The translations under genes and the position numbers were made by a program. A stretch of 64,000 nucleotides of DNA from Kineosporia corallincola (GTDB taxonomy: Bacteria; Actinomycetota; Actinomycetes; Actinomycetales; Kineosporiaceae), in contig NZ_JAHBAY010000001.1 in the NCBI RefSeq assembly GCF_018499875.1, forward strand, positions 310,001 through 374,000. The letters run 5' to 3'. Positions 1 through 64,000 of the stretch are shown in pieces. Within the stretch, counting starts at the first letter, position 1. Each line of letters begins with the position of its first letter. Below the pieces are notes generated by a model. The model worked only from the letters and a program-made list of their open reading frames with translations, ran no database searches and had not been told where the DNA came from.

Positions 1-913
1 CCCGCGGCTCCAGCGCCGTGGGGGGCTCCATCGCGACGAACGCCATCACCTGGAACAGGTGGGTGACCACCATGTCCTTGTAGGCGCCGGTGCTCTCGTA
101 GAAGTTGGCGCGGCCGCCCAGGCCGAGCGTCTCCGGGATGTCGATCTGGACGTGATCGATGAAGTTGCGGTTCCAGATCGGCTCGAACAGGCCGTTGGCG
201 AAACGGAACGCCAGGATGTTCTGCGCCGCCTCCTTGCCCAGGAAGTGGTCGATCCGGAAGATCTGGCTCTCCCGGAACGTCTCGTGCACCTGGTCGTTGA
301 GGATGATGGCCGACGTCAGGTCGGTGCCGAACGGCTTCTCCATCACCACCCGGGACTTCTCCACCAGCTTCGCGTCGCGCAGCATGGTGATGACGGCCAG
401 GGCGGCCTTGGGCGGCACGCTCAGGTAGTGCAGGCGGCGCGCGTCCGGGCCGAGCTTGGACTCGGCCTCGGCCACCGCGGCGGCGAGCGCCTCGGGACCG
501 GCGGACTGCGGCACGTAGCAGAGGTTCTTCGCGAAGGTGTCCCACTGCTCGGGCGTGAGCTTGTGGGAACCGAACTCTTCGGTGGCGGCCTGGGCGAAGG
601 CGCGGAAGGCGTCGTCGCTCATGTCCTCGAGCGAGGTGCCGACCACGTGGATGTCCGGAGCCAGGGCGGAGGCGGCAAGGTGTGCCATGCCGGGCAGCAG
701 CTTGCGGCGGGCGAGGTCGCCGGTCGCCCCGAACAGCACGATCACGTGTGGGGCGAGAGTCTCCTCACCCTTCCGCGACGGCCGTGACCCGGGGGCCGGG
801 TAGGAAATCGTCTGGGGTGCTAGATCGGACACAGCTTCGATGATGGCATCACTGACCGCCGGGCGCGAAGGAGCCCGGGCGGACTTGCCAGGGGCGTCTG
901 CCCTGGTGTTCAC
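1..913 (-). CDS. zwf: Glucose-6-phosphate dehydrogenase, 5' part (cut by window edge)
   Basis: Oxidises glucose 6-phosphate to 6-phosphogluconolactone with NAD(P)+, the entry step of the oxidative pentose phosphate pathway, in the cytosol. The minus-strand translation shows the N-terminal nucleotide-binding motif VLFGATGDLARRKL, then VMEKPFGTDL and the substrate/catalytic motif RIDHFLGKE, which identify the family. Only about 300 residues are inside the window; the C-terminal part continues beyond base 1. The start is uncertain. GTG at 913 gives an extra 27 residues (MNTRADAPG...) over GTG at 832, and neither has a convincing ribosome binding site. The upstream neighbour, a diguanylate cyclase, is divergent, so the two share a very short promoter region. 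Confidence 0.93.
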   Translation of the reverse strand, partial: MNTRADAPGKSARAPSRPAVSDAIIEAVSDLAPQTISYPAPGSRPSRKGEETLAPHVIVLFGATGDLARRKLLPGMAHLAASALAPDIHVVGTSLEDMSDDAFRAFAQAATEEFGSHKLTPEQWDTFAKNLCYVPQSAGPEALAAAVAEAESKLGPDARRLHYLSVPPKAALAVITMLRDAKLVEKSRVVMEKPFGTDLTSAIILNDQVHETFRESQIFRIDHFLGKEAAQNILAFRFANGLFEPIWNRNFIDHVQIDIPETLGLGGRANFYESTGAYKDMVVTHLFQVMAFVAMEPPTALEPR

Positions 914-941
914 CGGTCGGTAGTCACCGGTCGGCCGACGG

Positions 942-3407
942 GTGCTCAGCCCGGTGGCAGAACGTGCCGATACCCAGGGCGAGATGACGATCGGTGATGC
1001 CAACGCCATGCGGACGTCCCGGGGCACCCCGGCGTCGCCCGATGCCGCGCGCCCGGCCGCCGACGGCCACGGCGCGGCCGCGGTGCCCGGCCAGTTCACC
1101 CCTCCGGACGCCCCGGCCCGGCTCTGGACGCCGGAGCAGGCCGAGCACGACCGGCTCGCCGACCTGCACGCCCTGAACCTGCTCGACACTGCTCCCGAGC
1201 AGGGCTTCGACGACCTGGTGCTGCTGGCGTCGAGGCTCACCGGCTGCCCGATCGCCCTCGTCACCCTGGTGGACGCACAGCGGCAGTGGTTCAAGGCGAA
1301 GGTCGGCACCGACCTGTGCTCGACCGACCGCGACATCGCCTTCTGCGAGCACGTGGTGCGGGGCCGGGCCGAGCTGGAGGTGCGCGACCTCCGGCTCGAC
1401 CCGCGTTTCGCCAACAACCCGTTCGTCACCGGCCCGCCCTTCGCGGTGTTCTACGCCGGCTACCCGATCACCACCGCCACCGGCTCGATCCTCGGCACGA
1501 TCTGCGTGATCGACACCACCGAGCGCTCGCTCGGCCTGGAGCAGCGCGAGCAGATGCGCGCCCTGGCCCGGCAGGTGTCCACCCAGCTGGAGCTGCGCCG
1601 GGTCACCATCGACCAGGCCCGCGAGATCGAGATGCGCACGGTGGCGCAGCGGCAGCTGGCCCGCTCCCGCAGCGAGTACCGGCTGCTGGCCGAGACCTCG
1701 GGCGACGTGATCGCCCGGTGCGGGCTGGACGGCCGGATCACCTACATCAGCCCTTCGGTGAGTTCCGTGCTGGGCGTGCTGGTCGACCTGGAGATCGGTG
1801 CCAACCTGCTGGCGCGGGTGCATCCGGACGACCGGCCACAGATGCAGGACGCGATCGAGAGCGTGCGGCTCGGCGACCTCCAGTCGGTCACCGTGCGGGT
1901 GCTCGCCGCGGACGGGCGCTGGCACTGGCTGGAGTGCACGCTGGCCCCGCTGTACGACCCGGAGAAGGGCGAGCTGGAGATCCACTGCTCGGCCCGGGAG
2001 GTCACCGAGCGGGTGGACGCGGCGCGCCGGATCGCCCGGTCGGAGGAACGTTTTCGCAGCATCTTCCACGGCTCGCCGATGGGCATCACGCTCACCGACA
2101 CCGAGGGCCGGTTGATCTCCGCCAACCCGGCGATGTCGCGGTTGCTCGGGGTGCCGCAGGAGGAGCTGATCGGGCGGCTGCGCTCGGAGTTCGTGCACCC
2201 GGCCGACAACCGTCTGCACCCGGACGCGATGCGCGAGCTGATGAAGACACCCGGCTCCAGCCTGGAGGTGCTGGTCCGGTTCAAGCGGTACGACGGTGAG
2301 CTGGCCTGGGCCTCGGCCTGGCTCAGCTGGATCGACGAGGGCGACCCGGAACCGCACCTGCTGGCCCACGTCTTCGACATCACCGACCGGTACCGGGCCG
2401 AGGTGGCGCTGGCCGACAGCGAGGCCAACCTGGCCGCCATCAACCGGGTGACGCGGCGCATCCTGTCCGGCGAGGACGCCCGCACGGTGATCGTGAGCGC
2501 CCTGGTCGACATCGCCGGCGCGCAGGTGGCCAGCCTGTTCGAGCTCGGCGGCGCGGAGGAACTGGTCGCCACCGGCAGCTCGGACGCCAAGCTGCTCGGC
2601 ACCTCCTACCCGTTCACCGAGATCCCGGTCACCGCCGCGGTCTGGCGTGAGGGTGAGCCGCTGTTCATCGAGCGGGCCGAGGACCACCCGCAGCTCAATC
2701 AACGGCTGGCCCGGATGATCGGGGCGAGATCGCTTCTCTACCAACCGGTTCTGAGCGGCGGCGAGGTGATCGCCCTGCTCTCGGTGAGCTGGGGGCAGGA
2801 CGTCACCGAGCTCACCGACCGCCGCGTGCAGGCCGTGGCGCTGCTGGCCGACGAGGCCGCGTTCGCGCTGGAGCACGACGCCCTGCTGCGCCGCTACGAG
2901 GACCTGGCCGGCACCGACCAGCTGACCGGGCTGCCGAACCGGCGGTCGTGGGACGAGCGGCTTTCGGTGCTGATCGCGGCCGCGCGGCGCAACGGCGACC
3001 CGTTCGTGATCGCGGTGGCCGACGTGGACCGGTTCAAGGCCTACAACGACACGCACGGGCACCTGGAGGGGGACGTGCTGCTGCGCGAGGTGGCGCAGGC
3101 CGCCCGGGCGGAGCTGCGGACCGTGGACGTGGTGGCCCGCTGGGGCGGTGAGGAGTTCGCGATCGCGCTGCCCAGCTGTCGTGACGAGGACGCCCGGCAG
3201 GTGCTCGACCGGGTGCGGCTGGCGATGCCGCGCGGCCAGTCGATCAGCATCGGCTACTGCGAGTGGGACGCCGAGGCCACCGCGGAATCCCTGATGAACC
3301 GGGCGGACTCGGCCCTGTACGAGGCCAAGCGCAGCGGCCGGGACCGGGTGGTGTCGGTCACCGAGCTGCCCGCCCCCGAAACCTCCGACGGCGTCACCGA
3401 AGACTGA
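942..3407 (+). CDS. Diguanylate cyclase, GAF-PAS-PAS-GAF-GGDEF
   Basis: Predicted soluble sensor that makes cyclic di-GMP from two GTP. Order along 821 residues: GAF domain (about 60-215), two PAS domains with PAC-like ends (about 225-350 and 360-490), second GAF (about 495-640), GGDEF domain (about 655-810). The active-site loop is GGEEF at residues 735-739, a functional variant. The product-inhibition site RxxD is present as R726-T-V-D729, five residues ahead of it. No EAL domain, no membrane segment and no signal peptide are visible, so input is probably cytosolic (ligand, redox or light). GTG at 942 is the longest start; ATG at 984, preceded by AGGGCGAG, is a reasonable alternative. The 3' end overlaps the convergent SRPBCC gene by 14 bases. 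Confidence 0.92.
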   Translation: MLSPVAERADTQGEMTIGDANAMRTSRGTPASPDAARPAADGHGAAAVPGQFTPPDAPARLWTPEQAEHDRLADLHALNLLDTAPEQGFDDLVLLASRLTGCPIALVTLVDAQRQWFKAKVGTDLCSTDRDIAFCEHVVRGRAELEVRDLRLDPRFANNPFVTGPPFAVFYAGYPITTATGSILGTICVIDTTERSLGLEQREQMRALARQVSTQLELRRVTIDQAREIEMRTVAQRQLARSRSEYRLLAETSGDVIARCGLDGRITYISPSVSSVLGVLVDLEIGANLLARVHPDDRPQMQDAIESVRLGDLQSVTVRVLAADGRWHWLECTLAPLYDPEKGELEIHCSAREVTERVDAARRIARSEERFRSIFHGSPMGITLTDTEGRLISANPAMSRLLGVPQEELIGRLRSEFVHPADNRLHPDAMRELMKTPGSSLEVLVRFKRYDGELAWASAWLSWIDEGDPEPHLLAHVFDITDRYRAEVALADSEANLAAINRVTRRILSGEDARTVIVSALVDIAGAQVASLFELGGAEELVATGSSDAKLLGTSYPFTEIPVTAAVWREGEPLFIERAEDHPQLNQRLARMIGARSLLYQPVLSGGEVIALLSVSWGQDVTELTDRRVQAVALLADEAAFALEHDALLRRYEDLAGTDQLTGLPNRRSWDERLSVLIAAARRNGDPFVIAVADVDRFKAYNDTHGHLEGDVLLREVAQAARAELRTVDVVARWGGEEFAIALPSCRDEDARQVLDRVRLAMPRGQSISIGYCEWDAEATAESLMNRADSALYEAKRSGRDRVVSVTELPAPETSDGVTED

Positions 3408-3882
3408 TCGCGACCCGCTCCAGGGCGTCCATCGAGCCCTGCATGCCCTCCTCCATGCCCGAGCCGATGTGCGCGTCGCGGTGCGCGGCCTCGGTGTGCT
3501 CGATCAGCATGCTCAGCGTGCTGGTGTCGCCCTCGCCGGTGAAGGTGACGGTGTTGACCGAGTAGGCGTCGGGCATACCCTCGAACGTCTCGGTGCAGAC
3601 GATCTTCTCGAGCTCGGCGATCTCGCGGAACTCGCCGTGGAAGCCGACCTCGAACCCCGGCCCGGCCGTCATCATCTGGCGCCAGGTGCCGCCCACCCGG
3701 AAGTCGGACTCGACCAGCGTGACCTCACCCTTCTCGCCGGCCCACCAGCGCCGGACCAGCTCCGGATCGGTGTAGGCCCGCCAGAGAGCGCTTTTCGGGG
3801 CGGCGAAGTCGCGGGTGATGAGGATGGTGGTGTCGCCCTGAAGCGTCACCACCGCCGTTCCGGTGCCGGGACTGGTCGTCAT
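3394..3882 (-). CDS. SRPBCC (AHSA1-like) domain protein
   Basis: A 162-residue single-domain protein of the START/SRPBCC superfamily, AHSA1 (activator of Hsp90 ATPase homolog 1-like) branch. Markers are the early segment ITRDFAAPKSALWRAYTDPE followed by LVRRWWAG, the typical opening of this fold, and the C-terminal helix preceded by TVTFTGEGDTSTLSM. Family members bind small hydrophobic ligands in a deep cavity; the ligand here is unknown. It stands alone, convergent with the GGDEF gene and downstream of the expansin gene on the same strand. A perfect 13-bp hairpin separates it from the expansin gene, so it likely has its own promoter. Confidence 0.85.
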   Translation of the reverse strand: MTTSPGTGTAVVTLQGDTTILITRDFAAPKSALWRAYTDPELVRRWWAGEKGEVTLVESDFRVGGTWRQMMTAGPGFEVGFHGEFREIAELEKIVCTETFEGMPDAYSVNTVTFTGEGDTSTLSMLIEHTEAAHRDAHIGSGMEEGMQGSMDALERVAISLR

Positions 3883-3903
3883 GGGTCCATCATGGCCGCT
3901 GAT

Positions 3904-3944
3904 GCCGACGGCCCGGCTCCCCGAGCGGGAACCGGGCCGTCGGC
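3904..3944 (-). terminator. Strong hairpin 3' of the expansin gene
   Basis: Perfect inverted repeat: 13-base arms GCCGACGGCCCGG (3904-3916) and its complement (3932-3944), 15-base loop. It lies just after the stop of the minus-strand expansin gene and before the SRPBCC start. There is no clear T-run, as is common for high-GC actinobacterial terminators. Confidence 0.7.
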
Positions 3945-3953
3945 GTGGCGCGC

Positions 3954-4955
3954 TCAGGCGGCGGGCAACTGCTGTGCACCGGCCTGCTCGACGCCCGGCT
4001 TGACCGAGATGCCGCTGTCGGTGAGCTGATTGCCCTGCACGTCGGTGATGCGGACGGTGCCGCCGCAGCCCTCACCGCTCGCTGAGAGGAAGTAGTTGTA
4101 CATCTGCCGGTCGAGGGTGACCCAGCCGTTGTCGCCCTTCAGCTCGACCTTGCGGATCGGGTTGCGGTGGTTGCGCACCTGGATGCCGCACCACCACTGG
4201 GTGGAGCCCTCCTTGTACACGTACTTCACCGGCCCGGAGACGCTGGGGCTGACCATCTTCCAGGTGATGTCGATGCGGCCGGTGACCGGTTCGGCGAGCT
4301 CGGCGAAGGCCTCGGCGGAGAGGTCGATGTGCCCGGCCGCGCACTCCGGGCAGCGGTCGACGATCTTGACCCGCACCGTGTTGCCCTTGGGGCCGGTGAC
4401 GTCGACGTAGGCACCGCAGGTCTGCGAACCGTCGTACTGCTGCTCGTTCATCGCGGCCACCATCAGGTCGCCGGTGGGCTCGTAGGAGCAGTTGCCCGCG
4501 CCGGTCGCGCCGTAGAACGTGGCGATGCCGTCGTAGGTCTTGCCGAACTGGACCTCGTCGTTCGCCGCGCTCGCCGCGGCCTTGGCGGTGGTGGAACCCG
4601 AACCGCCTGAGGACGACGAGGAACCCGTGGACTTCGTGGCGTCGGCCGAGGCGGCCTTCACCGGCTTGGTCTTCTCGGTGGAGTCGGCCTTCTCGGCCTT
4701 TTTCTCTTCGGGTTTCTTCTCTTTCTTCTTCGCCGTGGGAGTGGCCGACGGCGTGGCGGCCGGGCCGGAGTCCGGCGTCTCGGCCGGGCCCTGAGCCTCC
4801 TGCGCGATGGCGACGTCGGGGCGGGACAGCACCAGCGAGGCGTCGGCGGTGCTCGACGTGGACGACTGCGCGTAGAACACGCCCCCGGTCACGGCGATCA
4901 CGGCGAACGCCACCAGGGCGGTGGCTGCACGGACATCCAGCTTCTTTCGCGACAC
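3954..4955 (-). CDS. Secreted bacterial expansin (EXLX1-like)
   Basis: Exported protein of 333 residues predicted to loosen plant cell walls by binding cellulose/xyloglucan without hydrolysis. Residues 1-30 are a signal or anchor segment (SRKK then a hydrophobic run AATALVAFAVIAVTGGVFYA). Residues 40-135 are a low-complexity linker, first Pro/Thr, then Lys/Glu-rich, then Ser/Gly. The expansin module follows. D1 is a double-psi beta-barrel with GIATFYGATGAGNCSYEP and the acidic HIDLS motif after paired cysteines (VDRCPECAAGHIDLS). D2 is CBM63-like with aromatic WWCGIQVRNHRNPI and NYFLSASG. The GTG start at 4955 has GAGGAG about 10 bases upstream. The long charged linker is unusual compared with the compact Bacillus protein. 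Confidence 0.88.
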   Translation of the reverse strand: MSRKKLDVRAATALVAFAVIAVTGGVFYAQSSTSSTADASLVLSRPDVAIAQEAQGPAETPDSGPAATPSATPTAKKKEKKPEEKKAEKADSTEKTKPVKAASADATKSTGSSSSSGGSGSTTAKAAASAANDEVQFGKTYDGIATFYGATGAGNCSYEPTGDLMVAAMNEQQYDGSQTCGAYVDVTGPKGNTVRVKIVDRCPECAAGHIDLSAEAFAELAEPVTGRIDITWKMVSPSVSGPVKYVYKEGSTQWWCGIQVRNHRNPIRKVELKGDNGWVTLDRQMYNYFLSASGEGCGGTVRITDVQGNQLTDSGISVKPGVEQAGAQQLPAA

Positions 4956-5073
4956 GTTCGGTGATGCTCCTCGCGCGGTCGTCAGGCAGACCTTCTGCCC
5001 GGGTTAAGAGGAGAGCAGTTTTTGCGGCGAGCACCCAGCCGGTTCCCAGGAATCCTGGCTTACGTTGGTCGGC

Positions 5074-5451
5074 ATGGAAGAGAACCGGGCCCGGCGCGTG
5101 GTCGACGCGCTGCGGGAACGAGGTGTCGACGCACGGATGGAGAAGGCTGGTGTGTACCAGTTCGGTCTCTGGATCAAGCTGCCCGGCGGGCGCGAGGCGA
5201 TCTGGGACACGGACGGGTCGGCCGGCCTGGAGGCCCAGGTGATGCGGGACGGCGTGCTGGTCGGGTTCGTGCCCTCGATCCCCGGCTCCGACGGGTTCGA
5301 CGAGGCTCAGGTGGTCGACGCGATCGCCCGCACGGACTACGACCAGCCGATCGCCACCCAGCGCCGCACCGCCCCCGCCCCGGCCGCGCCGCTATCCCCG
5401 CAGGGCGGCATCTTCCGGCGGTTCCTCGACGGGTTCCGCTACCGCGACTGA
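5074..5451 (+). CDS. Conserved hypothetical protein, 125 residues
   Basis: Small, probably cytosolic protein with no membrane segment or signal peptide. It begins MEENRARRVVDALRERGVDA, continues with a compact alpha/beta region (GLWIKLPGGREAIWDTDG, then QVMRDGVLVGFVPSIPGSDG) and ends in a Pro/Ala-rich linker and a basic tail (IFRRFLDGFRYRD). The pattern resembles actinobacterial proteins annotated only as hypothetical; I do not recognise a function. ATG at 5074 is preceded seven bases upstream by TACGTT, a plausible -10 hexamer, so the transcript may be leaderless. TTG at 5065 would add three residues. Confidence 0.75.
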   Translation: MEENRARRVVDALRERGVDARMEKAGVYQFGLWIKLPGGREAIWDTDGSAGLEAQVMRDGVLVGFVPSIPGSDGFDEAQVVDAIARTDYDQPIATQRRTAPAPAAPLSPQGGIFRRFLDGFRYRD

Positions 5452-5610
5452 GCCCGCGGGCCCGGCCTGCCCGGCCTGCTTGAGCGATGGGCCGAGCGCT
5501 GGGCCGATCGGTCGGCAGAGCGACAAATGTCGGCCGGACGGCGACTTTGCGTCGTCCACCCGTACTACATTCGCATCGTGGGAACGGAGGGGGTGGAGCG
5601 CGGCACGGGC

Positions 5611-5991
5611 TCAGCCCCTGCCCGCCACCCGCTGCCCCCGCACCGGCCGGCGCCGCGCCGGGATGCGCACCTCGGCGATCCGCTGCTCACCCCAGGCCAC
5701 GTCCTCGCACACCCAGTCCTCCAGCCGGTCGGCCAGGTAGTAGGCCACCTCGCCGAGCGTCTCCTCCGGGTCGGCCTCCGGGCCGAACCAGAAGGCGCCG
5801 TGCCAGGTGCGGCCGGCCGCCATGACGCGCAGCAGCAGTTCCTGTCCCGGTCCCTGGCCCAGCTCCATCCGTTCCAGCTCGCCCGGCCGGAGCACGGCCT
5901 CGAGAACCGGGAGCACCACGCGCTCGCGGACGTCGTCCAGGGCAGCCGGGTCGAACCGGTCGTCGACACCGGGGCCGCGCAGGGTGGGCAT
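5611..5991 (-). CDS. Hypothetical acidic protein
   Basis: A 126-residue protein with an acidic, Leu-rich core (DVRERVVLPVLEAVL, LGQGPGQELLLRVMAAG, PEETLGEVAYYLADRLEDW) and a very basic C-terminal tail (IPARRRPVRGQRVAGRG). No signal peptide, transmembrane segment or known catalytic motif is visible. The core looks like a small regulatory or immunity-type alpha/beta domain, but that is only an impression. I chose ATG at 5991 because the extra 18 residues available from 6045 look like read-through of non-coding sequence. It is divergent from the first sensor kinase, with a 116-base gap that must hold both promoters. Confidence 0.6.
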   Translation of the reverse strand: MPTLRGPGVDDRFDPAALDDVRERVVLPVLEAVLRPGELERMELGQGPGQELLLRVMAAGRTWHGAFWFGPEADPEETLGEVAYYLADRLEDWVCEDVAWGEQRIAEVRIPARRRPVRGQRVAGRG

Positions 5992-6107
5992 GCCCACAGG
6001 CTGGCAGCCCGGACCGGTCGCGACAACACTCCCGAGGTGAATCAACAGGTTCCAATGAGGGGATATCCCTCTTGTCCGAATCTGTTTGGGCCATCAGGGT
6101 GAATACG

Positions 6108-7901
6108 GTGAGCACGACGTCGATCGCTCAGACGTCGCAACAGCTTCCGGTTCCGCTGTCGCCGAGTCGGCAGTGGTCCCGCACCTTCGCGGTCACCGGT
6201 GCCCTCACCGCCCTCGGCGCCCTCCTGTTCGGCCCGCTGTGGCACGAGTACCCCCAGGTCGCCTCCGGCAGCATCCTGTTCACCGCGATGTTCAGCTGCG
6301 CCGGGGTGATCCTCTGGGACGAGGCCGGGCACCGTCGCACCGCCGTGCTGCTCATCCTGGCCGGGCAGTTCTGGGCGCTCGGCTGGAGCGAGGAGTGGGC
6401 CTTCGGGCCGATGCCGCTGGTCTCCGGCATCTCCAGCTACGTCGCGCTGTCGCTGGCCGCCTGGGCCCTGTTCCGCTACCCCGACCCGGCCCTGATGACC
6501 CGGCTGGAGCGGATCTTCCTGGCCCTGCTGGCCCTCGCGGCGATCGGCGGGATCGTGGCCGAGGACCTCACCATGGAACCGGAGTGGAAGGACTACGCGC
6601 CGGACAGCTGGTGGCTCACCCTCTCGTCCGACCACGCTCTGCACGACCGGATCGCCGAGAGCGTGCGCACCGCCCAGCTCGTCGTGATCGCGGTCTTCGT
6701 GCTGATGTGGATCGTCCGGATCCGCCGCACCCGCGGCCTGGACCGCGAGCTGCTGGCGCCGATGGCCGTGGCCTCCCCGCTGATCGCCGTCGCCGTCGCG
6801 GCGGTGCCGGTGGCCAAACTGCTCGGCCTGACCGGCGGTGCGATGGACCGGGTCTACGCCCTCCAGCCCGCCGTGCTCGCCGTGATCCCGCTGACCTTCC
6901 TGATCAGCGTGGTGCGGCGGAGGCTGGCCGACCACGCCGTGCTCACCCTGGTCCAGCAGGTGCAGCGTCGCCCCACCCCCGAGGCCGTGCAGACCGCGCT
7001 GCGCACGGCCTTGCGCGACGCCACCCTCCGGGTGCGCTACTGGGCGCCCGACCTCAACACCCACGTCGACGTGACCGGCGCCCCGGCCGGCCCGCCCGGC
7101 CCGGACGGGCCCGACGGCGACCGGCTCGTGCTGCCGGTGACCGCTCCCTCCGGCGGCCCGCTCGCCGTCATCGACGCCGACGCCGGGCTGCGCCGGCATC
7201 CGCAGGTGGTGGCGAACGCGCTCGCCGCCAGCGGGCTGGCGCTGGAGAACGCCCAGCTCCAGGCCGCCGTGCTGGGCCGGCTCAGCCAGGTGCGGGCCCT
7301 GCGCATGCAGGCCGTGCAGGCCGGGGTGGCCGAACGCCGCCGGGTGGAGCGCAATCTGCACGACAGCGCCCAGCAGCGGTTGCTGGCACTGCGCCTGGTG
7401 CTGGCCGCCTCGGACTCGCCCGAGCTCGGCACCGGCGCCCGCGACCGGCTGCACGAGATGAGCTCGGAGATCGCCCTGGCCCTGAACGAGCTGCGCGACC
7501 TGGCCCGGGGCATCCACCCGGCGGTGCTCAGCCAGGCCGGGCTGTCCGCGGCGATCGAGGCGGCGGCGCAGAAGCAGCCGTTGCTGCTGGTCGACGCCAC
7601 CCTGCCCGCCGGGCGCTTCCCGGCGGCCACCGAGGAGACGGCCTACTACCTGATCTGCGCGGCTCTCAAGGGTGCGGCGGAGCAGTCGCCGGCGGCCTCC
7701 CGGGTCAGCATCCGCGGCCACGAGACCGACGGGGTGCTGACCATCGAGGTGGAGGACGACGCCCGCCGCCCGGCGCAGCTGCGGCTCGACGCCGAGCTGC
7801 CCGGCATGCTCGACCGGGTGCGTGCGCTCGGCGGCGACATCATGTTCTCCACGCTCTCGCGCGGCGGTTCCCTGATGGTCGCCGCGATTCCCTGCGCCTA
7901 G
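6108..7901 (+). CDS. Sensor kinase 1: His retained, ATPase boxes lost
   Basis: NarL-family (HisKA_3) membrane kinase. The N-terminal third has about seven hydrophobic segments, followed by a GAF-like region and the dimerisation/phosphoacceptor helix ERRRVERNLHDSAQQR with His418 (codon 7359-7361) and the HDxxxQ phosphatase pattern. The ATP-binding domain is degenerate. The N-box, normally E-A-L-T-N-x-x-x-H, reads A518-A-L-K-G522-A-A-E-Q526. The G1 box DDGRGG is DDARRP (550-555), and the G2 glycines are replaced by DAELPGMLDR. It should therefore be unable to bind ATP but able to be phosphorylated. The next gene is a clear paralog with the opposite defect. The start is uncertain: GTG 6108 (AGGG nine bases upstream), GTG 6099 or TTG 6072. 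Confidence 0.88.
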   Translation: MSTTSIAQTSQQLPVPLSPSRQWSRTFAVTGALTALGALLFGPLWHEYPQVASGSILFTAMFSCAGVILWDEAGHRRTAVLLILAGQFWALGWSEEWAFGPMPLVSGISSYVALSLAAWALFRYPDPALMTRLERIFLALLALAAIGGIVAEDLTMEPEWKDYAPDSWWLTLSSDHALHDRIAESVRTAQLVVIAVFVLMWIVRIRRTRGLDRELLAPMAVASPLIAVAVAAVPVAKLLGLTGGAMDRVYALQPAVLAVIPLTFLISVVRRRLADHAVLTLVQQVQRRPTPEAVQTALRTALRDATLRVRYWAPDLNTHVDVTGAPAGPPGPDGPDGDRLVLPVTAPSGGPLAVIDADAGLRRHPQVVANALAASGLALENAQLQAAVLGRLSQVRALRMQAVQAGVAERRRVERNLHDSAQQRLLALRLVLAASDSPELGTGARDRLHEMSSEIALALNELRDLARGIHPAVLSQAGLSAAIEAAAQKQPLLLVDATLPAGRFPAATEETAYYLICAALKGAAEQSPAASRVSIRGHETDGVLTIEVEDDARRPAQLRLDAELPGMLDRVRALGGDIMFSTLSRGGSLMVAAIPCA

Positions 7902-8100
7902 GGCGTGTACCAGGCCGGTCACGCACCCGTCACAGATTTCGGCGGGAGAGAACTCACTTCGTCACGGACAGCCCCCGGGAGCAGGAGATCCGTCCTGGAT
8001 GAGGTCATTGCGTGACCGGAGTCAGATACTCTCTGCTGGTGTTCGGTGACTCCCGACGGACGAGAGCGGCGAATCAGGACATCAGGTAGATCAGCCGCGG

Positions 8101-9942
8101 GTGCGAGGTAATGGATTGTCAGCCAACACCATGGCCGCCAGGGTCTCCGGGCTAGCCCGGCGCTCCCCGGCGCCCGGCCACGGGCACGGGGACGGCGGCG
8201 ACACCCCGCCCACCCGGCCCCGTCCGGTGCCGTGGCTCGGCGCACTGCTGGCCGGTGCCCTGGTGACGCTGCTGGCCTCGCTCGCGCTCGCCCCGCTGTG
8301 GACGTCGAACCCCGAACTGGCCGCTCCCACGGTCGCGTTCGCCGGGGCGCTGGTCGCGGCCGGCGTCATCCTCTCCCGCGAACCGGGCCAGCGCTCGCCC
8401 GGCCTGTCGCTGATGCTCGCGGGCTGTGTCTGGCCGCTGAGCTGGGTGGAGGAGATCAGCCGCGGGTCGTGGCACCTGGTCTCGTTCCTCGCCGCCCCGG
8501 CCACCCTGGTGCTCGCGGCCTGGGCCATCTTCGGCTACCCCGACCCGGAGTCGGTCGGCCGGTCGGAACGCCGCTTCCTGCTCGGGCTGACCGCCTGGAT
8601 GCTGGCCGGGCGGGTTTTCGTCGTCCTCAGTTCCGACCTGACCGCCCACCGTGACGCGGGCACCGCATGGTGGCCGATGCTCCAGTCCGACCCGGGCCTG
8701 CACCGCTGGCTCGCCTATGTCTCCTCGGTCGGGGAGGTGTTGCTGGCCAGCGGTTTCCTGGTGATGTGGGTGCGGCGCAGCCGGCGCATCCGCGGGCTCG
8801 ACCGCAAACTGATGCTGCCGGTGGTGGGAGCCGCGGCGTTCGCCGGCACGGCCAGCATGGGCGCCTCGCTGGCCCAGCTGATCGGCGTGCGCGGCGTGCT
8901 GCTCGACCAGATCCTCGTGGTGCAGACCATGCTGCTGCTGACCGTGCCGATCGCGTTCGTGTTCGCCACCGTGCGCCGTCGTCTGGCCAGCGTGATGATC
9001 GCCGACCTGCTGCCCCGGCTGCGGATGGACCGCACCTCGGAGCGGCTCGAGAGCGCCTTCCGCCAGGTGCTCGACGACCCGGGCCTGGAGATCCACTACT
9101 GGGCCGCGGAGATCGGCGCCTATGTGGACCGGCACGGCGCCACCTCGGCCGACCCGGGCGGCGAGACCGGCGACCACGGGCTGCTGCTGCCGATCACCTC
9201 CACCAACGGTGCCCGGCTGGCGATGATCCGGGCCGACCAGGCGCTGTGGCGCTACCCCGACCTGGTGGAGGCGGCCGGCTCGGCGGCCGGGCTGGCGATC
9301 GAGAACGCCCGGCTCCAGGTGGAGGCCCGGGCGCAGCTGGAGCTGGTGCGGGCCTCGCACGCCCGCATCGTGGCGGCGCAGCTGGCCGAGCGGCAGGCGC
9401 TGGAGAAAGACCTGGACGACGGCGCGCTGCGCCGGGTGCAGGAGCTGCTCGCGCGGATCGAGGGGCCGGGCACGCCGCCCGGCCTGGAAGACACCGTTGC
9501 CTATGCCGCCGAGCAACTGCGCCTGACCGTGGCCGAGCTGCGCGAGATCGCGGCCGGGCTGCACCCCTCGATCCTCGACCAGGTCGGGCTGGCCGAGGCG
9601 GTGCGCCGGATCGGCGCCGCTCAGCCGGTCACCGTCGACGTCGACCTGCCCGAGCAGGGGCTGCCGATGCCGGCCCAGGTGGCCGGTTACTTCGTGGCGG
9701 CCGAGGCGATCACCAACGCGGTGCGGCACGCGCAGGCCTCCCGCATCGACGTGCGCGGCGCCGACACCGGGGGCACCCTGCGGCTGACGATCGAGGACGA
9801 CGGGCGCGGCGGCGCCGACATCGGCTCGGGCACCGGCCTCAGCGGGCTCGGCGACCGGGTGCGCGCGGCCGGCGGCACGATCCACCTGGACAGCCCGCCG
9901 GGGGCGGGCACCACGCTGACGGCGGAGATCCCCTACCGATGA
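8101..9942 (+). CDS. Sensor kinase 2: ATPase intact, His replaced by Asp
   Basis: Paralog of the preceding gene with the same architecture: about seven transmembrane segments, GAF-like region, HisKA_3 helix, HATPase. Shared landmarks include WAIFGYPDP against WALFRYPDP and RRIRGLDRKL against RRTRGLDREL. The ATP-binding domain is complete: N-box E535-A-I-T-N539-A-V-R-H543, G1 box D566-D-G-R-G-G571 and G2 SGTGLSGLGDR. In the phosphoacceptor motif, however, the His is Asp439 (codon GAC 9415-9417), giving KDLDDGALRR. The phosphatase Gln five residues on is Arg. Alone it should bind and hydrolyse ATP but could not autophosphorylate on the usual His. About 200 bases separate it from kinase 1, so a second promoter is possible. 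ATG 8131 is an alternative start. Confidence 0.9.
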   Translation: MRGNGLSANTMAARVSGLARRSPAPGHGHGDGGDTPPTRPRPVPWLGALLAGALVTLLASLALAPLWTSNPELAAPTVAFAGALVAAGVILSREPGQRSPGLSLMLAGCVWPLSWVEEISRGSWHLVSFLAAPATLVLAAWAIFGYPDPESVGRSERRFLLGLTAWMLAGRVFVVLSSDLTAHRDAGTAWWPMLQSDPGLHRWLAYVSSVGEVLLASGFLVMWVRRSRRIRGLDRKLMLPVVGAAAFAGTASMGASLAQLIGVRGVLLDQILVVQTMLLLTVPIAFVFATVRRRLASVMIADLLPRLRMDRTSERLESAFRQVLDDPGLEIHYWAAEIGAYVDRHGATSADPGGETGDHGLLLPITSTNGARLAMIRADQALWRYPDLVEAAGSAAGLAIENARLQVEARAQLELVRASHARIVAAQLAERQALEKDLDDGALRRVQELLARIEGPGTPPGLEDTVAYAAEQLRLTVAELREIAAGLHPSILDQVGLAEAVRRIGAAQPVTVDVDLPEQGLPMPAQVAGYFVAAEAITNAVRHAQASRIDVRGADTGGTLRLTIEDDGRGGADIGSGTGLSGLGDRVRAAGGTIHLDSPPGAGTTLTAEIPYR

Positions 9943-9984
9943 ACCACCCGATGAGCCACCGATGAACGAGCTGAGGAGCCACAC

Positions 9985-10653
9985 GTGCGGGTAGCGATCG
10001 CGGACGACTCCACCCTTTTCCGGGGCGGCCTGCGGCTGCTGCTCGGCCAGGTCGGTGTGGAGGTGTGTCTGGAGGCGGGCAACGCGGACGACCTGATCTC
10101 CGGACTCGCCGGGCTGCCCGGCCCGCGGCCCGAGGTGGTGATCCTCGACATCCGGATGCCCCCCACCTACACCCGCGAGGGGCTGACCGCCGCGGCGCGG
10201 ATCCGCGAGAGCGATCCCGCAACCGGCGTGCTGATCCTTTCCACCTATGCCGAGACCACCTATGCCGCCGAGCTTTTCGCCAACGGCAGTGTCGGCCGCG
10301 GGTACATGCTGAAAGACCGGGTGGACGACGTGGGCACGCTGCACGACGCCCTGGTCCGGCTCGCGGCCGGGGAGTCGCTCGTGGACGCCACGCTGGTGGA
10401 CAGCCTGATCGGGCACTCCCGGCGGCAGGACGCCCTGGCCGCGCTGACCGTGCGCGAGCGCCAGGTGCTGCGCCAGATGGCCGAGGGCCGCTCCAACGCC
10501 GGGGTCGCCGCGGTGCTCAACCTGAGTCACAAGACGGTCGAGAACTACGCCGCCAGCATCTTCGGAAAGCTCGACATCCCGGCGGGGTCCGACGACAACC
10601 GGCGGGTGCTGGCCGTGCTCTCCTGGCTGCGGGCGGGCACGACCTCCTCCTGA
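9985..10653 (+). CDS. NarL/LuxR-type response regulator
   Basis: A 222-residue two-domain regulator. The receiver (1-120) has the acidic pair at residues 7-8 (AIADDSTLF), phosphoacceptor Asp in VVILDIRMPP, conserved Ser/Thr in LILSTYAETT and Lys in YMLKDRV. The LuxR-type helix-turn-helix follows at about 150-215: LTVREREVL-like LTVRERQVLRQMAEG, then LSHKTVENYAASIFGKL. GTG at 9985 has GAGGAG eight bases upstream. It is 42 bases downstream of kinase 2 and is the obvious output for the two unusual kinases; its targets are unknown. Confidence 0.94.
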   Translation: MRVAIADDSTLFRGGLRLLLGQVGVEVCLEAGNADDLISGLAGLPGPRPEVVILDIRMPPTYTREGLTAAARIRESDPATGVLILSTYAETTYAAELFANGSVGRGYMLKDRVDDVGTLHDALVRLAAGESLVDATLVDSLIGHSRRQDALAALTVRERQVLRQMAEGRSNAGVAAVLNLSHKTVENYAASIFGKLDIPAGSDDNRRVLAVLSWLRAGTTSS

Positions 10654-10724
10654 GCGTCACCTGCGCCACATACCCGTTCGGACGTTTGCGCAGGTGCGTG
10701 GGGGTGTGCCAGGCTCGGAGCGTT

Positions 10725-10826
10725 CCGGAGGGGAGTAGTCCGCGAACTCACGGTCGACATACTGAGGGCTCCGGCCCTCCGGTCGTGAGACCTGCCGCGT
10801 GGTCGGCAGGTGGACGAGACCTTTGG
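10725..10826 (+). promoter_or_regulatory. yybP-ykoY (Mn2+) riboswitch
   Basis: Both signature stretches of this class are present: GGGGAGTAG (10730-10738) and GAGACCTTT (10816-10824). The fold is consistent. P1 is CCGGAG (10725-10730) with CTTTGG (10821-10826, two G-U pairs), with CTCACG/CGTGAG (10747-10752 / 10784-10789) inside it. Apical hairpins are GAGGGC-TCCG-GCCCTC (10764-10779) and CCTGCCG/CGGCAGG (10791-10810). The family senses manganese, and here it precedes a cation exchanger by 83 bases. A possible expression platform is CGGGATC/GATCCCG (10861-10867 / 10888-10894); no T-run follows, so control is probably at translation. Confidence 0.85.
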
Positions 10827-10909
10827 TCCCGACAGGTGAACGCACTCGTGCGTCTGCTTTCGGGATCAAGGCCGCCCCGAAAGCCGAGATCCCGCCTGTA
10901 GGCGCGGAA

Positions 10910-11983
10910 ATGGCTGAGGAAACTATCGTGTGGCACTTCGTGTTGCTCATCGTCTGCGCGGTGGCGATCTATCTCTCGTGTGAGTGGTTCGTCAATGCCG
11001 TGGAATGGCTCGGCCAGCGGCTGAATGTCGGAAAGATGGCCGTGGGAACGATTCTCGCCGCCTTCGGCACGGCCCTGCCGGAATCCGTGGTCACCCTGGT
11101 GGCGGTCACCACCGGCGGCACCGAGGACGCGAAGGACATCGGCGTCGGCGCGGCGATGGGCGGCCCGCTGGCCCTGGCTACCGTGGCCTACGGCGTCACC
11201 GGCTTCATGCTGCTGTACCGTCGGCGCCTCCTGACCCGTGAACTGGTCACCGCCGGAGGCGGTTCCGGTGCGGAGGACCTCGGCGGCACCGCCGCGCTCG
11301 GCACGCCCGCGGACACCGCCCGGCTGGCCCGCGACCAGCGCTGGTTCCTCGGCGTGTTCGTGTTCAAGGTCGCCCTCGGCCTGGTCGCCTTCGCCGTCAA
11401 GCCCTGGCTCGGCCTGGTGTTCTTCGCCGTCTACGCGCTCTACTTCTGGAAGGAGATGAGCGGCGGCAACGACGGCCCGGGGGACGACGAGGACGAGCTG
11501 GAGCCGCTGAAGATCCAGCCCCGGGCGGAGTCCCCGGCCACCTGGGCGGTTCTGGCGCAGACCGCCGGCACGCTGGTGGTCATCTTCATCGCCTCGCAGC
11601 TGTTCGTGCACCAGCTCGACGCGATCGGCCCGATGCTGGGCCTGTCCGGCACGGTCACCGCACTGCTGCTCTCCCCGATCGCCACCGAGCTGCCGGAGAT
11701 CATGAACGCGATCATCTGGGTGCGTCAGGGCAAGGTGAAACTGGCGCTGGCCAACATCTCCGGCGCGATGATGATCCAGGCCACGGTGCCCAGCGGCCTC
11801 GGTCTGCTGTTCACCGACTGGGATTTCGACGGCGCGCTCACCTGGTCGGGCGCCGTCACCATGGTCGCCATCGTCTACCTGCTCGTCACCATGGCCGCGC
11901 ACCGTCTGACGCCCGCGAGGCTGGCCTTCGCCGGCGTGTTCTATCTGGTGTTCGCGATCGGCCTGGTGCCGATCCTGAGCTGA
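10910..11983 (+). CDS. CaCA-family sodium/calcium exchanger-like cation antiporter
   Basis: Integral membrane protein of 357 residues, about ten hydrophobic segments in two halves separated by an acidic cytosolic loop (GGNDGPGDDEDELEPLK). The two alpha-repeats of the family are visible: GTILAAFGTALPESVVTL, then GVGAAMGGPLALATVAYG in the first half, and LLLSPIATELPEIMNAI then ALANISGAMMIQAT in the second. Acidic residues in PES and PEI are the usual ion ligands. The upstream manganese riboswitch indicates that the physiological substrate is probably Mn2+ (export), although calcium cannot be excluded. ATG at 10910 is chosen; the frame is open 37 codons upstream, but that stretch is the riboswitch leader. 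Confidence 0.88.
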   Translation: MAEETIVWHFVLLIVCAVAIYLSCEWFVNAVEWLGQRLNVGKMAVGTILAAFGTALPESVVTLVAVTTGGTEDAKDIGVGAAMGGPLALATVAYGVTGFMLLYRRRLLTRELVTAGGGSGAEDLGGTAALGTPADTARLARDQRWFLGVFVFKVALGLVAFAVKPWLGLVFFAVYALYFWKEMSGGNDGPGDDEDELEPLKIQPRAESPATWAVLAQTAGTLVVIFIASQLFVHQLDAIGPMLGLSGTVTALLLSPIATELPEIMNAIIWVRQGKVKLALANISGAMMIQATVPSGLGLLFTDWDFDGALTWSGAVTMVAIVYLLVTMAAHRLTPARLAFAGVFYLVFAIGLVPILS

Positions 11984-11989
11984 GAAATC

Positions 11990-12040
11990 GAGGACGACGA
12001 GGAGCTGCGCGTGAGCTCGTCGTCGTCCTCAATTTTTTTC
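11990..12040. terminator. Convergent terminator, GACGACGA hairpin family member 1
   Basis: Seventeen-base arms (11990-12006 and 12014-12030) with one internal mismatch and a 7-base loop, then seven T's. It lies between the exchanger stop and the M50 protease stop, so it can serve both genes. The arm core GAGGACGACGA-N-GAGC recurs at 51060 and 58591. Confidence 0.85.
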
Positions 12041-13166
12041 AGGCCGGATCGGCCGAGCGCAGATGGGACAGCCGGCCCGCGACGTCCTCGCGGCCCGTGG
12101 CCCGGGCCTCCAGCATCGCGCGCTCGTGCACCGGCGGCGGGATCAGCGGGCCGAGCGGGCCCTGCATGGTGTGCACCAGGGCGTCCCAGTTGTGTTCCAG
12201 CGCCTGGGTGAGCGCCAGGACGGCCGCCATGTTCGGGTCGTTCGGGCGGCGGGCGACCTCCTGCTCGAGCAGCGCGTGCCCCTGCTGCGGGTCGCCGGTC
12301 AGGCTGAGCACGGCGCCGTGCAGTGCCAGGTCGATCTGTGTGCCCTCGGGCAGGGTCTGCATCACCTGGCGGGCCCGCTCGGCCTGGTTGCGCCAGAGCA
12401 TGTCGACGATCACGGTCTCCGGCGACTGCGGGGCCCGGGACCGGGGCTGGCCGTCGGAACCCACCGGCAGGTCACGCGACAGGTCGCGCAGCGTCATGAA
12501 GTTCTGCGCGGCGAAGAGCACCAGGAACGCCGACAGGAACAGGCCGCCCGCCATCCAGTACCAGACACCGACGGCGGCCAGCGCGGCCACCACCATCGAG
12601 ACGCCCGCGGCCCGGCGCAACCGGGTGACCGGGTCGCCGGGCAGGAACTCGCGCATCGCCTGGCCGCCGTCGAGCGGCAGGATCGGCAGCAGGTTGAGCA
12701 CGCTCCAGCCGATCGTGGTGAAGATGCCGTAACGGAATGCGTACCAGAGCCATTCGCTGGTGACGCCGTCCGGCCAGACCGCGCTTTCGAGGAACATCAG
12801 GAAGATGCCGATCACCAGGCCGACCGCCGGGCCGGCCAGTGAGATCGCGATCGACCGGGCGCGGGAGAGCTGGTTCGGCGGGTCGAAACTGGTGACGCCG
12901 CCGAACCCGGCCAGCGCGATCTCCGGCTTCGCCCCGGTGGTGCGGGCGACCAGGGCGTGGCCGAGCTCGTGGGTGAGCACCGCGATCGGCGTGATGATCA
13001 GCCAGACCACCAGGCCGGTGAGCGAGTCCGGCGACGACATGTAGCCGAGCACGGCCATCACCACGAGGAAGGACACGTCGATGTGGGTGGGGAAGCCCAG
13101 CACCTTGCCCCGGAACAGGGCGCGGCCGCCCTCGACGGGCCCGCTGGTGGGACCGCTCAGGCTCAT
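12039..13166 (-). CDS. M50 (site-2 protease family) membrane metallopeptidase
   Basis: Polytopic protease of 375 residues. Zinc motif HELGH at residues 66-70 (LTHELGHAL) and the third-ligand motif LPLDGGQAM in a later membrane helix are both present, so it should be active in intramembrane proteolysis. The second half (about 240-375) is a soluble helical region with tetratricopeptide-like character (QAERARQVMQTLPEG, PQQGHALLEQEVARRPND), in place of the CBS domains some relatives carry. The frame is open to 13283, but ATG at 13166 has GAGGG at proper spacing and gives the normal family N-terminus. Substrate (for example an anti-sigma factor) is unknown; none is adjacent. Confidence 0.9.
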   Translation of the reverse strand: MSLSGPTSGPVEGGRALFRGKVLGFPTHIDVSFLVVMAVLGYMSSPDSLTGLVVWLIITPIAVLTHELGHALVARTTGAKPEIALAGFGGVTSFDPPNQLSRARSIAISLAGPAVGLVIGIFLMFLESAVWPDGVTSEWLWYAFRYGIFTTIGWSVLNLLPILPLDGGQAMREFLPGDPVTRLRRAAGVSMVVAALAAVGVWYWMAGGLFLSAFLVLFAAQNFMTLRDLSRDLPVGSDGQPRSRAPQSPETVIVDMLWRNQAERARQVMQTLPEGTQIDLALHGAVLSLTGDPQQGHALLEQEVARRPNDPNMAAVLALTQALEHNWDALVHTMQGPLGPLIPPPVHERAMLEARATGREDVAGRLSHLRSADPA

Positions 13167-13299
13167 GCGCCGGCCCTCGATCGGTGGACGACGGTGGGGC
13201 GGGGACGATCGGTGCGTGTCACCGGTCCATCGTCTCCCGCGTGTGGCTCCTGACGCGAGTTGCCCCAGGGGATTCCCAGACAACTGTCAGCACGTCTGG

Positions 13300-14148
13300 T
13301 CAGTACGTGTAGAAGCCCTGCCCGGACTTGCGGCCCAGCTGCCCGGCCTCGACCATGCGGCGCAGCAGCGGTGGCGGGGCGAACAGCGGCTCCCGGAACT
13401 CCTCGTACAGCGACCGGGCCACGGCCGCCGTGGTGTCCAGGCCGATCAGGTCGGCCAGCCGCAGCGGGCCCTGCGGGTGGGCGGCGCCGCGCACCATGGC
13501 CTCGTCGATGTCCTCCGCGGTGGCGAACCCCGACTCCAGCATCCGGACCGCCGACAGCACGAACGGGATGAGCAGCGCGTTCACCACGAAACCCGCCCGG
13601 TCCGGGCTGCGGACGGCGTGCTTGCCGAGCACCTCCTCGGCGAACGCCCGGGTGCGTTCCACGGTCTCGTCGGAGGTGCCCAGGCCGGGCACGATCTCGA
13701 CCAGCGAGAGCACCGGCACCGGGTTGAAGAAGTGCAGGCCGATCACCTGCGACGGGCGGCCGGTGGCCGCCGCCAGCCGGGTCACCGGGATCGACGAGGT
13801 GTTCGAGGCCAGGATCGCGTCGGCCGCGGTGACCACCGAGTCCAGGCGGGTGAACAGCCCGGTCTTCAGCGCCTCGTCCTCGACGATCGCCTCGATCACC
13901 AGCTCACGGTCGGCCAGCGCGTCCAGGTCGGCGATCACCGCGACCCGTTCCAGCACCTCTTCGGCGGACTCGATCTTGCCTCTGGCCTCGGCCTTCTCGA
14001 GCGAGGCCACCAGCCGGGCGTGCCCGGCCCGCACCCGCGGCAGGTCCGACTCCACCACCAGCACGTCCTGGCCGGCCCGGGCGCACACCTCGGCGATCCC
14101 CGAGCCCATCAGACCGCAACCGACCACACCGACCCGCATCCCCTGCAT
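13300..14148 (-). CDS. 3-hydroxyacyl-CoA (3-hydroxybutyryl-CoA) dehydrogenase
   Basis: NAD-dependent oxidation of 3-hydroxyacyl-CoA (fatty acid beta-oxidation or butanoate metabolism), cytosolic. The 282 residues match single-domain-pair enzymes. The Rossmann motif is VGVVGCGLMGSGIAEV, the catalytic segment SSIPVTRLA leads into GLHFFNPVPVLSLVEI with the catalytic His, and the C-terminal helical domain has DRAGFVVNALLIPFV and GPLRLADLIGLD. Of three in-frame ATGs (14169, 14148, 14139), 14148 has GGAGG eight bases upstream and is preferred. It could partner the acetoacetyl-CoA synthetase at 24593 metabolically, but the two are not linked in an operon. Confidence 0.93.
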   Translation of the reverse strand: MQGMRVGVVGCGLMGSGIAEVCARAGQDVLVVESDLPRVRAGHARLVASLEKAEARGKIESAEEVLERVAVIADLDALADRELVIEAIVEDEALKTGLFTRLDSVVTAADAILASNTSSIPVTRLAAATGRPSQVIGLHFFNPVPVLSLVEIVPGLGTSDETVERTRAFAEEVLGKHAVRSPDRAGFVVNALLIPFVLSAVRMLESGFATAEDIDEAMVRGAAHPQGPLRLADLIGLDTTAAVARSLYEEFREPLFAPPPLLRRMVEAGQLGRKSGQGFYTY

Positions 14149-14216
14149 ACCGTCCGGCCTCCGCATCATCGCGACCTACGTGTGCGGCGAGCCTAGGCCG
14201 CCGGGTGCGCAAACGG

Positions 14217-14255
14217 GAGAATCCCCGGCCGAGACGGGGGAGGCCGGGGATTCTC
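14217..14255 (-). terminator. Terminator of the small CxxC gene
   Basis: Perfect 14-base arms GAGAATCCCCGGCC (14217-14230) and complement (14242-14255) with an 11-base loop, starting 18 bases past the stop of the minus-strand gene at 14273. Confidence 0.8.
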
Positions 14256-14272
14256 GCGTGCGCAGGTGCGGA

Positions 14273-14464
14273 TCAGGCGGCGAACAGCATGCCGTGATGC
14301 AGGCGGTCGTGGATCGCCCGCAGGTGGGCCGCCTCGGCTGCCGGGAAGGGCCCGCCCACCAGGTCGCAGGTCTCGCACGACATCATCGTGCCGACCTCGG
14401 AGCCGTTGGGGGACAGGGGGTTTGAGCTGGTGGTCGCAGCGGCCAACATAACGTCAGTGTTCAT
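14273..14464 (-). CDS. Small CxxC protein (63 residues)
   Basis: Short protein with no recognised family. It begins MNTDVMLAAATTSSNPLSP, carries a single CxxC motif (MMSCETCDLVGG, residues 29-32) and ends HLRAIHDRLHHGMLFAA. The two Cys plus nearby His residues (HLRAIHDRLHH) form a plausible Cys2-His2-like metal site. Coding status is supported by GGGAG eight bases before the ATG, a strong dedicated terminator 18 bases after the stop and a perfect inverted repeat in the promoter region. It is a stand-alone transcription unit. Possible roles are a small DNA-binding or redox-sensing protein, unproven. Confidence 0.65.
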   Translation of the reverse strand: MNTDVMLAAATTSSNPLSPNGSEVGTMMSCETCDLVGGPFPAAEAAHLRAIHDRLHHGMLFAA

Positions 14465-14488
14465 GGCAAGCTCCCGAATTCCCGGTGC

Positions 14489-14514
14489 CGTTTACATGTA
14501 CTTCACGGTAAACG
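14489..14514. promoter_or_regulatory. Inverted repeat CGTTTAC-N12-GTAAACG, candidate operator
   Basis: Perfect 7-base arms 25-50 bases upstream of the small CxxC gene start, AT-richer than its surroundings. Position and symmetry suggest a dimeric repressor or activator site overlapping the promoter. The regulator is unknown. Confidence 0.5.
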
Positions 14515-14622
14515 TGCACGAGGTAATGCGATAGTCGATCAAGGTGTGACCGGACACTCGGGCTGCGCACATGGGCAGGCACTCGGCCGTGTGCTAAGCG
14601 TTCGCGGGCCCAACGTCGCAGG

Positions 14623-16524
14623 TCAGCCCATGAGTCGCTCGCGCAGGCCGGTGGCCCGGGCGGCGGGCCTGGTGATCGCCGTCCTCAATGCCTCTTCGGA
14701 ACCGATCACCCGGACGTGCTCCCGGGCCCGGGTCACCGCCGTGTACAGGGTCTCCCGCGTGCACAACGACGAGGCCGCGGCCGGCAGCAGCACGCTGACC
14801 CGATCGAACTGGCTGCCCTGACTGCGGTGCACGGTCATCGCGTAGAGCGGGCGCACCGCGCCGAGCCGGGCCAGCGGCACCGGGATCGGGTCGCCGCCCC
14901 GGCCGAAAACCGCCAGCAGAGAACCGTCTCCGGCCTGCACCACGACGCCGGTGTCGCCGTTGTAGAGGCCGGACTCGTAGTCGTTCGTGGTCACCAGCAG
15001 CGGCTCCCCGGCGTACCGGCCGTCGCCGCGCGGAACCACCGGATGGTCCTCGAAGATCCAGCCCGCGGCCAGGTCGCTCCACAGCTGCACGCCGCGCGGG
15101 CCACGCCGGTGGGTGCACAGCAGGCGGTGCCGCTCCAGCCCGGCCAGGGCGCCCACCCCGTCGCCGGCCGCGGCGGCGGCCATCACCTCGGCGGCGACCG
15201 AGCGGACCTCCGCCCGCACCGCCTCCACCTGCTCCGGACCGGCCCGCTCCTCGTCGGCCAGCTCGACGAACTCCACCACGTCGGACGCTGAGCGCAGCAC
15301 GGCCACGGCCCGGTCGGCCTCGCCGTCCCGGATCGCCCCGGCCAGCGCGGCGATGTCGCCCCCGGCGGCGAACCGGCGGGTGGCCAGCAGGGTGCTGACG
15401 CCGTTGCGGAACCGGGCCGTCGGGGTGTCCACCACGGTGACGGGGGCGTCGGCGGTGTCCGAGGAGGGCAGCACCCGCGCCAGTGCGGCGGTGAAATTCG
15501 GTGTGCGGCGGCCCAATCGGGTGCGGTCGACCAGGTCGCCGAGCACCGCGCCGGCCTCCACCGAGGCCAGCTGGTCCGGGTCGCCGATCAGGATCAGCCG
15601 GGTGGCCGGGCGCAACGCCTCCAGCAGGCGGGCCATCAGGGTGAGCGACACCATCGAGCTCTCGTCCACGATGACCACCTCGTAGGGCAGCCGGTTGTTG
15701 CGGTCGTGGCGGAAACGGCTGCGGGCGTCGGGGCGCCAGCCGAGCAGCCGGTGCAGCGTGGTGGCGCGCAGGTCGTCACCCAGCCGCGCCTGGTCGGCGG
15801 TGGGCAGGTCGGCCGCCGACGAGCGCACCGCCTCGTGCAGCCGGGCCGCGGCCTTGCCGGTCGGGGCGGCCAGCGCGATCCGGTACTCCGGGTGCTGCTC
15901 ACGCAGCAGGGCCAGCAGCCGCGACACGGTGGTGGTTTTGCCGGTGCCCGGACCACCGGCGAGCACGCCGACCCGGCTCAGCGCGCACACCGCGGCGGCG
16001 AGTTGCTGGTCGCCGTACTGCTTCTCGTCGAACAGCCGGGTCAGGCCGGCGGCCAGCACGGGCTCGTCCAGGTCGTCGGGGCGGGAGGCCGCCCGCAGCA
16101 GCAGCTCGGCGGCCACCGCCTGCTCCTGCTCCCAGTAGCGCGACAGCCACAGGCGGCTGCCGGTCATCCGCAGCGGCCCGGTGGTGAGTGGGCTGGCGGC
16201 ACAGCGCCTGATCCATTCGGCCGGGTCGGGCCAATCGAGGACGACGAGGGGCCCGGGCGACTCCTCGCCGTCGTCCTCGTCGTCGGGGCTCGTGGTGGCC
16301 GCGGCGGTGGCCAGGTCGAGCACCACCGAACCGTGCCGCACCGAGCGCACCACCAGGGCGACGGCCAGCTGCACCGCCTCGTCCGGCTCGCCGCCCAGCG
16401 CTCCCAGCCGCCGGGCCACGTGCACGTCGGCGGCGGTCAGGATGCCGGCCCGGTTGAACGCGGCGAGCGGACCGGTCGCGGACACGGCGATGCGGTGCGG
16501 GGCACCGGCTTCCTCGGTGTTCAC
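14623..16524 (-). CDS. recD: Exodeoxyribonuclease V subunit alpha, RecD helicase
   Basis: 5'-3' helicase subunit of RecBCD, which processes DNA double-strand ends for recombination. Its 633 residues include Walker A GGPGTGKTTTVSRLLALL, the partner motif APTGKAAARLHEA, Walker B VVIVDESSMVS, GDPDQLASVEAGAVLGDL and the C-terminal motif YAMTVHRSQGSQFDRV followed by LYTAVTRAREHV. The GTG start at 16524 overlaps the recB stop (GTGA), the normal gene order for translational coupling. The frame runs open to 17001 inside recB; that extension is a shadow. Residues around 80-100 form a very acidic stretch (SPDDEDDGEES). Confidence 0.96.
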   Translation of the reverse strand: MNTEEAGAPHRIAVSATGPLAAFNRAGILTAADVHVARRLGALGGEPDEAVQLAVALVVRSVRHGSVVLDLATAAATTSPDDEDDGEESPGPLVVLDWPDPAEWIRRCAASPLTTGPLRMTGSRLWLSRYWEQEQAVAAELLLRAASRPDDLDEPVLAAGLTRLFDEKQYGDQQLAAAVCALSRVGVLAGGPGTGKTTTVSRLLALLREQHPEYRIALAAPTGKAAARLHEAVRSSAADLPTADQARLGDDLRATTLHRLLGWRPDARSRFRHDRNNRLPYEVVIVDESSMVSLTLMARLLEALRPATRLILIGDPDQLASVEAGAVLGDLVDRTRLGRRTPNFTAALARVLPSSDTADAPVTVVDTPTARFRNGVSTLLATRRFAAGGDIAALAGAIRDGEADRAVAVLRSASDVVEFVELADEERAGPEQVEAVRAEVRSVAAEVMAAAAAGDGVGALAGLERHRLLCTHRRGPRGVQLWSDLAAGWIFEDHPVVPRGDGRYAGEPLLVTTNDYESGLYNGDTGVVVQAGDGSLLAVFGRGGDPIPVPLARLGAVRPLYAMTVHRSQGSQFDRVSVLLPAAASSLCTRETLYTAVTRAREHVRVIGSEEALRTAITRPAARATGLRERLMG

Positions 16525-19500
16525 GCCTCTCCCGCCAGCAGGTCGGAGGTCTCGGTGATCAGGCCGGTCGGCGGCTGCCAGGTGAACACGCCCGGCGCCG
16601 TGCCGTCGGCGCACAGCACCCCGGGCCCGGACATGCCACGCAGGAACAGGTACCGCACCCCGCCGAGATGCACGTCCGGGTGGTAGCCGGGCTGCCGCCA
16701 GCGCAGGTAGCGGTGCAGGGCCACACCGTAGAGCAGGGCCTGCAACGGGTAGTGCGCCGCGATCATCGCCTCGGCCATCGCCTGCGGCCGGTAGTGCCAG
16801 GCGGTGACCGGCTGGTCGGGTGTGCCCAGCCGGTTGGTCTTGTAGTCGACCACCACGTAGCGCGGCCCGGTCTCGCCGGGCACCCGCAGCACCGCGTCGA
16901 TGCTGCCGGTCAGGTAGCCGCGCAGCGGCACGGCCTCCAGCTCCTCCAGCGCGTCGGCGTAGTCGTGCAGCAGTTGCGGGGCCGGGCAGTGCCGGCGCCA
17001 CACCGGTGCCAGGCCGGACAGCAGCGCCTGCCCGGCCAGCGGGTCGTCACCACCGGCCATCGGCAGCTCGAAGTTCAGTTCGGACAGCCGGTCCTTCGCC
17101 GAGATGTCGCGCAACGTGAGCTGATTCAGGCCCAGCGGTGTGCTCACCGCCGGGATCAGCGCCTGCACCAGGGTCTCCACGTCGACGGCCGGGCCGGTGC
17201 GGGCCACCCGGGCGGCCACGGTGGTGCGCAGCTCATCCACGTCACCGGCGTCGGCCGCGAGCTCCAGCACCTCGTGCACCAGCGTGCCGAACCGGGCCCC
17301 GGCCTGGAGCTCGTTCCAGGCCGAGGGGATCGCGGCCAGCGCGCCGTCCGGGTCACCGGCCGCCGGGCCGGCCGTGGCCGGGGCCTCATCGTCCGGGCCC
17401 TCGTCGTTCTTCAGCGTCACCTCGGGCTCGCTGAGCGCCTGCTGCCGCTCGTGAGCCGACTCGGTCAGGGCGCTGTAGGAGGTGCGGTTCCAGCGCGGTT
17501 CCGGATCGCGGTCCAGGGTGGCCACGGACAACGAGACCGGTTGCGGCGCGGACGGTCTCCATCGGGTGGCCGGGCGGGTGCGGACCGGCTCGACGGTCAG
17601 GCCGCCCTCGGCGCGGCGGGCGATCCGCTCCAGGTCGGCCAGGGCCCCGGCGTCCGAGGGCACCGCGATCCGGCGCGGCGCGGGCTGTTCCGGGTCGGGG
17701 TTGAACAGGATCCGGTGCAGCGGCGCGAGCTGGGTGTTGTAGGTCGGCGCCCACCACAGCACCAGGTGCGACTGTGCCCGGGTCAGCGCCACGTAGGTCA
17801 GCCGCAGCTCGTCGTCCGCGTCTTCCTGGAGGCTGGCGGCCAGGTGCCCGGCCCAGTCCACCGACCCCGGGCCGCCCACGTCACGCATCCGCCGGTCGCC
17901 CTCGTGAAAGGTGACGGTCGAGATGTCGCGCTCCTTCGGCGCCCACTGGTTCCAGGCGTACGGCACCAGCACCACCGGGAACTCCAGGCCCTTGCTGGTG
18001 TGCACGGTCATCACCTGCACCGCCGCCGCGTCCGACTCCAGACGGCGGCTGCGTTCCAGCGCGCCCTCCCGGCCGGCCGCCTCCTCCTGCCGGTGCCGCA
18101 GCCACAGCAGCAGCCCGGTCAGGCCCAGCTGGTTCGTCTCCCCGGCCTCCTGGAGCGTCTGCGCCACGTGCCGCAGATCGGTGAGAAGTCTTTCGCCGCC
18201 CACGGTCCCGAGGATCCGGCGCTGAAGCCCGGTGCGCCGGGCGGCGATCTCGAACAGCGCCCCCACACCGCGCTCGGTGAGCACGTGACCCCACTCGCGC
18301 AGCATCAGTGCCAGTTCCTCGTCGATGCGCTCGCCGTCTTCGTCCAGCTCCCGGGCGGTGGCGCCGACGAAGCAGCCCAGGGCCAGGCGGCGCACCCGGG
18401 TGGTGCGGTGCGGCTGCTCCATCGCCTCCAGCAGCAGCTTCCACTCGTGCGCCGCCGGGGTGCTGAACACGCTGGTGCGCCCGGTGACCACCACCGGCAC
18501 CCCGGCCCCGCCCAGCGCCGTGTTCACCTGCTGCGCCTGGTAGTTCGTGCGCACCAGCACGGCGATGTCGCCGGGCCGCAGGTCACGCTCGTCCGAGCCG
18601 TCCCGGGGACGCACCCGCGCGGCACCCGACAGCAGCCGCACCGTCTCGGCCACCAGGTCGGCCAGCACCGCGTCGCGGGCCCGCGGCGACCGGGCCAGGC
18701 CGCCGTCGGTCTGCGGCAGCTCGTCCCGGGCGAGAACCCGCAGCCGCAGCGCGGCCTCGGTGCCCTCGACGTGCACCAGCCGGCCGGTGTGGAACGCCTC
18801 CACCGGCTGCACCCGGATCCGCTCGTCGCCCAGCGCGGCACCGCGGAACACCGCGTCCAGGCCGCGCAGCAGCCGGGCGTCGCTGCGGTAGCTGGTGGGC
18901 AGCGTGCGCACGGTCTCGGCGGTCTCGAACGCGTTCAGGTAGGCCTGCACGTCGGCACCGCGGAAACCGTAGACGGCCTGCTTCGGGTCGCCGATCAGCA
19001 CCAGCGTGGAGTGCCCGTGGAACGGCCGGCGGATGATCTCCCACTGCACCGGGTCGGTGTCCTGGAACTCGTCCACCAGTACGAAACGGTAAAGGGAACG
19101 CAGTCTTTCGCAGACGGCCGGACCGGACTCCGGGTCGGCCAGGGTCTGCGCCAGCCGGGTCAGCATGTCGTCGTAGCCGAACACGCCCTGACGCCGCTTG
19201 CGCAGGTCCACCTCGGCGCGCACCGCCCGGGCGATCCGGGCCCGCAGGCCGGGCATCCCGCCGATCGAGGGATCCGGCACCAGCTCGGCCATCTCGGCCA
19301 CCGCGTCGAGGGCGAGCCGGTGGAACTCGTCACGGCTCATCTCCGGCGCGCCCGCACCCGGCCCGCCCCACTTGCGCAGGTACAGGTCGTCGGCCACCTC
19401 GCGGACCAGGTCGGCGACGTCTTCCAGCAGCCGGGTGTCCGGGTCGTGGTCGCCGTTGGTGCCCAGCGTGGTCAGGATCTGCTGGCAGAAGCCGTGGATC

Positions 19501-19910
19501 GTGGTCACGGTGGCCGCGTCGAAACCCGCCAGGGCGCGTTCCAGCCGGTCCAGGCGGCGGGCCCGGCGGGCCGGGTCCACGTCGGCCAGGTGCACCAGCA
19601 CCCGGTCGGCCGGGTCGATCATCGACGGGTCGGGCAGGGCCAGCCCGTCCCGTGCGCTGACCAGCCGCTCGCGCACCCGCTCCCGCAGCTCCCGGGTGGA
19701 CTCCCGGCTGAAGCTGACCACCAGCAGGTCGCTCATGTTCTCCGCCAGGCCCTCGGCCACGTAGCGGGTGACCAGGGCGGCGACGGTGAAGGTCTTGCCG
19801 GTGCCGGCGCTGGCCTCGAGCATGATCGTGGTGTCGCGTGGCAGCTCGCCGTGCAGGTCGAACGGCTGCTGTCGGCGCAGGGTCTGCTGCCCCGTCATCG
19901 GCGCGCTCAT
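16521..19910 (-). CDS. recB: Exodeoxyribonuclease V subunit beta, RecB helicase-nuclease
   Basis: 3'-5' UvrD-family helicase with a C-terminal nuclease, 1129 residues. Visible are Walker A MLEASAGTGKTFTVAALV, the helicase motif FVLVDEFQDTDPVQW, LIGDPKQAVYGFRGADVQAY, VMTVHTSKGLEFPVVLVP and LTYVALTRAQSHL. The RecB-type nuclease motif VVVDYKTNRLG is in the last 120 residues. Start at ATG 19910: GGAGGGG precedes it and it overlaps the recC stop by four bases (ATGA). The frame is open to 19949 within recC. The enzyme acts with RecC and RecD. Confidence 0.96.
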   Translation of the reverse strand: MSAPMTGQQTLRRQQPFDLHGELPRDTTIMLEASAGTGKTFTVAALVTRYVAEGLAENMSDLLVVSFSRESTRELRERVRERLVSARDGLALPDPSMIDPADRVLVHLADVDPARRARRLDRLERALAGFDAATVTTIHGFCQQILTTLGTNGDHDPDTRLLEDVADLVREVADDLYLRKWGGPGAGAPEMSRDEFHRLALDAVAEMAELVPDPSIGGMPGLRARIARAVRAEVDLRKRRQGVFGYDDMLTRLAQTLADPESGPAVCERLRSLYRFVLVDEFQDTDPVQWEIIRRPFHGHSTLVLIGDPKQAVYGFRGADVQAYLNAFETAETVRTLPTSYRSDARLLRGLDAVFRGAALGDERIRVQPVEAFHTGRLVHVEGTEAALRLRVLARDELPQTDGGLARSPRARDAVLADLVAETVRLLSGAARVRPRDGSDERDLRPGDIAVLVRTNYQAQQVNTALGGAGVPVVVTGRTSVFSTPAAHEWKLLLEAMEQPHRTTRVRRLALGCFVGATARELDEDGERIDEELALMLREWGHVLTERGVGALFEIAARRTGLQRRILGTVGGERLLTDLRHVAQTLQEAGETNQLGLTGLLLWLRHRQEEAAGREGALERSRRLESDAAAVQVMTVHTSKGLEFPVVLVPYAWNQWAPKERDISTVTFHEGDRRMRDVGGPGSVDWAGHLAASLQEDADDELRLTYVALTRAQSHLVLWWAPTYNTQLAPLHRILFNPDPEQPAPRRIAVPSDAGALADLERIARRAEGGLTVEPVRTRPATRWRPSAPQPVSLSVATLDRDPEPRWNRTSYSALTESAHERQQALSEPEVTLKNDEGPDDEAPATAGPAAGDPDGALAAIPSAWNELQAGARFGTLVHEVLELAADAGDVDELRTTVAARVARTGPAVDVETLVQALIPAVSTPLGLNQLTLRDISAKDRLSELNFELPMAGGDDPLAGQALLSGLAPVWRRHCPAPQLLHDYADALEELEAVPLRGYLTGSIDAVLRVPGETGPRYVVVDYKTNRLGTPDQPVTAWHYRPQAMAEAMIAAHYPLQALLYGVALHRYLRWRQPGYHPDVHLGGVRYLFLRGMSGPGVLCADGTAPGVFTWQPPTGLITETSDLLAGEA

Positions 19911-22900
19911 CGCCCCTCCATCCTCTCCGCCGCCAGGAGCCGGTCCCACAGTCGGCGACTGAGCCGGCCGAACCGGTCGCTCTCGTCGGCCGCCCAGCCC
20001 TCACCCTGCTCGCCGGCCTCCGGCTTCATCTCGAAGAGCCGTTCCAGGTCGGCCTTCTCGCCGTAGATCAGCTCGTGCTCGGCGTCCGACTGCTCACCCG
20101 GGTAGGTGTCGTCGAACCACTGTTTCTGCGCCTCGGCGCGGGCCGCGGACACCAGCGAACGGCGGAACCGGCGGGCCGCGTAGGCCGCCCCGGTCTTCAG
20201 CGGCAGCGGCAGCGGCGAGCACAGGCCGGAGCGGTACAGGCCGACCAGCTCGGCCAGCGGCGTGAGCGCGTCGGGCACCGGCTCGAACACACTGCGTGCG
20301 GCGCCGCCCCGGCCCCGGCCCACCGCCACCGCCGACCAGCCCGCCGAGGCATTGGCCGGGGCATGGGTGGCCGTCAGCGCGAGCAGGTCGATCCACGCCG
20401 TCAGGCGGTGCTTCGGGCCGAGCCGGGAGAAGGTCAGGCCGAGCACGGTCTGCCCGCGTACCCCGCCGACGGTGCCGGTCAGGCGGGAGCCGTCGGGCAG
20501 CGCCACGTCGACGTCGCGGGAGTCGGCGGCCTGCGCCCGTTCCAGCCGCGACGCCGTGAGCACCTGTTCCACCTGCCGCCCCACCTGCGCGAGCAGCGAC
20601 CGGCCGAGCTCGCCCGGCGGCAGCAGGCCGCGCCGCAGCTCCACCGCGATGCACTCGGCCGGCGACAGGCCTGACAGGCGCTGACGCAGAAGCCGTTCGC
20701 CCACGGCCCATCTCGCCAGGCCGTCGAGCTCGACGGGCAGGCTGTCGTCCGGTTCGTCCTCGGCCAGGGCGGCGCCGACCTGGAGCCGCTGGCGCAGGAA
20801 GCCCCGGGCGGGGTGTTGCAGCAGCCGATGCAGATCGGCCAGGTCGATGTCCGCGGGCCGAGCCGGAGCGGGCAGTACGCCGTCCAAAAATGTTTTCGCC
20901 GGGGACTTCTCGCGCTCCAGCGCCTGAGCGCCGTGGAGTGCGGGACGGTCGAAGCTGAACGGCCCGGGCCGGCCCAGCGCGCCGGGGGTGAAGTTGCGCG
21001 GGTCGAACGGCTGCAACGGGTGCCGCACGGTGATCCGGTCGCGTACCCGGCCGCGGTCCACCCAGGCGGTGCGGTCGAGCGCGTCGAGCAGCTCGCCCAG
21101 CGGAACGGCCGGTGGCACAGCGGTTCCGGTGCGGTCGTCGGCCCCGGAGTAGGTGATGACGAGACGCTCCCGGGCCGCGCACACCGCGTCGATGAACAAC
21201 TGCCGGTCCTCGCTGCGCGGGTCGCGCTCGCCGATCCACGGGTCGCGGGCGAGCACGTCGTCGCCGTCCGGGTCGGCGCGGCGCGGGAAGGCGCCGTCGT
21301 CGAGCCCGAGCAGACAGATCACCCGGTGCGGCACCGAGCGCATCGGCACCAGCGTGCACACGGTCAGCGTGCCGGTGCGGAACGACGAACGGGTGGGACG
21401 TCCGGCCAGCAGGTCGCCGAGCACGGCCCGGATGTCGGAGAGGGTGCACGGCGCCGGGCTGTCACCGGCCGCCTCGGCCAGGTCCCACAGTTCCGAGCGC
21501 AGCTGGTTGACCTCCCAGGCGGTGTTCCGGTCGGTGCCGGCCAGGCCGAGCACCGCCGTCTCCAGCCCGGTCAGCCACTCCGGCACCGGATGCGGTGCGG
21601 ACATCAGCCGCTGTGCCGCGCCCAGCCGGTCGACCAGCTCGGCCAGCCGCCCGGCCAGGTCGATGTCGGCGCTGTCCACGTCGTCCATGCCGATCACGCC
21701 GCCCAGCTCGGCGGTGTCGCCCTCGATCGCGACGCCCAGCAGCAGCCGGTCCAGCCCGGCTCGCCAGGTGCCCTGCCGAATCGAGGACAGGTGCCAGGCC
21801 TGCCGGTGCGAGTCGTCCAGGCCCCAGCGAATACCGGCCCCCACCAGCCAGTCCCGCATCCGGGCCAGGTCGTCGTCGTCGAAACCGAAGCGGCGCCGCA
21901 CGGCGTCGCGCCCGGCCAGGTCGAGCACCTGCGGGGCGGTGATCCGCGCGGTGCCCAGGTCGAGCAGCAGCCCGAGCACGTCGAACAGCGCGTTGGTCTG
22001 GCGGGGCGAGCGGTCGGCGACGCGTACCCGCAGCCTGGCCGCCGGGTGCCCGCCCGGCCGGTTGTCTTCCTGGTCCTGCGCGGTGGCGAACACCGACGCG
22101 ATGATCGGGGCGAAAGTGTCCACGTCGGGGCACATCACGAGGATGTCGCCGGGGTCGAGGCCGGGATCGTCGGCGAGCAGCCCGACGATCACCTCACGCA
22201 GCACCTCGACCTGGCGCACCTGCCCGTAGCAGGCGTGCACCTGCACACTGGTGTCGTCCGGGTGCAGAACCGGGCGGTCGTCCTGCTCTTTCGTGAGGCC
22301 CTCGTGCAGGTCATGCTGGAGGTGGCCGAGCAGGGTCCCGGGTGCGGTGGGCGCCGGGTGCTCCAGATGCCGGGCGCCGGGGGCGTGACGCAGCAGGGTC
22401 TGCTGAAGCTCCAGCAGGTCGCGGGACATGGATGCCAGCAACGGGTTACGCACACGGGTGCGGCTGTCGTCGTCGGCGCGGCGCACCGCGGGCGGGTGCC
22501 CGTCGGTCGCCTGCCAGAGCGAGGGCGAGGGATGGTGCAGCCACAGATGCACGTCGCGGTGCTCGGCCAGGGCGTGCAGCACCCGCACCCGGGCCGGGGA
22601 CAGGCGGCTCGCACCGAAGATCGAGAGCCGTTGCGGCAGAGCGCTTCGCGCCGGTTCGTCGCGCAGCGTGGCGCAGGCCTCGTCAAGCAGCTCGGCCGGG
22701 GCCGGCCGGTCCAGCCGGGCGCGCAGGCGCCGCCACAGTTCGGCCTGCCAGAGCAGGTCGTCGTGCAGACGCTGCCCGTCGCCGAACTCGTCGCGACCGG
22801 CCGCCCAGGCGATCAGCATCTCCGGCCGGGCCTGGCCGTACTCGTCGAACAGCCGTGCCAGCCGGGTGGCTACGGCCAGGCGGCGGCCGCTGTCGCCGGG

Positions 22901-23311
22901 CGTCAGGTGCCGGTCGAGGGCCGCACACCAGGACTCGCCCCGGCAGGCGTCGATCACCTCGACCAGCGGCCAGCGGGCGCGGTCGGGCGACCAGGCCGAC
23001 ACCGAGCGGCCGATCCGGTCCGAGGCGTCGTGCAGTGCCTGTTCCAGCAGGGCGGCGGGCGACGGCAGGTCGACGTTCGCACAGACCCCGTCGGGTGCAG
23101 TGCGCGTTCCTGCTGCGGGGGTGTGGGAACCCGGGCCGAGCGGGTGGGAGCCGAGCGTGTGGGAGAGACGCTGGGTGAGCCACCGCTCCACGCCCTTGGC
23201 GGGGACGGCGACGGTCTCGACGGCGAACGGGTCGGCCAGGGGCGTGGCGAGGACCTCGCCCAGCGCCTGTGCCAGAACCGTGCCGTCCGCGCAGCGGTGC
23301 ACCGTCAGCAC
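19907..23311 (-). CDS. recC: Exodeoxyribonuclease V subunit gamma, RecC
   Basis: First gene of the recC-recB-recD operon, 1134 residues, within the usual RecC range. It is an inactivated helicase-like scaffold that recognises Chi in characterised systems. Supporting segments are ANVDLPSPAALLEQAL near the N-terminus, LAEHRDVHLWLHHPSPSLW, DILVMCPDVDTFAPII, VCTLVPMRSVPHRVICLLGL and ITYSGADDRTG. No intact Walker A is seen, as expected. The start is GTG at 23311 (MLTVHRCADG). The next upstream gene on this strand starts at 24534 and its stop is 263 bases away, so the operon promoter should be in 23312-23574, where I see no clear hexamers. Confidence 0.93.
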   Translation of the reverse strand: MLTVHRCADGTVLAQALGEVLATPLADPFAVETVAVPAKGVERWLTQRLSHTLGSHPLGPGSHTPAAGTRTAPDGVCANVDLPSPAALLEQALHDASDRIGRSVSAWSPDRARWPLVEVIDACRGESWCAALDRHLTPGDSGRRLAVATRLARLFDEYGQARPEMLIAWAAGRDEFGDGQRLHDDLLWQAELWRRLRARLDRPAPAELLDEACATLRDEPARSALPQRLSIFGASRLSPARVRVLHALAEHRDVHLWLHHPSPSLWQATDGHPPAVRRADDDSRTRVRNPLLASMSRDLLELQQTLLRHAPGARHLEHPAPTAPGTLLGHLQHDLHEGLTKEQDDRPVLHPDDTSVQVHACYGQVRQVEVLREVIVGLLADDPGLDPGDILVMCPDVDTFAPIIASVFATAQDQEDNRPGGHPAARLRVRVADRSPRQTNALFDVLGLLLDLGTARITAPQVLDLAGRDAVRRRFGFDDDDLARMRDWLVGAGIRWGLDDSHRQAWHLSSIRQGTWRAGLDRLLLGVAIEGDTAELGGVIGMDDVDSADIDLAGRLAELVDRLGAAQRLMSAPHPVPEWLTGLETAVLGLAGTDRNTAWEVNQLRSELWDLAEAAGDSPAPCTLSDIRAVLGDLLAGRPTRSSFRTGTLTVCTLVPMRSVPHRVICLLGLDDGAFPRRADPDGDDVLARDPWIGERDPRSEDRQLFIDAVCAARERLVITYSGADDRTGTAVPPAVPLGELLDALDRTAWVDRGRVRDRITVRHPLQPFDPRNFTPGALGRPGPFSFDRPALHGAQALEREKSPAKTFLDGVLPAPARPADIDLADLHRLLQHPARGFLRQRLQVGAALAEDEPDDSLPVELDGLARWAVGERLLRQRLSGLSPAECIAVELRRGLLPPGELGRSLLAQVGRQVEQVLTASRLERAQAADSRDVDVALPDGSRLTGTVGGVRGQTVLGLTFSRLGPKHRLTAWIDLLALTATHAPANASAGWSAVAVGRGRGGAARSVFEPVPDALTPLAELVGLYRSGLCSPLPLPLKTGAAYAARRFRRSLVSAARAEAQKQWFDDTYPGEQSDAEHELIYGEKADLERLFEMKPEAGEQGEGWAADESDRFGRLSRRLWDRLLAAERMEGR

Positions 23312-23574
23312 GGTTCAGGCAGACCTGTCCGGGCTGTCTTCATGGGGGTCAGTTCTATCTCACCGGTGGACGAGGTGGTGACGTGGGCACGGGGGACGGG
23401 CGCGAGCAGGGGGGACGGACGGGACCGGTGGCTCGGGGCGAGCCGGGTCGACACCGGTCGACGGGGCGCAGAGGGCGGGCGGAACGGGAGGGTGACGCCG
23501 ATCCTGGCCGGAAGCCGCCCACCCGCCTCAGCCGTCCTGCTCGTCCTGCTCGGAACTGCGAGGTGCCCGGGCCC

Positions 23575-24534
23575 TCAGGCGTTCGAGGGCGCCCGCTCGG
23601 CCTGCGTGACGTCGGTCGTGGGGGTTTCGTCGTCCGTTGGCTCCTGGATCTGCGCAGCCTCCGACTCGGCCACGGCAGCTGCCACGTCGGCCTCGATCTC
23701 GGCGTCGCTCACCAGGGCGGCCTGGGCCGAGTCCGCCTCGGCGTCGATGCGGGCCACCTCGGCCTGGAGGGCACCGGCGCCGGCCGCGAAGGCCTGCGAC
23801 ACCTCGGCGGACGACCCGGAGGCCAGCGCCGTGACCGCGGTGATCAGGGTGTCGAGCTGGGCCTTCATCGCGGCGTCGCGCTTGGCCGAGGCGGCGATGA
23901 ACGCCCGCAGCTCGGCGTCGGTCTTGCGGGCCAGGGTGGGGTAGCGCACCATCAGCCCGAAGGTGACCTTCTCACCCTCCTTGTAGTCGCCGCCCCAGAT
24001 CTTGGCGTCGGTGGCGGTCAGCTTGACCTGGTCGGTCCACTTCATGTCTTCCTCTTCCTCCAGTCGCTGTTCCAGCACCGTGCGGGCGCGCTTGACCTGT
24101 GCCTTCGTGGCGTTGATCTCGAAGTGCATGGCGTCGACGGTGGCGTTGACGTAGTCGTTGCCCCAGCGGAAGATCTTGTGTCCCTTGCCGTCGGTGATGC
24201 CGGCCAGGATCTTGTGCACCCTGGCGATCCTGGCGCTGGTGAAGGTGCCCCGGGCGCCCCGCGGATGCTTGAGGGCGTTCAGGTCCCAGGCGGTGGCGCT
24301 GGCGTGGTTGCTGATGACGGATGTCGACCCGCGCACGTTGCGGTCGGCCCACGACCAGTCGTCGAGCACCCGGCCGTCGATGTTCTCGACCTCGGCGTCG
24401 AAACGCTCGATCAGGTACCTGGCCAGGAAGGCGACGTCGGAACTGGCCGCAGCGAACCGGCCCCCGGCGGCGGAGAACCAGGTCAGCCGGTTGCTCGACA
24501 GGACGGGCCAGCCGTTCTGCGAATGTTCTGCCAT
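23575..24534 (-). CDS. M15-family peptidase, endolysin-like
   Basis: Predicted peptidoglycan L,D- or D-Ala-D-Ala-type peptidase of 319 residues. The zinc-site pattern of M15 enzymes is visible: SNHASATAWDLNALKHP (H and D ligands) and DAMHFEI (third His). The opening MAEHSQNGWPVLSSNRLTWF and the segment after the catalytic domain (MKWTDQVKLTATDAKIWGG) look like actinophage endolysins. There is no signal peptide, again like a phage enzyme. The C-terminal half is Ala-rich helical, probably coiled-coil (AEVARIDAEADSAQAALV), ending in an acidic tail. No other phage genes flank it, so it is a lone cargo gene or domesticated lysin. Confidence 0.8.
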   Translation of the reverse strand: MAEHSQNGWPVLSSNRLTWFSAAGGRFAAASSDVAFLARYLIERFDAEVENIDGRVLDDWSWADRNVRGSTSVISNHASATAWDLNALKHPRGARGTFTSARIARVHKILAGITDGKGHKIFRWGNDYVNATVDAMHFEINATKAQVKRARTVLEQRLEEEEDMKWTDQVKLTATDAKIWGGDYKEGEKVTFGLMVRYPTLARKTDAELRAFIAASAKRDAAMKAQLDTLITAVTALASGSSAEVSQAFAAGAGALQAEVARIDAEADSAQAALVSDAEIEADVAAAVAESEAAQIQEPTDDETPTTDVTQAERAPSNA

Positions 24535-24592
24535 ATCGACCGGAGTCTAGGGTCACATAAGGTGGGCTGCATCCGAGCGAGGGAGCTTGACG

Positions 24593-26554
24593 ATGACGCC
24601 GCACCCTGTGAATCGCCTGTGGACGCCCGATCCCGACACCGCCCGCGCCACGCAGATCGCGGATTTCGCCCGGTGGCTCACGGTGCACCGGCAGGTCACC
24701 CTCGACGAGCTGGATTATGCCGCGCTGCACCGCTGGTCGGTGCGTGAGCCGGGCGAGTTCTGGTCCGCCGCGGCCGAATACCTGGGTGTGCGCTTCGGAA
24801 CGCCTGCCACGCAACCTCTCGCCTCGTCCGGGATGCCCGGCGCACAGTGGTTCCCGGGGGCGCGACTGAACTACGCCGAACATGCCCTCGCTCCCGGTCC
24901 GGGACGCCAGGATGCCGACACCGCAGTTATTTTCGTGCGTGAGGACGACGAAGAGCTGGTGCTCACCCACGCTGATCTGCGCGACCAGGTGGGCCGGGCC
25001 CGGGCCGGGCTGGTCGAGGCCGGCGTCGGCCGGGGTGACCGGGTGGTGGCCCTGGCCCCGAACGGCATCGCGGCGCTGGTGCTGTTCCTGGCCACCGCCT
25101 CGCTCGGGGCCGTGTGGTCCAGCTGCTCACCGGATTTCGGCGCGCGGGCCGTGGCCGACCGGTTCGCCCAGATCGAACCCAGTGTGATGCTCGCGGTGGA
25201 CGGATACCGTTACGCTGGGAAGAGTTTCAGTATCCGCGACACCGTGACCCGGCTACGTGAGAGCATGCCCTCGCTGCGCCGCACCGTGCTGCTGCCCTAC
25301 CTCGACCCGGCCGCACAACCTGCCGAGGGTGAGCTCAGCTGGGCCGAGTTCACCGCGCGGCCGGGCGAACTGGCCTTCGAGCAGGTGCCGTTCGACCATC
25401 CGCTCTGGGTGCTCTACTCCTCGGGCACCACCGGCCTGCCCAAGGGGATCGTGCACGGGCACGGCGGCATCCTGCTGGAGCAGCTGAAAACCCTTCGTCT
25501 CCAGCATGATCTGCGGCCAGGACAGGTGTTCTTCTGGTTCACCACCACCGGCTGGATGATGTGGAACTTCCTGGTCGGGGGTCTGCTGGCCGGGGCGACC
25601 GTGCTGCTCTACGACGGCAGCCCGGTGCATCCGGGGCCGGAACGGCTGTGGCAACTGGCCGAGCGGCACCGGATCCGGCTCTTCGGCGTCTCGGCGCCGT
25701 TCGTGCAGGCCGCAGCCCGGTCCGGCCTGCGCCCGGGGGAACGGTTCGACCTGAGTGCGATGGAGTCCCTCGGATCCACCGGATCGCCGCTGTCCGCCGA
25801 GAACTTCGCCTGGATCCGGGACGCCGTGGGGGAGCACGTGCGGATCTGCTCGGTGTCCGGTGGAACGGACGTCTGTACGGCCTTTCTCACCAGCGCCCCG
25901 ACCGTGCCGATCTGGCAGGGAGAACTGTCGTGCGCTGCCCTCGGCGCCGACGTGCACTCGTTCGACGAGAAGGGCGGTGACCTGGTGAACGAGGTGGGCG
26001 AACTCGTCATCACCCGGCCGATGCCCTCGATGCCGGTGGCATTCTGGAATGACCCGGACGGTGAACGCCTGCGGCAGGCCTACTTCGACGACTACCCTGG
26101 TCTGTGGCGGCACGGCGACTGGGTGAGCGCAACGGCGCGCGGATCGTTCGTCATCCACGGCCGTAGCGACTCCACGCTCAACCGGGGCGGCGTGCGGATG
26201 GGCACGTCCGAGTTCTACGCCGTGGTCGAGGGTTTCGACGGGATCACCGACTCGCTGGTGATCGACACCGGGGGCGAGCTGCTGTGCTTCCTGGTTCTCG
26301 CCGAAGGGGTTTCGGTGGACGACGTGGAGGAGCCGGTGCGCCGGGCCCTGCGTGCCGAGCTGTCGCCCAGGCACGTTCCCGACCGCTTCATCCGGATCCC
26401 GGTGGTGCCCCGCACGCTGAACGGCAAGAAGTGCGAGGTGCCGGTGAAGAAGATCCTCTCCGGCGTGAGCGTGGACCGGGCGGTCAGCCGCGACGCCCTG
26501 GCCGACCCGGAGTCGCTGGCTCCGTTCCTGGCGATGCTTCGTCCTCGCACCTGA
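24593..26554 (+). CDS. Acetoacetyl-CoA synthetase
   Basis: ATP-dependent activation of acetoacetate to acetoacetyl-CoA (ANL adenylating superfamily), 653 residues, matching the family length. P-loop-like motif LYSSGTTGLPKGIVHGHGG, the aromatic motif FFWFTTTGWMMWNFLVGG, SGGTDVCTAF and the hinge/catalytic Lys region PRTLNGKKCEVPVKKIL are clear. The N-terminal FWSAAAEYLGVRF and ARLNYAEHAL are typical of this enzyme rather than acetyl-CoA synthetase. ATG at 24593 has GAGGGAG eight bases upstream. It is divergent from the M15 gene (58-base gap). Confidence 0.92.
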   Translation: MTPHPVNRLWTPDPDTARATQIADFARWLTVHRQVTLDELDYAALHRWSVREPGEFWSAAAEYLGVRFGTPATQPLASSGMPGAQWFPGARLNYAEHALAPGPGRQDADTAVIFVREDDEELVLTHADLRDQVGRARAGLVEAGVGRGDRVVALAPNGIAALVLFLATASLGAVWSSCSPDFGARAVADRFAQIEPSVMLAVDGYRYAGKSFSIRDTVTRLRESMPSLRRTVLLPYLDPAAQPAEGELSWAEFTARPGELAFEQVPFDHPLWVLYSSGTTGLPKGIVHGHGGILLEQLKTLRLQHDLRPGQVFFWFTTTGWMMWNFLVGGLLAGATVLLYDGSPVHPGPERLWQLAERHRIRLFGVSAPFVQAAARSGLRPGERFDLSAMESLGSTGSPLSAENFAWIRDAVGEHVRICSVSGGTDVCTAFLTSAPTVPIWQGELSCAALGADVHSFDEKGGDLVNEVGELVITRPMPSMPVAFWNDPDGERLRQAYFDDYPGLWRHGDWVSATARGSFVIHGRSDSTLNRGGVRMGTSEFYAVVEGFDGITDSLVIDTGGELLCFLVLAEGVSVDDVEEPVRRALRAELSPRHVPDRFIRIPVVPRTLNGKKCEVPVKKILSGVSVDRAVSRDALADPESLAPFLAMLRPRT

Positions 26555-26556
26555 CC

Positions 26557-26583
26557 TTCTTTGATCAGTCGCTGAACAAAGAA
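26557..26583. promoter_or_regulatory. Palindrome TTCTTTG-a-TCAG-tcg-CTGA-a-CAAAGAA
   Basis: Almost perfect 27-base dyad three bases after the acetoacetyl-CoA synthetase stop and about 30 bases upstream of the ebo-operon promoter. The single imperfection is one A-A pair. It is AT-rich against a GC-rich background and has no T-run, so an operator for the downstream operon is as likely as a terminator for the upstream gene. Confidence 0.55.
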
Positions 26584-26615
26584 TTACCGCCCGCAGCCAA
26601 AAGTGACATCAAGTG

Positions 26616-26644
26616 TTGTCGCTCGACGTCCGGCTTGTTAGCTT
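26616..26644 (+). promoter_or_regulatory. Candidate sigma-A promoter of the ebo operon
   Basis: TTGTCG (26616-26621), 17-base spacer, TAGCTT (26639-26644): good -35/-10 hexamers at ideal spacing. The expected start is near 26651, about 40 bases before the ATG at 26692, leaving room for the AGGGGAGGA ribosome binding site. Confidence 0.6.
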
Positions 26645-26691
26645 TTGAGCCAGACATTGGCGTCTGTGGCTGTGCCAGGGGAGGACCGACC

Positions 26692-28071
26692 ATGGCTGTC
26701 GGACTGTGGCTGATCGGGGCCCGAGGGTCGATCGGAACCACCGTGACGGCGGGGCTGGCCCTGCTCACGGCCGGCCCCGGAGACCTGGCCGGTATCGGAA
26801 TGGTCAGTGAGCTGCCGCAATTCGCCGACCTCGGGTTGCCCGCCGTGGCCGATCTGGTGGTCGGCGGGCACGACCTGTCAGACCTGCCGATGAAGGGCCG
26901 GGCCGAGGAACTGGTGCAGGCCGGGGTGCTGCCGGCGTTCGCGCTCCCGCTGGTGCGCCCCGATCTCGAAGCCGTGGACGCCCGGGTGCGCCCGGGTGTG
27001 GCCGGTGGCGGGCGGGCCGCGATCGAGCAGGTGCAGCGCGACCTGCGCGAGTTCGCCGAACGGCACGCGCTCGACACCGTGGTGGTGGTGAACATCGCCT
27101 CCACCGAGCCGATCTGGCCGTCACGGCCGGAGCACGCGGACCTGGCCGGGCTCGACCGGGCCCTGGACGCCGGGGCCGAGGTGCTCGCGCCCAGCGCCCT
27201 GTATGCGTACGCGGCGCTCGACGCCGGGCTGCCGTTCATCGATTTCACGCCGTCGATGGGTGCCGCGATCCCGGCGCTCGACGAGCTGGCGCGCAGCCGC
27301 GGCACGGTCTACGCCGGCCGGGACGGCAAAACCGGTGAGACGCTGGTGAAGACGGCCCTGGCGCCGATGTTCGGCAGTCGCAACCTGCGGGTGACGTCGT
27401 GGTCCGGCCTGAATCTGCTCGGCGGTGGCGACGGCCGGGTGCTGGCCGACCCGGAGCGGGCCGCGGCCAAGCTGGCGTCGAAGGCCCGATCGGTGCGCGA
27501 GACCTTCGGGGACGAGGTCACGGCGCCGGTGCACATCGACTACGTGGAAGACATGGGTGAGTGGAAGACCGCCTGGAACCAGGTGCGGTTCACCGGTTTT
27601 CTGGGTACGCGGATGACGATGCAGATAACCTGGCAGGGGTGCGACTCCGCGCTGGCGGCGCCGCTGGTGATCGACCTGGCCCGGTTCACCGCGCGGGCCC
27701 GGCTGGCCGGCCGCACCGGGGTGCTCCACGAGCTGGGCTTTTTCTTCAAAGACCCGCTCGGCAGCTCGGAGCACCGTCTGGACGAGCAGTTCCGCCGGCT
27801 GGTTTCCTGGGCCGGCGCCTTGCGGGCGGACTCCTTGCGGGACGGCGGCTTGCGGGACGGCGGCTTGCGGGGCGACGCCTTGCGGGACGGCGGCTTGCGG
27901 GGCGACGCCTTGCCGGGTGGCGGCTTGCGGGGCGACGCCTTGCCGGGTGGCGGCTTACGGGGCGACGACTTGCGGGGCAACACCTTACGGGGTGGCGGCT
28001 TGCGGAGCGACCTACGGGGCGGCGACTTGCGGGGCGACCTCCCGGACGACGGTTTCCGGGCCGGCGAGTGA
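26692..28071 (+). CDS. Inositol-3-phosphate-synthase-like cyclase with repeat tail
   Basis: First gene of the ebo operon, 459 residues. Residues 1-370 match the Ino1 family, NAD-dependent cyclases that convert glucose 6-phosphate to inositol 3-phosphate. The NAD motif is WLIGARGSIGTTVTAGLALL, VVVNIASTEP and FIDFTPSMGAAIPAL follow, and the catalytic Lys region is GRDGKTGETLVKTALAPMF with the substrate motif SGLNLLGGGDG. A related gene stands beside a prenyltransferase gene in Streptomyces coelicolor (SCO3243/SCO3242, from memory), so the product may be a specialised cyclitol phosphate. Residues 377-450 are a pentapeptide-like tail (LRGDA, LPGGG, LRDGG) encoded by 15-base repeats. ATG at 26692 is preceded by GGGGAGGA. 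Confidence 0.85.
   Translation: MAVGLWLIGARGSIGTTVTAGLALLTAGPGDLAGIGMVSELPQFADLGLPAVADLVVGGHDLSDLPMKGRAEELVQAGVLPAFALPLVRPDLEAVDARVRPGVAGGGRAAIEQVQRDLREFAERHALDTVVVVNIASTEPIWPSRPEHADLAGLDRALDAGAEVLAPSALYAYAALDAGLPFIDFTPSMGAAIPALDELARSRGTVYAGRDGKTGETLVKTALAPMFGSRNLRVTSWSGLNLLGGGDGRVLADPERAAAKLASKARSVRETFGDEVTAPVHIDYVEDMGEWKTAWNQVRFTGFLGTRMTMQITWQGCDSALAAPLVIDLARFTARARLAGRTGVLHELGFFFKDPLGSSEHRLDEQFRRLVSWAGALRADSLRDGGLRDGGLRGDALRDGGLRGDALPGGGLRGDALPGGGLRGDDLRGNTLRGGGLRSDLRGGDLRGDLPDDGFRAGE
27820..28041 (+). repeat. 15-base minisatellite coding for LRxxx pentads
   Basis: About fifteen in-frame units of TTGCGGGGCGACGCC type encode LRADS, LRDGG, LRGDA, LPGGG, LRGNT and so on, with one 4-residue unit (LRSD). 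It adds a Leu/Arg/Gly/Asp tail to the cyclase. The near-identity of adjacent units indicates recent slippage or unequal crossing-over. Confidence 0.9.
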
Positions 28072-29300
28072 ACGTCTACGCCGACCTGGTGCGGTTGCCC
28101 GCGGTGCTGAGTGCACCCGGGGATCCGCTGGTGGGCGCGGCATTCGGGGCAACGGCGGGTTCCGGGGGCGGCGCGTTGACCGGGCTGGTGTCCGGTGCCC
28201 CCTCCAGCCTTTCGGCGGGTGTGGTGTCTGGTGGCTCTTCCGGCCTTTCGGCGGGTGTGGTGTCTGGTGGTTCTTCCGGCCCTCCGGCGGGTGTCGCGCT
28301 CGATGCCTGGGCCGGTGAATGCGCTGCGGCGATGGGATCCTCGGTGCTGGCGTACATGGCCGGCATGGCCCTGAACGACTACGCAGACCGGCGAGTGGAT
28401 GCCGTCGAACGGCCGCACCGCCCGATCCCGTCCGGCCGGATCTCGCCGCGCCGGGCCCTGGCGATCGGTGCCGGGCTGCTGGCGGCCGATCTGGCGCTGG
28501 CCGGTGTGGTGCGCGGGCGGCGTGGGGTGGTGTTGTCGCTGGCGACGGGAAGCTCGCTGCTGGCCTACGATTTCGTGACCAAGGGTACCGCTGCCGGGCC
28601 GGCCACCATGGCCCTGTGTCGCTTTCTCGATGTGCAGCGCGGCAGCAGCAGTTTCCGGGCCGCCCTGCTGCCGGCGTCGGTGGTGGCCGCGCACACCTAC
28701 ATGATCACCGAGGTCAGCCGGGCCGAGGTGGAGGGCGGGGACCGTCGGGTGGCGGTGGTGTCGGGCGGCGTGACGACGGCGTTGGCGGGCCTGGTGCTGG
28801 CGCTGGCCCTGCGCTCGGACGACGCGGGGCGGGTGGCTGGGTCGCGGGTGGCTGGGTCGCGGGTGGCTGGGTTGCGGGTGGCTGGGTTGCGGGTGGCTGG
28901 GGCACGGGTGGGCGGGTCACAGGCGGCCGAGTTACGGGCGGCCGGGTCACGGGCCACCGGGGCACGGGCCGCCGCATCGCTGCCCGCCGCATCGCTGCCC
29001 GCCGCATCGCCGCCCGCCGGATCACCGCCCGGCGCATCGCCGTCGCCGCCGGCCGGAAAGGCCCTGGTGGCAGCCCTCGCGGCGGCTCTGTATGCGGTGC
29101 CTTCCGTGCGTTCCTCGTTCGTCGCGGCGCGCAGTCCCACCCCGAAGAATTTGCAAAGCCTGGTGAGAACCGGGGTTCTCGGCATGGTTCCGTTGCAGGG
29201 CGCGCTCACCGCCGCGGCGGGGCGACCGGCCGCCGGGGCCGCGTTGCTGGCGATGTGGCGGGTGGGGCGGGCTATCGCCGTCCGTGGGCGGGTGACCTGA
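28068..29300 (+). CDS. eboC: UbiA-type prenyltransferase, EboC/SCO3242-like
   Basis: Membrane prenyltransferase of 410 residues. The first Asp-rich motif is LNDYADRRVDAVERPHRPIP, with SGRIS after it, as in UbiA enzymes. The second region is LLAYDFVTKGTAAGPATMAL then CRFLDVQRG. Hydrophobic helices span the remainder. The GTG start overlaps the upstream stop by four bases (GTGA). Compared with the family it has two extra low-complexity insertions: three copies of a 12-residue unit near residue 40-76 and a run of VAGSR/VAGLR then AASLP units at about 256-326. In ebo clusters of cyanobacteria and pseudomonads this gene is needed for handling or export of a small metabolite; the prenyl acceptor is unknown. 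Confidence 0.85.
   Translation: MNVYADLVRLPAVLSAPGDPLVGAAFGATAGSGGGALTGLVSGAPSSLSAGVVSGGSSGLSAGVVSGGSSGPPAGVALDAWAGECAAAMGSSVLAYMAGMALNDYADRRVDAVERPHRPIPSGRISPRRALAIGAGLLAADLALAGVVRGRRGVVLSLATGSSLLAYDFVTKGTAAGPATMALCRFLDVQRGSSSFRAALLPASVVAAHTYMITEVSRAEVEGGDRRVAVVSGGVTTALAGLVLALALRSDDAGRVAGSRVAGSRVAGLRVAGLRVAGARVGGSQAAELRAAGSRATGARAAASLPAASLPAASPPAGSPPGASPSPPAGKALVAALAAALYAVPSVRSSFVAARSPTPKNLQSLVRTGVLGMVPLQGALTAAAGRPAAGAALLAMWRVGRAIAVRGRVT
28188..28295 (+). repeat. Three copies of a 36-base unit in eboC
   Basis: Units at 28188-28223, 28224-28259 and 28260-28295 encode VSGAPSSLSAGV, VSGGSSGLSAGV and VSGGSSGPPAGV. They sit between the first helix and the Asp-rich motif and keep the frame. Confidence 0.9.
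28833..29045 (+). repeat. 15-base minisatellite inside eboC
   Basis: About fourteen units, first GTGGCTGGGTCGCGG (VAGSR, VAGLR), drifting through GCGGCCGGGTCACGG to CCCGCCGCATCGCTG (AASLP). They code for a roughly 70-residue disordered loop between two transmembrane helices. Confidence 0.88.
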
Positions 29301-29303
29301 GAC

Positions 29304-30143
29304 ATGGCTCTGCGCTATGCCTATGTCACCAACGGGCTGGGCGACCACCGTCTGGACGACGCCCTGCCCATGCTCGCCGACTGCGGCTACACCGGAGTGG
29401 GTCTCACGCTCGACCATCATCACCTCGACCCGCTCGGCCCGGGCCTGCCCAGGAAGGTCGCCGTGATCGCCGACCGGCTGCGGGATCTCGGCCTGGCCGT
29501 GGTGGTGGAGACCGGCGCGCGGTTCGTGCTCGACCCACGCCACAAGCACGAGCCCACGTTGCTGAGTGAGCACGGACGCGATCGACGTGTCGAACTGCTG
29601 CGGATCGCTGTGCGGGTGGCGGCGGACCTGGGGGCCGAGGCGGTGTCGCTCTGGTCCGGGGTGCGGCAGCCGGCCGTGCCCCCCGGAGTGGCCCGGCACC
29701 GGTTGGTCGAGGGCTGCCGGGCGGTGTTGAGTGTGGCCGAAACTCTCGACGTGAAATTGGCTTTCGAGCCTGAGCCGGGCATGTTGGTGTCGTCGGTCGA
29801 CGACTGGTACGCGCTGGCCGGCGAGCTGCGGCACCCGCTGTTCGGGCTCACGCTCGATCTCGGGCACTGCCTGGTCACCGAGCGGCTACCGCTGCCCGAG
29901 GTGATCGCGCGGGTGCGCGACGACCTGACCTATGTGCAGATCGACGACATGCGCCACGGCGTGCACGAGCACCTCGACCTCGGTCAGGGCGACGTCGATT
30001 TCCCGCCCGCGCTGGCCGCTCTCGACGGTTTCGGCGGGCTGGTGGCCGTGGAGCTGTCACGTCACTCGCACACGGCCCACACCACCGTGCCCCGGTCGAT
30101 CGAGTTCCTGCGACGGGCGGAAGGAATGCGTCATGGAGCATGA
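29304..30143 (+). CDS. Xylose-isomerase-like TIM-barrel protein
   Basis: Sugar phosphate isomerase/epimerase superfamily, 279 residues, cytosolic. It begins MALRYAYVTNGLGDHRLDDAL. Metal-ligand positions are in KLAFEPEPGMLVSSVDDW, LTLDLGHCLVTE, YVQIDDMRHG and LVAVELSRHSH. The EPEPG and LD-x-GH elements are shared with EboE two genes downstream, so the two are related barrels. It follows eboC by three bases and overlaps eboA by 11 bases, so it is co-translated. Likely it isomerises or epimerises the cyclitol or sugar made by the first gene; this is inference. Confidence 0.82.
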   Translation: MALRYAYVTNGLGDHRLDDALPMLADCGYTGVGLTLDHHHLDPLGPGLPRKVAVIADRLRDLGLAVVVETGARFVLDPRHKHEPTLLSEHGRDRRVELLRIAVRVAADLGAEAVSLWSGVRQPAVPPGVARHRLVEGCRAVLSVAETLDVKLAFEPEPGMLVSSVDDWYALAGELRHPLFGLTLDLGHCLVTERLPLPEVIARVRDDLTYVQIDDMRHGVHEHLDLGQGDVDFPPALAALDGFGGLVAVELSRHSHTAHTTVPRSIEFLRRAEGMRHGA

Positions 30144-30744
30144 CGACTGGCTGGAGCACGCCGTCCGGCAGACCGCGCGTGCCCCGGTGACGATCCGGCG
30201 CTGGTTCCCGATGGTGGCGCGCAAGGTCGGCGACGATCACGTGGAGGCCCGGATCCGGCTGCTGGCGGCTCTTCCCGACCGCACCGAGATTCCCGGCCTG
30301 TACCGCTACGGCGACGTGCACGAGCGCCGGGCCGTGGTGCTCTCGGCCGGTCGGCTCGGGGTGGACGACATGCTGCTCGACCTGGCCCGGGACGCATTGC
30401 GCAGCAACGATCCCCGGCTCGTCACGGCCGCGGCCGACCCGGCGGTGGTGGCCGCGCTGCCCGACGACGAGGTGGACCAGGCCCTGATGAAGGTGATCTT
30501 CATGGGCATACCGACCGCGCGCGTGCCGGCCCTGGTGGCCCGCGTGACCCCGCTGACCTCGCGCCGGGTGGCGGGTTTCGTGCTGGAGCGGGTCTGCGCC
30601 GGGCGCGAGGTGGCGGCGGAGGTCTGGCAGGTGATCGACCGGTATCCACCCGTCGCCGAACTGGAGCAGATCCGGGAGCAACTGCACGCGGACGACCCGG
30701 AACGCCGCCGTGCCGCCGCCGGGGCCCTGGCCCGGCGCGGCTGA
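30133..30744 (+). CDS. eboA: EboA domain protein
   Basis: All-helical, HEAT-like cytosolic protein of 203 residues: DWLEHAVRQTARAPVTIRRW, RIRLLAALPDRTEIPGLYRYGDVHERRAVVLSAG (in two parts), DEVDQALMKVIFMGIP and YPPVAELEQIREQLHADDPERRRAAAGAL. The middle segment LYRYGDVHERRAVVLS and the KVIFMGIP motif are typical of EboA. Its biochemical role is unknown; it belongs to every ebo cluster. It starts inside the upstream gene (11-base overlap) at ATG 30133. Confidence 0.8.
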   Translation: MEHDDWLEHAVRQTARAPVTIRRWFPMVARKVGDDHVEARIRLLAALPDRTEIPGLYRYGDVHERRAVVLSAGRLGVDDMLLDLARDALRSNDPRLVTAAADPAVVAALPDDEVDQALMKVIFMGIPTARVPALVARVTPLTSRRVAGFVLERVCAGREVAAEVWQVIDRYPPVAELEQIREQLHADDPERRRAAAGALARRG

Positions 30745-30758
30745 TGAGAGGACGCTTC

Positions 30759-31613
30759 ATGCGCATCTTCGAGCCGCACATCCACATGACCTCACGCACC
30801 ACCGACGACTACGAGGCGATGGCCGCCGCCGGGGTGACCGCCCTGGTCGAGCCGGCCTTCTGGCTGGGCCAGCCGCGCTCGGGTGTGGCCTCGTTCGCGG
30901 ACTACTTCAGTTCCCTGGTCGGCTGGGAGCGCTACCGGGCCGCGCAGTTCGGCATCGCACACCACTGCACCGTCGCGCTGAACCCGAAAGAGGCCAACGA
31001 ACCGGGTTTCCGGGCCGAGGTGATGGATCTGCTGCCGCGCTACCTGGCCAAGGACGGTGTGGTGGGGGTTGGGGAGACCGGGTACGACTCGATCACCCCG
31101 GCCGAGGACGACCTGCTGGCGCGGCATCTGGAGCTGGCGGTCGAGTTCGGCCTGCCGGTGCTGGTGCACACGCCGCACCGGGACAAGCTGGCCGGCACCC
31201 GCCGCACGCTCGACGTGGTGCGCGAGTCCGGCATCGCCCCGGGCCGGGTGCTGGTGGACCACAACAACGAGCTCACCGCGAAGCTGGTGCTGGACGCCGG
31301 TGTCTGGGCCGGGTTCTCGATCTACCCGGACACCAAGATGGACGAGCGCCGGATGGTGCTGCTGGCCCACGAGCTCGGCACCTCCCGGCTGATCGTGAAC
31401 TCGGCGGCGGACTGGGGCCGCAGCGATCCGCTGAAGGTGGCCAGGACGGCGGAGGCGATGCTGGCCGGAGGCTTCGCCAGTGCCGAGGTGGAGAAGGTGG
31501 TGTGGGACAACCCGGTCGGCTTCTTCGGCCAGAGCGGGCGGCTGGAGCTGGACGCCGAGAAGAACAAGGAACTCTCGCAGGGCAACTCGATCCTGCGCGG
31601 AGAGGTGGGCTGA
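30759..31613 (+). CDS. eboB: EboB, TatD-like metal-dependent hydrolase
   Basis: Amidohydrolase-fold protein of 284 residues. Metal ligands are visible in order: HIH in MRIFEPHIHMTSRTTDDYEA, Glu in VGVGETGYDS, His in VLVHTPHRDK, His in LVDHNNELT and Asp in NSAADWGRSD. The opening MRIFEPHIHM is the standard start of the family. ATG at 30759 has GAGG seven bases upstream, whereas ATG at 30744 (the upstream gene's stop) would add five residues. The substrate is unknown; in ebo clusters it is taken to process the cluster metabolite. Confidence 0.85.
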   Translation: MRIFEPHIHMTSRTTDDYEAMAAAGVTALVEPAFWLGQPRSGVASFADYFSSLVGWERYRAAQFGIAHHCTVALNPKEANEPGFRAEVMDLLPRYLAKDGVVGVGETGYDSITPAEDDLLARHLELAVEFGLPVLVHTPHRDKLAGTRRTLDVVRESGIAPGRVLVDHNNELTAKLVLDAGVWAGFSIYPDTKMDERRMVLLAHELGTSRLIVNSAADWGRSDPLKVARTAEAMLAGGFASAEVEKVVWDNPVGFFGQSGRLELDAEKNKELSQGNSILRGEVG

Positions 31614-32728
31614 TGCGCTTCCGGCACCGGGACGGCAGCGTGGTGCACCTGTCGTACTGCACCAACATGCATCCCGCCGAGGATCTTGAGGGAATCCTGG
31701 CCCAGCTGCACACCTTCGCCGGGCCGGTGCGCCGCGGGCTGGGCTGGCCGGTGCTCGGTGTGGGGCTCTGGCTGCCCGCCCCGGCCGCTCGGCACCTGGC
31801 CTCCGACCGGCGGGCCCTGGACCTGCTACGGCGCACCCTGACCGCAGAAGGGCTGGAGGTGGTCACCCTCAACGGCTTCCCCTACCGGTCCTTCCAGGCC
31901 GACGTGGTGAAAGGTGCTGTCTACCGCCCGGACTGGCTGGAACGCGAACGCCTGGACTACACGCTCGACCTGGCGGCGGTGCTGCACCGGCTGCTCCCGC
32001 CGGACGCCGCGTCGGGCAGCATCTCGACCCTGCCGTTCGGCTGGCGCACCCGCTTCCCCGGCGGCACCGGCCCGGCTGACGCCGCGATGGTCGCGGTCGC
32101 CACCGAACTCCAGTCCCTGGCCGGGGAGTTCGGCCGCCCGGTCCGGCTGGCGGTGGAGCCGGAGCCCGGGTGCGTGGTGGAGACGCTGGCCGGCGGGCTG
32201 GAGGCGGTGGCCCGGCTCGGCGTGCCGGAGTGGATCGGGATGTGCCTGGACGCCTGTCATCTGGCCACGCAGTTCGAGGACGCTTCGGTGACCGGTCTTC
32301 TCGACGTCCATCAGGTGGGTTTGTACAAGACCCAGGTGTCGAACGCGTTGCGGGTCATCGGCGACGACCGGTCCTGGCTGGCAGATTTCGCCGAGCCTCG
32401 GTTCCTGCACCAGGTCCGGCAGGAAGACGGCCACGGTGAGGACGATCTGGACGAGGCCACGATGAAAGCGCTGGATCCGGAACAGGAATGGCGGGTTCAC
32501 TACCACATGCCCCTGGACCGGGCGGAGCGCACCACCCAGCCGGAACTGCGCGACACGCTGAAGGCGCTGGTGGGTGGCGACCGGGCGCTGACCACCCATC
32601 TCGACGTCGAGACCTACACCTGGTCGGTGCTTCCGGGGCAGGACCGGCCGCTGGTCGAGGCGATCGCGGGCGAGCTGGGCTGGACCGCGGCGCAACTGGA
32701 ACGACTCGGTCTGGAGCCGGTGCGATGA
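31613..32728 (+). CDS. eboE: Metabolite traffic protein EboE
   Basis: TIM-barrel protein of 371 residues specific to ebo clusters. The N-terminus VVHLSYCTNMHPAEDLEGIL is diagnostic. Metal-site-like segments are RLAVEPEPGCVVETL, GMCLDACHLATQFED and VHYHMPLDRAE. The late segment LTTHLDVETYTWSVLP is also conserved in the family. It starts on the TGATG junction with eboB (one-base overlap). Work on ebo clusters links them to moving a metabolite across the inner membrane (scytonemin precursor in Nostoc); the catalytic activity is undefined. Confidence 0.88.
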   Translation: MRFRHRDGSVVHLSYCTNMHPAEDLEGILAQLHTFAGPVRRGLGWPVLGVGLWLPAPAARHLASDRRALDLLRRTLTAEGLEVVTLNGFPYRSFQADVVKGAVYRPDWLERERLDYTLDLAAVLHRLLPPDAASGSISTLPFGWRTRFPGGTGPADAAMVAVATELQSLAGEFGRPVRLAVEPEPGCVVETLAGGLEAVARLGVPEWIGMCLDACHLATQFEDASVTGLLDVHQVGLYKTQVSNALRVIGDDRSWLADFAEPRFLHQVRQEDGHGEDDLDEATMKALDPEQEWRVHYHMPLDRAERTTQPELRDTLKALVGGDRALTTHLDVETYTWSVLPGQDRPLVEAIAGELGWTAAQLERLGLEPVR

Positions 32729-34086
32729 GCCGCGACCCGCTGCTGGTGCTGAACGTGGTCGGCCTGACGCCCCGGCTGCTGCGGCACATGCCGCGCGTGG
32801 CCTCGGTCGGCCCGGCCGTCCCGCTCGGCACCCTGCTGCCCGCCGTGACGTGCAGCGCCCAGGCCACCTATCTCACCGGAAAGCTGCCCACCGAGCACGG
32901 TATCGTCGGCAACGGCTGGTACTTCCGCGACCAGGGTGAGGTGTACCTGTGGCGCCAGCACAACCGGCTGATCGAGGCGGAGAAGCTCTGGGAGACGGCG
33001 CGCCGGCACCGGCCGGACCTGACCGCGGCCAACGTGTGCTGGTGGTACGCGATGGGCGCCAGCACCGACTGGACCGTGACGCCCCGGCCGGTGTATCACG
33101 CCGACGGCAAGAAGGATGCCGACTGTTACACCCGGCCCCCGGCCCTGCGGCACGAACTGACACAGGAATTCGGCACTTTCCCGTTGTTCACCTACTGGGG
33201 ACCGACAGCGTCCATCAGCAGTTCGGCCTGGATCGCGAGGGCCACCGCCCGGCTGATCGGCACCCGGCGTCCCGATCTGGCGTTGTGCTACCTGCCGCAC
33301 CTGGACTACGACGTCCAGCGTTACGGCCCGGACGGCCCTGAGGCGATCGCGGCGGCCGGCGAGATCGACGCGGTGGCAGGTGATCTCATCGACCAGGCCC
33401 GGGGGAGCGGTTACCAGGTGGTGGTGCTGTCGGAATACGGCATCACCGCCGTGGACCGGCCGGTCGACATCAACCGGATGCTGCGCCGGGAAGGGCTTCT
33501 GGAGGTGTACACGCAGGCCGGCATGGAGTATCTGGACACCTGGTCCTCGCGGGCCTTCGCGGTCGCCGACCACCAGGTGGCCCAGGTCTACGTGAACGAC
33601 GCCCGGGACGTCCCCCGGGTGCGGGAGCTGCTGACCGCCCTGCCGGGGGTGGACCTGGTGCTGGACCAGGACGGCAAGAAGCAGCACGGACTGGATCATC
33701 CGCGCAGCGGGGAGCTGGTCGCGGTCGCCTCGTCGTCCTCCTGGTTCACCTACTACTACTGGCTGGACGACGCCAGGGCACCGGATTTCGCCCGGGGTGT
33801 CGAGATCCATCGCAAGCCGGGTTACGATCCGGCCGAGCTGTTCTACGATCCCGCCGACCGGCTGGTGAAGGCGCGCGCGGCGCTCACCCTGGCCCGCAAG
33901 TTCAGCGGCCTGCGTTACGCGATGAAGGTGGTGCCGCTGGATCCGGCGCCGGTGCGCGGAAGTCACGGGCGCACGGCCGCGGACCCGCAGGACGGGCCGG
34001 TGCTGATCAGCTCGGACCCGTCGGTGGCGGCGGCGTCGTTCGAGGCCACGGCCGTGCGTGACGTGCTCCTGGAACTCCTGCTCTGA
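32725..34086 (+). CDS. Alkaline-phosphatase-superfamily phosphodiesterase (EboF-like)
   Basis: Last gene of the ebo operon, 453 residues. It resembles nucleotide pyrophosphatases/phosphodiesterases. Nucleophile region TCSAQATYLTGKLPTEHGIV with the TGxxPxxHGI signature, metal ligands in CYLPHLDYDVQRYGPD, VVVLSEYGITAVDRP and KKQHGLDHPRSGELVAV. It has no signal peptide, so it appears cytosolic. ATGA overlap with eboE. It probably removes a phosphate or phosphodiester from the prenylated or cyclitol product, by inference. After the stop a 113-base gap leads to a secreted phytase-like protein; no strong hairpin is visible between them. Confidence 0.85.
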   Translation: MSRDPLLVLNVVGLTPRLLRHMPRVASVGPAVPLGTLLPAVTCSAQATYLTGKLPTEHGIVGNGWYFRDQGEVYLWRQHNRLIEAEKLWETARRHRPDLTAANVCWWYAMGASTDWTVTPRPVYHADGKKDADCYTRPPALRHELTQEFGTFPLFTYWGPTASISSSAWIARATARLIGTRRPDLALCYLPHLDYDVQRYGPDGPEAIAAAGEIDAVAGDLIDQARGSGYQVVVLSEYGITAVDRPVDINRMLRREGLLEVYTQAGMEYLDTWSSRAFAVADHQVAQVYVNDARDVPRVRELLTALPGVDLVLDQDGKKQHGLDHPRSGELVAVASSSSWFTYYYWLDDARAPDFARGVEIHRKPGYDPAELFYDPADRLVKARAALTLARKFSGLRYAMKVVPLDPAPVRGSHGRTAADPQDGPVLISSDPSVAAASFEATAVRDVLLELLL

Positions 34087-34104
34087 CGTTTTTCGTCGAC
34101 CGGC

Positions 34105-34137
34105 GTTCATCCTCGCGTCGGGTCGGGTCCACCCCTG
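34105..34137 (+). promoter_or_regulatory. Possible degenerate PHO box
   Basis: Three 11-base steps: GTTCATCCTCG, CGTCGGGTCGG and GTCCACCCCTG. The outer two resemble PhoP direct-repeat units, the middle one does not. It lies 63-95 bases before the phytase-like gene. Weak on its own, but the nearby phosphatase gene has a good box. Confidence 0.3.
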
Positions 34138-34199
34138 CTTGAAAGGCTCGTGCGGCCTGGGTCGTCCCGTGGCCCCGGCGACGAGTCATGAGGAGAGAC

Positions 34200-36500
34200 G
34201 TGAGCAGGAGTACCTCTCGGGCCATCGCGGTCGTCGCTGCGACGGCCCTGGCGGGAGCGGCCGTCGCGGTCGCCACCGCGCCGTCGGCCAGTGCCGGGAA
34301 CCGTGGTGGTGCGGCGTTCTTCAACCGCACCGACACCTACGCGGTGTACCAGAACCGGCCGTCCGGTGACGCTGTCGCGGACGAGACGGTGGCGGAGATC
34401 TCGACCGTCACCCAGGACGGCAGGACGATGATCTACACCGATGCCGCGGGCAAGCGCATCGGATTCCTCGACATCTCGAACCCGGAGAAGATCAAGGGCC
34501 TGGGCACTCTGTCGCTGGAGGAACTCGGCGACACCGACGACCAGCCCACCTCGGTCACCGTGGTCGGCGACTACGTGCTGGTCGTGGTGGACACCAGCAA
34601 GAGCTTCACCGAGCCGTCCGGTCGCGTCGACGTGATCCGGATCAAGGACCGCACGCGGGTGCGCAGCATCGACCTCGGCGGGCAGCCGGACTCGATCGCC
34701 GTGGACAAGAAGACGCAGCGGGTGGCCATCGCGATGGAGAACCAGCGCGACGAGGAGGCCACCCCGGCCGGCGGCGAGGAGGGTGACCTGCCCCAGCTGC
34801 CTGCCGGTTTCGTGCAGATCATCGAGCTCGGCAGGGTGACGAACCCGGCGAGCTGGACGGCGCACCGGGTTTCGCTGACCAACACCGACGGCACGGCCCT
34901 GAAGTCGCTGAAGGACGCCGGTCTGGACACCCCGACCGACCCGGAGCCCGAGTACGTCTCCTTCAACGAGGACGGCACCCTCGCCGTCACCTTGCAGGAG
35001 AACAACGGCATCGTGCTGATCGACGGGGCGAAGCACAAGATCACCCGGGTGTTCAGTGCGGGCACCGCGACCGTCACGGGCATCGACACCGAGGACGACG
35101 GGGTGATCGACCAGACCGGTTCGATCACCGACACCCCGCGCGAGCCGGACGCCGTGGCCTGGCTGGACAACCGGTACCTGGCCACCGCGAACGAGGGTGA
35201 CTGGAAGGGCGGCACCCGCGGCTGGACGGTGTTCGACTCGAAGACCGGCAAGGTGGCCTGGGACGCCGGCAACACCCTGGAGAAGCTGGCCGTCCAGAAC
35301 GGTCTGCACTCCGAGAGCCGGGCCGGCAAGAAGGGGATCGAGCCGGAAGGGCTGGCCACCGCCGAGTACAACGGTGTGAACTACGCCTTCGTCGGTTCCG
35401 AGCGCAGCAACTTCGTCGCGGTGTACGACATCGAGAACCCGCTCAAGCCGAAGTACGTGCAGATGCTGGCCACCACGAACGGGCCGGAGGGCATTCTGCC
35501 GATCACCTCGCGCGGTCTGCTGGCCGTCTCCAGCGAGGTGGACGACGCCGAGAGCGGCGTCCGGGCAACGGTTTCGCTGTACCGCATCGGGGCGAAGTCC
35601 GCCGACTTCCCGCAGATCCAGTCGGCGAGCAGCGACATCGGCTGGGGCACCCTGGGCGCCCTGTCGGCGGTGCCCGGCAAGAAGAACCAGCTGGTCAGCG
35701 TGACCGACGCGGGCTATTCGACCACCGGCATCCTGACCATCGACACCTCGAAGAGCCCGGCCCGCATCACGAAGCGGCTGGCGGTGACCGACTCCTCCGG
35801 CACGGAGGTGGGTCTGGACGCCGAGGGCGTCTACGCCCGGCCGCAGGGCGGCTACTGGCTGGCCGTCGAGGGGGCGAGCGGTGCGGAGAACAAGCTGGTC
35901 CGGGTGTCGGCCGAGGGTGTCGTGGCCGAGAGCGTCGCCCTGCCGGAAGAGGTTGCCGCGGGACTGAAGTCGCAGGGTTTCGAGGGAGTCACGGCGACCA
36001 CGGACAAGAGTGGTGAGCACGTCTACGCGGTGATCCAGCGGGCGTCGTCCACCGATCCGGCCGGGGTGGCCCGGATCGGCCGGTACGACGTGAGGACCGG
36101 CGACTGGACCTGGTACGGGTACCAGCTGGAGACCACGAGCACCGACGGAGACTGGATCGGGCTGTCCGAGATCACCTCACTGGGCGACAACCGGTTCGCG
36201 GTGATCGAGCGGGACAAGCTGAACGGCCCGAACGCCAGGGTCAAGCGGATCTACACGGTGACCCTGCCGAAGACCGACCCGGCCGACGGCACGCTGCCGG
36301 TGCTGAAGAAGAAGCTGGCCAAGGACGTTCTGCCGGACCTGGAGGCCACCAACGGCTGGACCCAGGAGAAGCTGGAGGGCCTGACCGTCGGCGGTGACGG
36401 CCGGGTGTACATCTCGACCGACAACGACGCGCTCGACGACTCCACCGGCGAGACGGTTTTCATGTCGATCGGCAAGGCGTCCAAGATCTTCAAGAAGTGA
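34200..36500 (+). CDS. Secreted phytase-like esterase, beta-propeller protein
   Basis: Exported protein of 766 residues. Signal peptide at 1-31 (AIAVVAATALAGAAVAVATA, cleavage after APSASAG). The first half is a beta-propeller with blades such as SIDLGGQPDSIAVDKKTQRV and FVAVYDIENPLKPKYVQMLA. The last 250 residues match the esterase-like phytase domain: FEGVTATTDKSGEHVYAVIQ, WIGLSEITSLGDNRFAVIER and LEGLTVGGDGRVYISTDND. Likely releases phosphate from organic esters outside the cell. GTG at 34200 is chosen because AGGAG lies five bases upstream; ATG at 34188 would add four residues. A strong terminator follows. Confidence 0.82.
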   Translation: MSRSTSRAIAVVAATALAGAAVAVATAPSASAGNRGGAAFFNRTDTYAVYQNRPSGDAVADETVAEISTVTQDGRTMIYTDAAGKRIGFLDISNPEKIKGLGTLSLEELGDTDDQPTSVTVVGDYVLVVVDTSKSFTEPSGRVDVIRIKDRTRVRSIDLGGQPDSIAVDKKTQRVAIAMENQRDEEATPAGGEEGDLPQLPAGFVQIIELGRVTNPASWTAHRVSLTNTDGTALKSLKDAGLDTPTDPEPEYVSFNEDGTLAVTLQENNGIVLIDGAKHKITRVFSAGTATVTGIDTEDDGVIDQTGSITDTPREPDAVAWLDNRYLATANEGDWKGGTRGWTVFDSKTGKVAWDAGNTLEKLAVQNGLHSESRAGKKGIEPEGLATAEYNGVNYAFVGSERSNFVAVYDIENPLKPKYVQMLATTNGPEGILPITSRGLLAVSSEVDDAESGVRATVSLYRIGAKSADFPQIQSASSDIGWGTLGALSAVPGKKNQLVSVTDAGYSTTGILTIDTSKSPARITKRLAVTDSSGTEVGLDAEGVYARPQGGYWLAVEGASGAENKLVRVSAEGVVAESVALPEEVAAGLKSQGFEGVTATTDKSGEHVYAVIQRASSTDPAGVARIGRYDVRTGDWTWYGYQLETTSTDGDWIGLSEITSLGDNRFAVIERDKLNGPNARVKRIYTVTLPKTDPADGTLPVLKKKLAKDVLPDLEATNGWTQEKLEGLTVGGDGRVYISTDNDALDDSTGETVFMSIGKASKIFKK

Positions 36501-36516
36501 TCTGACGCCCACCCGA

Positions 36517-36544
36517 GGGGCCCATGGTTTCCATGGGCCCCTTT
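36517..36544 (+). terminator. Terminator of the phytase-like gene
   Basis: Perfect 11-base arms GGGGCCCATGG and CCATGGGCCCC around a TTT loop, then TTTC. It sits between two convergent genes and can act on both. Confidence 0.85.
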
Positions 36545-36567
36545 CGCCGTCTGCTTGAGGACGACGG

Positions 36568-37219
36568 TCAGCTCAGCCAGATCACGATGCCGGTCAGGTC
36601 GCTCAGCACGGCGGCCGCGCCGGCCCGCACGGCCCGGGCACCGCGTTCTTCCGTGAACGTGGCCGGGTCGTACACCGACGACGCCTCCAGGCCCTCACCG
36701 CGGTACGAGGCCCCGGTCCAGTCGACGGCGGTGACATTGGCCGTGGGCTCTCCGATCTCGGCCCCGACCACGAGAAACTGCTGGTCCAGGTGGCTGGCGG
36801 TGACCAGGGTCAGGGGGTCCACCAGGTCGTTGCCGGCGGTGACGATCAGCTCCGGGCGCATCCCGATCGCCTCGGTGACGCGCGGCACCAGGTCCTGGTC
36901 GCCGGTGGCGTCGATCGTGCGCAGGTCGACCTGCTCGGTGTCGGCCCAGCCGGTCACCGCGTCCGCGAGCGTCCTGGTCGGCGCGTCGTCGCCGGCGGTC
37001 AGCAGCACCACCCGGTAGCCCTCGGGCGGGTGCACGTCGTCCCACGAACCCGGCGCCGGCGTGATGGTGGACTCCGGAGCGGGCGTGGTGGCCGGATCGC
37101 TGAAACCAGCTCCGAGGGAACCGATCCTGGCCGGGCCCTGACGGGGCTGCGACCAGTCGGCCGATCCGCAGGCGGTGACCAGCGCCGCGGTGAGGAGAAC
37201 GACGAGCACCCGGCGCACG
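36568..37219 (-). CDS. Lipoprotein with periplasmic-binding-protein-like domain
   Basis: A 216-residue exported lipoprotein. Lipobox LVTAC after the basic-hydrophobic start RRVLVVLLTAALVTACGSAD. A Pro/Thr linker follows, then an alpha/beta domain with GYRVVLLTAGDDAPTRTLAD, GMRPELIVTAGNDLVDPL and QQFLVVGAEIGEPTANVTAV, resembling one lobe of BMP/PnrA-type substrate-binding proteins. It is shorter than those (about 350 residues), so it may be a truncated or single-lobe form. GTG at 37219 has GGAGG six bases upstream; the longer frame to 38016 runs antisense to the HupE gene and is a shadow. No transporter genes are nearby. Divergent from HupE. Confidence 0.75.
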
Positions 37220-37386
37220 GGATTCCTCCGAGGGTAGAAGAGTGGCTCGTACTGTTTACCCCCTGATTTCAGTGGTATTGACCCTCGTGATCGGATCGGG
37301 CTGATCTGTTCGGCTGCTGTTGGCCTGTGAAGCGCATGTGATTCATCTGTGGGGAGCAGGTTGCTCGCGCCAACAGAAGGAGTTTC

Positions 37387-38565
37387 ATGTTTCGCCGCAC
37401 TCTGCGCGGTCTCGCCCTGGTGGCCGTGGTCGCGGGTGTCGTTCTCGGCGCGGCCCCGGCCTTGGCCCACGGCTTCACCTCGGTGGTCTACGCCGATGTC
37501 ACCTCGTCCGGGAAAGACCGGCTGAGCACCGAACTGGGCCTGGAGTACGACCTGCTCGTGGTCTCGGCCGCCGACAGTGCCCAGGACGACGCGCTGTTCA
37601 GCGACGGCACCGCGGCCTTCGAGTCGGGTGACCCGGCGGCCCAGGCCGCCGCACTGGACCGGCACGCCGAACCGGTGCTGGCCTACGTCGCCGACCGATT
37701 CACGGTGAGCGGCTGCGAGGCACCCCGGGCCGGCGGGTTCACCGTCGCCGAGCGCGAGGGTGTGCCCTACGCCTTCGTCACGCTCGAACAGGCCTGTGCC
37801 GGAGACGGTTACGAGCTGACGAGCACGCTGTTCCCGGACTCCGAGGGTTTCGTGCGCGACACCCGCACGATCGTCAGCTACGCGGTCGGCGGTCTGCACG
37901 GCAGCGCCGCCCTGGACGCCTCGGACCCCACGTTCGACCTGTCCCAGAACGGGATCGCCCGGTTCTGGGAGTTCTTCAAGCTCGGCGCGGAGCACCTGCT
38001 GGGCGGCCCCGACCACATCCTGTTCCTGCTCGCGCTGATCGCCGGCTCACGCCGGCTGCGTGAGGTGGTGCTGGTGGCGACGTCGTTCACGCTGGCCCAC
38101 TCGGTAACCTTGGTACTGGCGGCACTGGGACTGGTGTCGGTGCCGGCCGCGGTGGTCGAGCCGATCATCGCGCTCTCGATCGCGGTGGTGGCCGGCTGGT
38201 ACCTGTACCGCCTCTGGCAGCGCGGGTCCGAGGTGGGTGACATCCAGGGTGCGGAGGGCCATTTCAGCCTCGACCGGGCCGGGTGGACCCGGCTGGGCGT
38301 GGTGTTCTGCTTCGGCCTGGTGCACGGGCTGGGCTTCGCCGGGGCCCTCGGCATCGACGAGGCCTGGTCGTGGACGCTGCTGTGGTCGCTGCTGGTGTTC
38401 AACGTGGGCATCGAGGCGGTGCAGCTGGGCCTGATCGTGGTGCTCTTCCCGGTGCTGGTGCTGCTGCGCCGTCGTGCGCCCCGGGTCGGCATCACGGTCA
38501 GTGGTGTTGTATCGGCAGCGGTTTCGGCTGTCGGCCTGTTCTGGTTCTTCGAACGGATTCTCTGA
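37387..38565 (+). CDS. HupE/UreJ family membrane protein
   Basis: A 392-residue membrane protein. Signal peptide at 1-27 (ending APALAHG). An extracytoplasmic domain of about 160 residues with two Cys (SGCEAP, EQACAG) follows, then six or seven transmembrane helices with the family pattern FFKLGAEHLLGGPDHILFLL, SFTLAHSVTLVLAALG, EPIIALSIAVVAGWYL and FGLVHGLGFAGALG. Conserved His/Asp residues in these helices fit metal (nickel or cobalt) transport proposed for HupE/UreJ. No hydrogenase or urease genes are in the window, so the metal and purpose here are open. ATG at 37387 has AGAAGGAG at good spacing. Confidence 0.85.
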   Translation: MFRRTLRGLALVAVVAGVVLGAAPALAHGFTSVVYADVTSSGKDRLSTELGLEYDLLVVSAADSAQDDALFSDGTAAFESGDPAAQAAALDRHAEPVLAYVADRFTVSGCEAPRAGGFTVAEREGVPYAFVTLEQACAGDGYELTSTLFPDSEGFVRDTRTIVSYAVGGLHGSAALDASDPTFDLSQNGIARFWEFFKLGAEHLLGGPDHILFLLALIAGSRRLREVVLVATSFTLAHSVTLVLAALGLVSVPAAVVEPIIALSIAVVAGWYLYRLWQRGSEVGDIQGAEGHFSLDRAGWTRLGVVFCFGLVHGLGFAGALGIDEAWSWTLLWSLLVFNVGIEAVQLGLIVVLFPVLVLLRRRAPRVGITVSGVVSAAVSAVGLFWFFERIL

Positions 38566-38579
38566 GAATCACCTGTGGG

Positions 38580-38601
38580 GTTCATCTGTCGTTCACCGGA
38601 C
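38580..38601 (+). promoter_or_regulatory. PHO box (PhoP direct repeats)
   Basis: Two abutting 11-base direct repeats, GTTCATCTGTC (38580-38590) and GTTCACCGGAC (38591-38601), match the actinobacterial PhoP-binding consensus very closely. They lie 56-77 bases before the start of the secreted phosphatase gene, so phosphate starvation should activate it. Confidence 0.8.
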
Positions 38602-38656
38602 GGCAGAACATTGAGCCCGCTCTCCACCATTTCCCTCCGAAAGGGATGAGAACAAC

Positions 38657-40564
38657 GTGCCTTCCATGAACGCACCCCGGCAGCGACGGCAGATCCGTCG
38701 CCTGGCCGCGGTGCCGGTCGCCACCCTGGTGCTCGGTCTGGGCGCCTCGGTCGGCGGTTTCGCCACGTCCGCGAGTGCGGCGGACGCGGTCAGTGTGACC
38801 GGGGTGATCCTCGGCGTCGGTGCCGACGAGACCCAGCGGATGGTGACCTGGTACTCCTCGGCCGACACCGCCCAGGCGGTCGAGCTGGCCCCGGCCTCCC
38901 AGGTGACCGGCGACGTGTTCCCCGCCGGCGCCACCAGCTTCTCCGCCGTCGGCGCCGCCAACATCGCCTCCAGCGGCGGCTACAACCGTCACGCCACGAT
39001 CACCGGTCTGGCCGAGAACACCAGCTACGCCTACCATGTCGGCTCGGCCGACGGCTGGTCGAAGACCTACACCTTCAAGACGCAGGACTTCGACGGCGAG
39101 TACGACTTCCTGTTCCTCGGCGACCCGCAGATCGGGGCGTCGGGCAACCTGGCCGACGACCAGGCCGGCTGGCAGGACACGCTGGACGTCGCGACCAAGG
39201 CCAACCCGGACGCCGAGATCCTGGTGTCCGGCGGCGACCAGGTCGAGACGGCCAACACCGAGGCCCAGTGGAACGCCTTCCTGGCGCCCGACGCGCTGCG
39301 CCAGATTCCGTGGGCGGCGACGATCGGTAACCACGACGTCGGTGGCAAGGCCTACGAGCAGCACATGGCCACGCCGAACACCGACCGCTCGGGTTCGTAC
39401 TACGTCAACGGTGACCCGACGTCGAACACCTCCGGTGGCGACTACTGGTACATCTACAAGGACGTGCTGTTCATCGACCTGAACAGCAACAGCTACACCA
39501 GCTCCTCGGGCGGTGGCGGTGACGAGGCGCACCTCGGCTACGTCAGCGACGTGATCGAGAAGCACGGTGACGAGGCCAAGTACAAGGTTCTCGTGTACCA
39601 CCACTCGATCTACTCGCCGGCCTCGCACGCCAAGGACAGCGACAACAAGGCCCGCCGCGTCGACTTCCCCACCACCTTCTCCAAGCTCGGTGTGGACCTG
39701 GTGCTCCAGGGGCACGACCACAGCTACACGCGTAGCTACCTGATCAAGAACGGCGAGAAGGCGGACGCCGAGGAGCAGCCCGGCCAGGCCGACGTGTACC
39801 CGGGGCCCGGCGGCGTGCTGTACGTGACCGCCAACTCGGCCTCCGGCTCGAAGTACTACGACATCACCAAGCCGGACAGCAGCGGCACCAGCGGCGCCGG
39901 CAACGGTGCGGACCCGCTGAACCCGGACAACTACTGGTACAACTCGGTGCAGAACCAGGAGCACGAGCGCACCTACGTGCGGGTGAAGGTTCGCAACGAC
40001 GAGCTGGTGGTCGAGAACCTGCGCAGCGAGGGCGATGTCGGCACCACGGTCGACAAGGTCACGGTGCACCCGTACCACGGTGAGGGCCAGGAGATCCAGG
40101 TCAAGGTGCCCAAGGCGGCGGCCGGTGAGTTCGGCTGGACGATCGACGGCAAGAACGGCCTGGTCGACCTCGGCACCGCGAAGGACGAGGACGGCAAGTA
40201 CCTGGCGGCCGGCGGCGACATCAACCCGATCACCGTGACGGACTCCCGTAGTTCGCTCGCCCCGTGGTCGGTCTCCGCCTCGGTGGGCGACTTCAAGGAC
40301 GCCGACAAGACGTTCTCCGGTGCGTACCTGGGCTGGAGCCCGGCGATCGCCGAGGCCGGTGCGGGTGCCAGGGCGGGTGCCGCCGTGGAGTCCGGCATCG
40401 ACGGCGGCGAGGGTCTGTCCGTCTCGCGCACCCTGGGTCAGGCCGACCAGGGGCACGAGAAGGGCTCGGCCCAGCTGGGTGCCGACCTCGACCTGAAGAT
40501 CCCGAGCAGTGTCGAGCAGGGTAGCTACCGGGCCACTCTGACGATCACCGCGCTGAGCAGCTGA
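38657..40564 (+). CDS. Secreted purple-acid-phosphatase-like metallophosphoesterase
   Basis: Exported 635-residue enzyme. Signal peptide to about residue 41 (ending TSASAADA). An N-terminal fibronectin-like domain (45-140; RMVTWYSSADTAQAVEL) is followed by the metallophosphoesterase domain with all metal motifs: FLFLGDPQIG, LVSGGDQVE, ATIGNHDVGG, LVYHHSIYS and LQGHDHSYTRS. The C-terminal region (440-635) is a further beta domain. It should release phosphate from monoesters outside the cell. The PHO box upstream supports PhoP control. GTG at 38657; ATG 38666 is possible. Confidence 0.9.
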   Translation: MPSMNAPRQRRQIRRLAAVPVATLVLGLGASVGGFATSASAADAVSVTGVILGVGADETQRMVTWYSSADTAQAVELAPASQVTGDVFPAGATSFSAVGAANIASSGGYNRHATITGLAENTSYAYHVGSADGWSKTYTFKTQDFDGEYDFLFLGDPQIGASGNLADDQAGWQDTLDVATKANPDAEILVSGGDQVETANTEAQWNAFLAPDALRQIPWAATIGNHDVGGKAYEQHMATPNTDRSGSYYVNGDPTSNTSGGDYWYIYKDVLFIDLNSNSYTSSSGGGGDEAHLGYVSDVIEKHGDEAKYKVLVYHHSIYSPASHAKDSDNKARRVDFPTTFSKLGVDLVLQGHDHSYTRSYLIKNGEKADAEEQPGQADVYPGPGGVLYVTANSASGSKYYDITKPDSSGTSGAGNGADPLNPDNYWYNSVQNQEHERTYVRVKVRNDELVVENLRSEGDVGTTVDKVTVHPYHGEGQEIQVKVPKAAAGEFGWTIDGKNGLVDLGTAKDEDGKYLAAGGDINPITVTDSRSSLAPWSVSASVGDFKDADKTFSGAYLGWSPAIAEAGAGARAGAAVESGIDGGEGLSVSRTLGQADQGHEKGSAQLGADLDLKIPSSVEQGSYRATLTITALSS

Positions 40565-40571
40565 TCCGACC

Positions 40572-40602
40572 GGTGGGGCGGCCGTCTCGTGGCCGCCCCA
40601 CC
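40572..40602 (+). terminator. Terminator of the phosphatase gene
   Basis: Perfect 12-base arms GGTGGGGCGGCC and complement with 7-base loop, starting eight bases after the stop. Confidence 0.85.
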
Positions 40603-40625
40603 ACTTCGCCCGAGGAATTGAGCCC

Positions 40626-41660
40626 GTGAGACCCGTGAAGATGCTTGCCGCGGCAGCGCTGACCCTTGCCACCCTGACCGGCACGCTGGCCGGAGCCGGC
40701 GTCGCGCATGCCGCCCCGGGTGCCGGTGACGACGTCACCTGGACGGTGCGCACCGCGTCCAACGACTTCGGTGACAGCCGAACCAGTTTCGCCTACGACA
40801 TGAAACCCGGTGCCACGCTGGACGACGCGATGGTCGTGGCCAACCGCGGCAGCACCCCGCTCACCCTGAACGTCTACGCCGCCGACGGTTTCACCACCGA
40901 GGCCGGCCAGATGGACCTGGTGACGAAGGACGCCGAGTCGACCGGGGTGGGGGCCTGGGTGCACGCGGAGAAGTCTTCGGTGACCGTGAAGCCCGGCAAG
41001 ACCGCCGAACTGCCGTTCACCGTGACCGTTCCGGAGAACGCCACCCCCGGCGACCACGCCGGTGGCCTCATCACCTCGCTGGTGCAGGCCGACTCCACCG
41101 AGACCATCAGTGTCGACCGCCGTCTCGGCATCCAGGTCAGGCTGCGGGTGGACGGCGACCTCACGCCGTCCTTCGCGATCGAGGACCTGAAGGTGGACTA
41201 CGACGGCGGCCCGCTGAAGGGCGACGCCGACGTCAGCTACACGATCCGCAACACCGGCAACGCGATCCTGTCCGGCCGGGGCACCGCGTCGGTCGAGGGC
41301 CCGTTCGGCTGGTTCCAGGCCGTCGGCGACGAGCAGGGCACCCCGCAGCAGCTGCTGCCCGGCGAGACCTGGACGGTGTCCGGCCAGGTGCACGGGGTGG
41401 TGCCGGCGGTGCGGCTGACCGCGACGGCGACCCTGCTGCCGGTGATCACCGACGCGGCCGGTTCCAGCACCACGCTGGAGCCCGTCACCGCCACCACCCA
41501 CGCCTGGGTGATCCCGTGGATCCCGCTGGTGGCCCTGGTGGTGCTGATCCTGCTGGTCGTCGCGGGGATCCGGCTGACCCGCCACCGCCGGGCCCAGCGC
41601 CTGGCCCGGGAGGACGCCCGGGTGGCCGAGGCGGTGCAGGAGGCGCTGCGGGTGAAGTAG
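40626..41660 (+). CDS. DUF916-like surface protein with C-terminal membrane anchor
   Basis: A 344-residue exported protein. Signal peptide at 1-30 (ending GVAHAAPG), then two Ig-like beta domains: DVTWTVRTASNDFGDSRTSF with MKPGATLDDAMVVANRGSTP, typical of DUF916 (WxL-interacting, peptidoglycan-binding family), and YTIRNTGNAILSGRGTASVE. The end is a transmembrane helix (IPWIPLVALVVLILLVVAGI) and a basic cytosolic tail. It lies 61 bases past the phosphatase stop, beyond a terminator. The GTG start has GAGGAA upstream. Probably a cell-wall-associated adaptor; the partner is unknown. Confidence 0.8.
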   Translation: MRPVKMLAAAALTLATLTGTLAGAGVAHAAPGAGDDVTWTVRTASNDFGDSRTSFAYDMKPGATLDDAMVVANRGSTPLTLNVYAADGFTTEAGQMDLVTKDAESTGVGAWVHAEKSSVTVKPGKTAELPFTVTVPENATPGDHAGGLITSLVQADSTETISVDRRLGIQVRLRVDGDLTPSFAIEDLKVDYDGGPLKGDADVSYTIRNTGNAILSGRGTASVEGPFGWFQAVGDEQGTPQQLLPGETWTVSGQVHGVVPAVRLTATATLLPVITDAAGSSTTLEPVTATTHAWVIPWIPLVALVVLILLVVAGIRLTRHRRAQRLAREDARVAEAVQEALRVK

Positions 41661-41666
41661 CGGTGG

Positions 41667-42590
41667 CTACTTCACCTTCACCTTGATCGTGCTGCTGGCA
41701 CCGTGGATGTCGGTGTCATCACCCTTCGGCCGGGTGATGGCCCCGACCCGGAAGGTGTAGGTGTGATGGCGGCTGACCTTGTCGACGACCAGCTTCGTGC
41801 TCCACGGGTGACGGCTCTGCACGCCCTTGCCCGGGTGCACGCCGTCGTACAGCGTGACGCCCTTGAGCACCCCCTGCCGCAGGTTCGAGGGGGCCTTCCA
41901 GGTGAGCACGATCCGGCGCACGCCCTTGACCACGACCACCTTGGCCTTGAGGGAACGGACCTTGGTGGCAGCGCCCACCGGCGTCGCCGTGACCGGGTCC
42001 GAGGCCACCGACGGGCCGGCCGGGTTGGTGGCCACGGCGGTGACGGAGTAGGACTTGCCGCCGGTCAGGCCGGAGATGTCGCACAGGCTCTGGTACGACT
42101 TCAGGGTGCAGTGCCGGGAGCCGGCGCTGATCGTCATCGACGTGTACAAACTGCTGAAGGCCCGTACCTCCAGCGCGTCGTGCCGGACCAGGACGGACTC
42201 GATCCGGGGCTTCGAGGGCGGGTAGAGCCCTCGGACCACGGAATTGGTCCAGCTGGAGAGGCCGTTGGCGTTCGAGGCCGCCACCCGCATCCGGTACGTG
42301 CGTTTGTTCTGAAGGCCACTGATGACGAACTGCGTCGCGTCGGCGGCGAGGTCCAGTCGCTGGAACGTCTGGTAGTTGTCGAGTGTGTACTCCACGACGT
42401 ACCCGGTGATCGGGCTGCCGCCGTCGTCGGCCGGGCTCCCCAGATCGACAGTGGTGGAGGTCATCGACGTGTAGAAGGTGCCCAGCCGCGGTGCGGAGGG
42501 TACGGCGGCCGCGAATGATCCTGCCGGGGTGAGAAGGCCGAGCACGATGGCGGCAGAGCCCGCGAAGGCCCAGCGGACACGAGGTTTCAT
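41667..42590 (-). CDS. Secreted fibronectin type III repeat protein
   Basis: A 307-residue exported protein. Signal peptide to about residue 28 (GLLTPAGSFAAAV). Two to three fibronectin type III modules follow: GSPITGYVVEYTLDNYQTFQ with TYRMRVAASNANGLSSW; SLCDISGLTGGKSYSVTAVA with TNPAGPSVASDPVTATPVG; and a C-terminal one (VRRIVLTWKAPSNL). No catalytic domain is visible. It is convergent with the DUF916-like gene, only six bases between stops. Likely an adhesin or surface protein. Confidence 0.82.
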   Translation of the reverse strand: MKPRVRWAFAGSAAIVLGLLTPAGSFAAAVPSAPRLGTFYTSMTSTTVDLGSPADDGGSPITGYVVEYTLDNYQTFQRLDLAADATQFVISGLQNKRTYRMRVAASNANGLSSWTNSVVRGLYPPSKPRIESVLVRHDALEVRAFSSLYTSMTISAGSRHCTLKSYQSLCDISGLTGGKSYSVTAVATNPAGPSVASDPVTATPVGAATKVRSLKAKVVVVKGVRRIVLTWKAPSNLRQGVLKGVTLYDGVHPGKGVQSRHPWSTKLVVDKVSRHHTYTFRVGAITRPKGDDTDIHGASSTIKVKVK

Positions 42591-42632
42591 GATGGGAGGC
42601 GTCCTCGAGGGAGGAGTGGGTGAATCTCAAGA

Positions 42633-43733
42633 TCATATCCCAGCAGACCCCACCGGCACCCCCTCCGCCAGCAGCCGCCGGTAGAGGGTCAGGTGCGCGG
42701 CCGCCGCGTCGTCCCAGGAGTGGGAGGCGGCCAGCGCGCTGCCGCGCCGCACCCGAGCCGGATCGACGTCACCGGAGAGGTCGGCCAGCAGCCCGGCGGC
42801 CAGCTGCTCCGGTGACGCCGCGAACCGCACAGCGTCACGGAACACCTCGCGCAGCACCGGCAGGTCACGCACCACCACGGGCCGCCGGGCGGCCAGCGCC
42901 TCCATCGCCGCCAGCCCGAAACCCTCGGCGGTGGAGGGAAAAGCGAAGGCCGCGCAGGAGGCGACCAGGCCGGGCAGGTCGTCATCGGGGATCGGCCCCA
43001 GCATCGTCAGTCGCACGCCCAGCCGCTCGACCAGCGCGTCGACCCGGTCGCGGTAGTCGCGGTAGTCGAACAGCGTCTCGCCGCCGGCCACCAGCAACTG
43101 CGCCTGCGGCCGCTCGGCCTGCACCGCCGCCATCGCCCGCACCAGGTCGAGTGTGCCCTTGCGGGGCTCGATGCCACCGAGCGAGAGGACGAACTCGCCG
43201 TGCTCCGCCGTCCAGGACCCGTCGGCGACGGCAGACGAGAAGCGTTGCGCGTCGACCCCGTTCGGGATCACCGCCGCCCGGATCCCCCAGCCGTCCCGCA
43301 GTTCGGAGGCAACGGCCGACGAGACACACACGTGCGCGGCCGGCTGCACGATGGCCCGCTCGTGGCAGGCCGCCAGCTCGGCGGTGGTGAAGTGGTCCAG
43401 GTGGTGCACCGTGCGCACCCTGCCCGGCACCGCGTTGGCGCTGATGCAGTCCTGGGCGTGGATCACGTCGTAGGCACCCTCGAAGGCGTCGCGCAGCGCG
43501 GCGATCGACCGCAGCACCCGCTCGCCCACGGTCTCGCCCTCGCGCGGCGGGAACGGCACGGCCCGCACCGTGACGGCCGGGTCGACGGCGCGGAAGAACG
43601 CCCGGTCGCCGTCGCGCGCGAGCGTCCAGACGGTCACCTGCTGACCCGCCCGGGCCAGCGCCTCGGCCAGGGCCAGGGTGTGCACCACCCCGCCGCGCGG
43701 CTTGGTCGAATAGGTGAGCAGGCTGATCCGCAT
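42633..43733 (-). CDS. MSMEG_0565-family glycosyltransferase (Nit1C-linked)
   Basis: GT4-type (GT-B fold) glycosyltransferase of 366 residues. MRISLLTYSTKPRGGVVHTL is the diagnostic opening of the family found beside nitrilase clusters. Further marks are DVIHAQDCISANAVPGRV, VIPNGVDAQRF, GGIEPRKGTLDLVRAM and the donor-binding AFAFPSTAEGFGLAAMEALA. The frame is open to 43787 but ATG 43733 gives the family start. It is transcribed away from the rest of the cluster across a 147-base shared promoter region. The sugar and acceptor are unknown. Confidence 0.88.
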   Translation of the reverse strand: MRISLLTYSTKPRGGVVHTLALAEALARAGQQVTVWTLARDGDRAFFRAVDPAVTVRAVPFPPREGETVGERVLRSIAALRDAFEGAYDVIHAQDCISANAVPGRVRTVHHLDHFTTAELAACHERAIVQPAAHVCVSSAVASELRDGWGIRAAVIPNGVDAQRFSSAVADGSWTAEHGEFVLSLGGIEPRKGTLDLVRAMAAVQAERPQAQLLVAGGETLFDYRDYRDRVDALVERLGVRLTMLGPIPDDDLPGLVASCAAFAFPSTAEGFGLAAMEALAARRPVVVRDLPVLREVFRDAVRFAASPEQLAAGLLADLSGDVDPARVRRGSALAASHSWDDAAAAHLTLYRRLLAEGVPVGSAGI

Positions 43734-43880
43734 CCGCTCAGCATGCAGCCAAAAGCCTTGGACAGCAACGAATAGCCGACGGCTCACAGGAAGACGCCGG
43801 ACAAGAGAACGTTACGTCGGACATGCAGAAGTGTTCCGGATGAAACGCTCCGGTAATCGCTGCTCACTTCACTGGACGGC

Positions 43881-45176
43881 ATGAAGGCAAAGGACGACCT
43901 CTCGGGGCACCTCCTCGCCGGTGGTCTCGACGGCCGGCACGTCGCGGTCGCCGTCATCGGCGGTGGCCAGGCCGGCCTCGCCGCCAGCCACTGCCTCTCG
44001 GCCGCCGGGGTCGATCACGTCGTTCTGGAGCGTCACCGCGTCGGCTACGAGTGGTCCGAAAGGCGCTGGGACAGTTTCAGTCTCGTCACGCCCAACCGGC
44101 AGTGCCGACTGCCCGGGCACGAGTACGCGGCCGGGGACCCGGACGGGTTCATGGTGCGCGAGCAGATCGTCGACTACATTCGGGACTACGCGCGCTCGTT
44201 CGATCCGCCGCTGCACGAGGGTGTCGACGTGGTGCGGCTGTCCCACGACGGGCACCGGTTCCAGCTGAGCACGACGCGGGGCACGCTGCACGCTTCCCAG
44301 GTCGTCATCGCGACCGGCGCCTACCATCTGCCGCGCATCCCGGGAATCGCTGAACGCCTGCCGCGCAGCGTGTTCCAGCTCCACTCGGCCGACTACAAGA
44401 ATCCGCAGCAGCTGCCCGACGGCGCCACGCTGGTGGTCGGCACCGGGCAGTCCGGCTGCCAGATCGCCGAGGACCTGCACCTGGCCGGGCGCACGGTGCA
44501 CCTGGCCACCGGCAACGCACCCCGGGTCGCCCGGTTCTACCGCGGCCGTGACTGCATGACCTGGCTCGACGAGATCGGGCACTACACCAGGGGAATCACC
44601 GAGTTCGCCGATCAGGAGGCGACCCGGCACAAGGTCAACCACTACGTCACGGGCCGCGACGGCGGCCGCGACATCGACCTGCGCGCGTTCGCCCGCGACG
44701 GCATGCACCTGTACGGGCGGCTGCGTGACATCACCCCCGAGACGATCAGCTTCGACGACGATCTGCGGGCCCACCTCGACGGCGCCGACGCGGTGGCCGA
44801 GAGCATCAAGGACCTGATCGACGCGCACATCGAGCGGCACCACCTCGACCAGCCCACCGAACCCCGCTACACGCCCGTCTGGGAGCCGCCCGAAAATGCC
44901 CCCGGGAAGCTGGATCTGGCGGGAAGCGGCATCACCTCGGTGATCTGGTGCACCGGCTTCGACGCCGACTACCGCTGGGTGGACCTGCCGGTGTTCGACG
45001 GTCGCGGCTACCCCACGCACCACCGCGGCGTCACCAGTCTGCCCGGCCTGTACGTGCTGGGCCTGCCCTGGCAGTGGACCTGGGGCTCGGGCCGGTTCCG
45101 CGGTGTCGGTGACGACGCCCGCCACCTGACCGAGCAGATCCTGCGAGCTGCCCGGGGCGCGAGGCAGATCGCATGA
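43881..45176 (+). CDS. MSMEG_0569-family flavin-dependent oxidoreductase
   Basis: First forward gene of the Nit1C cluster, 431 residues, related to flavin monooxygenases. FAD motif VAVIGGGQAGLAASHCLSAA, then SFSLVTPNRQCRLPGHEY; NADPH motif TLVVGTGQSGCQIAEDLHLA; late segment VIWCTGFDADYRWVDLPVFD and GLPWQWTWGSGRFRGVGDDA. Likely oxidises a small N-containing metabolite (oxime or nitrile precursor), by analogy with related monooxygenases. Overlaps the next gene by four bases (ATGA). A GAAAC-containing region and a GTTAC half-site lie in the promoter gap, weakly suggestive of nitrogen control. Confidence 0.9.
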   Translation: MKAKDDLSGHLLAGGLDGRHVAVAVIGGGQAGLAASHCLSAAGVDHVVLERHRVGYEWSERRWDSFSLVTPNRQCRLPGHEYAAGDPDGFMVREQIVDYIRDYARSFDPPLHEGVDVVRLSHDGHRFQLSTTRGTLHASQVVIATGAYHLPRIPGIAERLPRSVFQLHSADYKNPQQLPDGATLVVGTGQSGCQIAEDLHLAGRTVHLATGNAPRVARFYRGRDCMTWLDEIGHYTRGITEFADQEATRHKVNHYVTGRDGGRDIDLRAFARDGMHLYGRLRDITPETISFDDDLRAHLDGADAVAESIKDLIDAHIERHHLDQPTEPRYTPVWEPPENAPGKLDLAGSGITSVIWCTGFDADYRWVDLPVFDGRGYPTHHRGVTSLPGLYVLGLPWQWTWGSGRFRGVGDDARHLTEQILRAARGARQIA

Positions 45177-45991
45177 CGCACTGCGACGCCCATCGCCATC
45201 TGGGGGTGCTGCCGGAGTACCCGTTCTACGGCGGGCCGCCGATCCGCGCCGACGTCACCGCCCGGGGCACCATCCGCGAACTGCTCGACGACCTCGATGC
45301 CGAGGGCACCGAGCGAGCTCTCGTCATACCCAACTACGGTGTGCCGCAGGCGGATCTGGCCTTCGGCTTCAACGAGCTGGTGGTCGAGGCGGCGCAGGCG
45401 GACGACCGGATCCGCGCGGGCCTGTGGGTGTCGGCGAAGCCGGCCGACGCCGAGCGCACGGCACAGGCCCTGAAACTGGCCGGCGAGCCGGGCGTGAAGG
45501 CACTGAAGCTGAGCTTCCTGCTCGGCGGCAGGGTCGGTGACGACGACGTCAAGCCTGGCCTGGACGCCGTTTTCGCCGCGGCCCGGGAACACGACCTGGT
45601 GGTGCACGTGCACACCAGCCCGGGCGGGGCCAGTGACATCGACGAGATCGGCAAGCTCGTCGACGCCTACGCCGACCAGGTGAAGCTGCACCTGGTGCAT
45701 TTCGGCGGCGGGATGAGCGGCCACATGAAACTCATCGGCGGCCGCTTCTTCGACTGGATCGAGCAGGGCCGGCAGGTGTACACCGACCTGTCCTGGGCGA
45801 TCGGTTTCGCGCCCCGATGGCTGGCGCAGGAGATCTCCCGGCGGGGCGTGGGCCACGACCGGGTGCTGTTCGCCAGCGATCAGCCCTGGGGCGATTTCGA
45901 GGGTGAGTACGCCCGGCTGAGAGCCGGTTTCGGGGACGGCGAACTGGCCGGACTCGCACTGCACGGAACGTTCGAGCATCTCTACGACTGA
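45173..45991 (+). CDS. Amidohydrolase-fold protein of the Nit1C cluster
   Basis: Amidohydrolase_2-type TIM barrel of 272 residues. HxH-like motif at the N-terminus (THCDAHRHLGVLPEYP), ALKLSFLLGG in mid-barrel, metal-ligand His in LVVHVHTSPGG and LHLVHFGGGMSGH, and the late Asp in VLFASDQPWGDFEGE. This architecture fits a cytosolic C-N hydrolase or decarboxylase. It is embedded by an ATGA overlap after the flavoprotein and 11 bases before the MSMEG_0572 gene, so it is part of the operon. The substrate is unknown. Confidence 0.85.
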   Translation: MTHCDAHRHLGVLPEYPFYGGPPIRADVTARGTIRELLDDLDAEGTERALVIPNYGVPQADLAFGFNELVVEAAQADDRIRAGLWVSAKPADAERTAQALKLAGEPGVKALKLSFLLGGRVGDDDVKPGLDAVFAAAREHDLVVHVHTSPGGASDIDEIGKLVDAYADQVKLHLVHFGGGMSGHMKLIGGRFFDWIEQGRQVYTDLSWAIGFAPRWLAQEISRRGVGHDRVLFASDQPWGDFEGEYARLRAGFGDGELAGLALHGTFEHLYD

Positions 45992-46002
45992 AGGGTCCCG
46001 AC

Positions 46003-46515
46003 ATGACCGACCTGACCGAACTCGAGCAGAAGTCCCTCGAGGAGATCCCGCACCCCTCCCTGCCCGAGGGGTCGAGCATCTACGGCGGCACCAAGGTCTT
46101 CCCCGACTACAAGGCCGAGAACGGCGAGACCTACTTCACCCTGGTGCACGGCATCGCGCACGAGTCCTCGGTGAGCTTCGTCGCGATCCTCCAGGCCACC
46201 CGCGCCCTGCGCAAGGGATTCGAGTCGGCGATCTACTTCTACGGCCCGGGCTCGCTGAACGCCCTCGCCACGCGCGGGTTCCCGACCACCGGCAACAGCG
46301 CCTTCCCGGGTGAGCACAACATCAACGAGTCGCTCAAGACCTTCATCAAGGAGGGCGGCAAGGTCTACTGCTGCCGGTTCGGGCTGTCGCTGCACGGCGC
46401 CCGCGAGGAAGACCTGATCGAGGGCGTCATCCCGACCCACCCCCTCGACGTGCAGGACGCGGTGATCCACTACGCGCGCAAGGGCGCGATCATCAACTCG
46501 ACCTACATGATCTGA
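46003..46515 (+). CDS. MSMEG_0572/Sll0783-family nitrogen starvation response protein
   Basis: A 170-residue cytosolic protein strongly conserved in Nit1C clusters. Landmarks are IYGGTKVFPDYKAENGETYF, LVHGIAHESSVSFVAILQAT, FPGEHNINESLKTFIKEGGK and VYCCRFGLSLHGAREEDLIE. The fold resembles small DsrE-like proteins with a pair of Cys (YCCRF). Its Synechocystis counterpart is induced by nitrogen starvation; biochemical role unknown. AAGGGTC lies upstream of the ATG and the neighbours are 11 and 10 bases away. Confidence 0.92.
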   Translation: MTDLTELEQKSLEEIPHPSLPEGSSIYGGTKVFPDYKAENGETYFTLVHGIAHESSVSFVAILQATRALRKGFESAIYFYGPGSLNALATRGFPTTGNSAFPGEHNINESLKTFIKEGGKVYCCRFGLSLHGAREEDLIEGVIPTHPLDVQDAVIHYARKGAIINSTYMI

Positions 46516-46525
46516 GGACGCCCTC

Positions 46526-47578
46526 ATGGACACCGTCACGAGAGTGAACCTCGCGGTGCGCGGGGTGCGAGTGGATGCCCCGGTGCGGCGCAGCAAGGGC
46601 GCCGGGCCGAGCGACGACGGGCACCTGCTTCTCGACGGCGAGAACGCGGCCCTGCCGATCGTCCCCGACAGCCCCTACGTGATCCGCCAGGGCCGGGTCT
46701 ACGAGGGCCGGATCGATCTCGGCCTGAGCGTGAACACCGTTGCGCGGCCGAAGTTCTACGACCTGGTCACGGCCGACGGTGTCCCCTACGAGAAGATCGC
46801 CCTGCTGCACGGAAAAGACGTGCTGGCGACCACGGTGGTGCAGACCTGCATCCGCTACGCCGAGGCGGAGCGCTGCCGGTTCTGCGCGATCGAGGAGTCG
46901 CTGCGGCAGGGCAGCACCATCGCCGCGAAGACCCCCGCCCAGCTGGCCGAGGTGGCCGAGGCCGCGGTCCGGCTGGACGGGGTGCGGCAGATGGTGATGA
47001 CCACCGGCACCACCGCCGGACCGGACCGCGGCGCGCGCAACCTGGTGCGCTCGGTCCGGGCGGTGCGGCAGGCCGTGCCCGGCCTGCCGATCCAGGTGCA
47101 GATCGAGCCGCCTCGCGACCTGCGGGTCGTCACCGACCTGAAAGAGGCCGGGGCGGAGTCGATCGGCATCCATGTCGAGAGCATGGACGACGAACTGCGC
47201 CGGCGCTGGATGCCGGGCAAGGGTGCCGTTCCGATGGCCGAGTACGAGGCGGCCTGGGACGAGGCGGTGCGGGTGTTCGGCCGGAACAAGGTGTCGACCT
47301 ACCTGCTGATCGGTCTCGGCGAGACTCCCGACGAGCTGGTGGCCGGGGCGAAGAGCCTGATCGACCGCGGCGTCTACCCGTTCGTCGTGCCGATGCGCCC
47401 GATGCTGGGCACGCTGGCCCGGCGGGACGGCGCGACCACCGCGTCGGCCTCGGTGGTCGCCGACGTCACCGCCCGGGTGGGCGCCGCGCTGCGCGAGGCC
47501 GGGATGTCGGGCGAGGACCAGGGGGCGGGCTGCGCGGCGTGCGGTGCGTGCAGCGCGCTGAAGGTGGCCGGCGGATGA
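46526..47578 (+). CDS. MSMEG_0568-family radical SAM protein
   Basis: Radical SAM enzyme of 350 residues with biotin-synthase-like C-terminal features. The cluster-binding motif is atypical: C108-X8-C117-X2-C120 (TCIRYAEAERCRFCAIEES) rather than CX3CX2C; a longer first spacing is, as far as I recall, characteristic of this family. VDGVRQMVMTTGTTAGPDRG-like strand (LDGVRQMVMTTGTT), IQVQIEPPRDLRV, GIHVESMDDELRRRWMPGKG and STYLLIGLGETPDELVAG follow. The C-terminus has an additional CAACGAC motif (C336, C339, C342), probably a second Fe-S cluster. Presumed to make the unusual metabolite that the nitrilase handles. ATGA overlap with the next gene. Confidence 0.92.
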   Translation: MDTVTRVNLAVRGVRVDAPVRRSKGAGPSDDGHLLLDGENAALPIVPDSPYVIRQGRVYEGRIDLGLSVNTVARPKFYDLVTADGVPYEKIALLHGKDVLATTVVQTCIRYAEAERCRFCAIEESLRQGSTIAAKTPAQLAEVAEAAVRLDGVRQMVMTTGTTAGPDRGARNLVRSVRAVRQAVPGLPIQVQIEPPRDLRVVTDLKEAGAESIGIHVESMDDELRRRWMPGKGAVPMAEYEAAWDEAVRVFGRNKVSTYLLIGLGETPDELVAGAKSLIDRGVYPFVVPMRPMLGTLARRDGATTASASVVADVTARVGAALREAGMSGEDQGAGCAACGACSALKVAGG

Positions 47579-49062
47579 CCGGAGACACCGGAACCGGGGT
47601 TCTCGAAACGCTTTTCCGTTCCGCGCCACGCGGCGGCGAGCTCGGCGAGGCACTGCTGCGTGACCTGTCGGTGCCGCGGCGTGGCAGTGGGTTCGTGATC
47701 GAGGATGCCGACGGCCCGGCCCTGGCGGCCTACCGGGAACTGCGCCGTGAGCAGTTCGTGCGGGAGCAGGGGCTGTTCGAGCACACCGACCTGGACGAGG
47801 TGGACGAGGACCCGCGCACGGTGGTGCTGGTGGCCCGGGCCACCGACGGCACGGTGCTGGGCGGCGTTCGGCTCGGCCCGGTCGGTGACCAGCCGGATAT
47901 CGGCTGGTGGCAGGGCGGTCGCCTGGTCGGCCGGGGCAGTCTGGGCGCCGGGCCCGCGCTGGTGCGCGCGGCCTGCGCCCGGGCCGAGGCCGAGGGCGTG
48001 CTGCGGTTCGACGCCACCGTGCAACCGCGCTACCGGCCGTTCTTCGCCAAACTCGGCTGGGACCACGTGCGCGGCATCGAGGTGGCCGGTGTGCCGCACG
48101 AGCTGATGCGCTGGCCGGTGCACCGGATCCGCGACCTGACCGAGGCCACCAAGCGCGACCTCGGTTCCCTGCTGCGTCCCTTCGCCGAGCACCAGACGGG
48201 ACTGGGCGGAGCGGGTTTCGTGGGTGACGACGGCGCCCCGGTGCCCGGCAGCGACCTGGTGGCCGCCTGCGACGCCATCCTGCCCTCGATGGTCGAGCGC
48301 GACCCGGACTGGGCCGGCTGGTGCTCGGTGCTGGTCAATCTCAACGACCTGGCCGCGATGGGCGCCGAGCCGGTGGCCCTGCTCGACTCGGTCGGGGCCC
48401 GGGACCGGTCGTTCGCCGCCCGGGTCCTCGGCGGGGTGCGCAGGGCGAGCCAGGCCTACGGGGTGCCGGTGATCGGCGGCCACACCCAGTTCGGGGTGCC
48501 GGCCTCGCTCAGCGTCACGGCTCTGGGCCGGGCCGGCAGCCCGGTGCCGGGCGGTGGCGGAGGCGCGGGCGACCTGATCCGGCTCACCGCCGACCTCGGT
48601 GGTGGCTGGCGGCCGGGATACGCCGGGCGGCAATGGGATTCCACCTCCCGGCGGAGCACGGCCGAGCTGCGGGCGATGCTCGGCTCGGTGGGCCGCAGCC
48701 GCCCGAAGGCGGCCAAGGACGTGTCGATGGCCGGGATCGCCGGCACCCTGGGCATGCTCGCCGAGGCCGGTGGCTGCGGCGCGGTGCTCGACGTGGCCGA
48801 CGTCCCCAGACCCCGCACGGCCACGGCCGGCGACTGGCTCACCTGCTTCCCGGGATTCGGCATGCTGACCGCCGAGGGGCCGGACGCGGGTGAGCCCTGG
48901 GCCGGGCCGGCCGTCTCCGCGGTCTGCGGCGAGCTGGTGGCCGGGGCCGGAGTCACCCTGCGCTGGCCGGACGGGGAGATCACGCAGGCGGTCCCGGGCG
49001 AGGTGACGGGCCTGGGCCCGGCGACCGGCCCGGGAATCACGAACAGGAGTGAGAAGTCATGA
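47575..49062 (+). CDS. GNAT acetyltransferase fused to AIR-synthase-like domain (MSMEG_0567)
   Basis: Two-domain protein of 495 residues. Residues 25-200 are a GNAT N-acetyltransferase: EQFVREQGLFEHTDLDEVDE, TVVLVARATDGTVLGGVRLG, GAGPALVRAACARAEAEGVL and FFAKLGWDHVRGIEV. Residues 205-490 are an AIR-synthase/PurM-like ATP-binding domain: SVLVNLNDLAAMGAEPVALL, VPVIGGHTQFGVPASLSVTA and KDVSMAGIAGTLGMLAEAGG. In Synechocystis the two activities are encoded separately (sll0786, sll0787). ATG at 47575 overlaps the radical SAM stop; the downstream nitrilase overlaps in turn (ATGA), so all three are translationally coupled. Confidence 0.9.
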   Translation: MTGDTGTGVLETLFRSAPRGGELGEALLRDLSVPRRGSGFVIEDADGPALAAYRELRREQFVREQGLFEHTDLDEVDEDPRTVVLVARATDGTVLGGVRLGPVGDQPDIGWWQGGRLVGRGSLGAGPALVRAACARAEAEGVLRFDATVQPRYRPFFAKLGWDHVRGIEVAGVPHELMRWPVHRIRDLTEATKRDLGSLLRPFAEHQTGLGGAGFVGDDGAPVPGSDLVAACDAILPSMVERDPDWAGWCSVLVNLNDLAAMGAEPVALLDSVGARDRSFAARVLGGVRRASQAYGVPVIGGHTQFGVPASLSVTALGRAGSPVPGGGGGAGDLIRLTADLGGGWRPGYAGRQWDSTSRRSTAELRAMLGSVGRSRPKAAKDVSMAGIAGTLGMLAEAGGCGAVLDVADVPRPRTATAGDWLTCFPGFGMLTAEGPDAGEPWAGPAVSAVCGELVAGAGVTLRWPDGEITQAVPGEVTGLGPATGPGITNRSEKS

Positions 49063-49907
49063 GCGCCATCACGCTGGGGGTCGTCTCGGCGCCGTTCGAC
49101 CGCGACCTGGAGGGCGACTTCGCCCGGGCCGCAGCCCTGATCGAGGAGGCCCGGGGCCGGGGCGTGCAACTGCTCGCGCTGCCCGAGGCCACACTCGGCG
49201 GCTACCTGAGCGACCTGCGCGGAAGTGCCCCGCCGCCACCGGCTTTTCGCCGGAACGGCCCGGAGATCGCCCGGCTCGCCGCCCTGGCCGGCGACATGGT
49301 GGTCTGTGCCGGCTACTGCGAGCAGGCCGAGGACGGCAAGCTCTACAACAGTGTGGTCTGCGTCGACGGCAGCGGTGTGCTGGGTCATCACCGCAAGGTG
49401 CACCAGCCGCTGCGGGAGGACGCGCACTACGCGGCGGGCGAGACGTTCGCGGCCTTCGACACTCCGGTCGGCCGGGTCGGCATGATGATCTGTTATGACA
49501 AGGCATTCCCCGAGTCCGCGCGCTCCCTGGCGCTCGACGGCGCCCAGATCGTGGTCTGCGTGTCGGCCTGGCCGGGAAGCCGCACCAACGCCCCCGAGCG
49601 GCTCGAGGACGACCGGTGGAAGCACCGGTTCGACATCTTCGACCAGGCCCGGGCCCTGGAGAACCAGGTGGTGTGGCTGTCGGCCAACCAGAGCGGCAGT
49701 TTCGGCTCCCTGCGCTTCGTGGCCAGCGCCAAGGTGGTCGGGCCCGGCGGCGACGTGCTGGCCGGCACCGGTGTGGCCGAAGGGCTCGCCGTGGTCGCGG
49801 TGGACGTGGAGGAGGCGCTCACCCAGGCCCGGCGCGCGATGGGACATCTGCGCGACCGCCGTCCGGCCGCCTACGCCACGCACGAGCCGGTCGCCGTCGG
49901 GAGCTGA
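49059..49907 (+). CDS. Nitrilase-superfamily carbon-nitrogen hydrolase (Nit1C nitrilase)
   Basis: Cytosolic enzyme of 282 residues. The catalytic triad is complete: Glu43 (LLALPEATLGGYL), Lys113 (GHHRKVHQPL) and Cys145 (GMMICYDKAFPE). It corresponds to the Nit6803/MSMEG_0566 type, which hydrolyses nitriles to acid and ammonia; nitrilases of this cluster have been tied to growth on cyanide as nitrogen source in pseudomonads. Downstream features SAWPGSRTNAPERLEDDRWK and ENQVVWLSANQSGSFGSLRF are typical. It overlaps the previous gene by four bases and is followed three bases later by an inactive paralog. Confidence 0.92.
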   Translation: MSAITLGVVSAPFDRDLEGDFARAAALIEEARGRGVQLLALPEATLGGYLSDLRGSAPPPPAFRRNGPEIARLAALAGDMVVCAGYCEQAEDGKLYNSVVCVDGSGVLGHHRKVHQPLREDAHYAAGETFAAFDTPVGRVGMMICYDKAFPESARSLALDGAQIVVCVSAWPGSRTNAPERLEDDRWKHRFDIFDQARALENQVVWLSANQSGSFGSLRFVASAKVVGPGGDVLAGTGVAEGLAVVAVDVEEALTQARRAMGHLRDRRPAAYATHEPVAVGS

Positions 49908-49910
49908 GGC

Positions 49911-50741
49911 ATGACCGGGGTCACGATCGCGGCCGTGGCCGCGAGTTTCGGCCGCGACCTGGACTTCGACCTGGCCCGGGTGCAGACCCTGATCGAACAG
50001 GCCCGCCGGGCCGGTGCCGGGCTGCTGGTGCTGCCCGACGCCGCCCTCGGCGGATACCTGCCCGACCTGCGCAACCCGTCCGAGAACGAGCTGCCGCCGG
50101 CCCTGGAACCCGATCACGAGCTGATCGGGAAGGTCGCGGCGTCGGCCGCGGAGATGGTCGTGTGCGTGGGGTACTGCGAAATCGGGGACGACGGGACGAC
50201 CCGTTACAACAGCGCCGTGTGCGTCAGCGGCGACGGCGTGCTCGGGCGTCACCGCAAGGTGCACCTGCCCCGGGGCGAGGAACGGGCCTATGCCGCCGGC
50301 GACGCGTTCAGCGCGTTCGACACCCCGGTCGGCCGGATCGGCATGCTGATCGACTACGACAAGACGTTTCCCGAGTCGGCCCGGTCGCTGGCCCTGGACG
50401 GGGCGGGCGTGCTGGCCTGCCTGTCGGCCTGGCCGACGAACATCAGCAACCGGGCGCCGCGGATGAGCCAGGACCGGCAGTCCCGGCTGTTCGACCTCTA
50501 CGACCGGTCGCGGGCGGCGGAGAACCAGGTGGTGCTGGCCTCCGCCAACCAGACCGGTTCGCTCGGCGGCATGCGCTTCCTCGGCCAGGCCAAGGTGGTC
50601 GGGCCGGGTGGCGACATCCTGGCCCGCACCTGGGCCAAGGCCGGCCTGGCCGTGGCCACGGTCGACGTGGACTCCGAGATCGCCCAGGCCCGGCGGGTTC
50701 TCGACCACCTCTCGGAACGACGCCCCAGCACCTACCGATGA
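49911..50741 (+). CDS. Nitrilase-fold pseudoenzyme (Cys and Glu replaced by Asp)
   Basis: Close paralog of the preceding nitrilase, 276 residues, alignable end to end. The catalytic Cys is Asp148 (GMLIDYDKTFPESARSLALD; codon GAC 50352-50354) and the general-base Glu is Asp43 (LVLPDAALGGYL); only Lys116 (GRHRKVHLPR) remains. Without the nucleophile it cannot act as a nitrilase or amidase. The rest of the fold is intact (SAWPTNISNRAPRMSQDRQS, ENQVVLASANQTGSLGGMRF) and there are no stops or frameshifts, so it is maintained. Nitrilases form spiral oligomers, so it may be a structural or regulatory subunit of the active enzyme, or a ligand-binding sensor. Confidence 0.9.
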   Translation: MTGVTIAAVAASFGRDLDFDLARVQTLIEQARRAGAGLLVLPDAALGGYLPDLRNPSENELPPALEPDHELIGKVAASAAEMVVCVGYCEIGDDGTTRYNSAVCVSGDGVLGRHRKVHLPRGEERAYAAGDAFSAFDTPVGRIGMLIDYDKTFPESARSLALDGAGVLACLSAWPTNISNRAPRMSQDRQSRLFDLYDRSRAAENQVVLASANQTGSLGGMRFLGQAKVVGPGGDILARTWAKAGLAVATVDVDSEIAQARRVLDHLSERRPSTYR

Positions 50742-50754
50742 AACGGGAGAGACC

Positions 50755-51036
50755 ATGCCCGAGATGTACTTCCGGGTCACCTGGCCGGACGGCTCGGCCC
50801 AGCGCTGCTACTCGCCGAGCCTGGTGATCGAGGACTACCTGCGACCCGGCGAGAGCTACCCGGTGGCCGAGTTCGTGCGGCGCAGTGACGAGGCGCTCAC
50901 CATCGCCTCGAACCGGGTGCGCGAGAAGTACGGTTTCGCCTGCACCAGCGCGGCGGCCATGCGGGACGAGATCTGGGCCCGGGCGAAGGGGTACCCCGAC
51001 GGGGACGTCACCGTGGTGAGCTTCGAGCGTCCCTGA
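50755..51036 (+). CDS. MSMEG_0570-family nitrogen starvation response protein
   Basis: A 93-residue protein conserved in Nit1C clusters: MPEMYFRVTWPDGSAQRCYS, SLVIEDYLRPGESYPVAEFV, ALTIASNRVREKYGFACTSA and AMRDEIWARAKGYPDGDVTV. No known catalytic motif is visible; it is induced by nitrogen limitation in characterised relatives. It is the last gene of the forward operon, 13 bases after the pseudo-nitrilase, and is followed by a strong convergent hairpin. Confidence 0.93.
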   Translation: MPEMYFRVTWPDGSAQRCYSPSLVIEDYLRPGESYPVAEFVRRSDEALTIASNRVREKYGFACTSAAAMRDEIWARAKGYPDGDVTVVSFERP

Positions 51037-51059
51037 TTCGACACTCCATCACCACGAAA

Positions 51060-51108
51060 AATGGTGGACGACGAGGAGCCGGTGACGGGCTCATCGTCGT
51101 CCACCATT
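51060..51108. terminator. Convergent terminator, GACGACGA hairpin family member 2
   Basis: Twenty-one-base arms (51060-51080 and 51088-51108) with one mismatch and a 7-base loop, between the Nit1C operon and the convergent pectate lyase. The arm core GGACGACGAGGAGC is the same as in the hairpins at 11990 and 58591. Confidence 0.85.
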
Positions 51109-51162
51109 GTCGGTGGAACAGTTGCCCCGGGCCGAAATGCCCTTCGGACCGGGGCAACTGGA

Positions 51163-52989
51163 TCAGAAGGTGACGGCCTTGCCGCCGAAGGTGGTGACCA
51201 GCTTGCCGGCCGTGTCGAACGACCAGGCGAAGGCGCCGCTGTAGGAGGAGCAGCGGGAACCGTTGCTGCCGCTGTAGAACTGGTTGGTGCTGTCGGCGGT
51301 GCCGGAGATCTTGTCGTTCGACCCGCTCACCTTGAAGCGGCACGACGTGTTGCTGGTGAACACCGAGGTGCCCTCGTCGAACGCGTAGTTGCGCTCCGCG
51401 TTGTCGATGCTCAGGTTGTTCGCGATCGTCATCGAGCCCGGGTTGCTGTTGTAGGTGAACCCGTGGTGCCCGTTGTTGTACGCGATGCTGCGCTTGACGA
51501 TGTGGTTGACCTTGATGTCGGAACCACCGAGCTTGAAGCCGTTCCGGTCGCCCTCGGCGTTGACCGTGCCGTTGGTCAGCGTGCCGTTGCTGTACGACAG
51601 CGAGTCCTCGATGGTCACCGGGGAGATCGCGCCGGTGTCGGCCTTGGCGAACAGGTCCCAGCCGTCGTCGATGTTGTTGTGGGAGACGGTGTAACGGAAC
51701 ACGTTGCCCGCACCCACGGTGAGCTTGGCGGCGAAACCGTCCGCGTCCTCACCGTCCGGGTCGGCGTTGTCGTGCGACTCGGAGCTCAGCACCAGGTTGT
51801 TGGCCGGCCAGTCGGCCTTGGCGGTGGCCGAGGAGACCCGCGAGATCTGGAGGCCGCTGTCGCGGTTGAAGGCGGTCACCACACGCTCGATGGTGTTGTT
51901 GCTGCCGCCGACCGAGATGCCGTTGTCACCGGCGTACTGCACGGTGAAGCCGTACAGGTGCCAGTAGTCGCCGTTCAGCGCGATGCCGCGGTTGGAGTCG
52001 CTCACCGACATCGCGGAGAAGTCCAGCACCGGGGTCTCGCCCGGGTAGTTCGAGATCGTCTTGAGCTTGGACGACGTGCCGTCGTTGCCCTCGGCGATGG
52101 TCTGCGTGGCGGACAGCGAGTACTTGCCGCCGCGCAGGTAGATGGTGCCGCCGGCGGCCACCTTGGTGATCGCGTTGGCCAGGGTGGTCGGCGCCGCCGC
52201 GGTGCCGGCCGCGCTCGCGCTGCCGCTCGGGGACACGTAGATGGCACCCGACACCGGCGTGGTGCCGGCCGAGGTGGTCGCCGTGGTCGTCGTGGTGGTG
52301 CTCGGGCTCGCGGTCGTGGTGGTGACCGGGGAGCTGGTGGTGGCCGAGGTCGACGGCGTGCTGGTCGAGCCGGTGGTCACGGTGACGTCGTCGAAGCTGG
52401 CCGTCGAGTTGGCGGTCTGGAGACCGATGCGGCCGCTGGAGGCGAGCGAGCTGCTGGCCGAGCCGATGCTGGTGCCGTCGATGCTGGCGCTGACGGTCGA
52501 GCCGGACACGGACAGGCTGAGCTTGTACCAGGTGCCGGTCGAGATCGTCTTGCTGGAGGTGGCCAGCACGGTGACCGTGCCGCTGTTCACCGCCTGGAGC
52601 TGCGCCTTACCGGAGACCAGGGCGAGGCGGTAGAAGGTGGTCGAGCTCTTCGCCCGGGCGAGCAGGCCGACGACCCCGTCGGTGCCGAACGAGAGCGGCT
52701 TGACCCGCGCGGACACGGTGTAGTCGGTCCAGGAGGTGTCGCCGGCGAACTCCCGGGCGTTCTCGCTGGAGGCGTTGGTCTGGCTCAGTGCCTTCGAGCC
52801 GTCGGTGACGATCGACCAGGTGCCGCCGGACTTCGACCAGGCGCTCGTGCTGCCGGACTCGAAGTCGGCGCTGAACGTGGTCGACTCGGAGGCGTGCGCT
52901 CCGGCGACGGCGACGCCGGCACCGATCACGGACACCAGTCCGGCGACGCCTGCGGCCTGCCAGCGCCTACGAGCACGAAACTTAGCCAT
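51163..52989 (-). CDS. Secreted PL9-like pectate lyase with N-terminal concanavalin-like domain
   Basis: Exported enzyme of 608 residues predicted to cleave polygalacturonate by beta-elimination. Signal peptide to about residue 34 (AGVAVAGAHASE). Residues 35-205 are a jelly-roll domain (FSADFESGSTSAWSKSGGTW; GRIGLQTANSTASFDDVTVT). A Thr/Ser linker (205-250) joins it to the right-handed beta-helix (250-608). PL9 calcium and catalytic elements are visible: NADPDGEDADGFAAKLTVGA, NNIDDGWDLFAK and RNGFKLGGSDIKVNHIVKRS, then HGFTYNSNPGSMTIANNLSI. ATG at 52989 gives a proper signal peptide; the frame upstream to 53265 does not. Confidence 0.87.
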   Translation of the reverse strand: MAKFRARRRWQAAGVAGLVSVIGAGVAVAGAHASESTTFSADFESGSTSAWSKSGGTWSIVTDGSKALSQTNASSENAREFAGDTSWTDYTVSARVKPLSFGTDGVVGLLARAKSSTTFYRLALVSGKAQLQAVNSGTVTVLATSSKTISTGTWYKLSLSVSGSTVSASIDGTSIGSASSSLASSGRIGLQTANSTASFDDVTVTTGSTSTPSTSATTSSPVTTTTASPSTTTTTTATTSAGTTPVSGAIYVSPSGSASAAGTAAAPTTLANAITKVAAGGTIYLRGGKYSLSATQTIAEGNDGTSSKLKTISNYPGETPVLDFSAMSVSDSNRGIALNGDYWHLYGFTVQYAGDNGISVGGSNNTIERVVTAFNRDSGLQISRVSSATAKADWPANNLVLSSESHDNADPDGEDADGFAAKLTVGAGNVFRYTVSHNNIDDGWDLFAKADTGAISPVTIEDSLSYSNGTLTNGTVNAEGDRNGFKLGGSDIKVNHIVKRSIAYNNGHHGFTYNSNPGSMTIANNLSIDNAERNYAFDEGTSVFTSNTSCRFKVSGSNDKISGTADSTNQFYSGSNGSRCSSYSGAFAWSFDTAGKLVTTFGGKAVTF

Positions 52990-53362
52990 GGTTGATCTCT
53001 TTCCCTGAGCAAGACTTCGGACGAGCCGGACGCACCCTAGTCGGTGATGGATGCGAGAAGGTTGCCGCCGTTTCGGACGACTTCGTGTTTTCACAGGTTC
53101 AGAGCCCTTTCTCGCCCGCAATCCATAATTCTGTGTGAAGGAATCGTGAAAAGCCCACCGTCGGTAGCCATCCGGCGGCACGGACGTGGCGCGTCGTCGA
53201 TCCAGCGGTGAGGTTCCCGGCGTGGGGCGAGCCTGGGGAGGTGGCCGAGTGACCGGCAGCCTCATCGATCTGGCCGGAGGTCAGTGAGCCGCGTCTATGC
53301 TGGTGATGTCTGTACCGAGTCGCCGATGGCCGTGCCGAGATCGCTGATCGTGGAGGAAGGCA
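52990..53362. other. Intergenic region between pectate lyase and ilvE
   Basis: This 373-base divergent gap holds the promoters of both genes. On the plus side TATGCT at 53294-53299 is a candidate -10, and GGAGGAA directly before 53363 is a strong ribosome binding site. An AT-richer patch at 53120-53155 could carry the lyase promoter. I see no gene, RNA or convincing repeat. Confidence 0.5.
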
Positions 53363-54451
53363 ATGACGAGCCGGTTCCCGCTCACCCGCACACTCCGCCC
53401 GGTTCCTGAGGGCGATCGGTCGCAGATCCTGGCCGACCCGGGATTCGGCCGCCACTTCAGCGACCACATGGCGATCGCGGTCTGGAGCAACGACCGCGGC
53501 TGGCACGACCACCGCATCGCACCGCTGGAGCCGTTCAGCCTGCACCCGGCCACCGCGGCCCTGCACTACGCGCAGGAGATCTTCGAAGGGCTCAAGGCCT
53601 ACCGGCACGCCGACGGTTCGGTGTGGCTGTTCCGGCCCGAGGCCAACGCCCGCCGGTTCGCCCGGTCGGCCCGGCGCCTGGCCCTGCCCGTGCTGCCGGA
53701 GGAAGACTTCGTCGAGAGCATCGCCGAGCTGGTCCGGGCGGACGAGGCCTGGGTGCCGGCCGTGGGTGGCGAAGACAGCCTCTACCTGCGCCCGTTCATG
53801 TTCGGCAGCGAGGCGTTCATCGGTGTGCGCCCGGCCCTGGAGATCACCTACTCGGTGATCGCCAGCCCCGCCGGGCCGTACTTCGCTTCCGGGGTCACCG
53901 GCGTCACGCTGTGGGTCACCAGCACCTACACCCGGGCTGCGGCCGGTGGCACGGGTGAGGCCAAGTGCGGCGGCAACTACGCCTCCGGTCTGGCGGCCCA
54001 GCTGGAGGCGCAGGAGCACGGGTGCGACCAGGTGCTCTACCTGGACCGCACGGGCGGCGAGGGGTCGCTGGAAGAGTCGGGCACGATGAACCTCTGCCTG
54101 GTCACCGCCGACGGCCGGCTGATCACGCCGCCGCTGGGCACCATCCTCGAAGGCGTCACCCGCGACAGCATTCTCACCCTGGCGAGCACGTTCGGCCTGA
54201 CTCCGGTGGAGGAGCAGACCACGCTGCCCGACCTGCGCGCGCGGGCCGCCTCGGGCGAGATCACCGAGGTGTTCGCGGCCGGCACCGCCGCCGTGATCAC
54301 GCCGATCGTCGGGCTCAAGGGCCCGGGCTACGCATTCGTCATCGGTGACGGCAAACCCGGCAAGCAGACCCTGGCCGTGCGCGAGCACCTGCTCGACATC
54401 CAGCACGGCCGCTCCGCCGACGAGCACGGGTGGATGCGGCGCATCGTCTGA
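53363..54451 (+). CDS. ilvE: Branched-chain amino acid aminotransferase
   Basis: PLP-dependent transamination of leucine, isoleucine and valine with 2-oxoglutarate, final step of their synthesis; cytosolic. Its 362 residues match the long (BCAT-type II) enzymes. HYAQEIFEGLKAYRHADGSV, the catalytic Lys in GEAKCGGNYASGLAAQLEAQ, EESGTMNLCLVTADG, ILEGVTRDSILTLA and the PLP-phosphate segment FAAGTAAVITPIVGLKG are all present. GGAGGAAGG precedes the ATG. Single-gene unit followed by a perfect terminator. Confidence 0.95.
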   Translation: MTSRFPLTRTLRPVPEGDRSQILADPGFGRHFSDHMAIAVWSNDRGWHDHRIAPLEPFSLHPATAALHYAQEIFEGLKAYRHADGSVWLFRPEANARRFARSARRLALPVLPEEDFVESIAELVRADEAWVPAVGGEDSLYLRPFMFGSEAFIGVRPALEITYSVIASPAGPYFASGVTGVTLWVTSTYTRAAAGGTGEAKCGGNYASGLAAQLEAQEHGCDQVLYLDRTGGEGSLEESGTMNLCLVTADGRLITPPLGTILEGVTRDSILTLASTFGLTPVEEQTTLPDLRARAASGEITEVFAAGTAAVITPIVGLKGPGYAFVIGDGKPGKQTLAVREHLLDIQHGRSADEHGWMRRIV

Positions 54452-54477
54452 CGCGGGCGTCCATCACCGCAGGGCGA

Positions 54478-54508
54478 AACGGCCGGCTCTCCCGGAGAGC
54501 CGGCCGTT
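54478..54508 (+). terminator. Terminator of ilvE
   Basis: Perfect 14-base arms AACGGCCGGCTCTC and complement around a 3-base loop (CCG), 27 bases after the stop. Confidence 0.87.
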
Positions 54509-54666
54509 CGCGTGATGACACGTGATGGTTCTGCTGGTGGGCGTCGGCTCTCGGCCTCGACGTAGCGGGGTACGTCACGCCTTTCAGGGGAAAAGGCACG
54601 TGCAGACGGCGGGGTAAAACGGTCATGTACCCCACACGTCGCACTTTCACCCGATATCGTCCCGTC

Positions 54667-55509
54667 ATGCGCATCCGCTCCCTTCTGATCGGTGTACTTC
54701 TCGGAGCGGCCGGATCGATGTCGATCTCTGCCCTGCCCGCCGACGCGGCGGTGAAACCGGTGGTCAGCTCCATCTCGGTCACGCAGGGCCCGGCGGGCGG
54801 CGGAACGGTGCTCACCGTCACCGGCAAGAACTTCACCAGGGTCAACGCCGTGAAGTTCGGGGCCGGCAAGGGCACCCACCTCAGCGTGAAATCCCGCACC
54901 AAGCTCACGATCACCTCGCCGAAGCACACGGCCGGCCGGGTCGACGTCCGGGTCACCACCGCCGGCGGCACCTCGGCCGTGGTCAAGGCGGATCGGTTTC
55001 TCTACGTCGCCCCGCCCACCATCACCTCGTTCACCCCGGCCGAAGGGGCGACGTCGGTGGAACGCACCTGGGTCACCTTCAAGGGTAAGGGTCTGGACGA
55101 GGTCACGAAGGTCACGGTCGACGGTCAGCCTGCTACCTTCGGCTATCGGACTGACACGAAAACGCTTGGGTTCTATGCGCCTTTCCGCCCGGCAGGTCCG
55201 GCCACCATCACCCTGACCACCCCGGGCGGAAGCGCTTCGGCCGGGTTCCGCTACCTCGACCGGCCCACCGTGACCTCCAGCGGCCCCGGCTCCGGGCCGG
55301 TCTCCGGCGGCACTGTGGTCACCATCGACGGCACCAACCTGTCCGGCAGCACCGTCACCATCCTGGGCCGGGTGTTCCCGCACACCTACGACCCGGCCAC
55401 CGGGCAGATCACCCTCACCATGCCCGCCGTCCAGAAGGCCCGCAAGGTGGGGATTTTCGTCACCAACGGCGGAGGTCTGACCGCGGCGTACTTCACCTAC
55501 ACCGACTGA
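54667..55509 (+). CDS. Secreted IPT/TIG domain protein
   Basis: A 280-residue exported protein of three Ig-like IPT/TIG modules. The signal peptide MRIRSLLIGVLLGAAGSMSI ends near ALPADAA. Module starts are VVSSISVTQGPAGGGTVLTV, TITSFTPAEGATSVERTWVT and TVTSSGPGSGPVSGGTVVTI, each with the GG-T-V-TI-x-G-x-N pattern (FTRVNAVKFG, TNLSGSTVTI). No catalytic domain is seen; a surface or matrix role is likely. ATG 54667 is chosen because it begins the signal peptide; 54625 would add 14 residues. TATCGT seven bases upstream could make it leaderless. Its end overlaps the convergent LysR gene by 13 bases. Confidence 0.82.
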   Translation: MRIRSLLIGVLLGAAGSMSISALPADAAVKPVVSSISVTQGPAGGGTVLTVTGKNFTRVNAVKFGAGKGTHLSVKSRTKLTITSPKHTAGRVDVRVTTAGGTSAVVKADRFLYVAPPTITSFTPAEGATSVERTWVTFKGKGLDEVTKVTVDGQPATFGYRTDTKTLGFYAPFRPAGPATITLTTPGGSASAGFRYLDRPTVTSSGPGSGPVSGGTVVTIDGTNLSGSTVTILGRVFPHTYDPATGQITLTMPAVQKARKVGIFVTNGGGLTAAYFTYTD

Positions 55510-56366
55510 GGCCGTCCGAGTAGTTCCACGGCGACCTGCCGAAACCCCCGCACCAGCGGATTCGCCTCGTCCGACCGCCCGGCCGTCACCACCTGGCTGG
55601 GAGCGACCCCGTGCAGCGGGACCGCCACCAGATCCGCCCGCAGCACACGCCGCCGGTCCCCGGCCGGCAGCACCATGACCGCCCGCCCGGAGGCCACGAG
55701 TTCCAGCTTGTCCTGGTAGCTTTCGACGGAATCCGGCAGCGGTCCGGGCCCGAACAGCTGGTACGAGCCCCAGGCCGTGGTGGCCGGGCAGCCGATCGGC
55801 TGCTCATCGGCCAGATCGTCCATGCTCACCGACGTGCGCGAGGCCAGCGGGTGCCCGTCCGGCACCACGAGCACCCGCGGCTCCTCGTAGAGCACGGTGG
55901 TGCGGACGCCGTCGTGCGGGAACGGCAGGGGAGTGCGGGCCACCAGCACGTCCACGCCGCCGGCCTCGAAGGTCGGCAGCGCACGGCAGTCGAGGTGACG
56001 GGTGCCGATCTCGGCCTCCGGATGCCGCCGGCGCAGCTCCCGCACGGCCGGGGTGATCACCAGGTCTTCGAGGTATCCCACGGTGATCCGTCCGGCCGGG
56101 GCATGGGCCCGGGCGGTGCGGGCGGCCCGCCGGGCCAGCCGGAGCAGTTCCTGGGCCTCGGGCAGGAAGGCCTTGCCCGCCTCGGTCAGCAGCGCCCCCT
56201 GCGGCGTGCGGTCGAGCAGGAGCACCCCGAGACGTTGCTCCAGCCGCTGGATCTGGCGGCTCAGCGAGGGCTGGGCCAGGTGCAGCTCCGCGGCCGCCCG
56301 GCCGAAGTTGCGGTGCTCGGCCACCACCGTGAAATAGCGCACCAGCCGTAGCTCGAGGTCGTCCAC
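55497..56366 (-). CDS. LysR-family transcriptional regulator
   Basis: A 289-residue regulator. Winged helix-turn-helix at 1-65: LELRLVRYFTVVAEHRNFGR, AAAELHLAQPSLSRQIQRLE and LGVLLLDRTPQGALLTEAG. A periplasmic-binding-like effector domain follows (GRITVGYLEDLVITPAVREL, DVLVARTPLPF, PRVLVVPDGHPLASRTSVSM). GTG at 56366 starts the normal LysR N-terminus; the frame runs open to 57449 antisense to the neighbour. It diverges from a quinone oxidoreductase gene with a palindromic operator 11 bases from its own start, so it most likely autoregulates and controls that gene. Confidence 0.92.
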   Translation of the reverse strand: MDDLELRLVRYFTVVAEHRNFGRAAAELHLAQPSLSRQIQRLEQRLGVLLLDRTPQGALLTEAGKAFLPEAQELLRLARRAARTARAHAPAGRITVGYLEDLVITPAVRELRRRHPEAEIGTRHLDCRALPTFEAGGVDVLVARTPLPFPHDGVRTTVLYEEPRVLVVPDGHPLASRTSVSMDDLADEQPIGCPATTAWGSYQLFGPGPLPDSVESYQDKLELVASGRAVMVLPAGDRRRVLRADLVAVPLHGVAPSQVVTAGRSDEANPLVRGFRQVAVELLGRPQSV

Positions 56367-56377
56367 CCACCCACCGT

Positions 56378-56404
56378 ACCGCCATGCGTTTTCGGTATGG
56401 CGGT
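56378..56404. promoter_or_regulatory. LysR-type operator ACCGCCAT-N11-ATGGCGGT
   Basis: Perfect 8-base arms (56378-56385, 56397-56404) separated by 11 bases, lying in the 117-base gap between lysR and the oxidoreductase. Spacing and dyad symmetry fit a LysR-family recognition site. Confidence 0.7.
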
Positions 56405-56483
56405 GTGCGATCCAGGTCTTGGACAGCTTGCGGGCCCACGCCGTTGACTCGTCGTCATGAAGCACGACGACGAACGAGGCACC

Positions 56484-57482
56484 ATGAAGGCGATCCGGCT
56501 GCACCGCTACGGCGGTCCCGAGGTGCTGACCCTGGACCGGGTTCCGGTGCCCACGCCCGGTCCGGGCGAGGTGCTGGTGCGGGTGCACGCGGCGGGGCTC
56601 AACCCGCCGGACTGGTACCTGCGCAGCGGCATGATGGCCGAGCTGCCGCCGGAGATCGCGCCGCGCATCGACCTGCCGATGATCCCCGGCACCGACGTCT
56701 CCGGGGTGATCGAGTCGATTGCCCCTGACGTGCAGGGATTCTCGGTGGGTGACGAGGTGTTCGGCATGCTGCGCTTCCCGGCTCTCGGTGGCAACGCCTA
56801 CGCCGAGTACGTGGCGGCACCGGCGTCCGACCTCGCCCTCAAACCGGCCACGCTCGACCACGTGCACGCCGCCGGAGCACCGATGGCGGCACTCACCGCC
56901 TGGCAGTTCCTGATCGATCTGGGCCACGGCCGGCCGAATCCGTTCCAGCCCACCCCGCACCGCCCGGTCGCGACCGGACCCGGCACCACGGTTCTCGTCA
57001 ACGGGGCCGCGGGCGGCGTCGGGCATTTCGCCGTGCAGCTGGCGAAACGGCAGGGCGCCCGGGTGATCGCGGTGGCCTCCGGACCGCACGAGGCATTTCT
57101 GCGCGAGCTCGGCGCGGACGAGTTCATCGACTACACGAAGACCGCCGCCGAAGACGTGGTGCGGGACGCCGATCTCGTGCTGGACGCCGTCGGTGGCCCG
57201 TCGGGGAGCCGGTTCCTGCGCACCCTCAAGCGGGGTGGTGCTTTGTTCCCGGTGTTCTTCGCCGAGCTCGACGCCGAGGAGACCGCACGCCTGGGCATCA
57301 CCGTCTCCAGGACCCAGGTGCGCGCCAGCGGCACCCAGATGGCCCGTCTGGCAGATCTTTTCCGGGACGACGAACTGCGCGTCGCCGTCGACAGCACCTT
57401 CCCGCTCGCCGACGCCGCCCAGGCCCACGAGCGGGCCGCCCGCGGTCACATCCGGGGAAAGATCGTGCTGGACGTCCGCTGA
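56484..57482 (+). CDS. NADP-dependent quinone oxidoreductase (zinc-less MDR family)
   Basis: A 332-residue medium-chain reductase. MKAIRLHRYGGPEVLTLDRV at the N-terminus, GTDVSGVIESIAPDVQGFSV, and the nucleotide motif VLVNGAAGGVGHFAVQLAKR with GADEFIDYTK following. No structural zinc Cys cluster is present, so it belongs with quinone oxidoreductases rather than zinc alcohol dehydrogenases. Likely reduces quinones or enones for detoxification. ATG 56484 has GAGG just upstream; 56457 would add nine residues. Divergent from, and probably regulated by, the LysR gene. Confidence 0.88.
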   Translation: MKAIRLHRYGGPEVLTLDRVPVPTPGPGEVLVRVHAAGLNPPDWYLRSGMMAELPPEIAPRIDLPMIPGTDVSGVIESIAPDVQGFSVGDEVFGMLRFPALGGNAYAEYVAAPASDLALKPATLDHVHAAGAPMAALTAWQFLIDLGHGRPNPFQPTPHRPVATGPGTTVLVNGAAGGVGHFAVQLAKRQGARVIAVASGPHEAFLRELGADEFIDYTKTAAEDVVRDADLVLDAVGGPSGSRFLRTLKRGGALFPVFFAELDAEETARLGITVSRTQVRASGTQMARLADLFRDDELRVAVDSTFPLADAAQAHERAARGHIRGKIVLDVR

Positions 57483-57486
57483 GGAG

Positions 57487-57528
57487 CGGTTCGTGCCGGA
57501 TCACGAAGGTGTGATCGGGCACGAACCG
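57487..57528. terminator. Bidirectional terminator
   Basis: Outer arms CGGTTCGTGCC/GGCACGAACCG (57487-57497, 57518-57528) continue into GATCAC/GTGATC with a 6-base loop. It lies between two convergent genes. Sequence unrelated to the GACGACGA hairpins. Confidence 0.85.
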
Positions 57529-57544
57529 TCCTCGGGCGCCGGGC

Positions 57545-57970
57545 TCAGGCCATCGTGATGTCGTCGACCTTGATGTCGACGGCGGTGACCCGCAGGCCGT
57601 ACTTCTCCAGGTCCTCGGTCACGGCGGCGCGCACCGCCGTGGTGATGTCGGGCACCACGCCGTCGGCCTGGATCACCAGCACCACCGTCACCCGGGTCTC
57701 GGTGCCGTTCACGCTCGCGCGCACGCCCCGGGTGGCGTCCCCGACCTCGTCCAGGCCCACCCGGTCGAGCACCGAGTCGAAGAACCGGGCCACGTCGCCG
57801 CCCAGGTCGGCCACCCCCGGCACGGAACGGGCGGCGGCGGCCGCGATCTTCTCCACCACCTCGCGCTCCACCTCGGTCACCCCGGCCTGGGCCGTGGAGG
57901 AGGCCGGAGCCGGGGTCGGAGCCGGAGCGCCACCGGTCACCAGCGGCACAGTCTCGTTCTGGTCGTCCAT
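57545..57970 (-). CDS. Asp23/Gls24 family envelope stress protein
   Basis: A 141-residue protein. A low-complexity N-terminus (GGAPAPTPAPASSTAQAG) leads into the Gls24 domain: VEREVVEKIAAAAARSVPGV, then VNGTETRVTVVLVIQADGVV and AAVTEDLEKYGLRVTAVDIK. Relatives associate with the membrane under envelope stress. ATG 57970 with GGGTGGGA upstream is the natural start; the frame to 58105 is a shadow. Confidence 0.87.
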   Translation of the reverse strand: MDDQNETVPLVTGGAPAPTPAPASSTAQAGVTEVEREVVEKIAAAAARSVPGVADLGGDVARFFDSVLDRVGLDEVGDATRGVRASVNGTETRVTVVLVIQADGVVPDITTAVRAAVTEDLEKYGLRVTAVDIKVDDITMA

Positions 57971-58059
57971 TCCCACCCTGCCGTATCGGTCATCATTCGC
58001 GTACCGGACGGCACGCACACGGAGCCTATAGAAGGCAATTCGCCTGGCGGTGCTGCACC

Positions 58060-58596
58060 ATGGTCCGGGTGACCCAGAGCCTCGAACTGCTTCTCGACGA
58101 CCCACTCGACGCCGCCGTGCGCGCGCAGTGGGCGGCCCTGAGCGCGGCCGGCCTGCCCAGCCAGGACCGGCACCAGGGCGAGACCAACGCCCCGCACGTC
58201 ACGCTCGCCGTGGCCGGCGCCGTGCCGGAGGCCACCGAGACCGCCCTGCACGCCCTGGCCGGGCGGCTGCCGGTCGCGATCGGCCTGGGTGGTCTGCTCT
58301 GCTTCGGCCGCCGGGACGGCCGGCAGATCCTGGTGCGATCGGTGGTGGTCAACGCCGCGCTGCTGGAGATCCAGGCCGAGGCGGCCCGGCTCTACGCGGG
58401 TCTGCCCGGCACCGACGAGCGCCTGGCCCCGGGGCGCTGGTCGCCGCATGTCACGCTGGGCCACGGTTTCCGGCCGGATCAGGTGGCTGCGGCGATCGAG
58501 GCCCTGGGGCCGGTGGCCGAACCGCACGGGCAGGCGGTGTCGGTGCGCCGCTGGGATTCCGTCGCCCGTCACGCCTGGCTGCTGGGCCATAATTGA
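58060..58596 (+). CDS. 2'-5' RNA ligase / cyclic phosphodiesterase-like protein
   Basis: A 178-residue 2H phosphoesterase. The two catalytic HxT motifs are NAPHVTLAVAG (residues 45-55) and WSPHVTLGHGF (about 127-137), the hallmark of the superfamily. Family members hydrolyse 2',3'-cyclic phosphates or ligate RNA with 2'-5' bonds; the true substrate is unknown. The stop codon lies in the left arm of the terminator hairpin. Divergent from the Gls24 gene (89-base gap). Confidence 0.88.
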   Translation: MVRVTQSLELLLDDPLDAAVRAQWAALSAAGLPSQDRHQGETNAPHVTLAVAGAVPEATETALHALAGRLPVAIGLGGLLCFGRRDGRQILVRSVVVNAALLEIQAEAARLYAGLPGTDERLAPGRWSPHVTLGHGFRPDQVAAAIEALGPVAEPHGQAVSVRRWDSVARHAWLLGHN

Positions 58597-58639
58597 GGAC
58601 GACGATGAGCCCGCCAGAAGCTCACCGTCGTCCTCAATT
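58591..58639. terminator. Convergent terminator, GACGACGA hairpin family member 3
   Basis: Twenty-base arms (58591-58610 and 58620-58639) with one mismatch and a 9-base loop; AATT/AATT at the base. It lies between the RNA-ligase-like gene and the convergent DyP gene. Core GAGGACGACGATGAGC, as at 11990 and 51060. Confidence 0.85.
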
Positions 58640-58649
58640 CTGGGGTTGA

Positions 58650-61154
58650 TCAGTCGGCAGCGATCCGGCGCAGGGCGGAAATGCCCGGTAGCAGGAAGTA
58701 TTCACCGCCACGGCAGGTGACGATCTGCCGCGGCTGTTCCACGAACGACGGGTTCGGATGACCCTGCACCACGAACTTGCAGCCGTCCGGCGCCGCCCCG
58801 GAGATCACGTCGCGGTCCGTGCCGAGCCGGAAGGCGTTGCCGTCGCTCATCCAGTGCGCCTGGATGAACTCGAACTGCCGGTGGATGTCGCCGACCAGGG
58901 CCACGAACAGCAGGCCGCGTTCCTCGTCCGGGTCGCCGGCCGGAGCCTCCGCCCCCGCCCAGGTTCCGGCGGAAACCGGTTTTCCATAAGGAATTCCGCG
59001 TCGCAGCATGCGGTGCCGCAGCGCCAGGGTCCCCTCCAGTCCGTCGTTCCTGCCCTGGGTGTGCTCGGGGTTCGGCTCGACCGGCCGGGAGTCGCGCGGG
59101 TTGGCCCGGCGGACGTGCGCCCCCACCGGGCAGCCGTGCCCCTCGGCGTCGGCGGCCTGAAAGGTGAACGGCTGCTTGATCATCGACTGTCGCGGCCCGT
59201 CGGTGGACAGGGTGATCGGCGTGCCGTCGCGCCAGCGGCCCATCAGCTTGGCCGCCGCCAGCTCCACCGCGTCGGTGCCGGTCGGCACCTTGCCCGCCAG
59301 GTTGCCGGCCAGGTCGCGGGTCAGCTCCTCGAACCCGGCCACGTCCTGCTCCAGCTTGCGCCAGACCAGGTAGCTGCCGTTACGCCCGACCGACGCCGCC
59401 ACGCCGGACCCGGCGGTGTCGCCGTCGACGTCCTGGTAACCGAGAAGCGCTTCTCCGGGCGGGAGCTCGGCGGTGTGCCGACCGGTGGTGACGCCGTGCA
59501 CACGCGGCTGGGACAGGCCGTCGACGAACCCGAAGTGCTCACGGAAACCCGCGGCCCGGGCGCCGTCCGGGCTCGGTGCGTCCGATATCCGGCCCGCGTC
59601 GATGTCATCCACGATCACCAGGCCGGAGTCCGGTCCGGGCAGCAGCCCCGGGCGGTCGGCCAGCTCGGCGTCGAGCGTGGCCTGGTCGGGGGCCGAGAGC
59701 ATGAGCAGCAGGTGGGGTTTCGCGTCCCCGGCGTACGGGCCACGCCAGGGCCGGGTGCCGGTTCCCGGAATCAGCCCGGCCTCGCGGGCCGCCATGCCGG
59801 CGGTGAACTCGACCGGGAATCCAGTGAGTTCTTCTGTGGGTAGCCCCAGTTCGGACAGTCCGGAGTAGCTGACCGCCACGTGCGCCGCGAACGTCGGCGA
59901 GCTCGGCCGGTCGGGTGTGGGCCGGCCGGAGTCGGCGCCCTCGACGTCCCGGCCCAGCTTGTCCACCAGGTGCTCGGCCCAGCCCGCCGTCGGGATCTCG
60001 TCGATCACCGGGCGCAACCAGGCCCGGGCCGCCGCCGCGTCGGTCACCCGCAGCATCAGGTGCCGCGCGGCGCTGTGCCGCGGGTAGCCGGAGCTGACCA
60101 GGTTCTGCACGTCGGTCAGGTCCGGGTCGATCGGCGGCACGCCGCCCCCGATCCGCTCCACCTCCGGGCCCGGACGGTGCCGGGGGCCGGGATAGCTCAG
60201 CGGAACCGCGCCGGGCGGGGTGGACACCCGGTCGGCGGTGCCGACGGCCGAGGCCGGAAGGGTCGGCAGGCAGAGGTCGTTCGGGGTGAGGTCGGCCAGA
60301 TCGGCCAGCTCGCCGTCCAGCTGACTGACCATCTCCAGGCCGAGCGGCACCTCCGGCCCGGCGTCGGCGGGCTCGGCGATGTGAACGGCCATCGAGGGCG
60401 GCTTCTCCCACTCGGCGCGCAGCCGGGCGGCCAGGTCCGCGTCGTCCATGCCGTCGGTGGCCACGGCCAGATCGGCGATCCGGCGGCGCAGTTCGAGGGC
60501 GTCACGCACCTCGTCGACGGAGGGCTCGCTGTCGCTGGCCGAGAACACGTAGCCGGAGCGCAGGGTGTGTGCGTCGATGAAGGCGGCGAAGGCCGCCGCG
60601 TCGCCCCGGCCCGGGTAGTCCTCGCAGAGCCGCCAGATCCGGTCGGCGTGCTCGCCCAGGCCCGTGCGCAGCCGTTCGGCGTACTCCGCCTGGTCGGCCC
60701 CGGCGCTCTCGCCGAGACCGTCGTAGCTGGCGGTGAACAGCAGGTACGAGGTCTCCGGCGGATCTTCCTCCTGCGGGCGGCCGCCGTGCATGACCAGGTC
60801 GAGCAGCTTGTCCAGGCGGGTCATCCGGTCCCGGTCGGGGGCTGCCTGCGGGCGGAAGTCGTCGCTGGCCATCACCGCGAGCCGGGCGAAGTGGGTGCCC
60901 GGCACGTCGAGGAACGGGCTGGCGGCGCCGCGGATCCGGGCCAGGTCGCGCCGCAGCTGCGGCACCTCGGCGTCGGGCACCCGGGCCAGCACGGTGAGCA
61001 CCCGCTGGCGCGTGCCCCGGGGCGGGTCGAGGTACTCGTGCACCAGGCCGGCAGGCAGCCGGTGCACCAGCGCGGACGGCAGCACGCGACCCAGCAGGTG
61101 CCGGCGGGGACGTCCGCCGGTGGTCTTCAGAGCGGTGTTCTCGGGCAAAGACAT
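58650..61154 (-). CDS. DyP-type peroxidase with long N-terminal domain
   Basis: An 834-residue protein, about twice the size of ordinary DyP enzymes. The C-terminal part (about 355-834) is the haem peroxidase: the GxxDG motif in FGFVDGLSQPRVHG, the proximal haem-ligand His in GCPVGAHVRRANPRDSRPVE and the late FEFIQAHWMSDGNAFRLG. The N-terminal part (about 45-255) is a ferredoxin-like domain (THFARLAVMASDDFRP, TSYLLFTASYDG) related to the small protein encoded upstream. No Tat signal is visible, so it acts in the cytosol or at the inner membrane. It probably oxidises a bulky organic substrate with H2O2. SD GGAG; 36 bases downstream of its partner gene. Confidence 0.9.
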   Translation of the reverse strand: MSLPENTALKTTGGRPRRHLLGRVLPSALVHRLPAGLVHEYLDPPRGTRQRVLTVLARVPDAEVPQLRRDLARIRGAASPFLDVPGTHFARLAVMASDDFRPQAAPDRDRMTRLDKLLDLVMHGGRPQEEDPPETSYLLFTASYDGLGESAGADQAEYAERLRTGLGEHADRIWRLCEDYPGRGDAAAFAAFIDAHTLRSGYVFSASDSEPSVDEVRDALELRRRIADLAVATDGMDDADLAARLRAEWEKPPSMAVHIAEPADAGPEVPLGLEMVSQLDGELADLADLTPNDLCLPTLPASAVGTADRVSTPPGAVPLSYPGPRHRPGPEVERIGGGVPPIDPDLTDVQNLVSSGYPRHSAARHLMLRVTDAAAARAWLRPVIDEIPTAGWAEHLVDKLGRDVEGADSGRPTPDRPSSPTFAAHVAVSYSGLSELGLPTEELTGFPVEFTAGMAAREAGLIPGTGTRPWRGPYAGDAKPHLLLMLSAPDQATLDAELADRPGLLPGPDSGLVIVDDIDAGRISDAPSPDGARAAGFREHFGFVDGLSQPRVHGVTTGRHTAELPPGEALLGYQDVDGDTAGSGVAASVGRNGSYLVWRKLEQDVAGFEELTRDLAGNLAGKVPTGTDAVELAAAKLMGRWRDGTPITLSTDGPRQSMIKQPFTFQAADAEGHGCPVGAHVRRANPRDSRPVEPNPEHTQGRNDGLEGTLALRHRMLRRGIPYGKPVSAGTWAGAEAPAGDPDEERGLLFVALVGDIHRQFEFIQAHWMSDGNAFRLGTDRDVISGAAPDGCKFVVQGHPNPSFVEQPRQIVTCRGGEYFLLPGISALRRIAAD

Positions 61155-61190
61155 GATGCTGCTCCAGGAAAACTCAACGGTGCGAGGGGA

Positions 61191-61865
61191 TCACAGGTCG
61201 CGCTGGACGTCGGTGAGCAGACGGCGCCAGTGGCGCACCAGTGCTGCGTCGTCGAGGTCCTGCGGATCGGCGAGCTGGTCGGTGAACCCCCTGCGCACCC
61301 GCAGGGCGGAGGCGATCTCGGTGGCCGTGGCGCCCGGGTAGGCGGAGAAGTAGTGCGACAGGTGCCAGTCGTTGCCACGGATGTAGTCGGTGAACGGCCG
61401 CGGCGGCATCGGACCGGGGAATCCGAACGACGAGCCCCAGAGCAGAACCATCTTCTGCGGCACGGCCCGGGAGAACACGTCGATGTAGTCCAGCCAGGAG
61501 CCGTTGAAGTTGCTGACGAACATCAGGTAGCTGTAGCGGCGCCGGCGGGTCTCGCCCGGGAACCGGTCGACCATCACCCAGTAGGCCATGTGGATGAACG
61601 ACAGCCGGCGCAGGGTGCGGTCAGGGCCGAACCACGACTTCACCCGGAGCACGGTGCGGACCACCGGTGACCAGACGCGGGGGAGCGGGGTGAAGGTGGT
61701 CAGGCCACTGGCCCGGCCGGCCCGGTTCGCGGCGATGATGTCGAGTTCTCCGTCGTGTGGGTCGTCGGCAAGCATCCCTGCTCCGTGATCCGGTCCCGTC
61801 AGGCGCCGGAGCCGGTCGGGCGGTGCCGCCGGAGCGCCGTCCACACCGTGAGTGTGTGACCGCAT
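61191..61865 (-). CDS. DyP-associated domain protein
   Basis: A 224-residue protein of no named family that I recognise. It carries FIHMAYWVMVDRFPG, RRYSYLMFVSNFNGSWLDYI and YFSAYPGATATEIASALRVR, followed by DLDDAALVRHWRRLL. The order and spacing match the N-terminal domain of the adjacent DyP (HFARLAVMASDDF; SYLLFTASYDG; GYVFSASDSEPSVDEVRDAL; MDDADLAARLRAEW). Thus a stand-alone copy of that domain is co-transcribed ahead of the fused enzyme. It lacks haem motifs. ATG 61865 has a strong AAGGAGGGG. A role in substrate capture or in oligomerising with the peroxidase is plausible. Confidence 0.78.
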   Translation of the reverse strand: MRSHTHGVDGAPAAPPDRLRRLTGPDHGAGMLADDPHDGELDIIAANRAGRASGLTTFTPLPRVWSPVVRTVLRVKSWFGPDRTLRRLSFIHMAYWVMVDRFPGETRRRRYSYLMFVSNFNGSWLDYIDVFSRAVPQKMVLLWGSSFGFPGPMPPRPFTDYIRGNDWHLSHYFSAYPGATATEIASALRVRRGFTDQLADPQDLDDAALVRHWRRLLTDVQRDL

Positions 61866-61939
61866 TGGCCCCCTCCTTGGGAAAAACGAATTCCGAAATC
61901 TGTCGTCCTGAAGGGCGGATCACCGTAGAGTGTTCAAGG

Positions 61940-61964
61940 CCTTACCGAGCGCAATACGGTGAGG
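61940..61964. promoter_or_regulatory. Near-palindrome CCTTACCG-N9-CGGTGAGG
   Basis: Eight-base arms with one mismatch in the 249-base divergent gap (61866-62114) between the DyP operon and the AAA regulator gene. Possible operator. The rest of the gap shows also GGTTCA/TGAACC (62067-62072, 62091-62096) but no other gene. Confidence 0.35.
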
Positions 61965-62114
61965 TGTTTCCGAAAGGCCGACCCCCCGACGCTAGGGGGC
62001 GGCGGAAGGATCCGCTTCAGGGTCGGACCCTGGGGTATTCACATCGGCGCGATGGTGCACATCGAAGGTTCAGAACGTGCTAAACCATCTTGAACCCTCA
62101 CATAGACTCGACGA

Positions 62115-64000
62115 ATGGTATTCGGCCGGATCACCGAACGCGTGGTGATCGACGATTTGCTCCGTGGCGTGCGGGAGGGCCGCGGAGCTGCCCTCGTGAT
62201 GCATGGGGAAGCCGGCATCGGCAAGAGCACCCTGCTGAAGCACGCGATCGATCAGGCCGGCGACATGACCGTGCTGTCGGTGCGGGGTTACGAGTCCGAG
62301 TCCGAGATCCCCTTCGCCGGGCTGGCCGACCTGATCCGCCCGGTGCTGCACCTGCTCGACCAGCTGCCCGGGCCGCAGGCCGCCGCGCTCCAGAGCGCGC
62401 TCTCGCTCGGGCCCCCGGTGGCCGGTGACCGGTTCTCGGTCTGCGCCGCCACCGTCGGTGTGCTGGCCGCGGCCGCCGCCGACTCCCCGCTGCTGGTGGT
62501 GATCGACGACCTCCAGTGGCTTGACGTCAGCTCGCGCGAGGCCGTGCTGTTCGCCGGGCGCCGCCTGGCCAACGACAGCGTCGGTCTGCTCATCGCCCTG
62601 CGCACCGAGCCGGACCGGGCCCCCGGGCTGGACCGGCAGTACGCCGGGCTGCCCCAGCTGGCCGTGCGCGGTCTCGGGCACGAGGAGTCCCGCGACCTGT
62701 GCCGCTCGCTGCTGCCGGGCGCCTCGGCCGAGCAGATCGAGCAGATCTACTCCGACACCGCCGGAAACCCGCTCGGCATCCAGGAACTGTGCAGCGAGGC
62801 CGGTCGGCGCGAGAGCGGGCCGACCGGGGTCTCCAGCCAGTCGTCACGGCTCACCCAGGCCCTCGCTGGGCGGCTGGACGAGATGCCCGGCCGCACCCGC
62901 CGGGCGATGCTGCTGGTCGCCGCGGCCGGTGGGGCGCAGACCGACGTGGTGCGCCGGGCCGCGGTGGCGGTCGGCCTGGAACTGGCCGACTTCGCCCCGG
63001 CCGAGGACGCCGGGCTGCTGCTGGCCGACGACGAGACCGTGGACTTCCGGCACCCGCTGATGCGGTCGGTGCTGAACTCCGCCTCCACCCTGCACGAACG
63101 TACCGAGGCGCACGGCGCGCTGGCCGAGGCGCTGGCCCAGGTGCCCGGCGAGGCCGCCGCCGACGCCCGGGCCTGGCACCTGGCCCAGGCCGTGCTGCCG
63201 CCCGACCCGCAGGTCAGCGAGCTGCTCGCCGAGGCCGGCACGCGCGCCCGCTTCCGCGGCGGAAACCTGGAGGCCGCACGGGCTTTCGAGCAGGCCGCAC
63301 GGTTCGGCACCCCGGCCACCCGGCCCGCCCTGCTGCTGCGCGCCGCGCGCTGCTGGCAGCTGGCCGGGCGCACCGGCAAGATGATCCCGCTGCTCGACGA
63401 GGCCCTCGAACTGGCCGCCGATCCCAAGCTGCGGGCCCTGATCCGGCACATGCGGGGCTATGTGCGCATGTGGCGGGCGCTTCCGCGAGACGCCCTGGCC
63501 GAGATGATCGACGGCGCCAACGAGGTGGAGAAGGCCGACGCCGCGCGGGCCTCGCTGATGTACGCCGACGCCGCCATCGCCCACTTCATGGTGGGCGAGC
63601 CGGTCGAGCTGCTGGCCGCCACCCGGCGCGCGTTCGAGCTGAGCGAGGGCACCGAGGGAGTGGCCCGGCTGGTCGCCGCCGTGGCCTACAGCGGGTCGCT
63701 GGTGATCAACGGGCACCGCGCGGAGGGGCAGAAGCTGCTGTCCGCCGTGGTGCCGCGGCTGCTGGAGGTGCCGCCGCTGCCGCGCGCCCAGGAGTTCGCC
63801 CACGCCGCGTTCATCGCGATGTGGCTGGAGGACTACCCGCTGGCCGAGAAGCTGCTCGACGCGATCATCACCGAGGCCCGCGCCAACGGCGCGCTCGGTG
63901 TGCTGCCGCAGGCCCTGTCGATCGCCTCCGAGCTGGCCTTCCGCGACGGCCGGTGGCGGCAGTCCCAGGCCTACGCCGACGAGAGCGTGGAGCTGGCCAA
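62115..64000 (+). CDS. Large AAA/LuxR-type (LAL-like) regulator, 5' part (cut by window edge)
   Basis: N-terminal 628 residues of a regulator that continues past the window. Walker A MHGEAGIGKSTLLKHAID near residue 30-47, Walker B LLVVIDDLQWLDVSSREAV, then STAND-type features (ALRTEPDRAPGL; TAGNPLGIQELCSEAG) and a helical TPR-like region (GGNLEAARAFEQAARFG; LMYADAAIAHFMVGEPVELL). Such proteins usually end with a LuxR helix-turn-helix and run to about 900 residues; that part is not in view. ATG 62115 begins VFGRITERVVIDDLL. TAGACT at 62103-62108 is a candidate -10, which would make the message leaderless. Divergent from the DyP operon, which it may control. Confidence 0.88.
   Translation, partial: MVFGRITERVVIDDLLRGVREGRGAALVMHGEAGIGKSTLLKHAIDQAGDMTVLSVRGYESESEIPFAGLADLIRPVLHLLDQLPGPQAAALQSALSLGPPVAGDRFSVCAATVGVLAAAAADSPLLVVIDDLQWLDVSSREAVLFAGRRLANDSVGLLIALRTEPDRAPGLDRQYAGLPQLAVRGLGHEESRDLCRSLLPGASAEQIEQIYSDTAGNPLGIQELCSEAGRRESGPTGVSSQSSRLTQALAGRLDEMPGRTRRAMLLVAAAGGAQTDVVRRAAVAVGLELADFAPAEDAGLLLADDETVDFRHPLMRSVLNSASTLHERTEAHGALAEALAQVPGEAAADARAWHLAQAVLPPDPQVSELLAEAGTRARFRGGNLEAARAFEQAARFGTPATRPALLLRAARCWQLAGRTGKMIPLLDEALELAADPKLRALIRHMRGYVRMWRALPRDALAEMIDGANEVEKADAARASLMYADAAIAHFMVGEPVELLAATRRAFELSEGTEGVARLVAAVAYSGSLVINGHRAEGQKLLSAVVPRLLEVPPLPRAQEFAHAAFIAMWLEDYPLAEKLLDAIITEARANGALGVLPQALSIASELAFRDGRWRQSQAYADESVELA

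Follow-up and report, generated by a model that had tools for sequence, protein, structure and literature searches.

The window analysed here is a stretch of 64,000 nucleotides of the Kineosporia corallincola contig NZ_JAHBAY010000001.1. Two consecutive genes in it, K1 and K2, encode sensor-kinase-like proteins and are followed by a response regulator gene. The relevant features are as follows.

6108..7901, + strand: K1, predicted acceptor/phosphatase subunit (domain search, alignment, K1 model, orthologs in G001-G005)
7359-7361, + strand: CAC codon of K1 His418, putative phospho-acceptor (DNA and alignment)
7659..7685, + strand: degenerate N-box of K1, residues 518-526 (alignment)
8116..9942, + strand: K2, predicted ATP-binding subunit (domain search, alignment; alternative start GTG 8101)
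9415-9417, + strand: GAC codon of K2 Asp439 (numbered from GTG 8101), where the phospho-acceptor His is expected (DNA and alignment)
9703..9729, + strand: intact N-box of K2, EAITNAVRH, residues 535-543 (alignment)
9985..10653, + strand: NarL/LuxR-type response regulator (domain search; 89-90% identical in 5 sister genomes)

Reciprocal losses in K1 and K2

K1 is a protein of 597 aa (start GTG 6108, stop 7901) with an intact DHp, in which His418, Asp419 and Gln423 are all present in the alignment. The E...N...H pattern of its N-box is replaced by A518, G522 and Q526 (E to A, N to G, H to Q), the G1 box reads DDARRP, and Glu563 stands in place of the first Gly of G2, the second (G566) being kept. 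Pfam searches at E <= 1 gave a HisKA_3 domain with the H box (31.6 bits, cut-off 24) and no HATPase_c match. In K2, the alignment shows Asp439 instead of His and Arg444 instead of Gln, together with intact G1 (DDGRGG) and G2 (GTGLSGLG) boxes; HATPase_c was detected (40.8 bits, cut-off 26.4), and HisKA_3 gave no match at E <= 1. Because of this last result, the HisKA_3 feature belongs to the pair and not to each protein. HATPase_c with N, G1 and G2 boxes was found in K2 only, never together with the His in one protein, and at the sequence level the ATP-binding and phospho-acceptor sites reside on two proteins. The P1 to P5 architecture of CheA was not found, as the Pfam matches were confined to HisKA_3 for K1 and to HATPase families for K2.

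These results agree with the sequence-only reading, which had described K1 as keeping His418 and HDxxxQ but lacking the N-box E, N and H, and K2 as having a complete ATP-binding domain with Asp439 for His and Arg for Gln; both alignment and profiles confirm it, K1 matching HisKA_3 only and K2 HATPase_c only. Its statement that K1 had lost the G1/G2 glycines holds for G1 and for the first Gly of G2, and is slightly overstated since G566 is kept. The adjacent regulator it had noted is an intact NarL-type protein downstream of K2, with a putative acceptor Asp55 assigned by position (LDIRMPP; codon 10147-10149). In the host genome as a whole, 31 HisKA_3 matches were obtained, and the N-box pattern E...N...H/Y is present in all 29 others, missing only in K1 and in an orphan K1 paralog, K1'.

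The K1 model, built on an alignment of 8 sequences (mean pLDDT 73.8), consists of about eight long helices, instead of the seven proposed before for the input region, followed by a small alpha/beta domain, consistent with the suggested GAF-like linker, and a long helix leading into the DHp. Fold searches were limited to this model, the K2 model (mean pLDDT 64.7) being judged too weak. A DesK-like DHp-CA fold was recovered: DesK chains were the top PDB matches (E 6.5e-6), with poor superposition over DHp and CA (rmsd about 8-19), and the VraS CA alone matched with TMt 0.74 and rmsd 2.8.

Translation of K2 more probably starts at TTG 8116 than at GTG 8101, because TTG-TCA/TCT-GCC-AAC is kept at this point in all six Kineosporia genomes, behind GAGG or GAGA. 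All of the 6/6 K2 proteins also keep a His at position 420, which sits in the linker helix, 19 residues N-terminal of the acceptor position; we think it unlikely to be an acceptor.

Conservation and recurrence

The order K1, K2, regulator and both losses are kept in all five congeneric genomes compared (6/6 with that of the window), at 77-81% identity. The losses therefore co-occur in sister genomes, and 0/5 combine His and N-box in the K1 or K2 of the locus, an arrangement that the sequence-only reading had named as evidence against itself. The N-box Asn of K1 is missing in all six genomes, replaced by Gly in five and Thr in one. Across the domains of both proteins dN/dS ranges over 0.16-0.45, with 0.247 for the CA and 0.259 for the DHp of K1, and 0.217 for the CA and 0.448 for the DHp of K2. 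Both proteins are thus under purifying selection, which maintains even the degenerate CA of K1, and the DHp of K2 is relaxed. Sequencing error or ongoing gene decay is rejected at this locus and retains practically no probability, given the same losses in six species, the open frames, and a dN/dS of 0.25 in the dead CA of K1. A related-protein scan of genome contigs with K2 gave six loci, three of them in named congeners and the remaining three at 28-37% identity, and no new pair.

To look at other lineages, 394 genomes were surveyed by sensor region, with up to 4 candidates scored per genome at E <= 1e-42; the query profile A1 contained Kineosporia and G012 proteins. This gave 87 loci, 70 with one complete kinase and 6 with reciprocal pairs, counts which represent items found and not frequencies. 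No lone K1-type or K2-type protein was detected among the 87, K1' of Kineosporia being the one known exception to the absence of lone half-kinases. When class labels were shuffled over 100 genes, six pairs were reached in 0/200,000 draws, and in 18/200,000 when shuffling was confined to the 13 two-gene loci, relatedness being uncorrected in both. The survey is not an independent discovery set, because four of the six pairs were already among the matches of an earlier sample of the same size (both members in G452 and G409, one member each in G202 and G199).

Classes were assigned by profile alignment; in addition, the pair sequences of L056, L129, L130, L132, L165, L188 and L207 were read by eye, and those of L145-L148 were classified by the classifier only. 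Loci L131, L141 and L182, with interrupted or unclear frames, were counted as found and not repaired, and L141 enters the count as a solitary frame with a DHp, its CA being encoded in a different frame. The genus of G202 yielded 18 matches, of which 13 were fetched. The f35 pair is reciprocal in 5/5 genomes where it was found; since its K1-types still have part of G1 and the Glu of the N-box, their loss of ATP binding is predicted and not certain. Not every kinase pair follows the reciprocal logic, as L158 has a His-less kinase beside a complete one, and in five loci (L125-L128 and L198) the paralog beside a complete kinase has only a DHp.

AU tests on the sensor region reject a single clade of K1-types (p-AU 3.6e-59) and of K2-types (p-AU 2.3e-40), and with them a single ancient split passed on to all lineages. 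Parsimony indicates about five origins, and the strongly supported (starred) branches alone force 5, 4 or 3 changes, depending on the tree. A DHp-CA tree with motif columns removed requires 5 changes for K1-types and 6 for K2-types, starred branches forcing 3 each; because of this agreement, gene conversion of the sensor region alone is a less favoured, though still conceivable, cause. The estimate is about five and not eight since some splits are common to several genomes, those of G012, G199 and G177 probably representing one shared event and those of G202 and G325 another. Five ORFs, three from L131 and two from L141, were dropped before the first tree, and the second includes 26 of the 57 loci L165-L221. 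The trees contain long branches, with which G409 is placed. K1 and K2 group as sisters, with support of 94/94 in one tree and 93 in the second; the tandem duplication proposed for them is therefore supported and not certain, as these values fall below the starred level.

Differences between classes extend to regulator-contact positions. In DesK, residues at His+5, His+8 and His+12 are reported to touch the regulator (PMC5231405). A hydrophobic residue (L/V/I/C) occupies His+8 in 91/91 complete and 22/22 K1-type proteins (113/113 together), and in 1/17 K2-types, while Gln at His+5 is present in 22/22 K1-types and 3/17 K2-types. DesK itself has Ser at His+8, so that a docking role of the hydrophobic residue is putative, assigned from its position. 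The loss of residues at these positions in K2-types fits a signal passing from K2 to K1 to the regulator.

Proposed division of function

Histidine kinases are usually treated as homodimers. For the Kineosporia locus, the sequence evidence makes it likely that one sensor kinase is split into two halves, K1 and K2, of which K1 alone serves the regulator. K2 would bind ATP and phosphorylate His418 of K1 in trans, the two proteins forming a heterodimer or a larger complex; K1, not K2, would then pass the phosphoryl group to Asp55 of the adjacent regulator. Via Gln423, K1 may also dephosphorylate the regulator, probably best when free of K2. The complementary action read from the locus before is supported, because none of the five sister genomes refutes it, the losses recur elsewhere, and K2-types have lost contact residues; in it K1 and K2 would form a heterodimer, and perhaps two signals would be required. 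As to the mode of phosphorylation in HisKA_3 kinases, cis or trans, a narrow literature look-up gave no answer.

K2 might also act as the kinase of more than one acceptor, serving both K1 and K1' in a branched network. This is compatible with the two-half kinase, so the two do not compete for probability, and we regard it as possible although somewhat doubtful. K1' combines an intact DHp with a degenerate CA in 6/6 Kineosporia genomes, showing that a lone K1-type protein can persist away from the K2 gene, and in five of the six no regulator match was found in the fetched flanks (~3 kb on each side); it may serve K2 as another acceptor. However, its CA evolves faster than that of K1 (dN/dS 0.319, five genomes), and K1' may act as a sink or be on the way to losing its function. 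It may also belong elsewhere, since in G001 (L049) the genes upstream of it include another, canonical kinase and one that resembles a regulator.

Alternatively, K1 would be a dedicated phosphatase or sink regulated by K2, whose ATP binding would be an allosteric switch, and another kinase or a small phosphodonor would charge the regulator. The HDxxxQ motif, the HisKA_3 phosphatase motif retained in K1, is in line with this, as is the report that the His is nonessential in NarX-mediated dephosphorylation (PMC5231405). Nevertheless, a pure phosphatase has no need of the acceptor His, which is present in all 22 K1-types of several origins, and in K2 the N, G1 and G2 boxes are all retained under selection; we therefore consider this explanation unlikely.

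RetS and DivL are pseudokinases that modulate complete kinases. Were K1 and K2 likewise independent pseudokinases acting on other complete kinases, their reciprocity would be coincidental. The family does contain complete kinases paired with a DHp-only or a His-less paralog, but six reciprocal pairs against no lone half-kinase in the survey, the label shuffles, and recurrence in separate lineages make this even less probable.

Known two-protein kinases and significance

One actinobacterial kinase made of two proteins, with a regulator, is Rv0600c/Rv0601c with TcrA in Mycobacterium tuberculosis; it is split by domains and is not known to consist of two full-length paralogs. Of the systems that resemble the two-half kinase favoured here in part, CheA3/CheA4 and FasB/FasC are similar in mechanism. 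CheA3/CheA4 of Rhodobacter sphaeroides likewise distribute ATP-binding and phospho-acceptor functions over two proteins, and the acceptor protein is reported also to dephosphorylate the regulator (PMC3591291), an activity predicted for K1 from its HDxxxQ motif. They are of the CheA type with whole domains lost (CheA4 without P1, CheA3 without P3 and P4; PMC3591291), whereas K1 and K2 are HisKA_3 paralogs of full length, have predicted membrane helices and have degenerated reciprocally by point changes. In Synechocystis, Hik36 and Hik43 jointly make one kinase for a regulator, but derive from the division of a cheA homolog between two genes that lie far apart (PMC7656254). FasB/FasC and FasA of Streptococcus pyogenes also combine two sensor-kinase-like proteins and one regulator at a locus, and FasB/FasC are reported to form a heterodimer and no homodimer in two-hybrid assays; in contrast to K1/K2, the regulator is ComE-type, the putative FasB DHp still has two His, and the accessible part of the source describes one system, not recurrent reciprocal loss (PMC12675982). 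Among actinobacterial paralogous kinases, native ChrS and HrrS of Corynebacterium glutamicum form heterodimers in two-hybrid assays, while the ChrS pseudokinase differs in arising by frameshift in laboratory evolution, with a dispensable His and a complete partner (PMC9491836).

Split kinases are thus already known, and recurrent reciprocal degeneration of full-length HisKA_3 paralogs is a new variant. We see an even chance that obligate two-protein kinases arose about five times in this way in one actinobacterial HisKA_3 family, one paralog turning into a phosphatase and phospho-carrier to which the regulator docks and its partner into a subunit that only uses ATP, with the Kineosporia ATP subunit serving two acceptors as a built-in branch. 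Since each protein fails half of the domain test, annotation pipelines may file K1 and K2 as broken kinases. Repeated conversion to complementary pairs would offer natural replicates of obligate-heteromer evolution after duplication. In addition, the family lets one ask whether trans-phosphorylation can take place in HisKA_3 dimers, and whether a switch results when kinase and phosphatase are separated, a behaviour modelled for CheA3/CheA4 (PMC3591291).

The K1-K2-regulator locus and its conservation in Kineosporia

Three neighbouring genes of the window, in a host genome of 8.2 Mb, are considered here:

6108-7901, + strand: K1, ORF, acceptor-type sensor kinase paralog, first in the row
8116 (or 8101)-9942, + strand: K2, ORF, ATP-type paralog, second in the row
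9985-10653, + strand: NarL-type regulator, third in the row

The only Pfam match on K1 is HisKA_3, while K2 is matched solely by HATPase families. K1 carries ERRRVERNLHDSAQQRL, including His418 and Gln423, and its N-box reads CAALKGAAEQ. At the corresponding site K2 carries ERQALEKDLDDGALRRV, and its N-box, AEAITNAVRH, is followed by DDGRGG and GTGLSGLG. The residue calls of the sequence-only reading, which had proposed a split kinase, hold for both proteins, except that the alignment shows the second G2 glycine of K1 to be retained. The seven helices counted there in the input region are nearer eight in the predicted model of K1, in which the fold of the ATP-binding (CA) domain is still present (VraS CA: TMt 0.74, rmsd 2.8). 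Translation of K2 probably starts at TTG 8116 rather than at GTG 8101; this TTG and the next codons (SAN) are conserved in six genomes. Elsewhere in the window, a long ORF at 942-3407 reads, by eye from its translation, as GAF-PAS-PAS-GAF-GGDEF (diguanylate cyclase type).

A protein search among 98 relatives recovered a K1 ortholog in all five congeners (78-80% identity), and the fetched DNA of each shows the identical gene order K1, K2, regulator. K1 has lost the N-box Asn in 6/6 genomes and in each still has H, D and Q. K2 is without His at the His position in all six (Asp in five, Glu in one), has Arg (3), Ala (2) or His (1) at the Gln position, and keeps its N, G1 and G2 boxes intact (6/6). 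Sister-genome orthologs with intact His and ATPase in the same protein had been named as one refutation of a split; the five sister genomes instead share the reciprocal losses of the host (K1 6/6, K2 6/6, host included). Mean dN/dS (pairwise Nei-Gojobori, 15 pairs) is 0.217 in the CA and 0.448 in the His-bearing domain (DHp) of K2, 0.259 in the DHp of K1 and 0.247 in its dead CA, which is thus maintained as a domain.

HisKA_3 matches occur at 31 places in the host genome, K2 not included; 30 were fetched from the genome and K1 was taken from the window. Leaving aside K1 and K1', an orphan K1 paralog (64-68% identity) found in 6/6 Kineosporia genomes, 29/29 of these proteins show the N-box pattern E...N...H/Y. 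Because K1' also keeps an intact DHp with a degenerate CA, the genome holds two proteins of acceptor type, against a single ATP-type protein at this locus. No regulator match was found in the fetched K1' flanks of five of the six genomes. In G001, whose K1' extends past the contig end, the upstream side (L049, 3-1779) carries a regulator-like ORF that weakly matches the window's regulator (27%) and a kinase of canonical HisKA_3-like type; no such kinase or regulator-like match adjoins K1' in the other five.

Reciprocal pairs in other lineages and their origins

A reciprocal pair (K1-type and K2-type half-kinases at one locus) in G012, a genome of Kineosporia's own family (L056), was found in the first protein search, and those of further lineages were first noticed with a K1/K1' profile (A2) against 394 genomes of the class. 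For the survey, a profile of the sensor region alone (A1; 23 rows, residues upstream of the H box) gave 95 matches in 56 of 394 genomes of the class, at 87 loci, all of which were fetched and classified.

Classification of the 87 survey loci
One complete kinase: 70
Reciprocal K1-type and K2-type: 6 (L129, L130, L132, L165, L188, L207)
Complete kinase and DHp-only protein: 5
Complete and His-less kinase: 1 (L158)
Dead single kinase: 2 (L202, L203)
Interrupted or unclear frames: 3 (L131, L141, L182)

A lone K1-type or K2-type was found at none of these 87 loci (A1 search, 394 genomes), to which the Kineosporia genomes, with their lone K1-type K1', contributed no rows. With relatedness ignored, shuffling labels across 100 genes yielded at most three reciprocal pairs in 200,000 draws, and shuffling inside the 13 two-gene loci only yielded at least six in 18 of 200,000.

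In the 13 genomes of the family search, the sensor profile (E <= 1e-8) gave no non-Kineosporia match except G012. A search of 200 genomes of another family, f35 (E <= 1e-50), gave 19 matches representing 14 loci, five with reciprocal pairs in two genera, in the order K1-type, regulator, K2-type, and nine with lone complete kinases. Among 35 genomes of G409's family a second K2-type was not found; each of the remaining 17 matches is a complete kinase standing alone. A pair in G325, related to that of G202, was found within the same genus (8 genomes; 13 of 18 matches fetched).

The 78-row tree of the sensor region needs five changes for K1-types and six for K2-types, and its strongly supported branches alone force five each. 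In this tree, K1-types and K2-types of f35 are sister sets (clade 100/100), as are Kineosporia K1 and K2 (94/94). A single clade of all K1-types was rejected by a tree test, and so was one of all K2-types. Five and six changes were again needed in a quick 108-row tree that took in 26 of the 57 loci L165-L221 (strongly supported branches, 4 and 4); there the K1-types of G012, G199 and G177 join, their K2-types join separately, and G202 is placed with G325. The DHp-CA tree without motif columns also gave five and six (3 and 3). K2-type tree rows include L158, the neighbour of a complete kinase, and long branches and gene conversion between neighbours possibly affect the origin counts, which should be read with caution.

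Other kinase arrangements

At L125, L126, L127, L128 and L198 (G166, G363, G417, G431, G150), a complete kinase adjoins a sister paralog ending after the DHp. These DHp-only proteins have no CA, carry N, H, G, E and G, respectively, at the His position, and form one group in the trees; by domain content, the combination is another kind of kinase pair. L158 (4989-6809, G202) holds a kinase that lacks the His but has an intact CA; it stands tail to tail with a complete kinase and a regulator match. The kinase-like proteins of L202 (4084-5877) and L203 (3750-5711) lack both acceptor His and N-box, are flanked by regulator matches on both sides, and group with the G202/G325 acceptor proteins in the 108-row tree. 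In L131 (G230), a truncated-CA kinase adjoins a DHp-only paralog with His retained (4037-5017 and 4959-6479); the kinase frame joins the DHp directly to the last CA strand, a pattern as after in-frame loss of most of the CA. The translation of L056 4162-5661 (G012), read by eye, is TRAP-type solute-binding-like, and its location between two half-kinases suggests a ligand-binding partner for them. A receiver-like ORF (5628-6083) overlaps the end of this gene.

Putative regulator-facing residues and the proposed split-kinase mechanism

Residues at His+5 and His+8 were counted with the window proteins excluded. L, V, I or C occupies His+8 in 91/91 complete kinases, 22/22 K1-types and 1/17 K2-types, the last being L158, beside a complete kinase. 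Gln is found at His+5 in 80/91, 22/22 and 3/17, respectively. Since Leu or Val at His+7 is retained in 17/17 K2-types, their DHp is probably still helical. In excerpts of the DesK account, DesK contacts DesR via His+5 (Gln193), His+8 (Ser196) and His+12 (Leu200), and Gln193 positions water for dephosphorylation (PMC5231405). As DesK has Ser at His+8, we infer a docking role of the hydrophobic residue here from its position. By residue composition, the would-be regulator-facing surface of K2-types is altered beyond the loss of His. Because K2-types changed these residues and K1-types kept them, K2 looks like an ATP-using subunit without regulator contact and K1 like a phosphoryl carrier; the two would join in one dimer, in which K2 would phosphorylate K1 in trans. 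The proposed split-kinase mechanism is well supported by comparative evidence, and the K1/K2 finding is real, conserved and recurrent.

Split kinases have already been described, as CheA3/CheA4 (PMC3591291) and Hik36/Hik43 (PMC7656254), and the authors of the former put the possible share of split, bifunctional kinases at up to 1.7% by their estimate (PMC3591291). Among known splits, FasB/FasC (PMC12675982) is nearest in logic to K1/K2. The excerpts of these three accounts contain neither a HisKA_3 paralog pair with reciprocal degeneration nor a repeated origin, and no title or abstract opening listed by searches of open-access literature, which takes in few subscription journals, reports such a HisKA_3 pair. 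Splitting of kinases is known; the evolutionary pattern found here is unusual.
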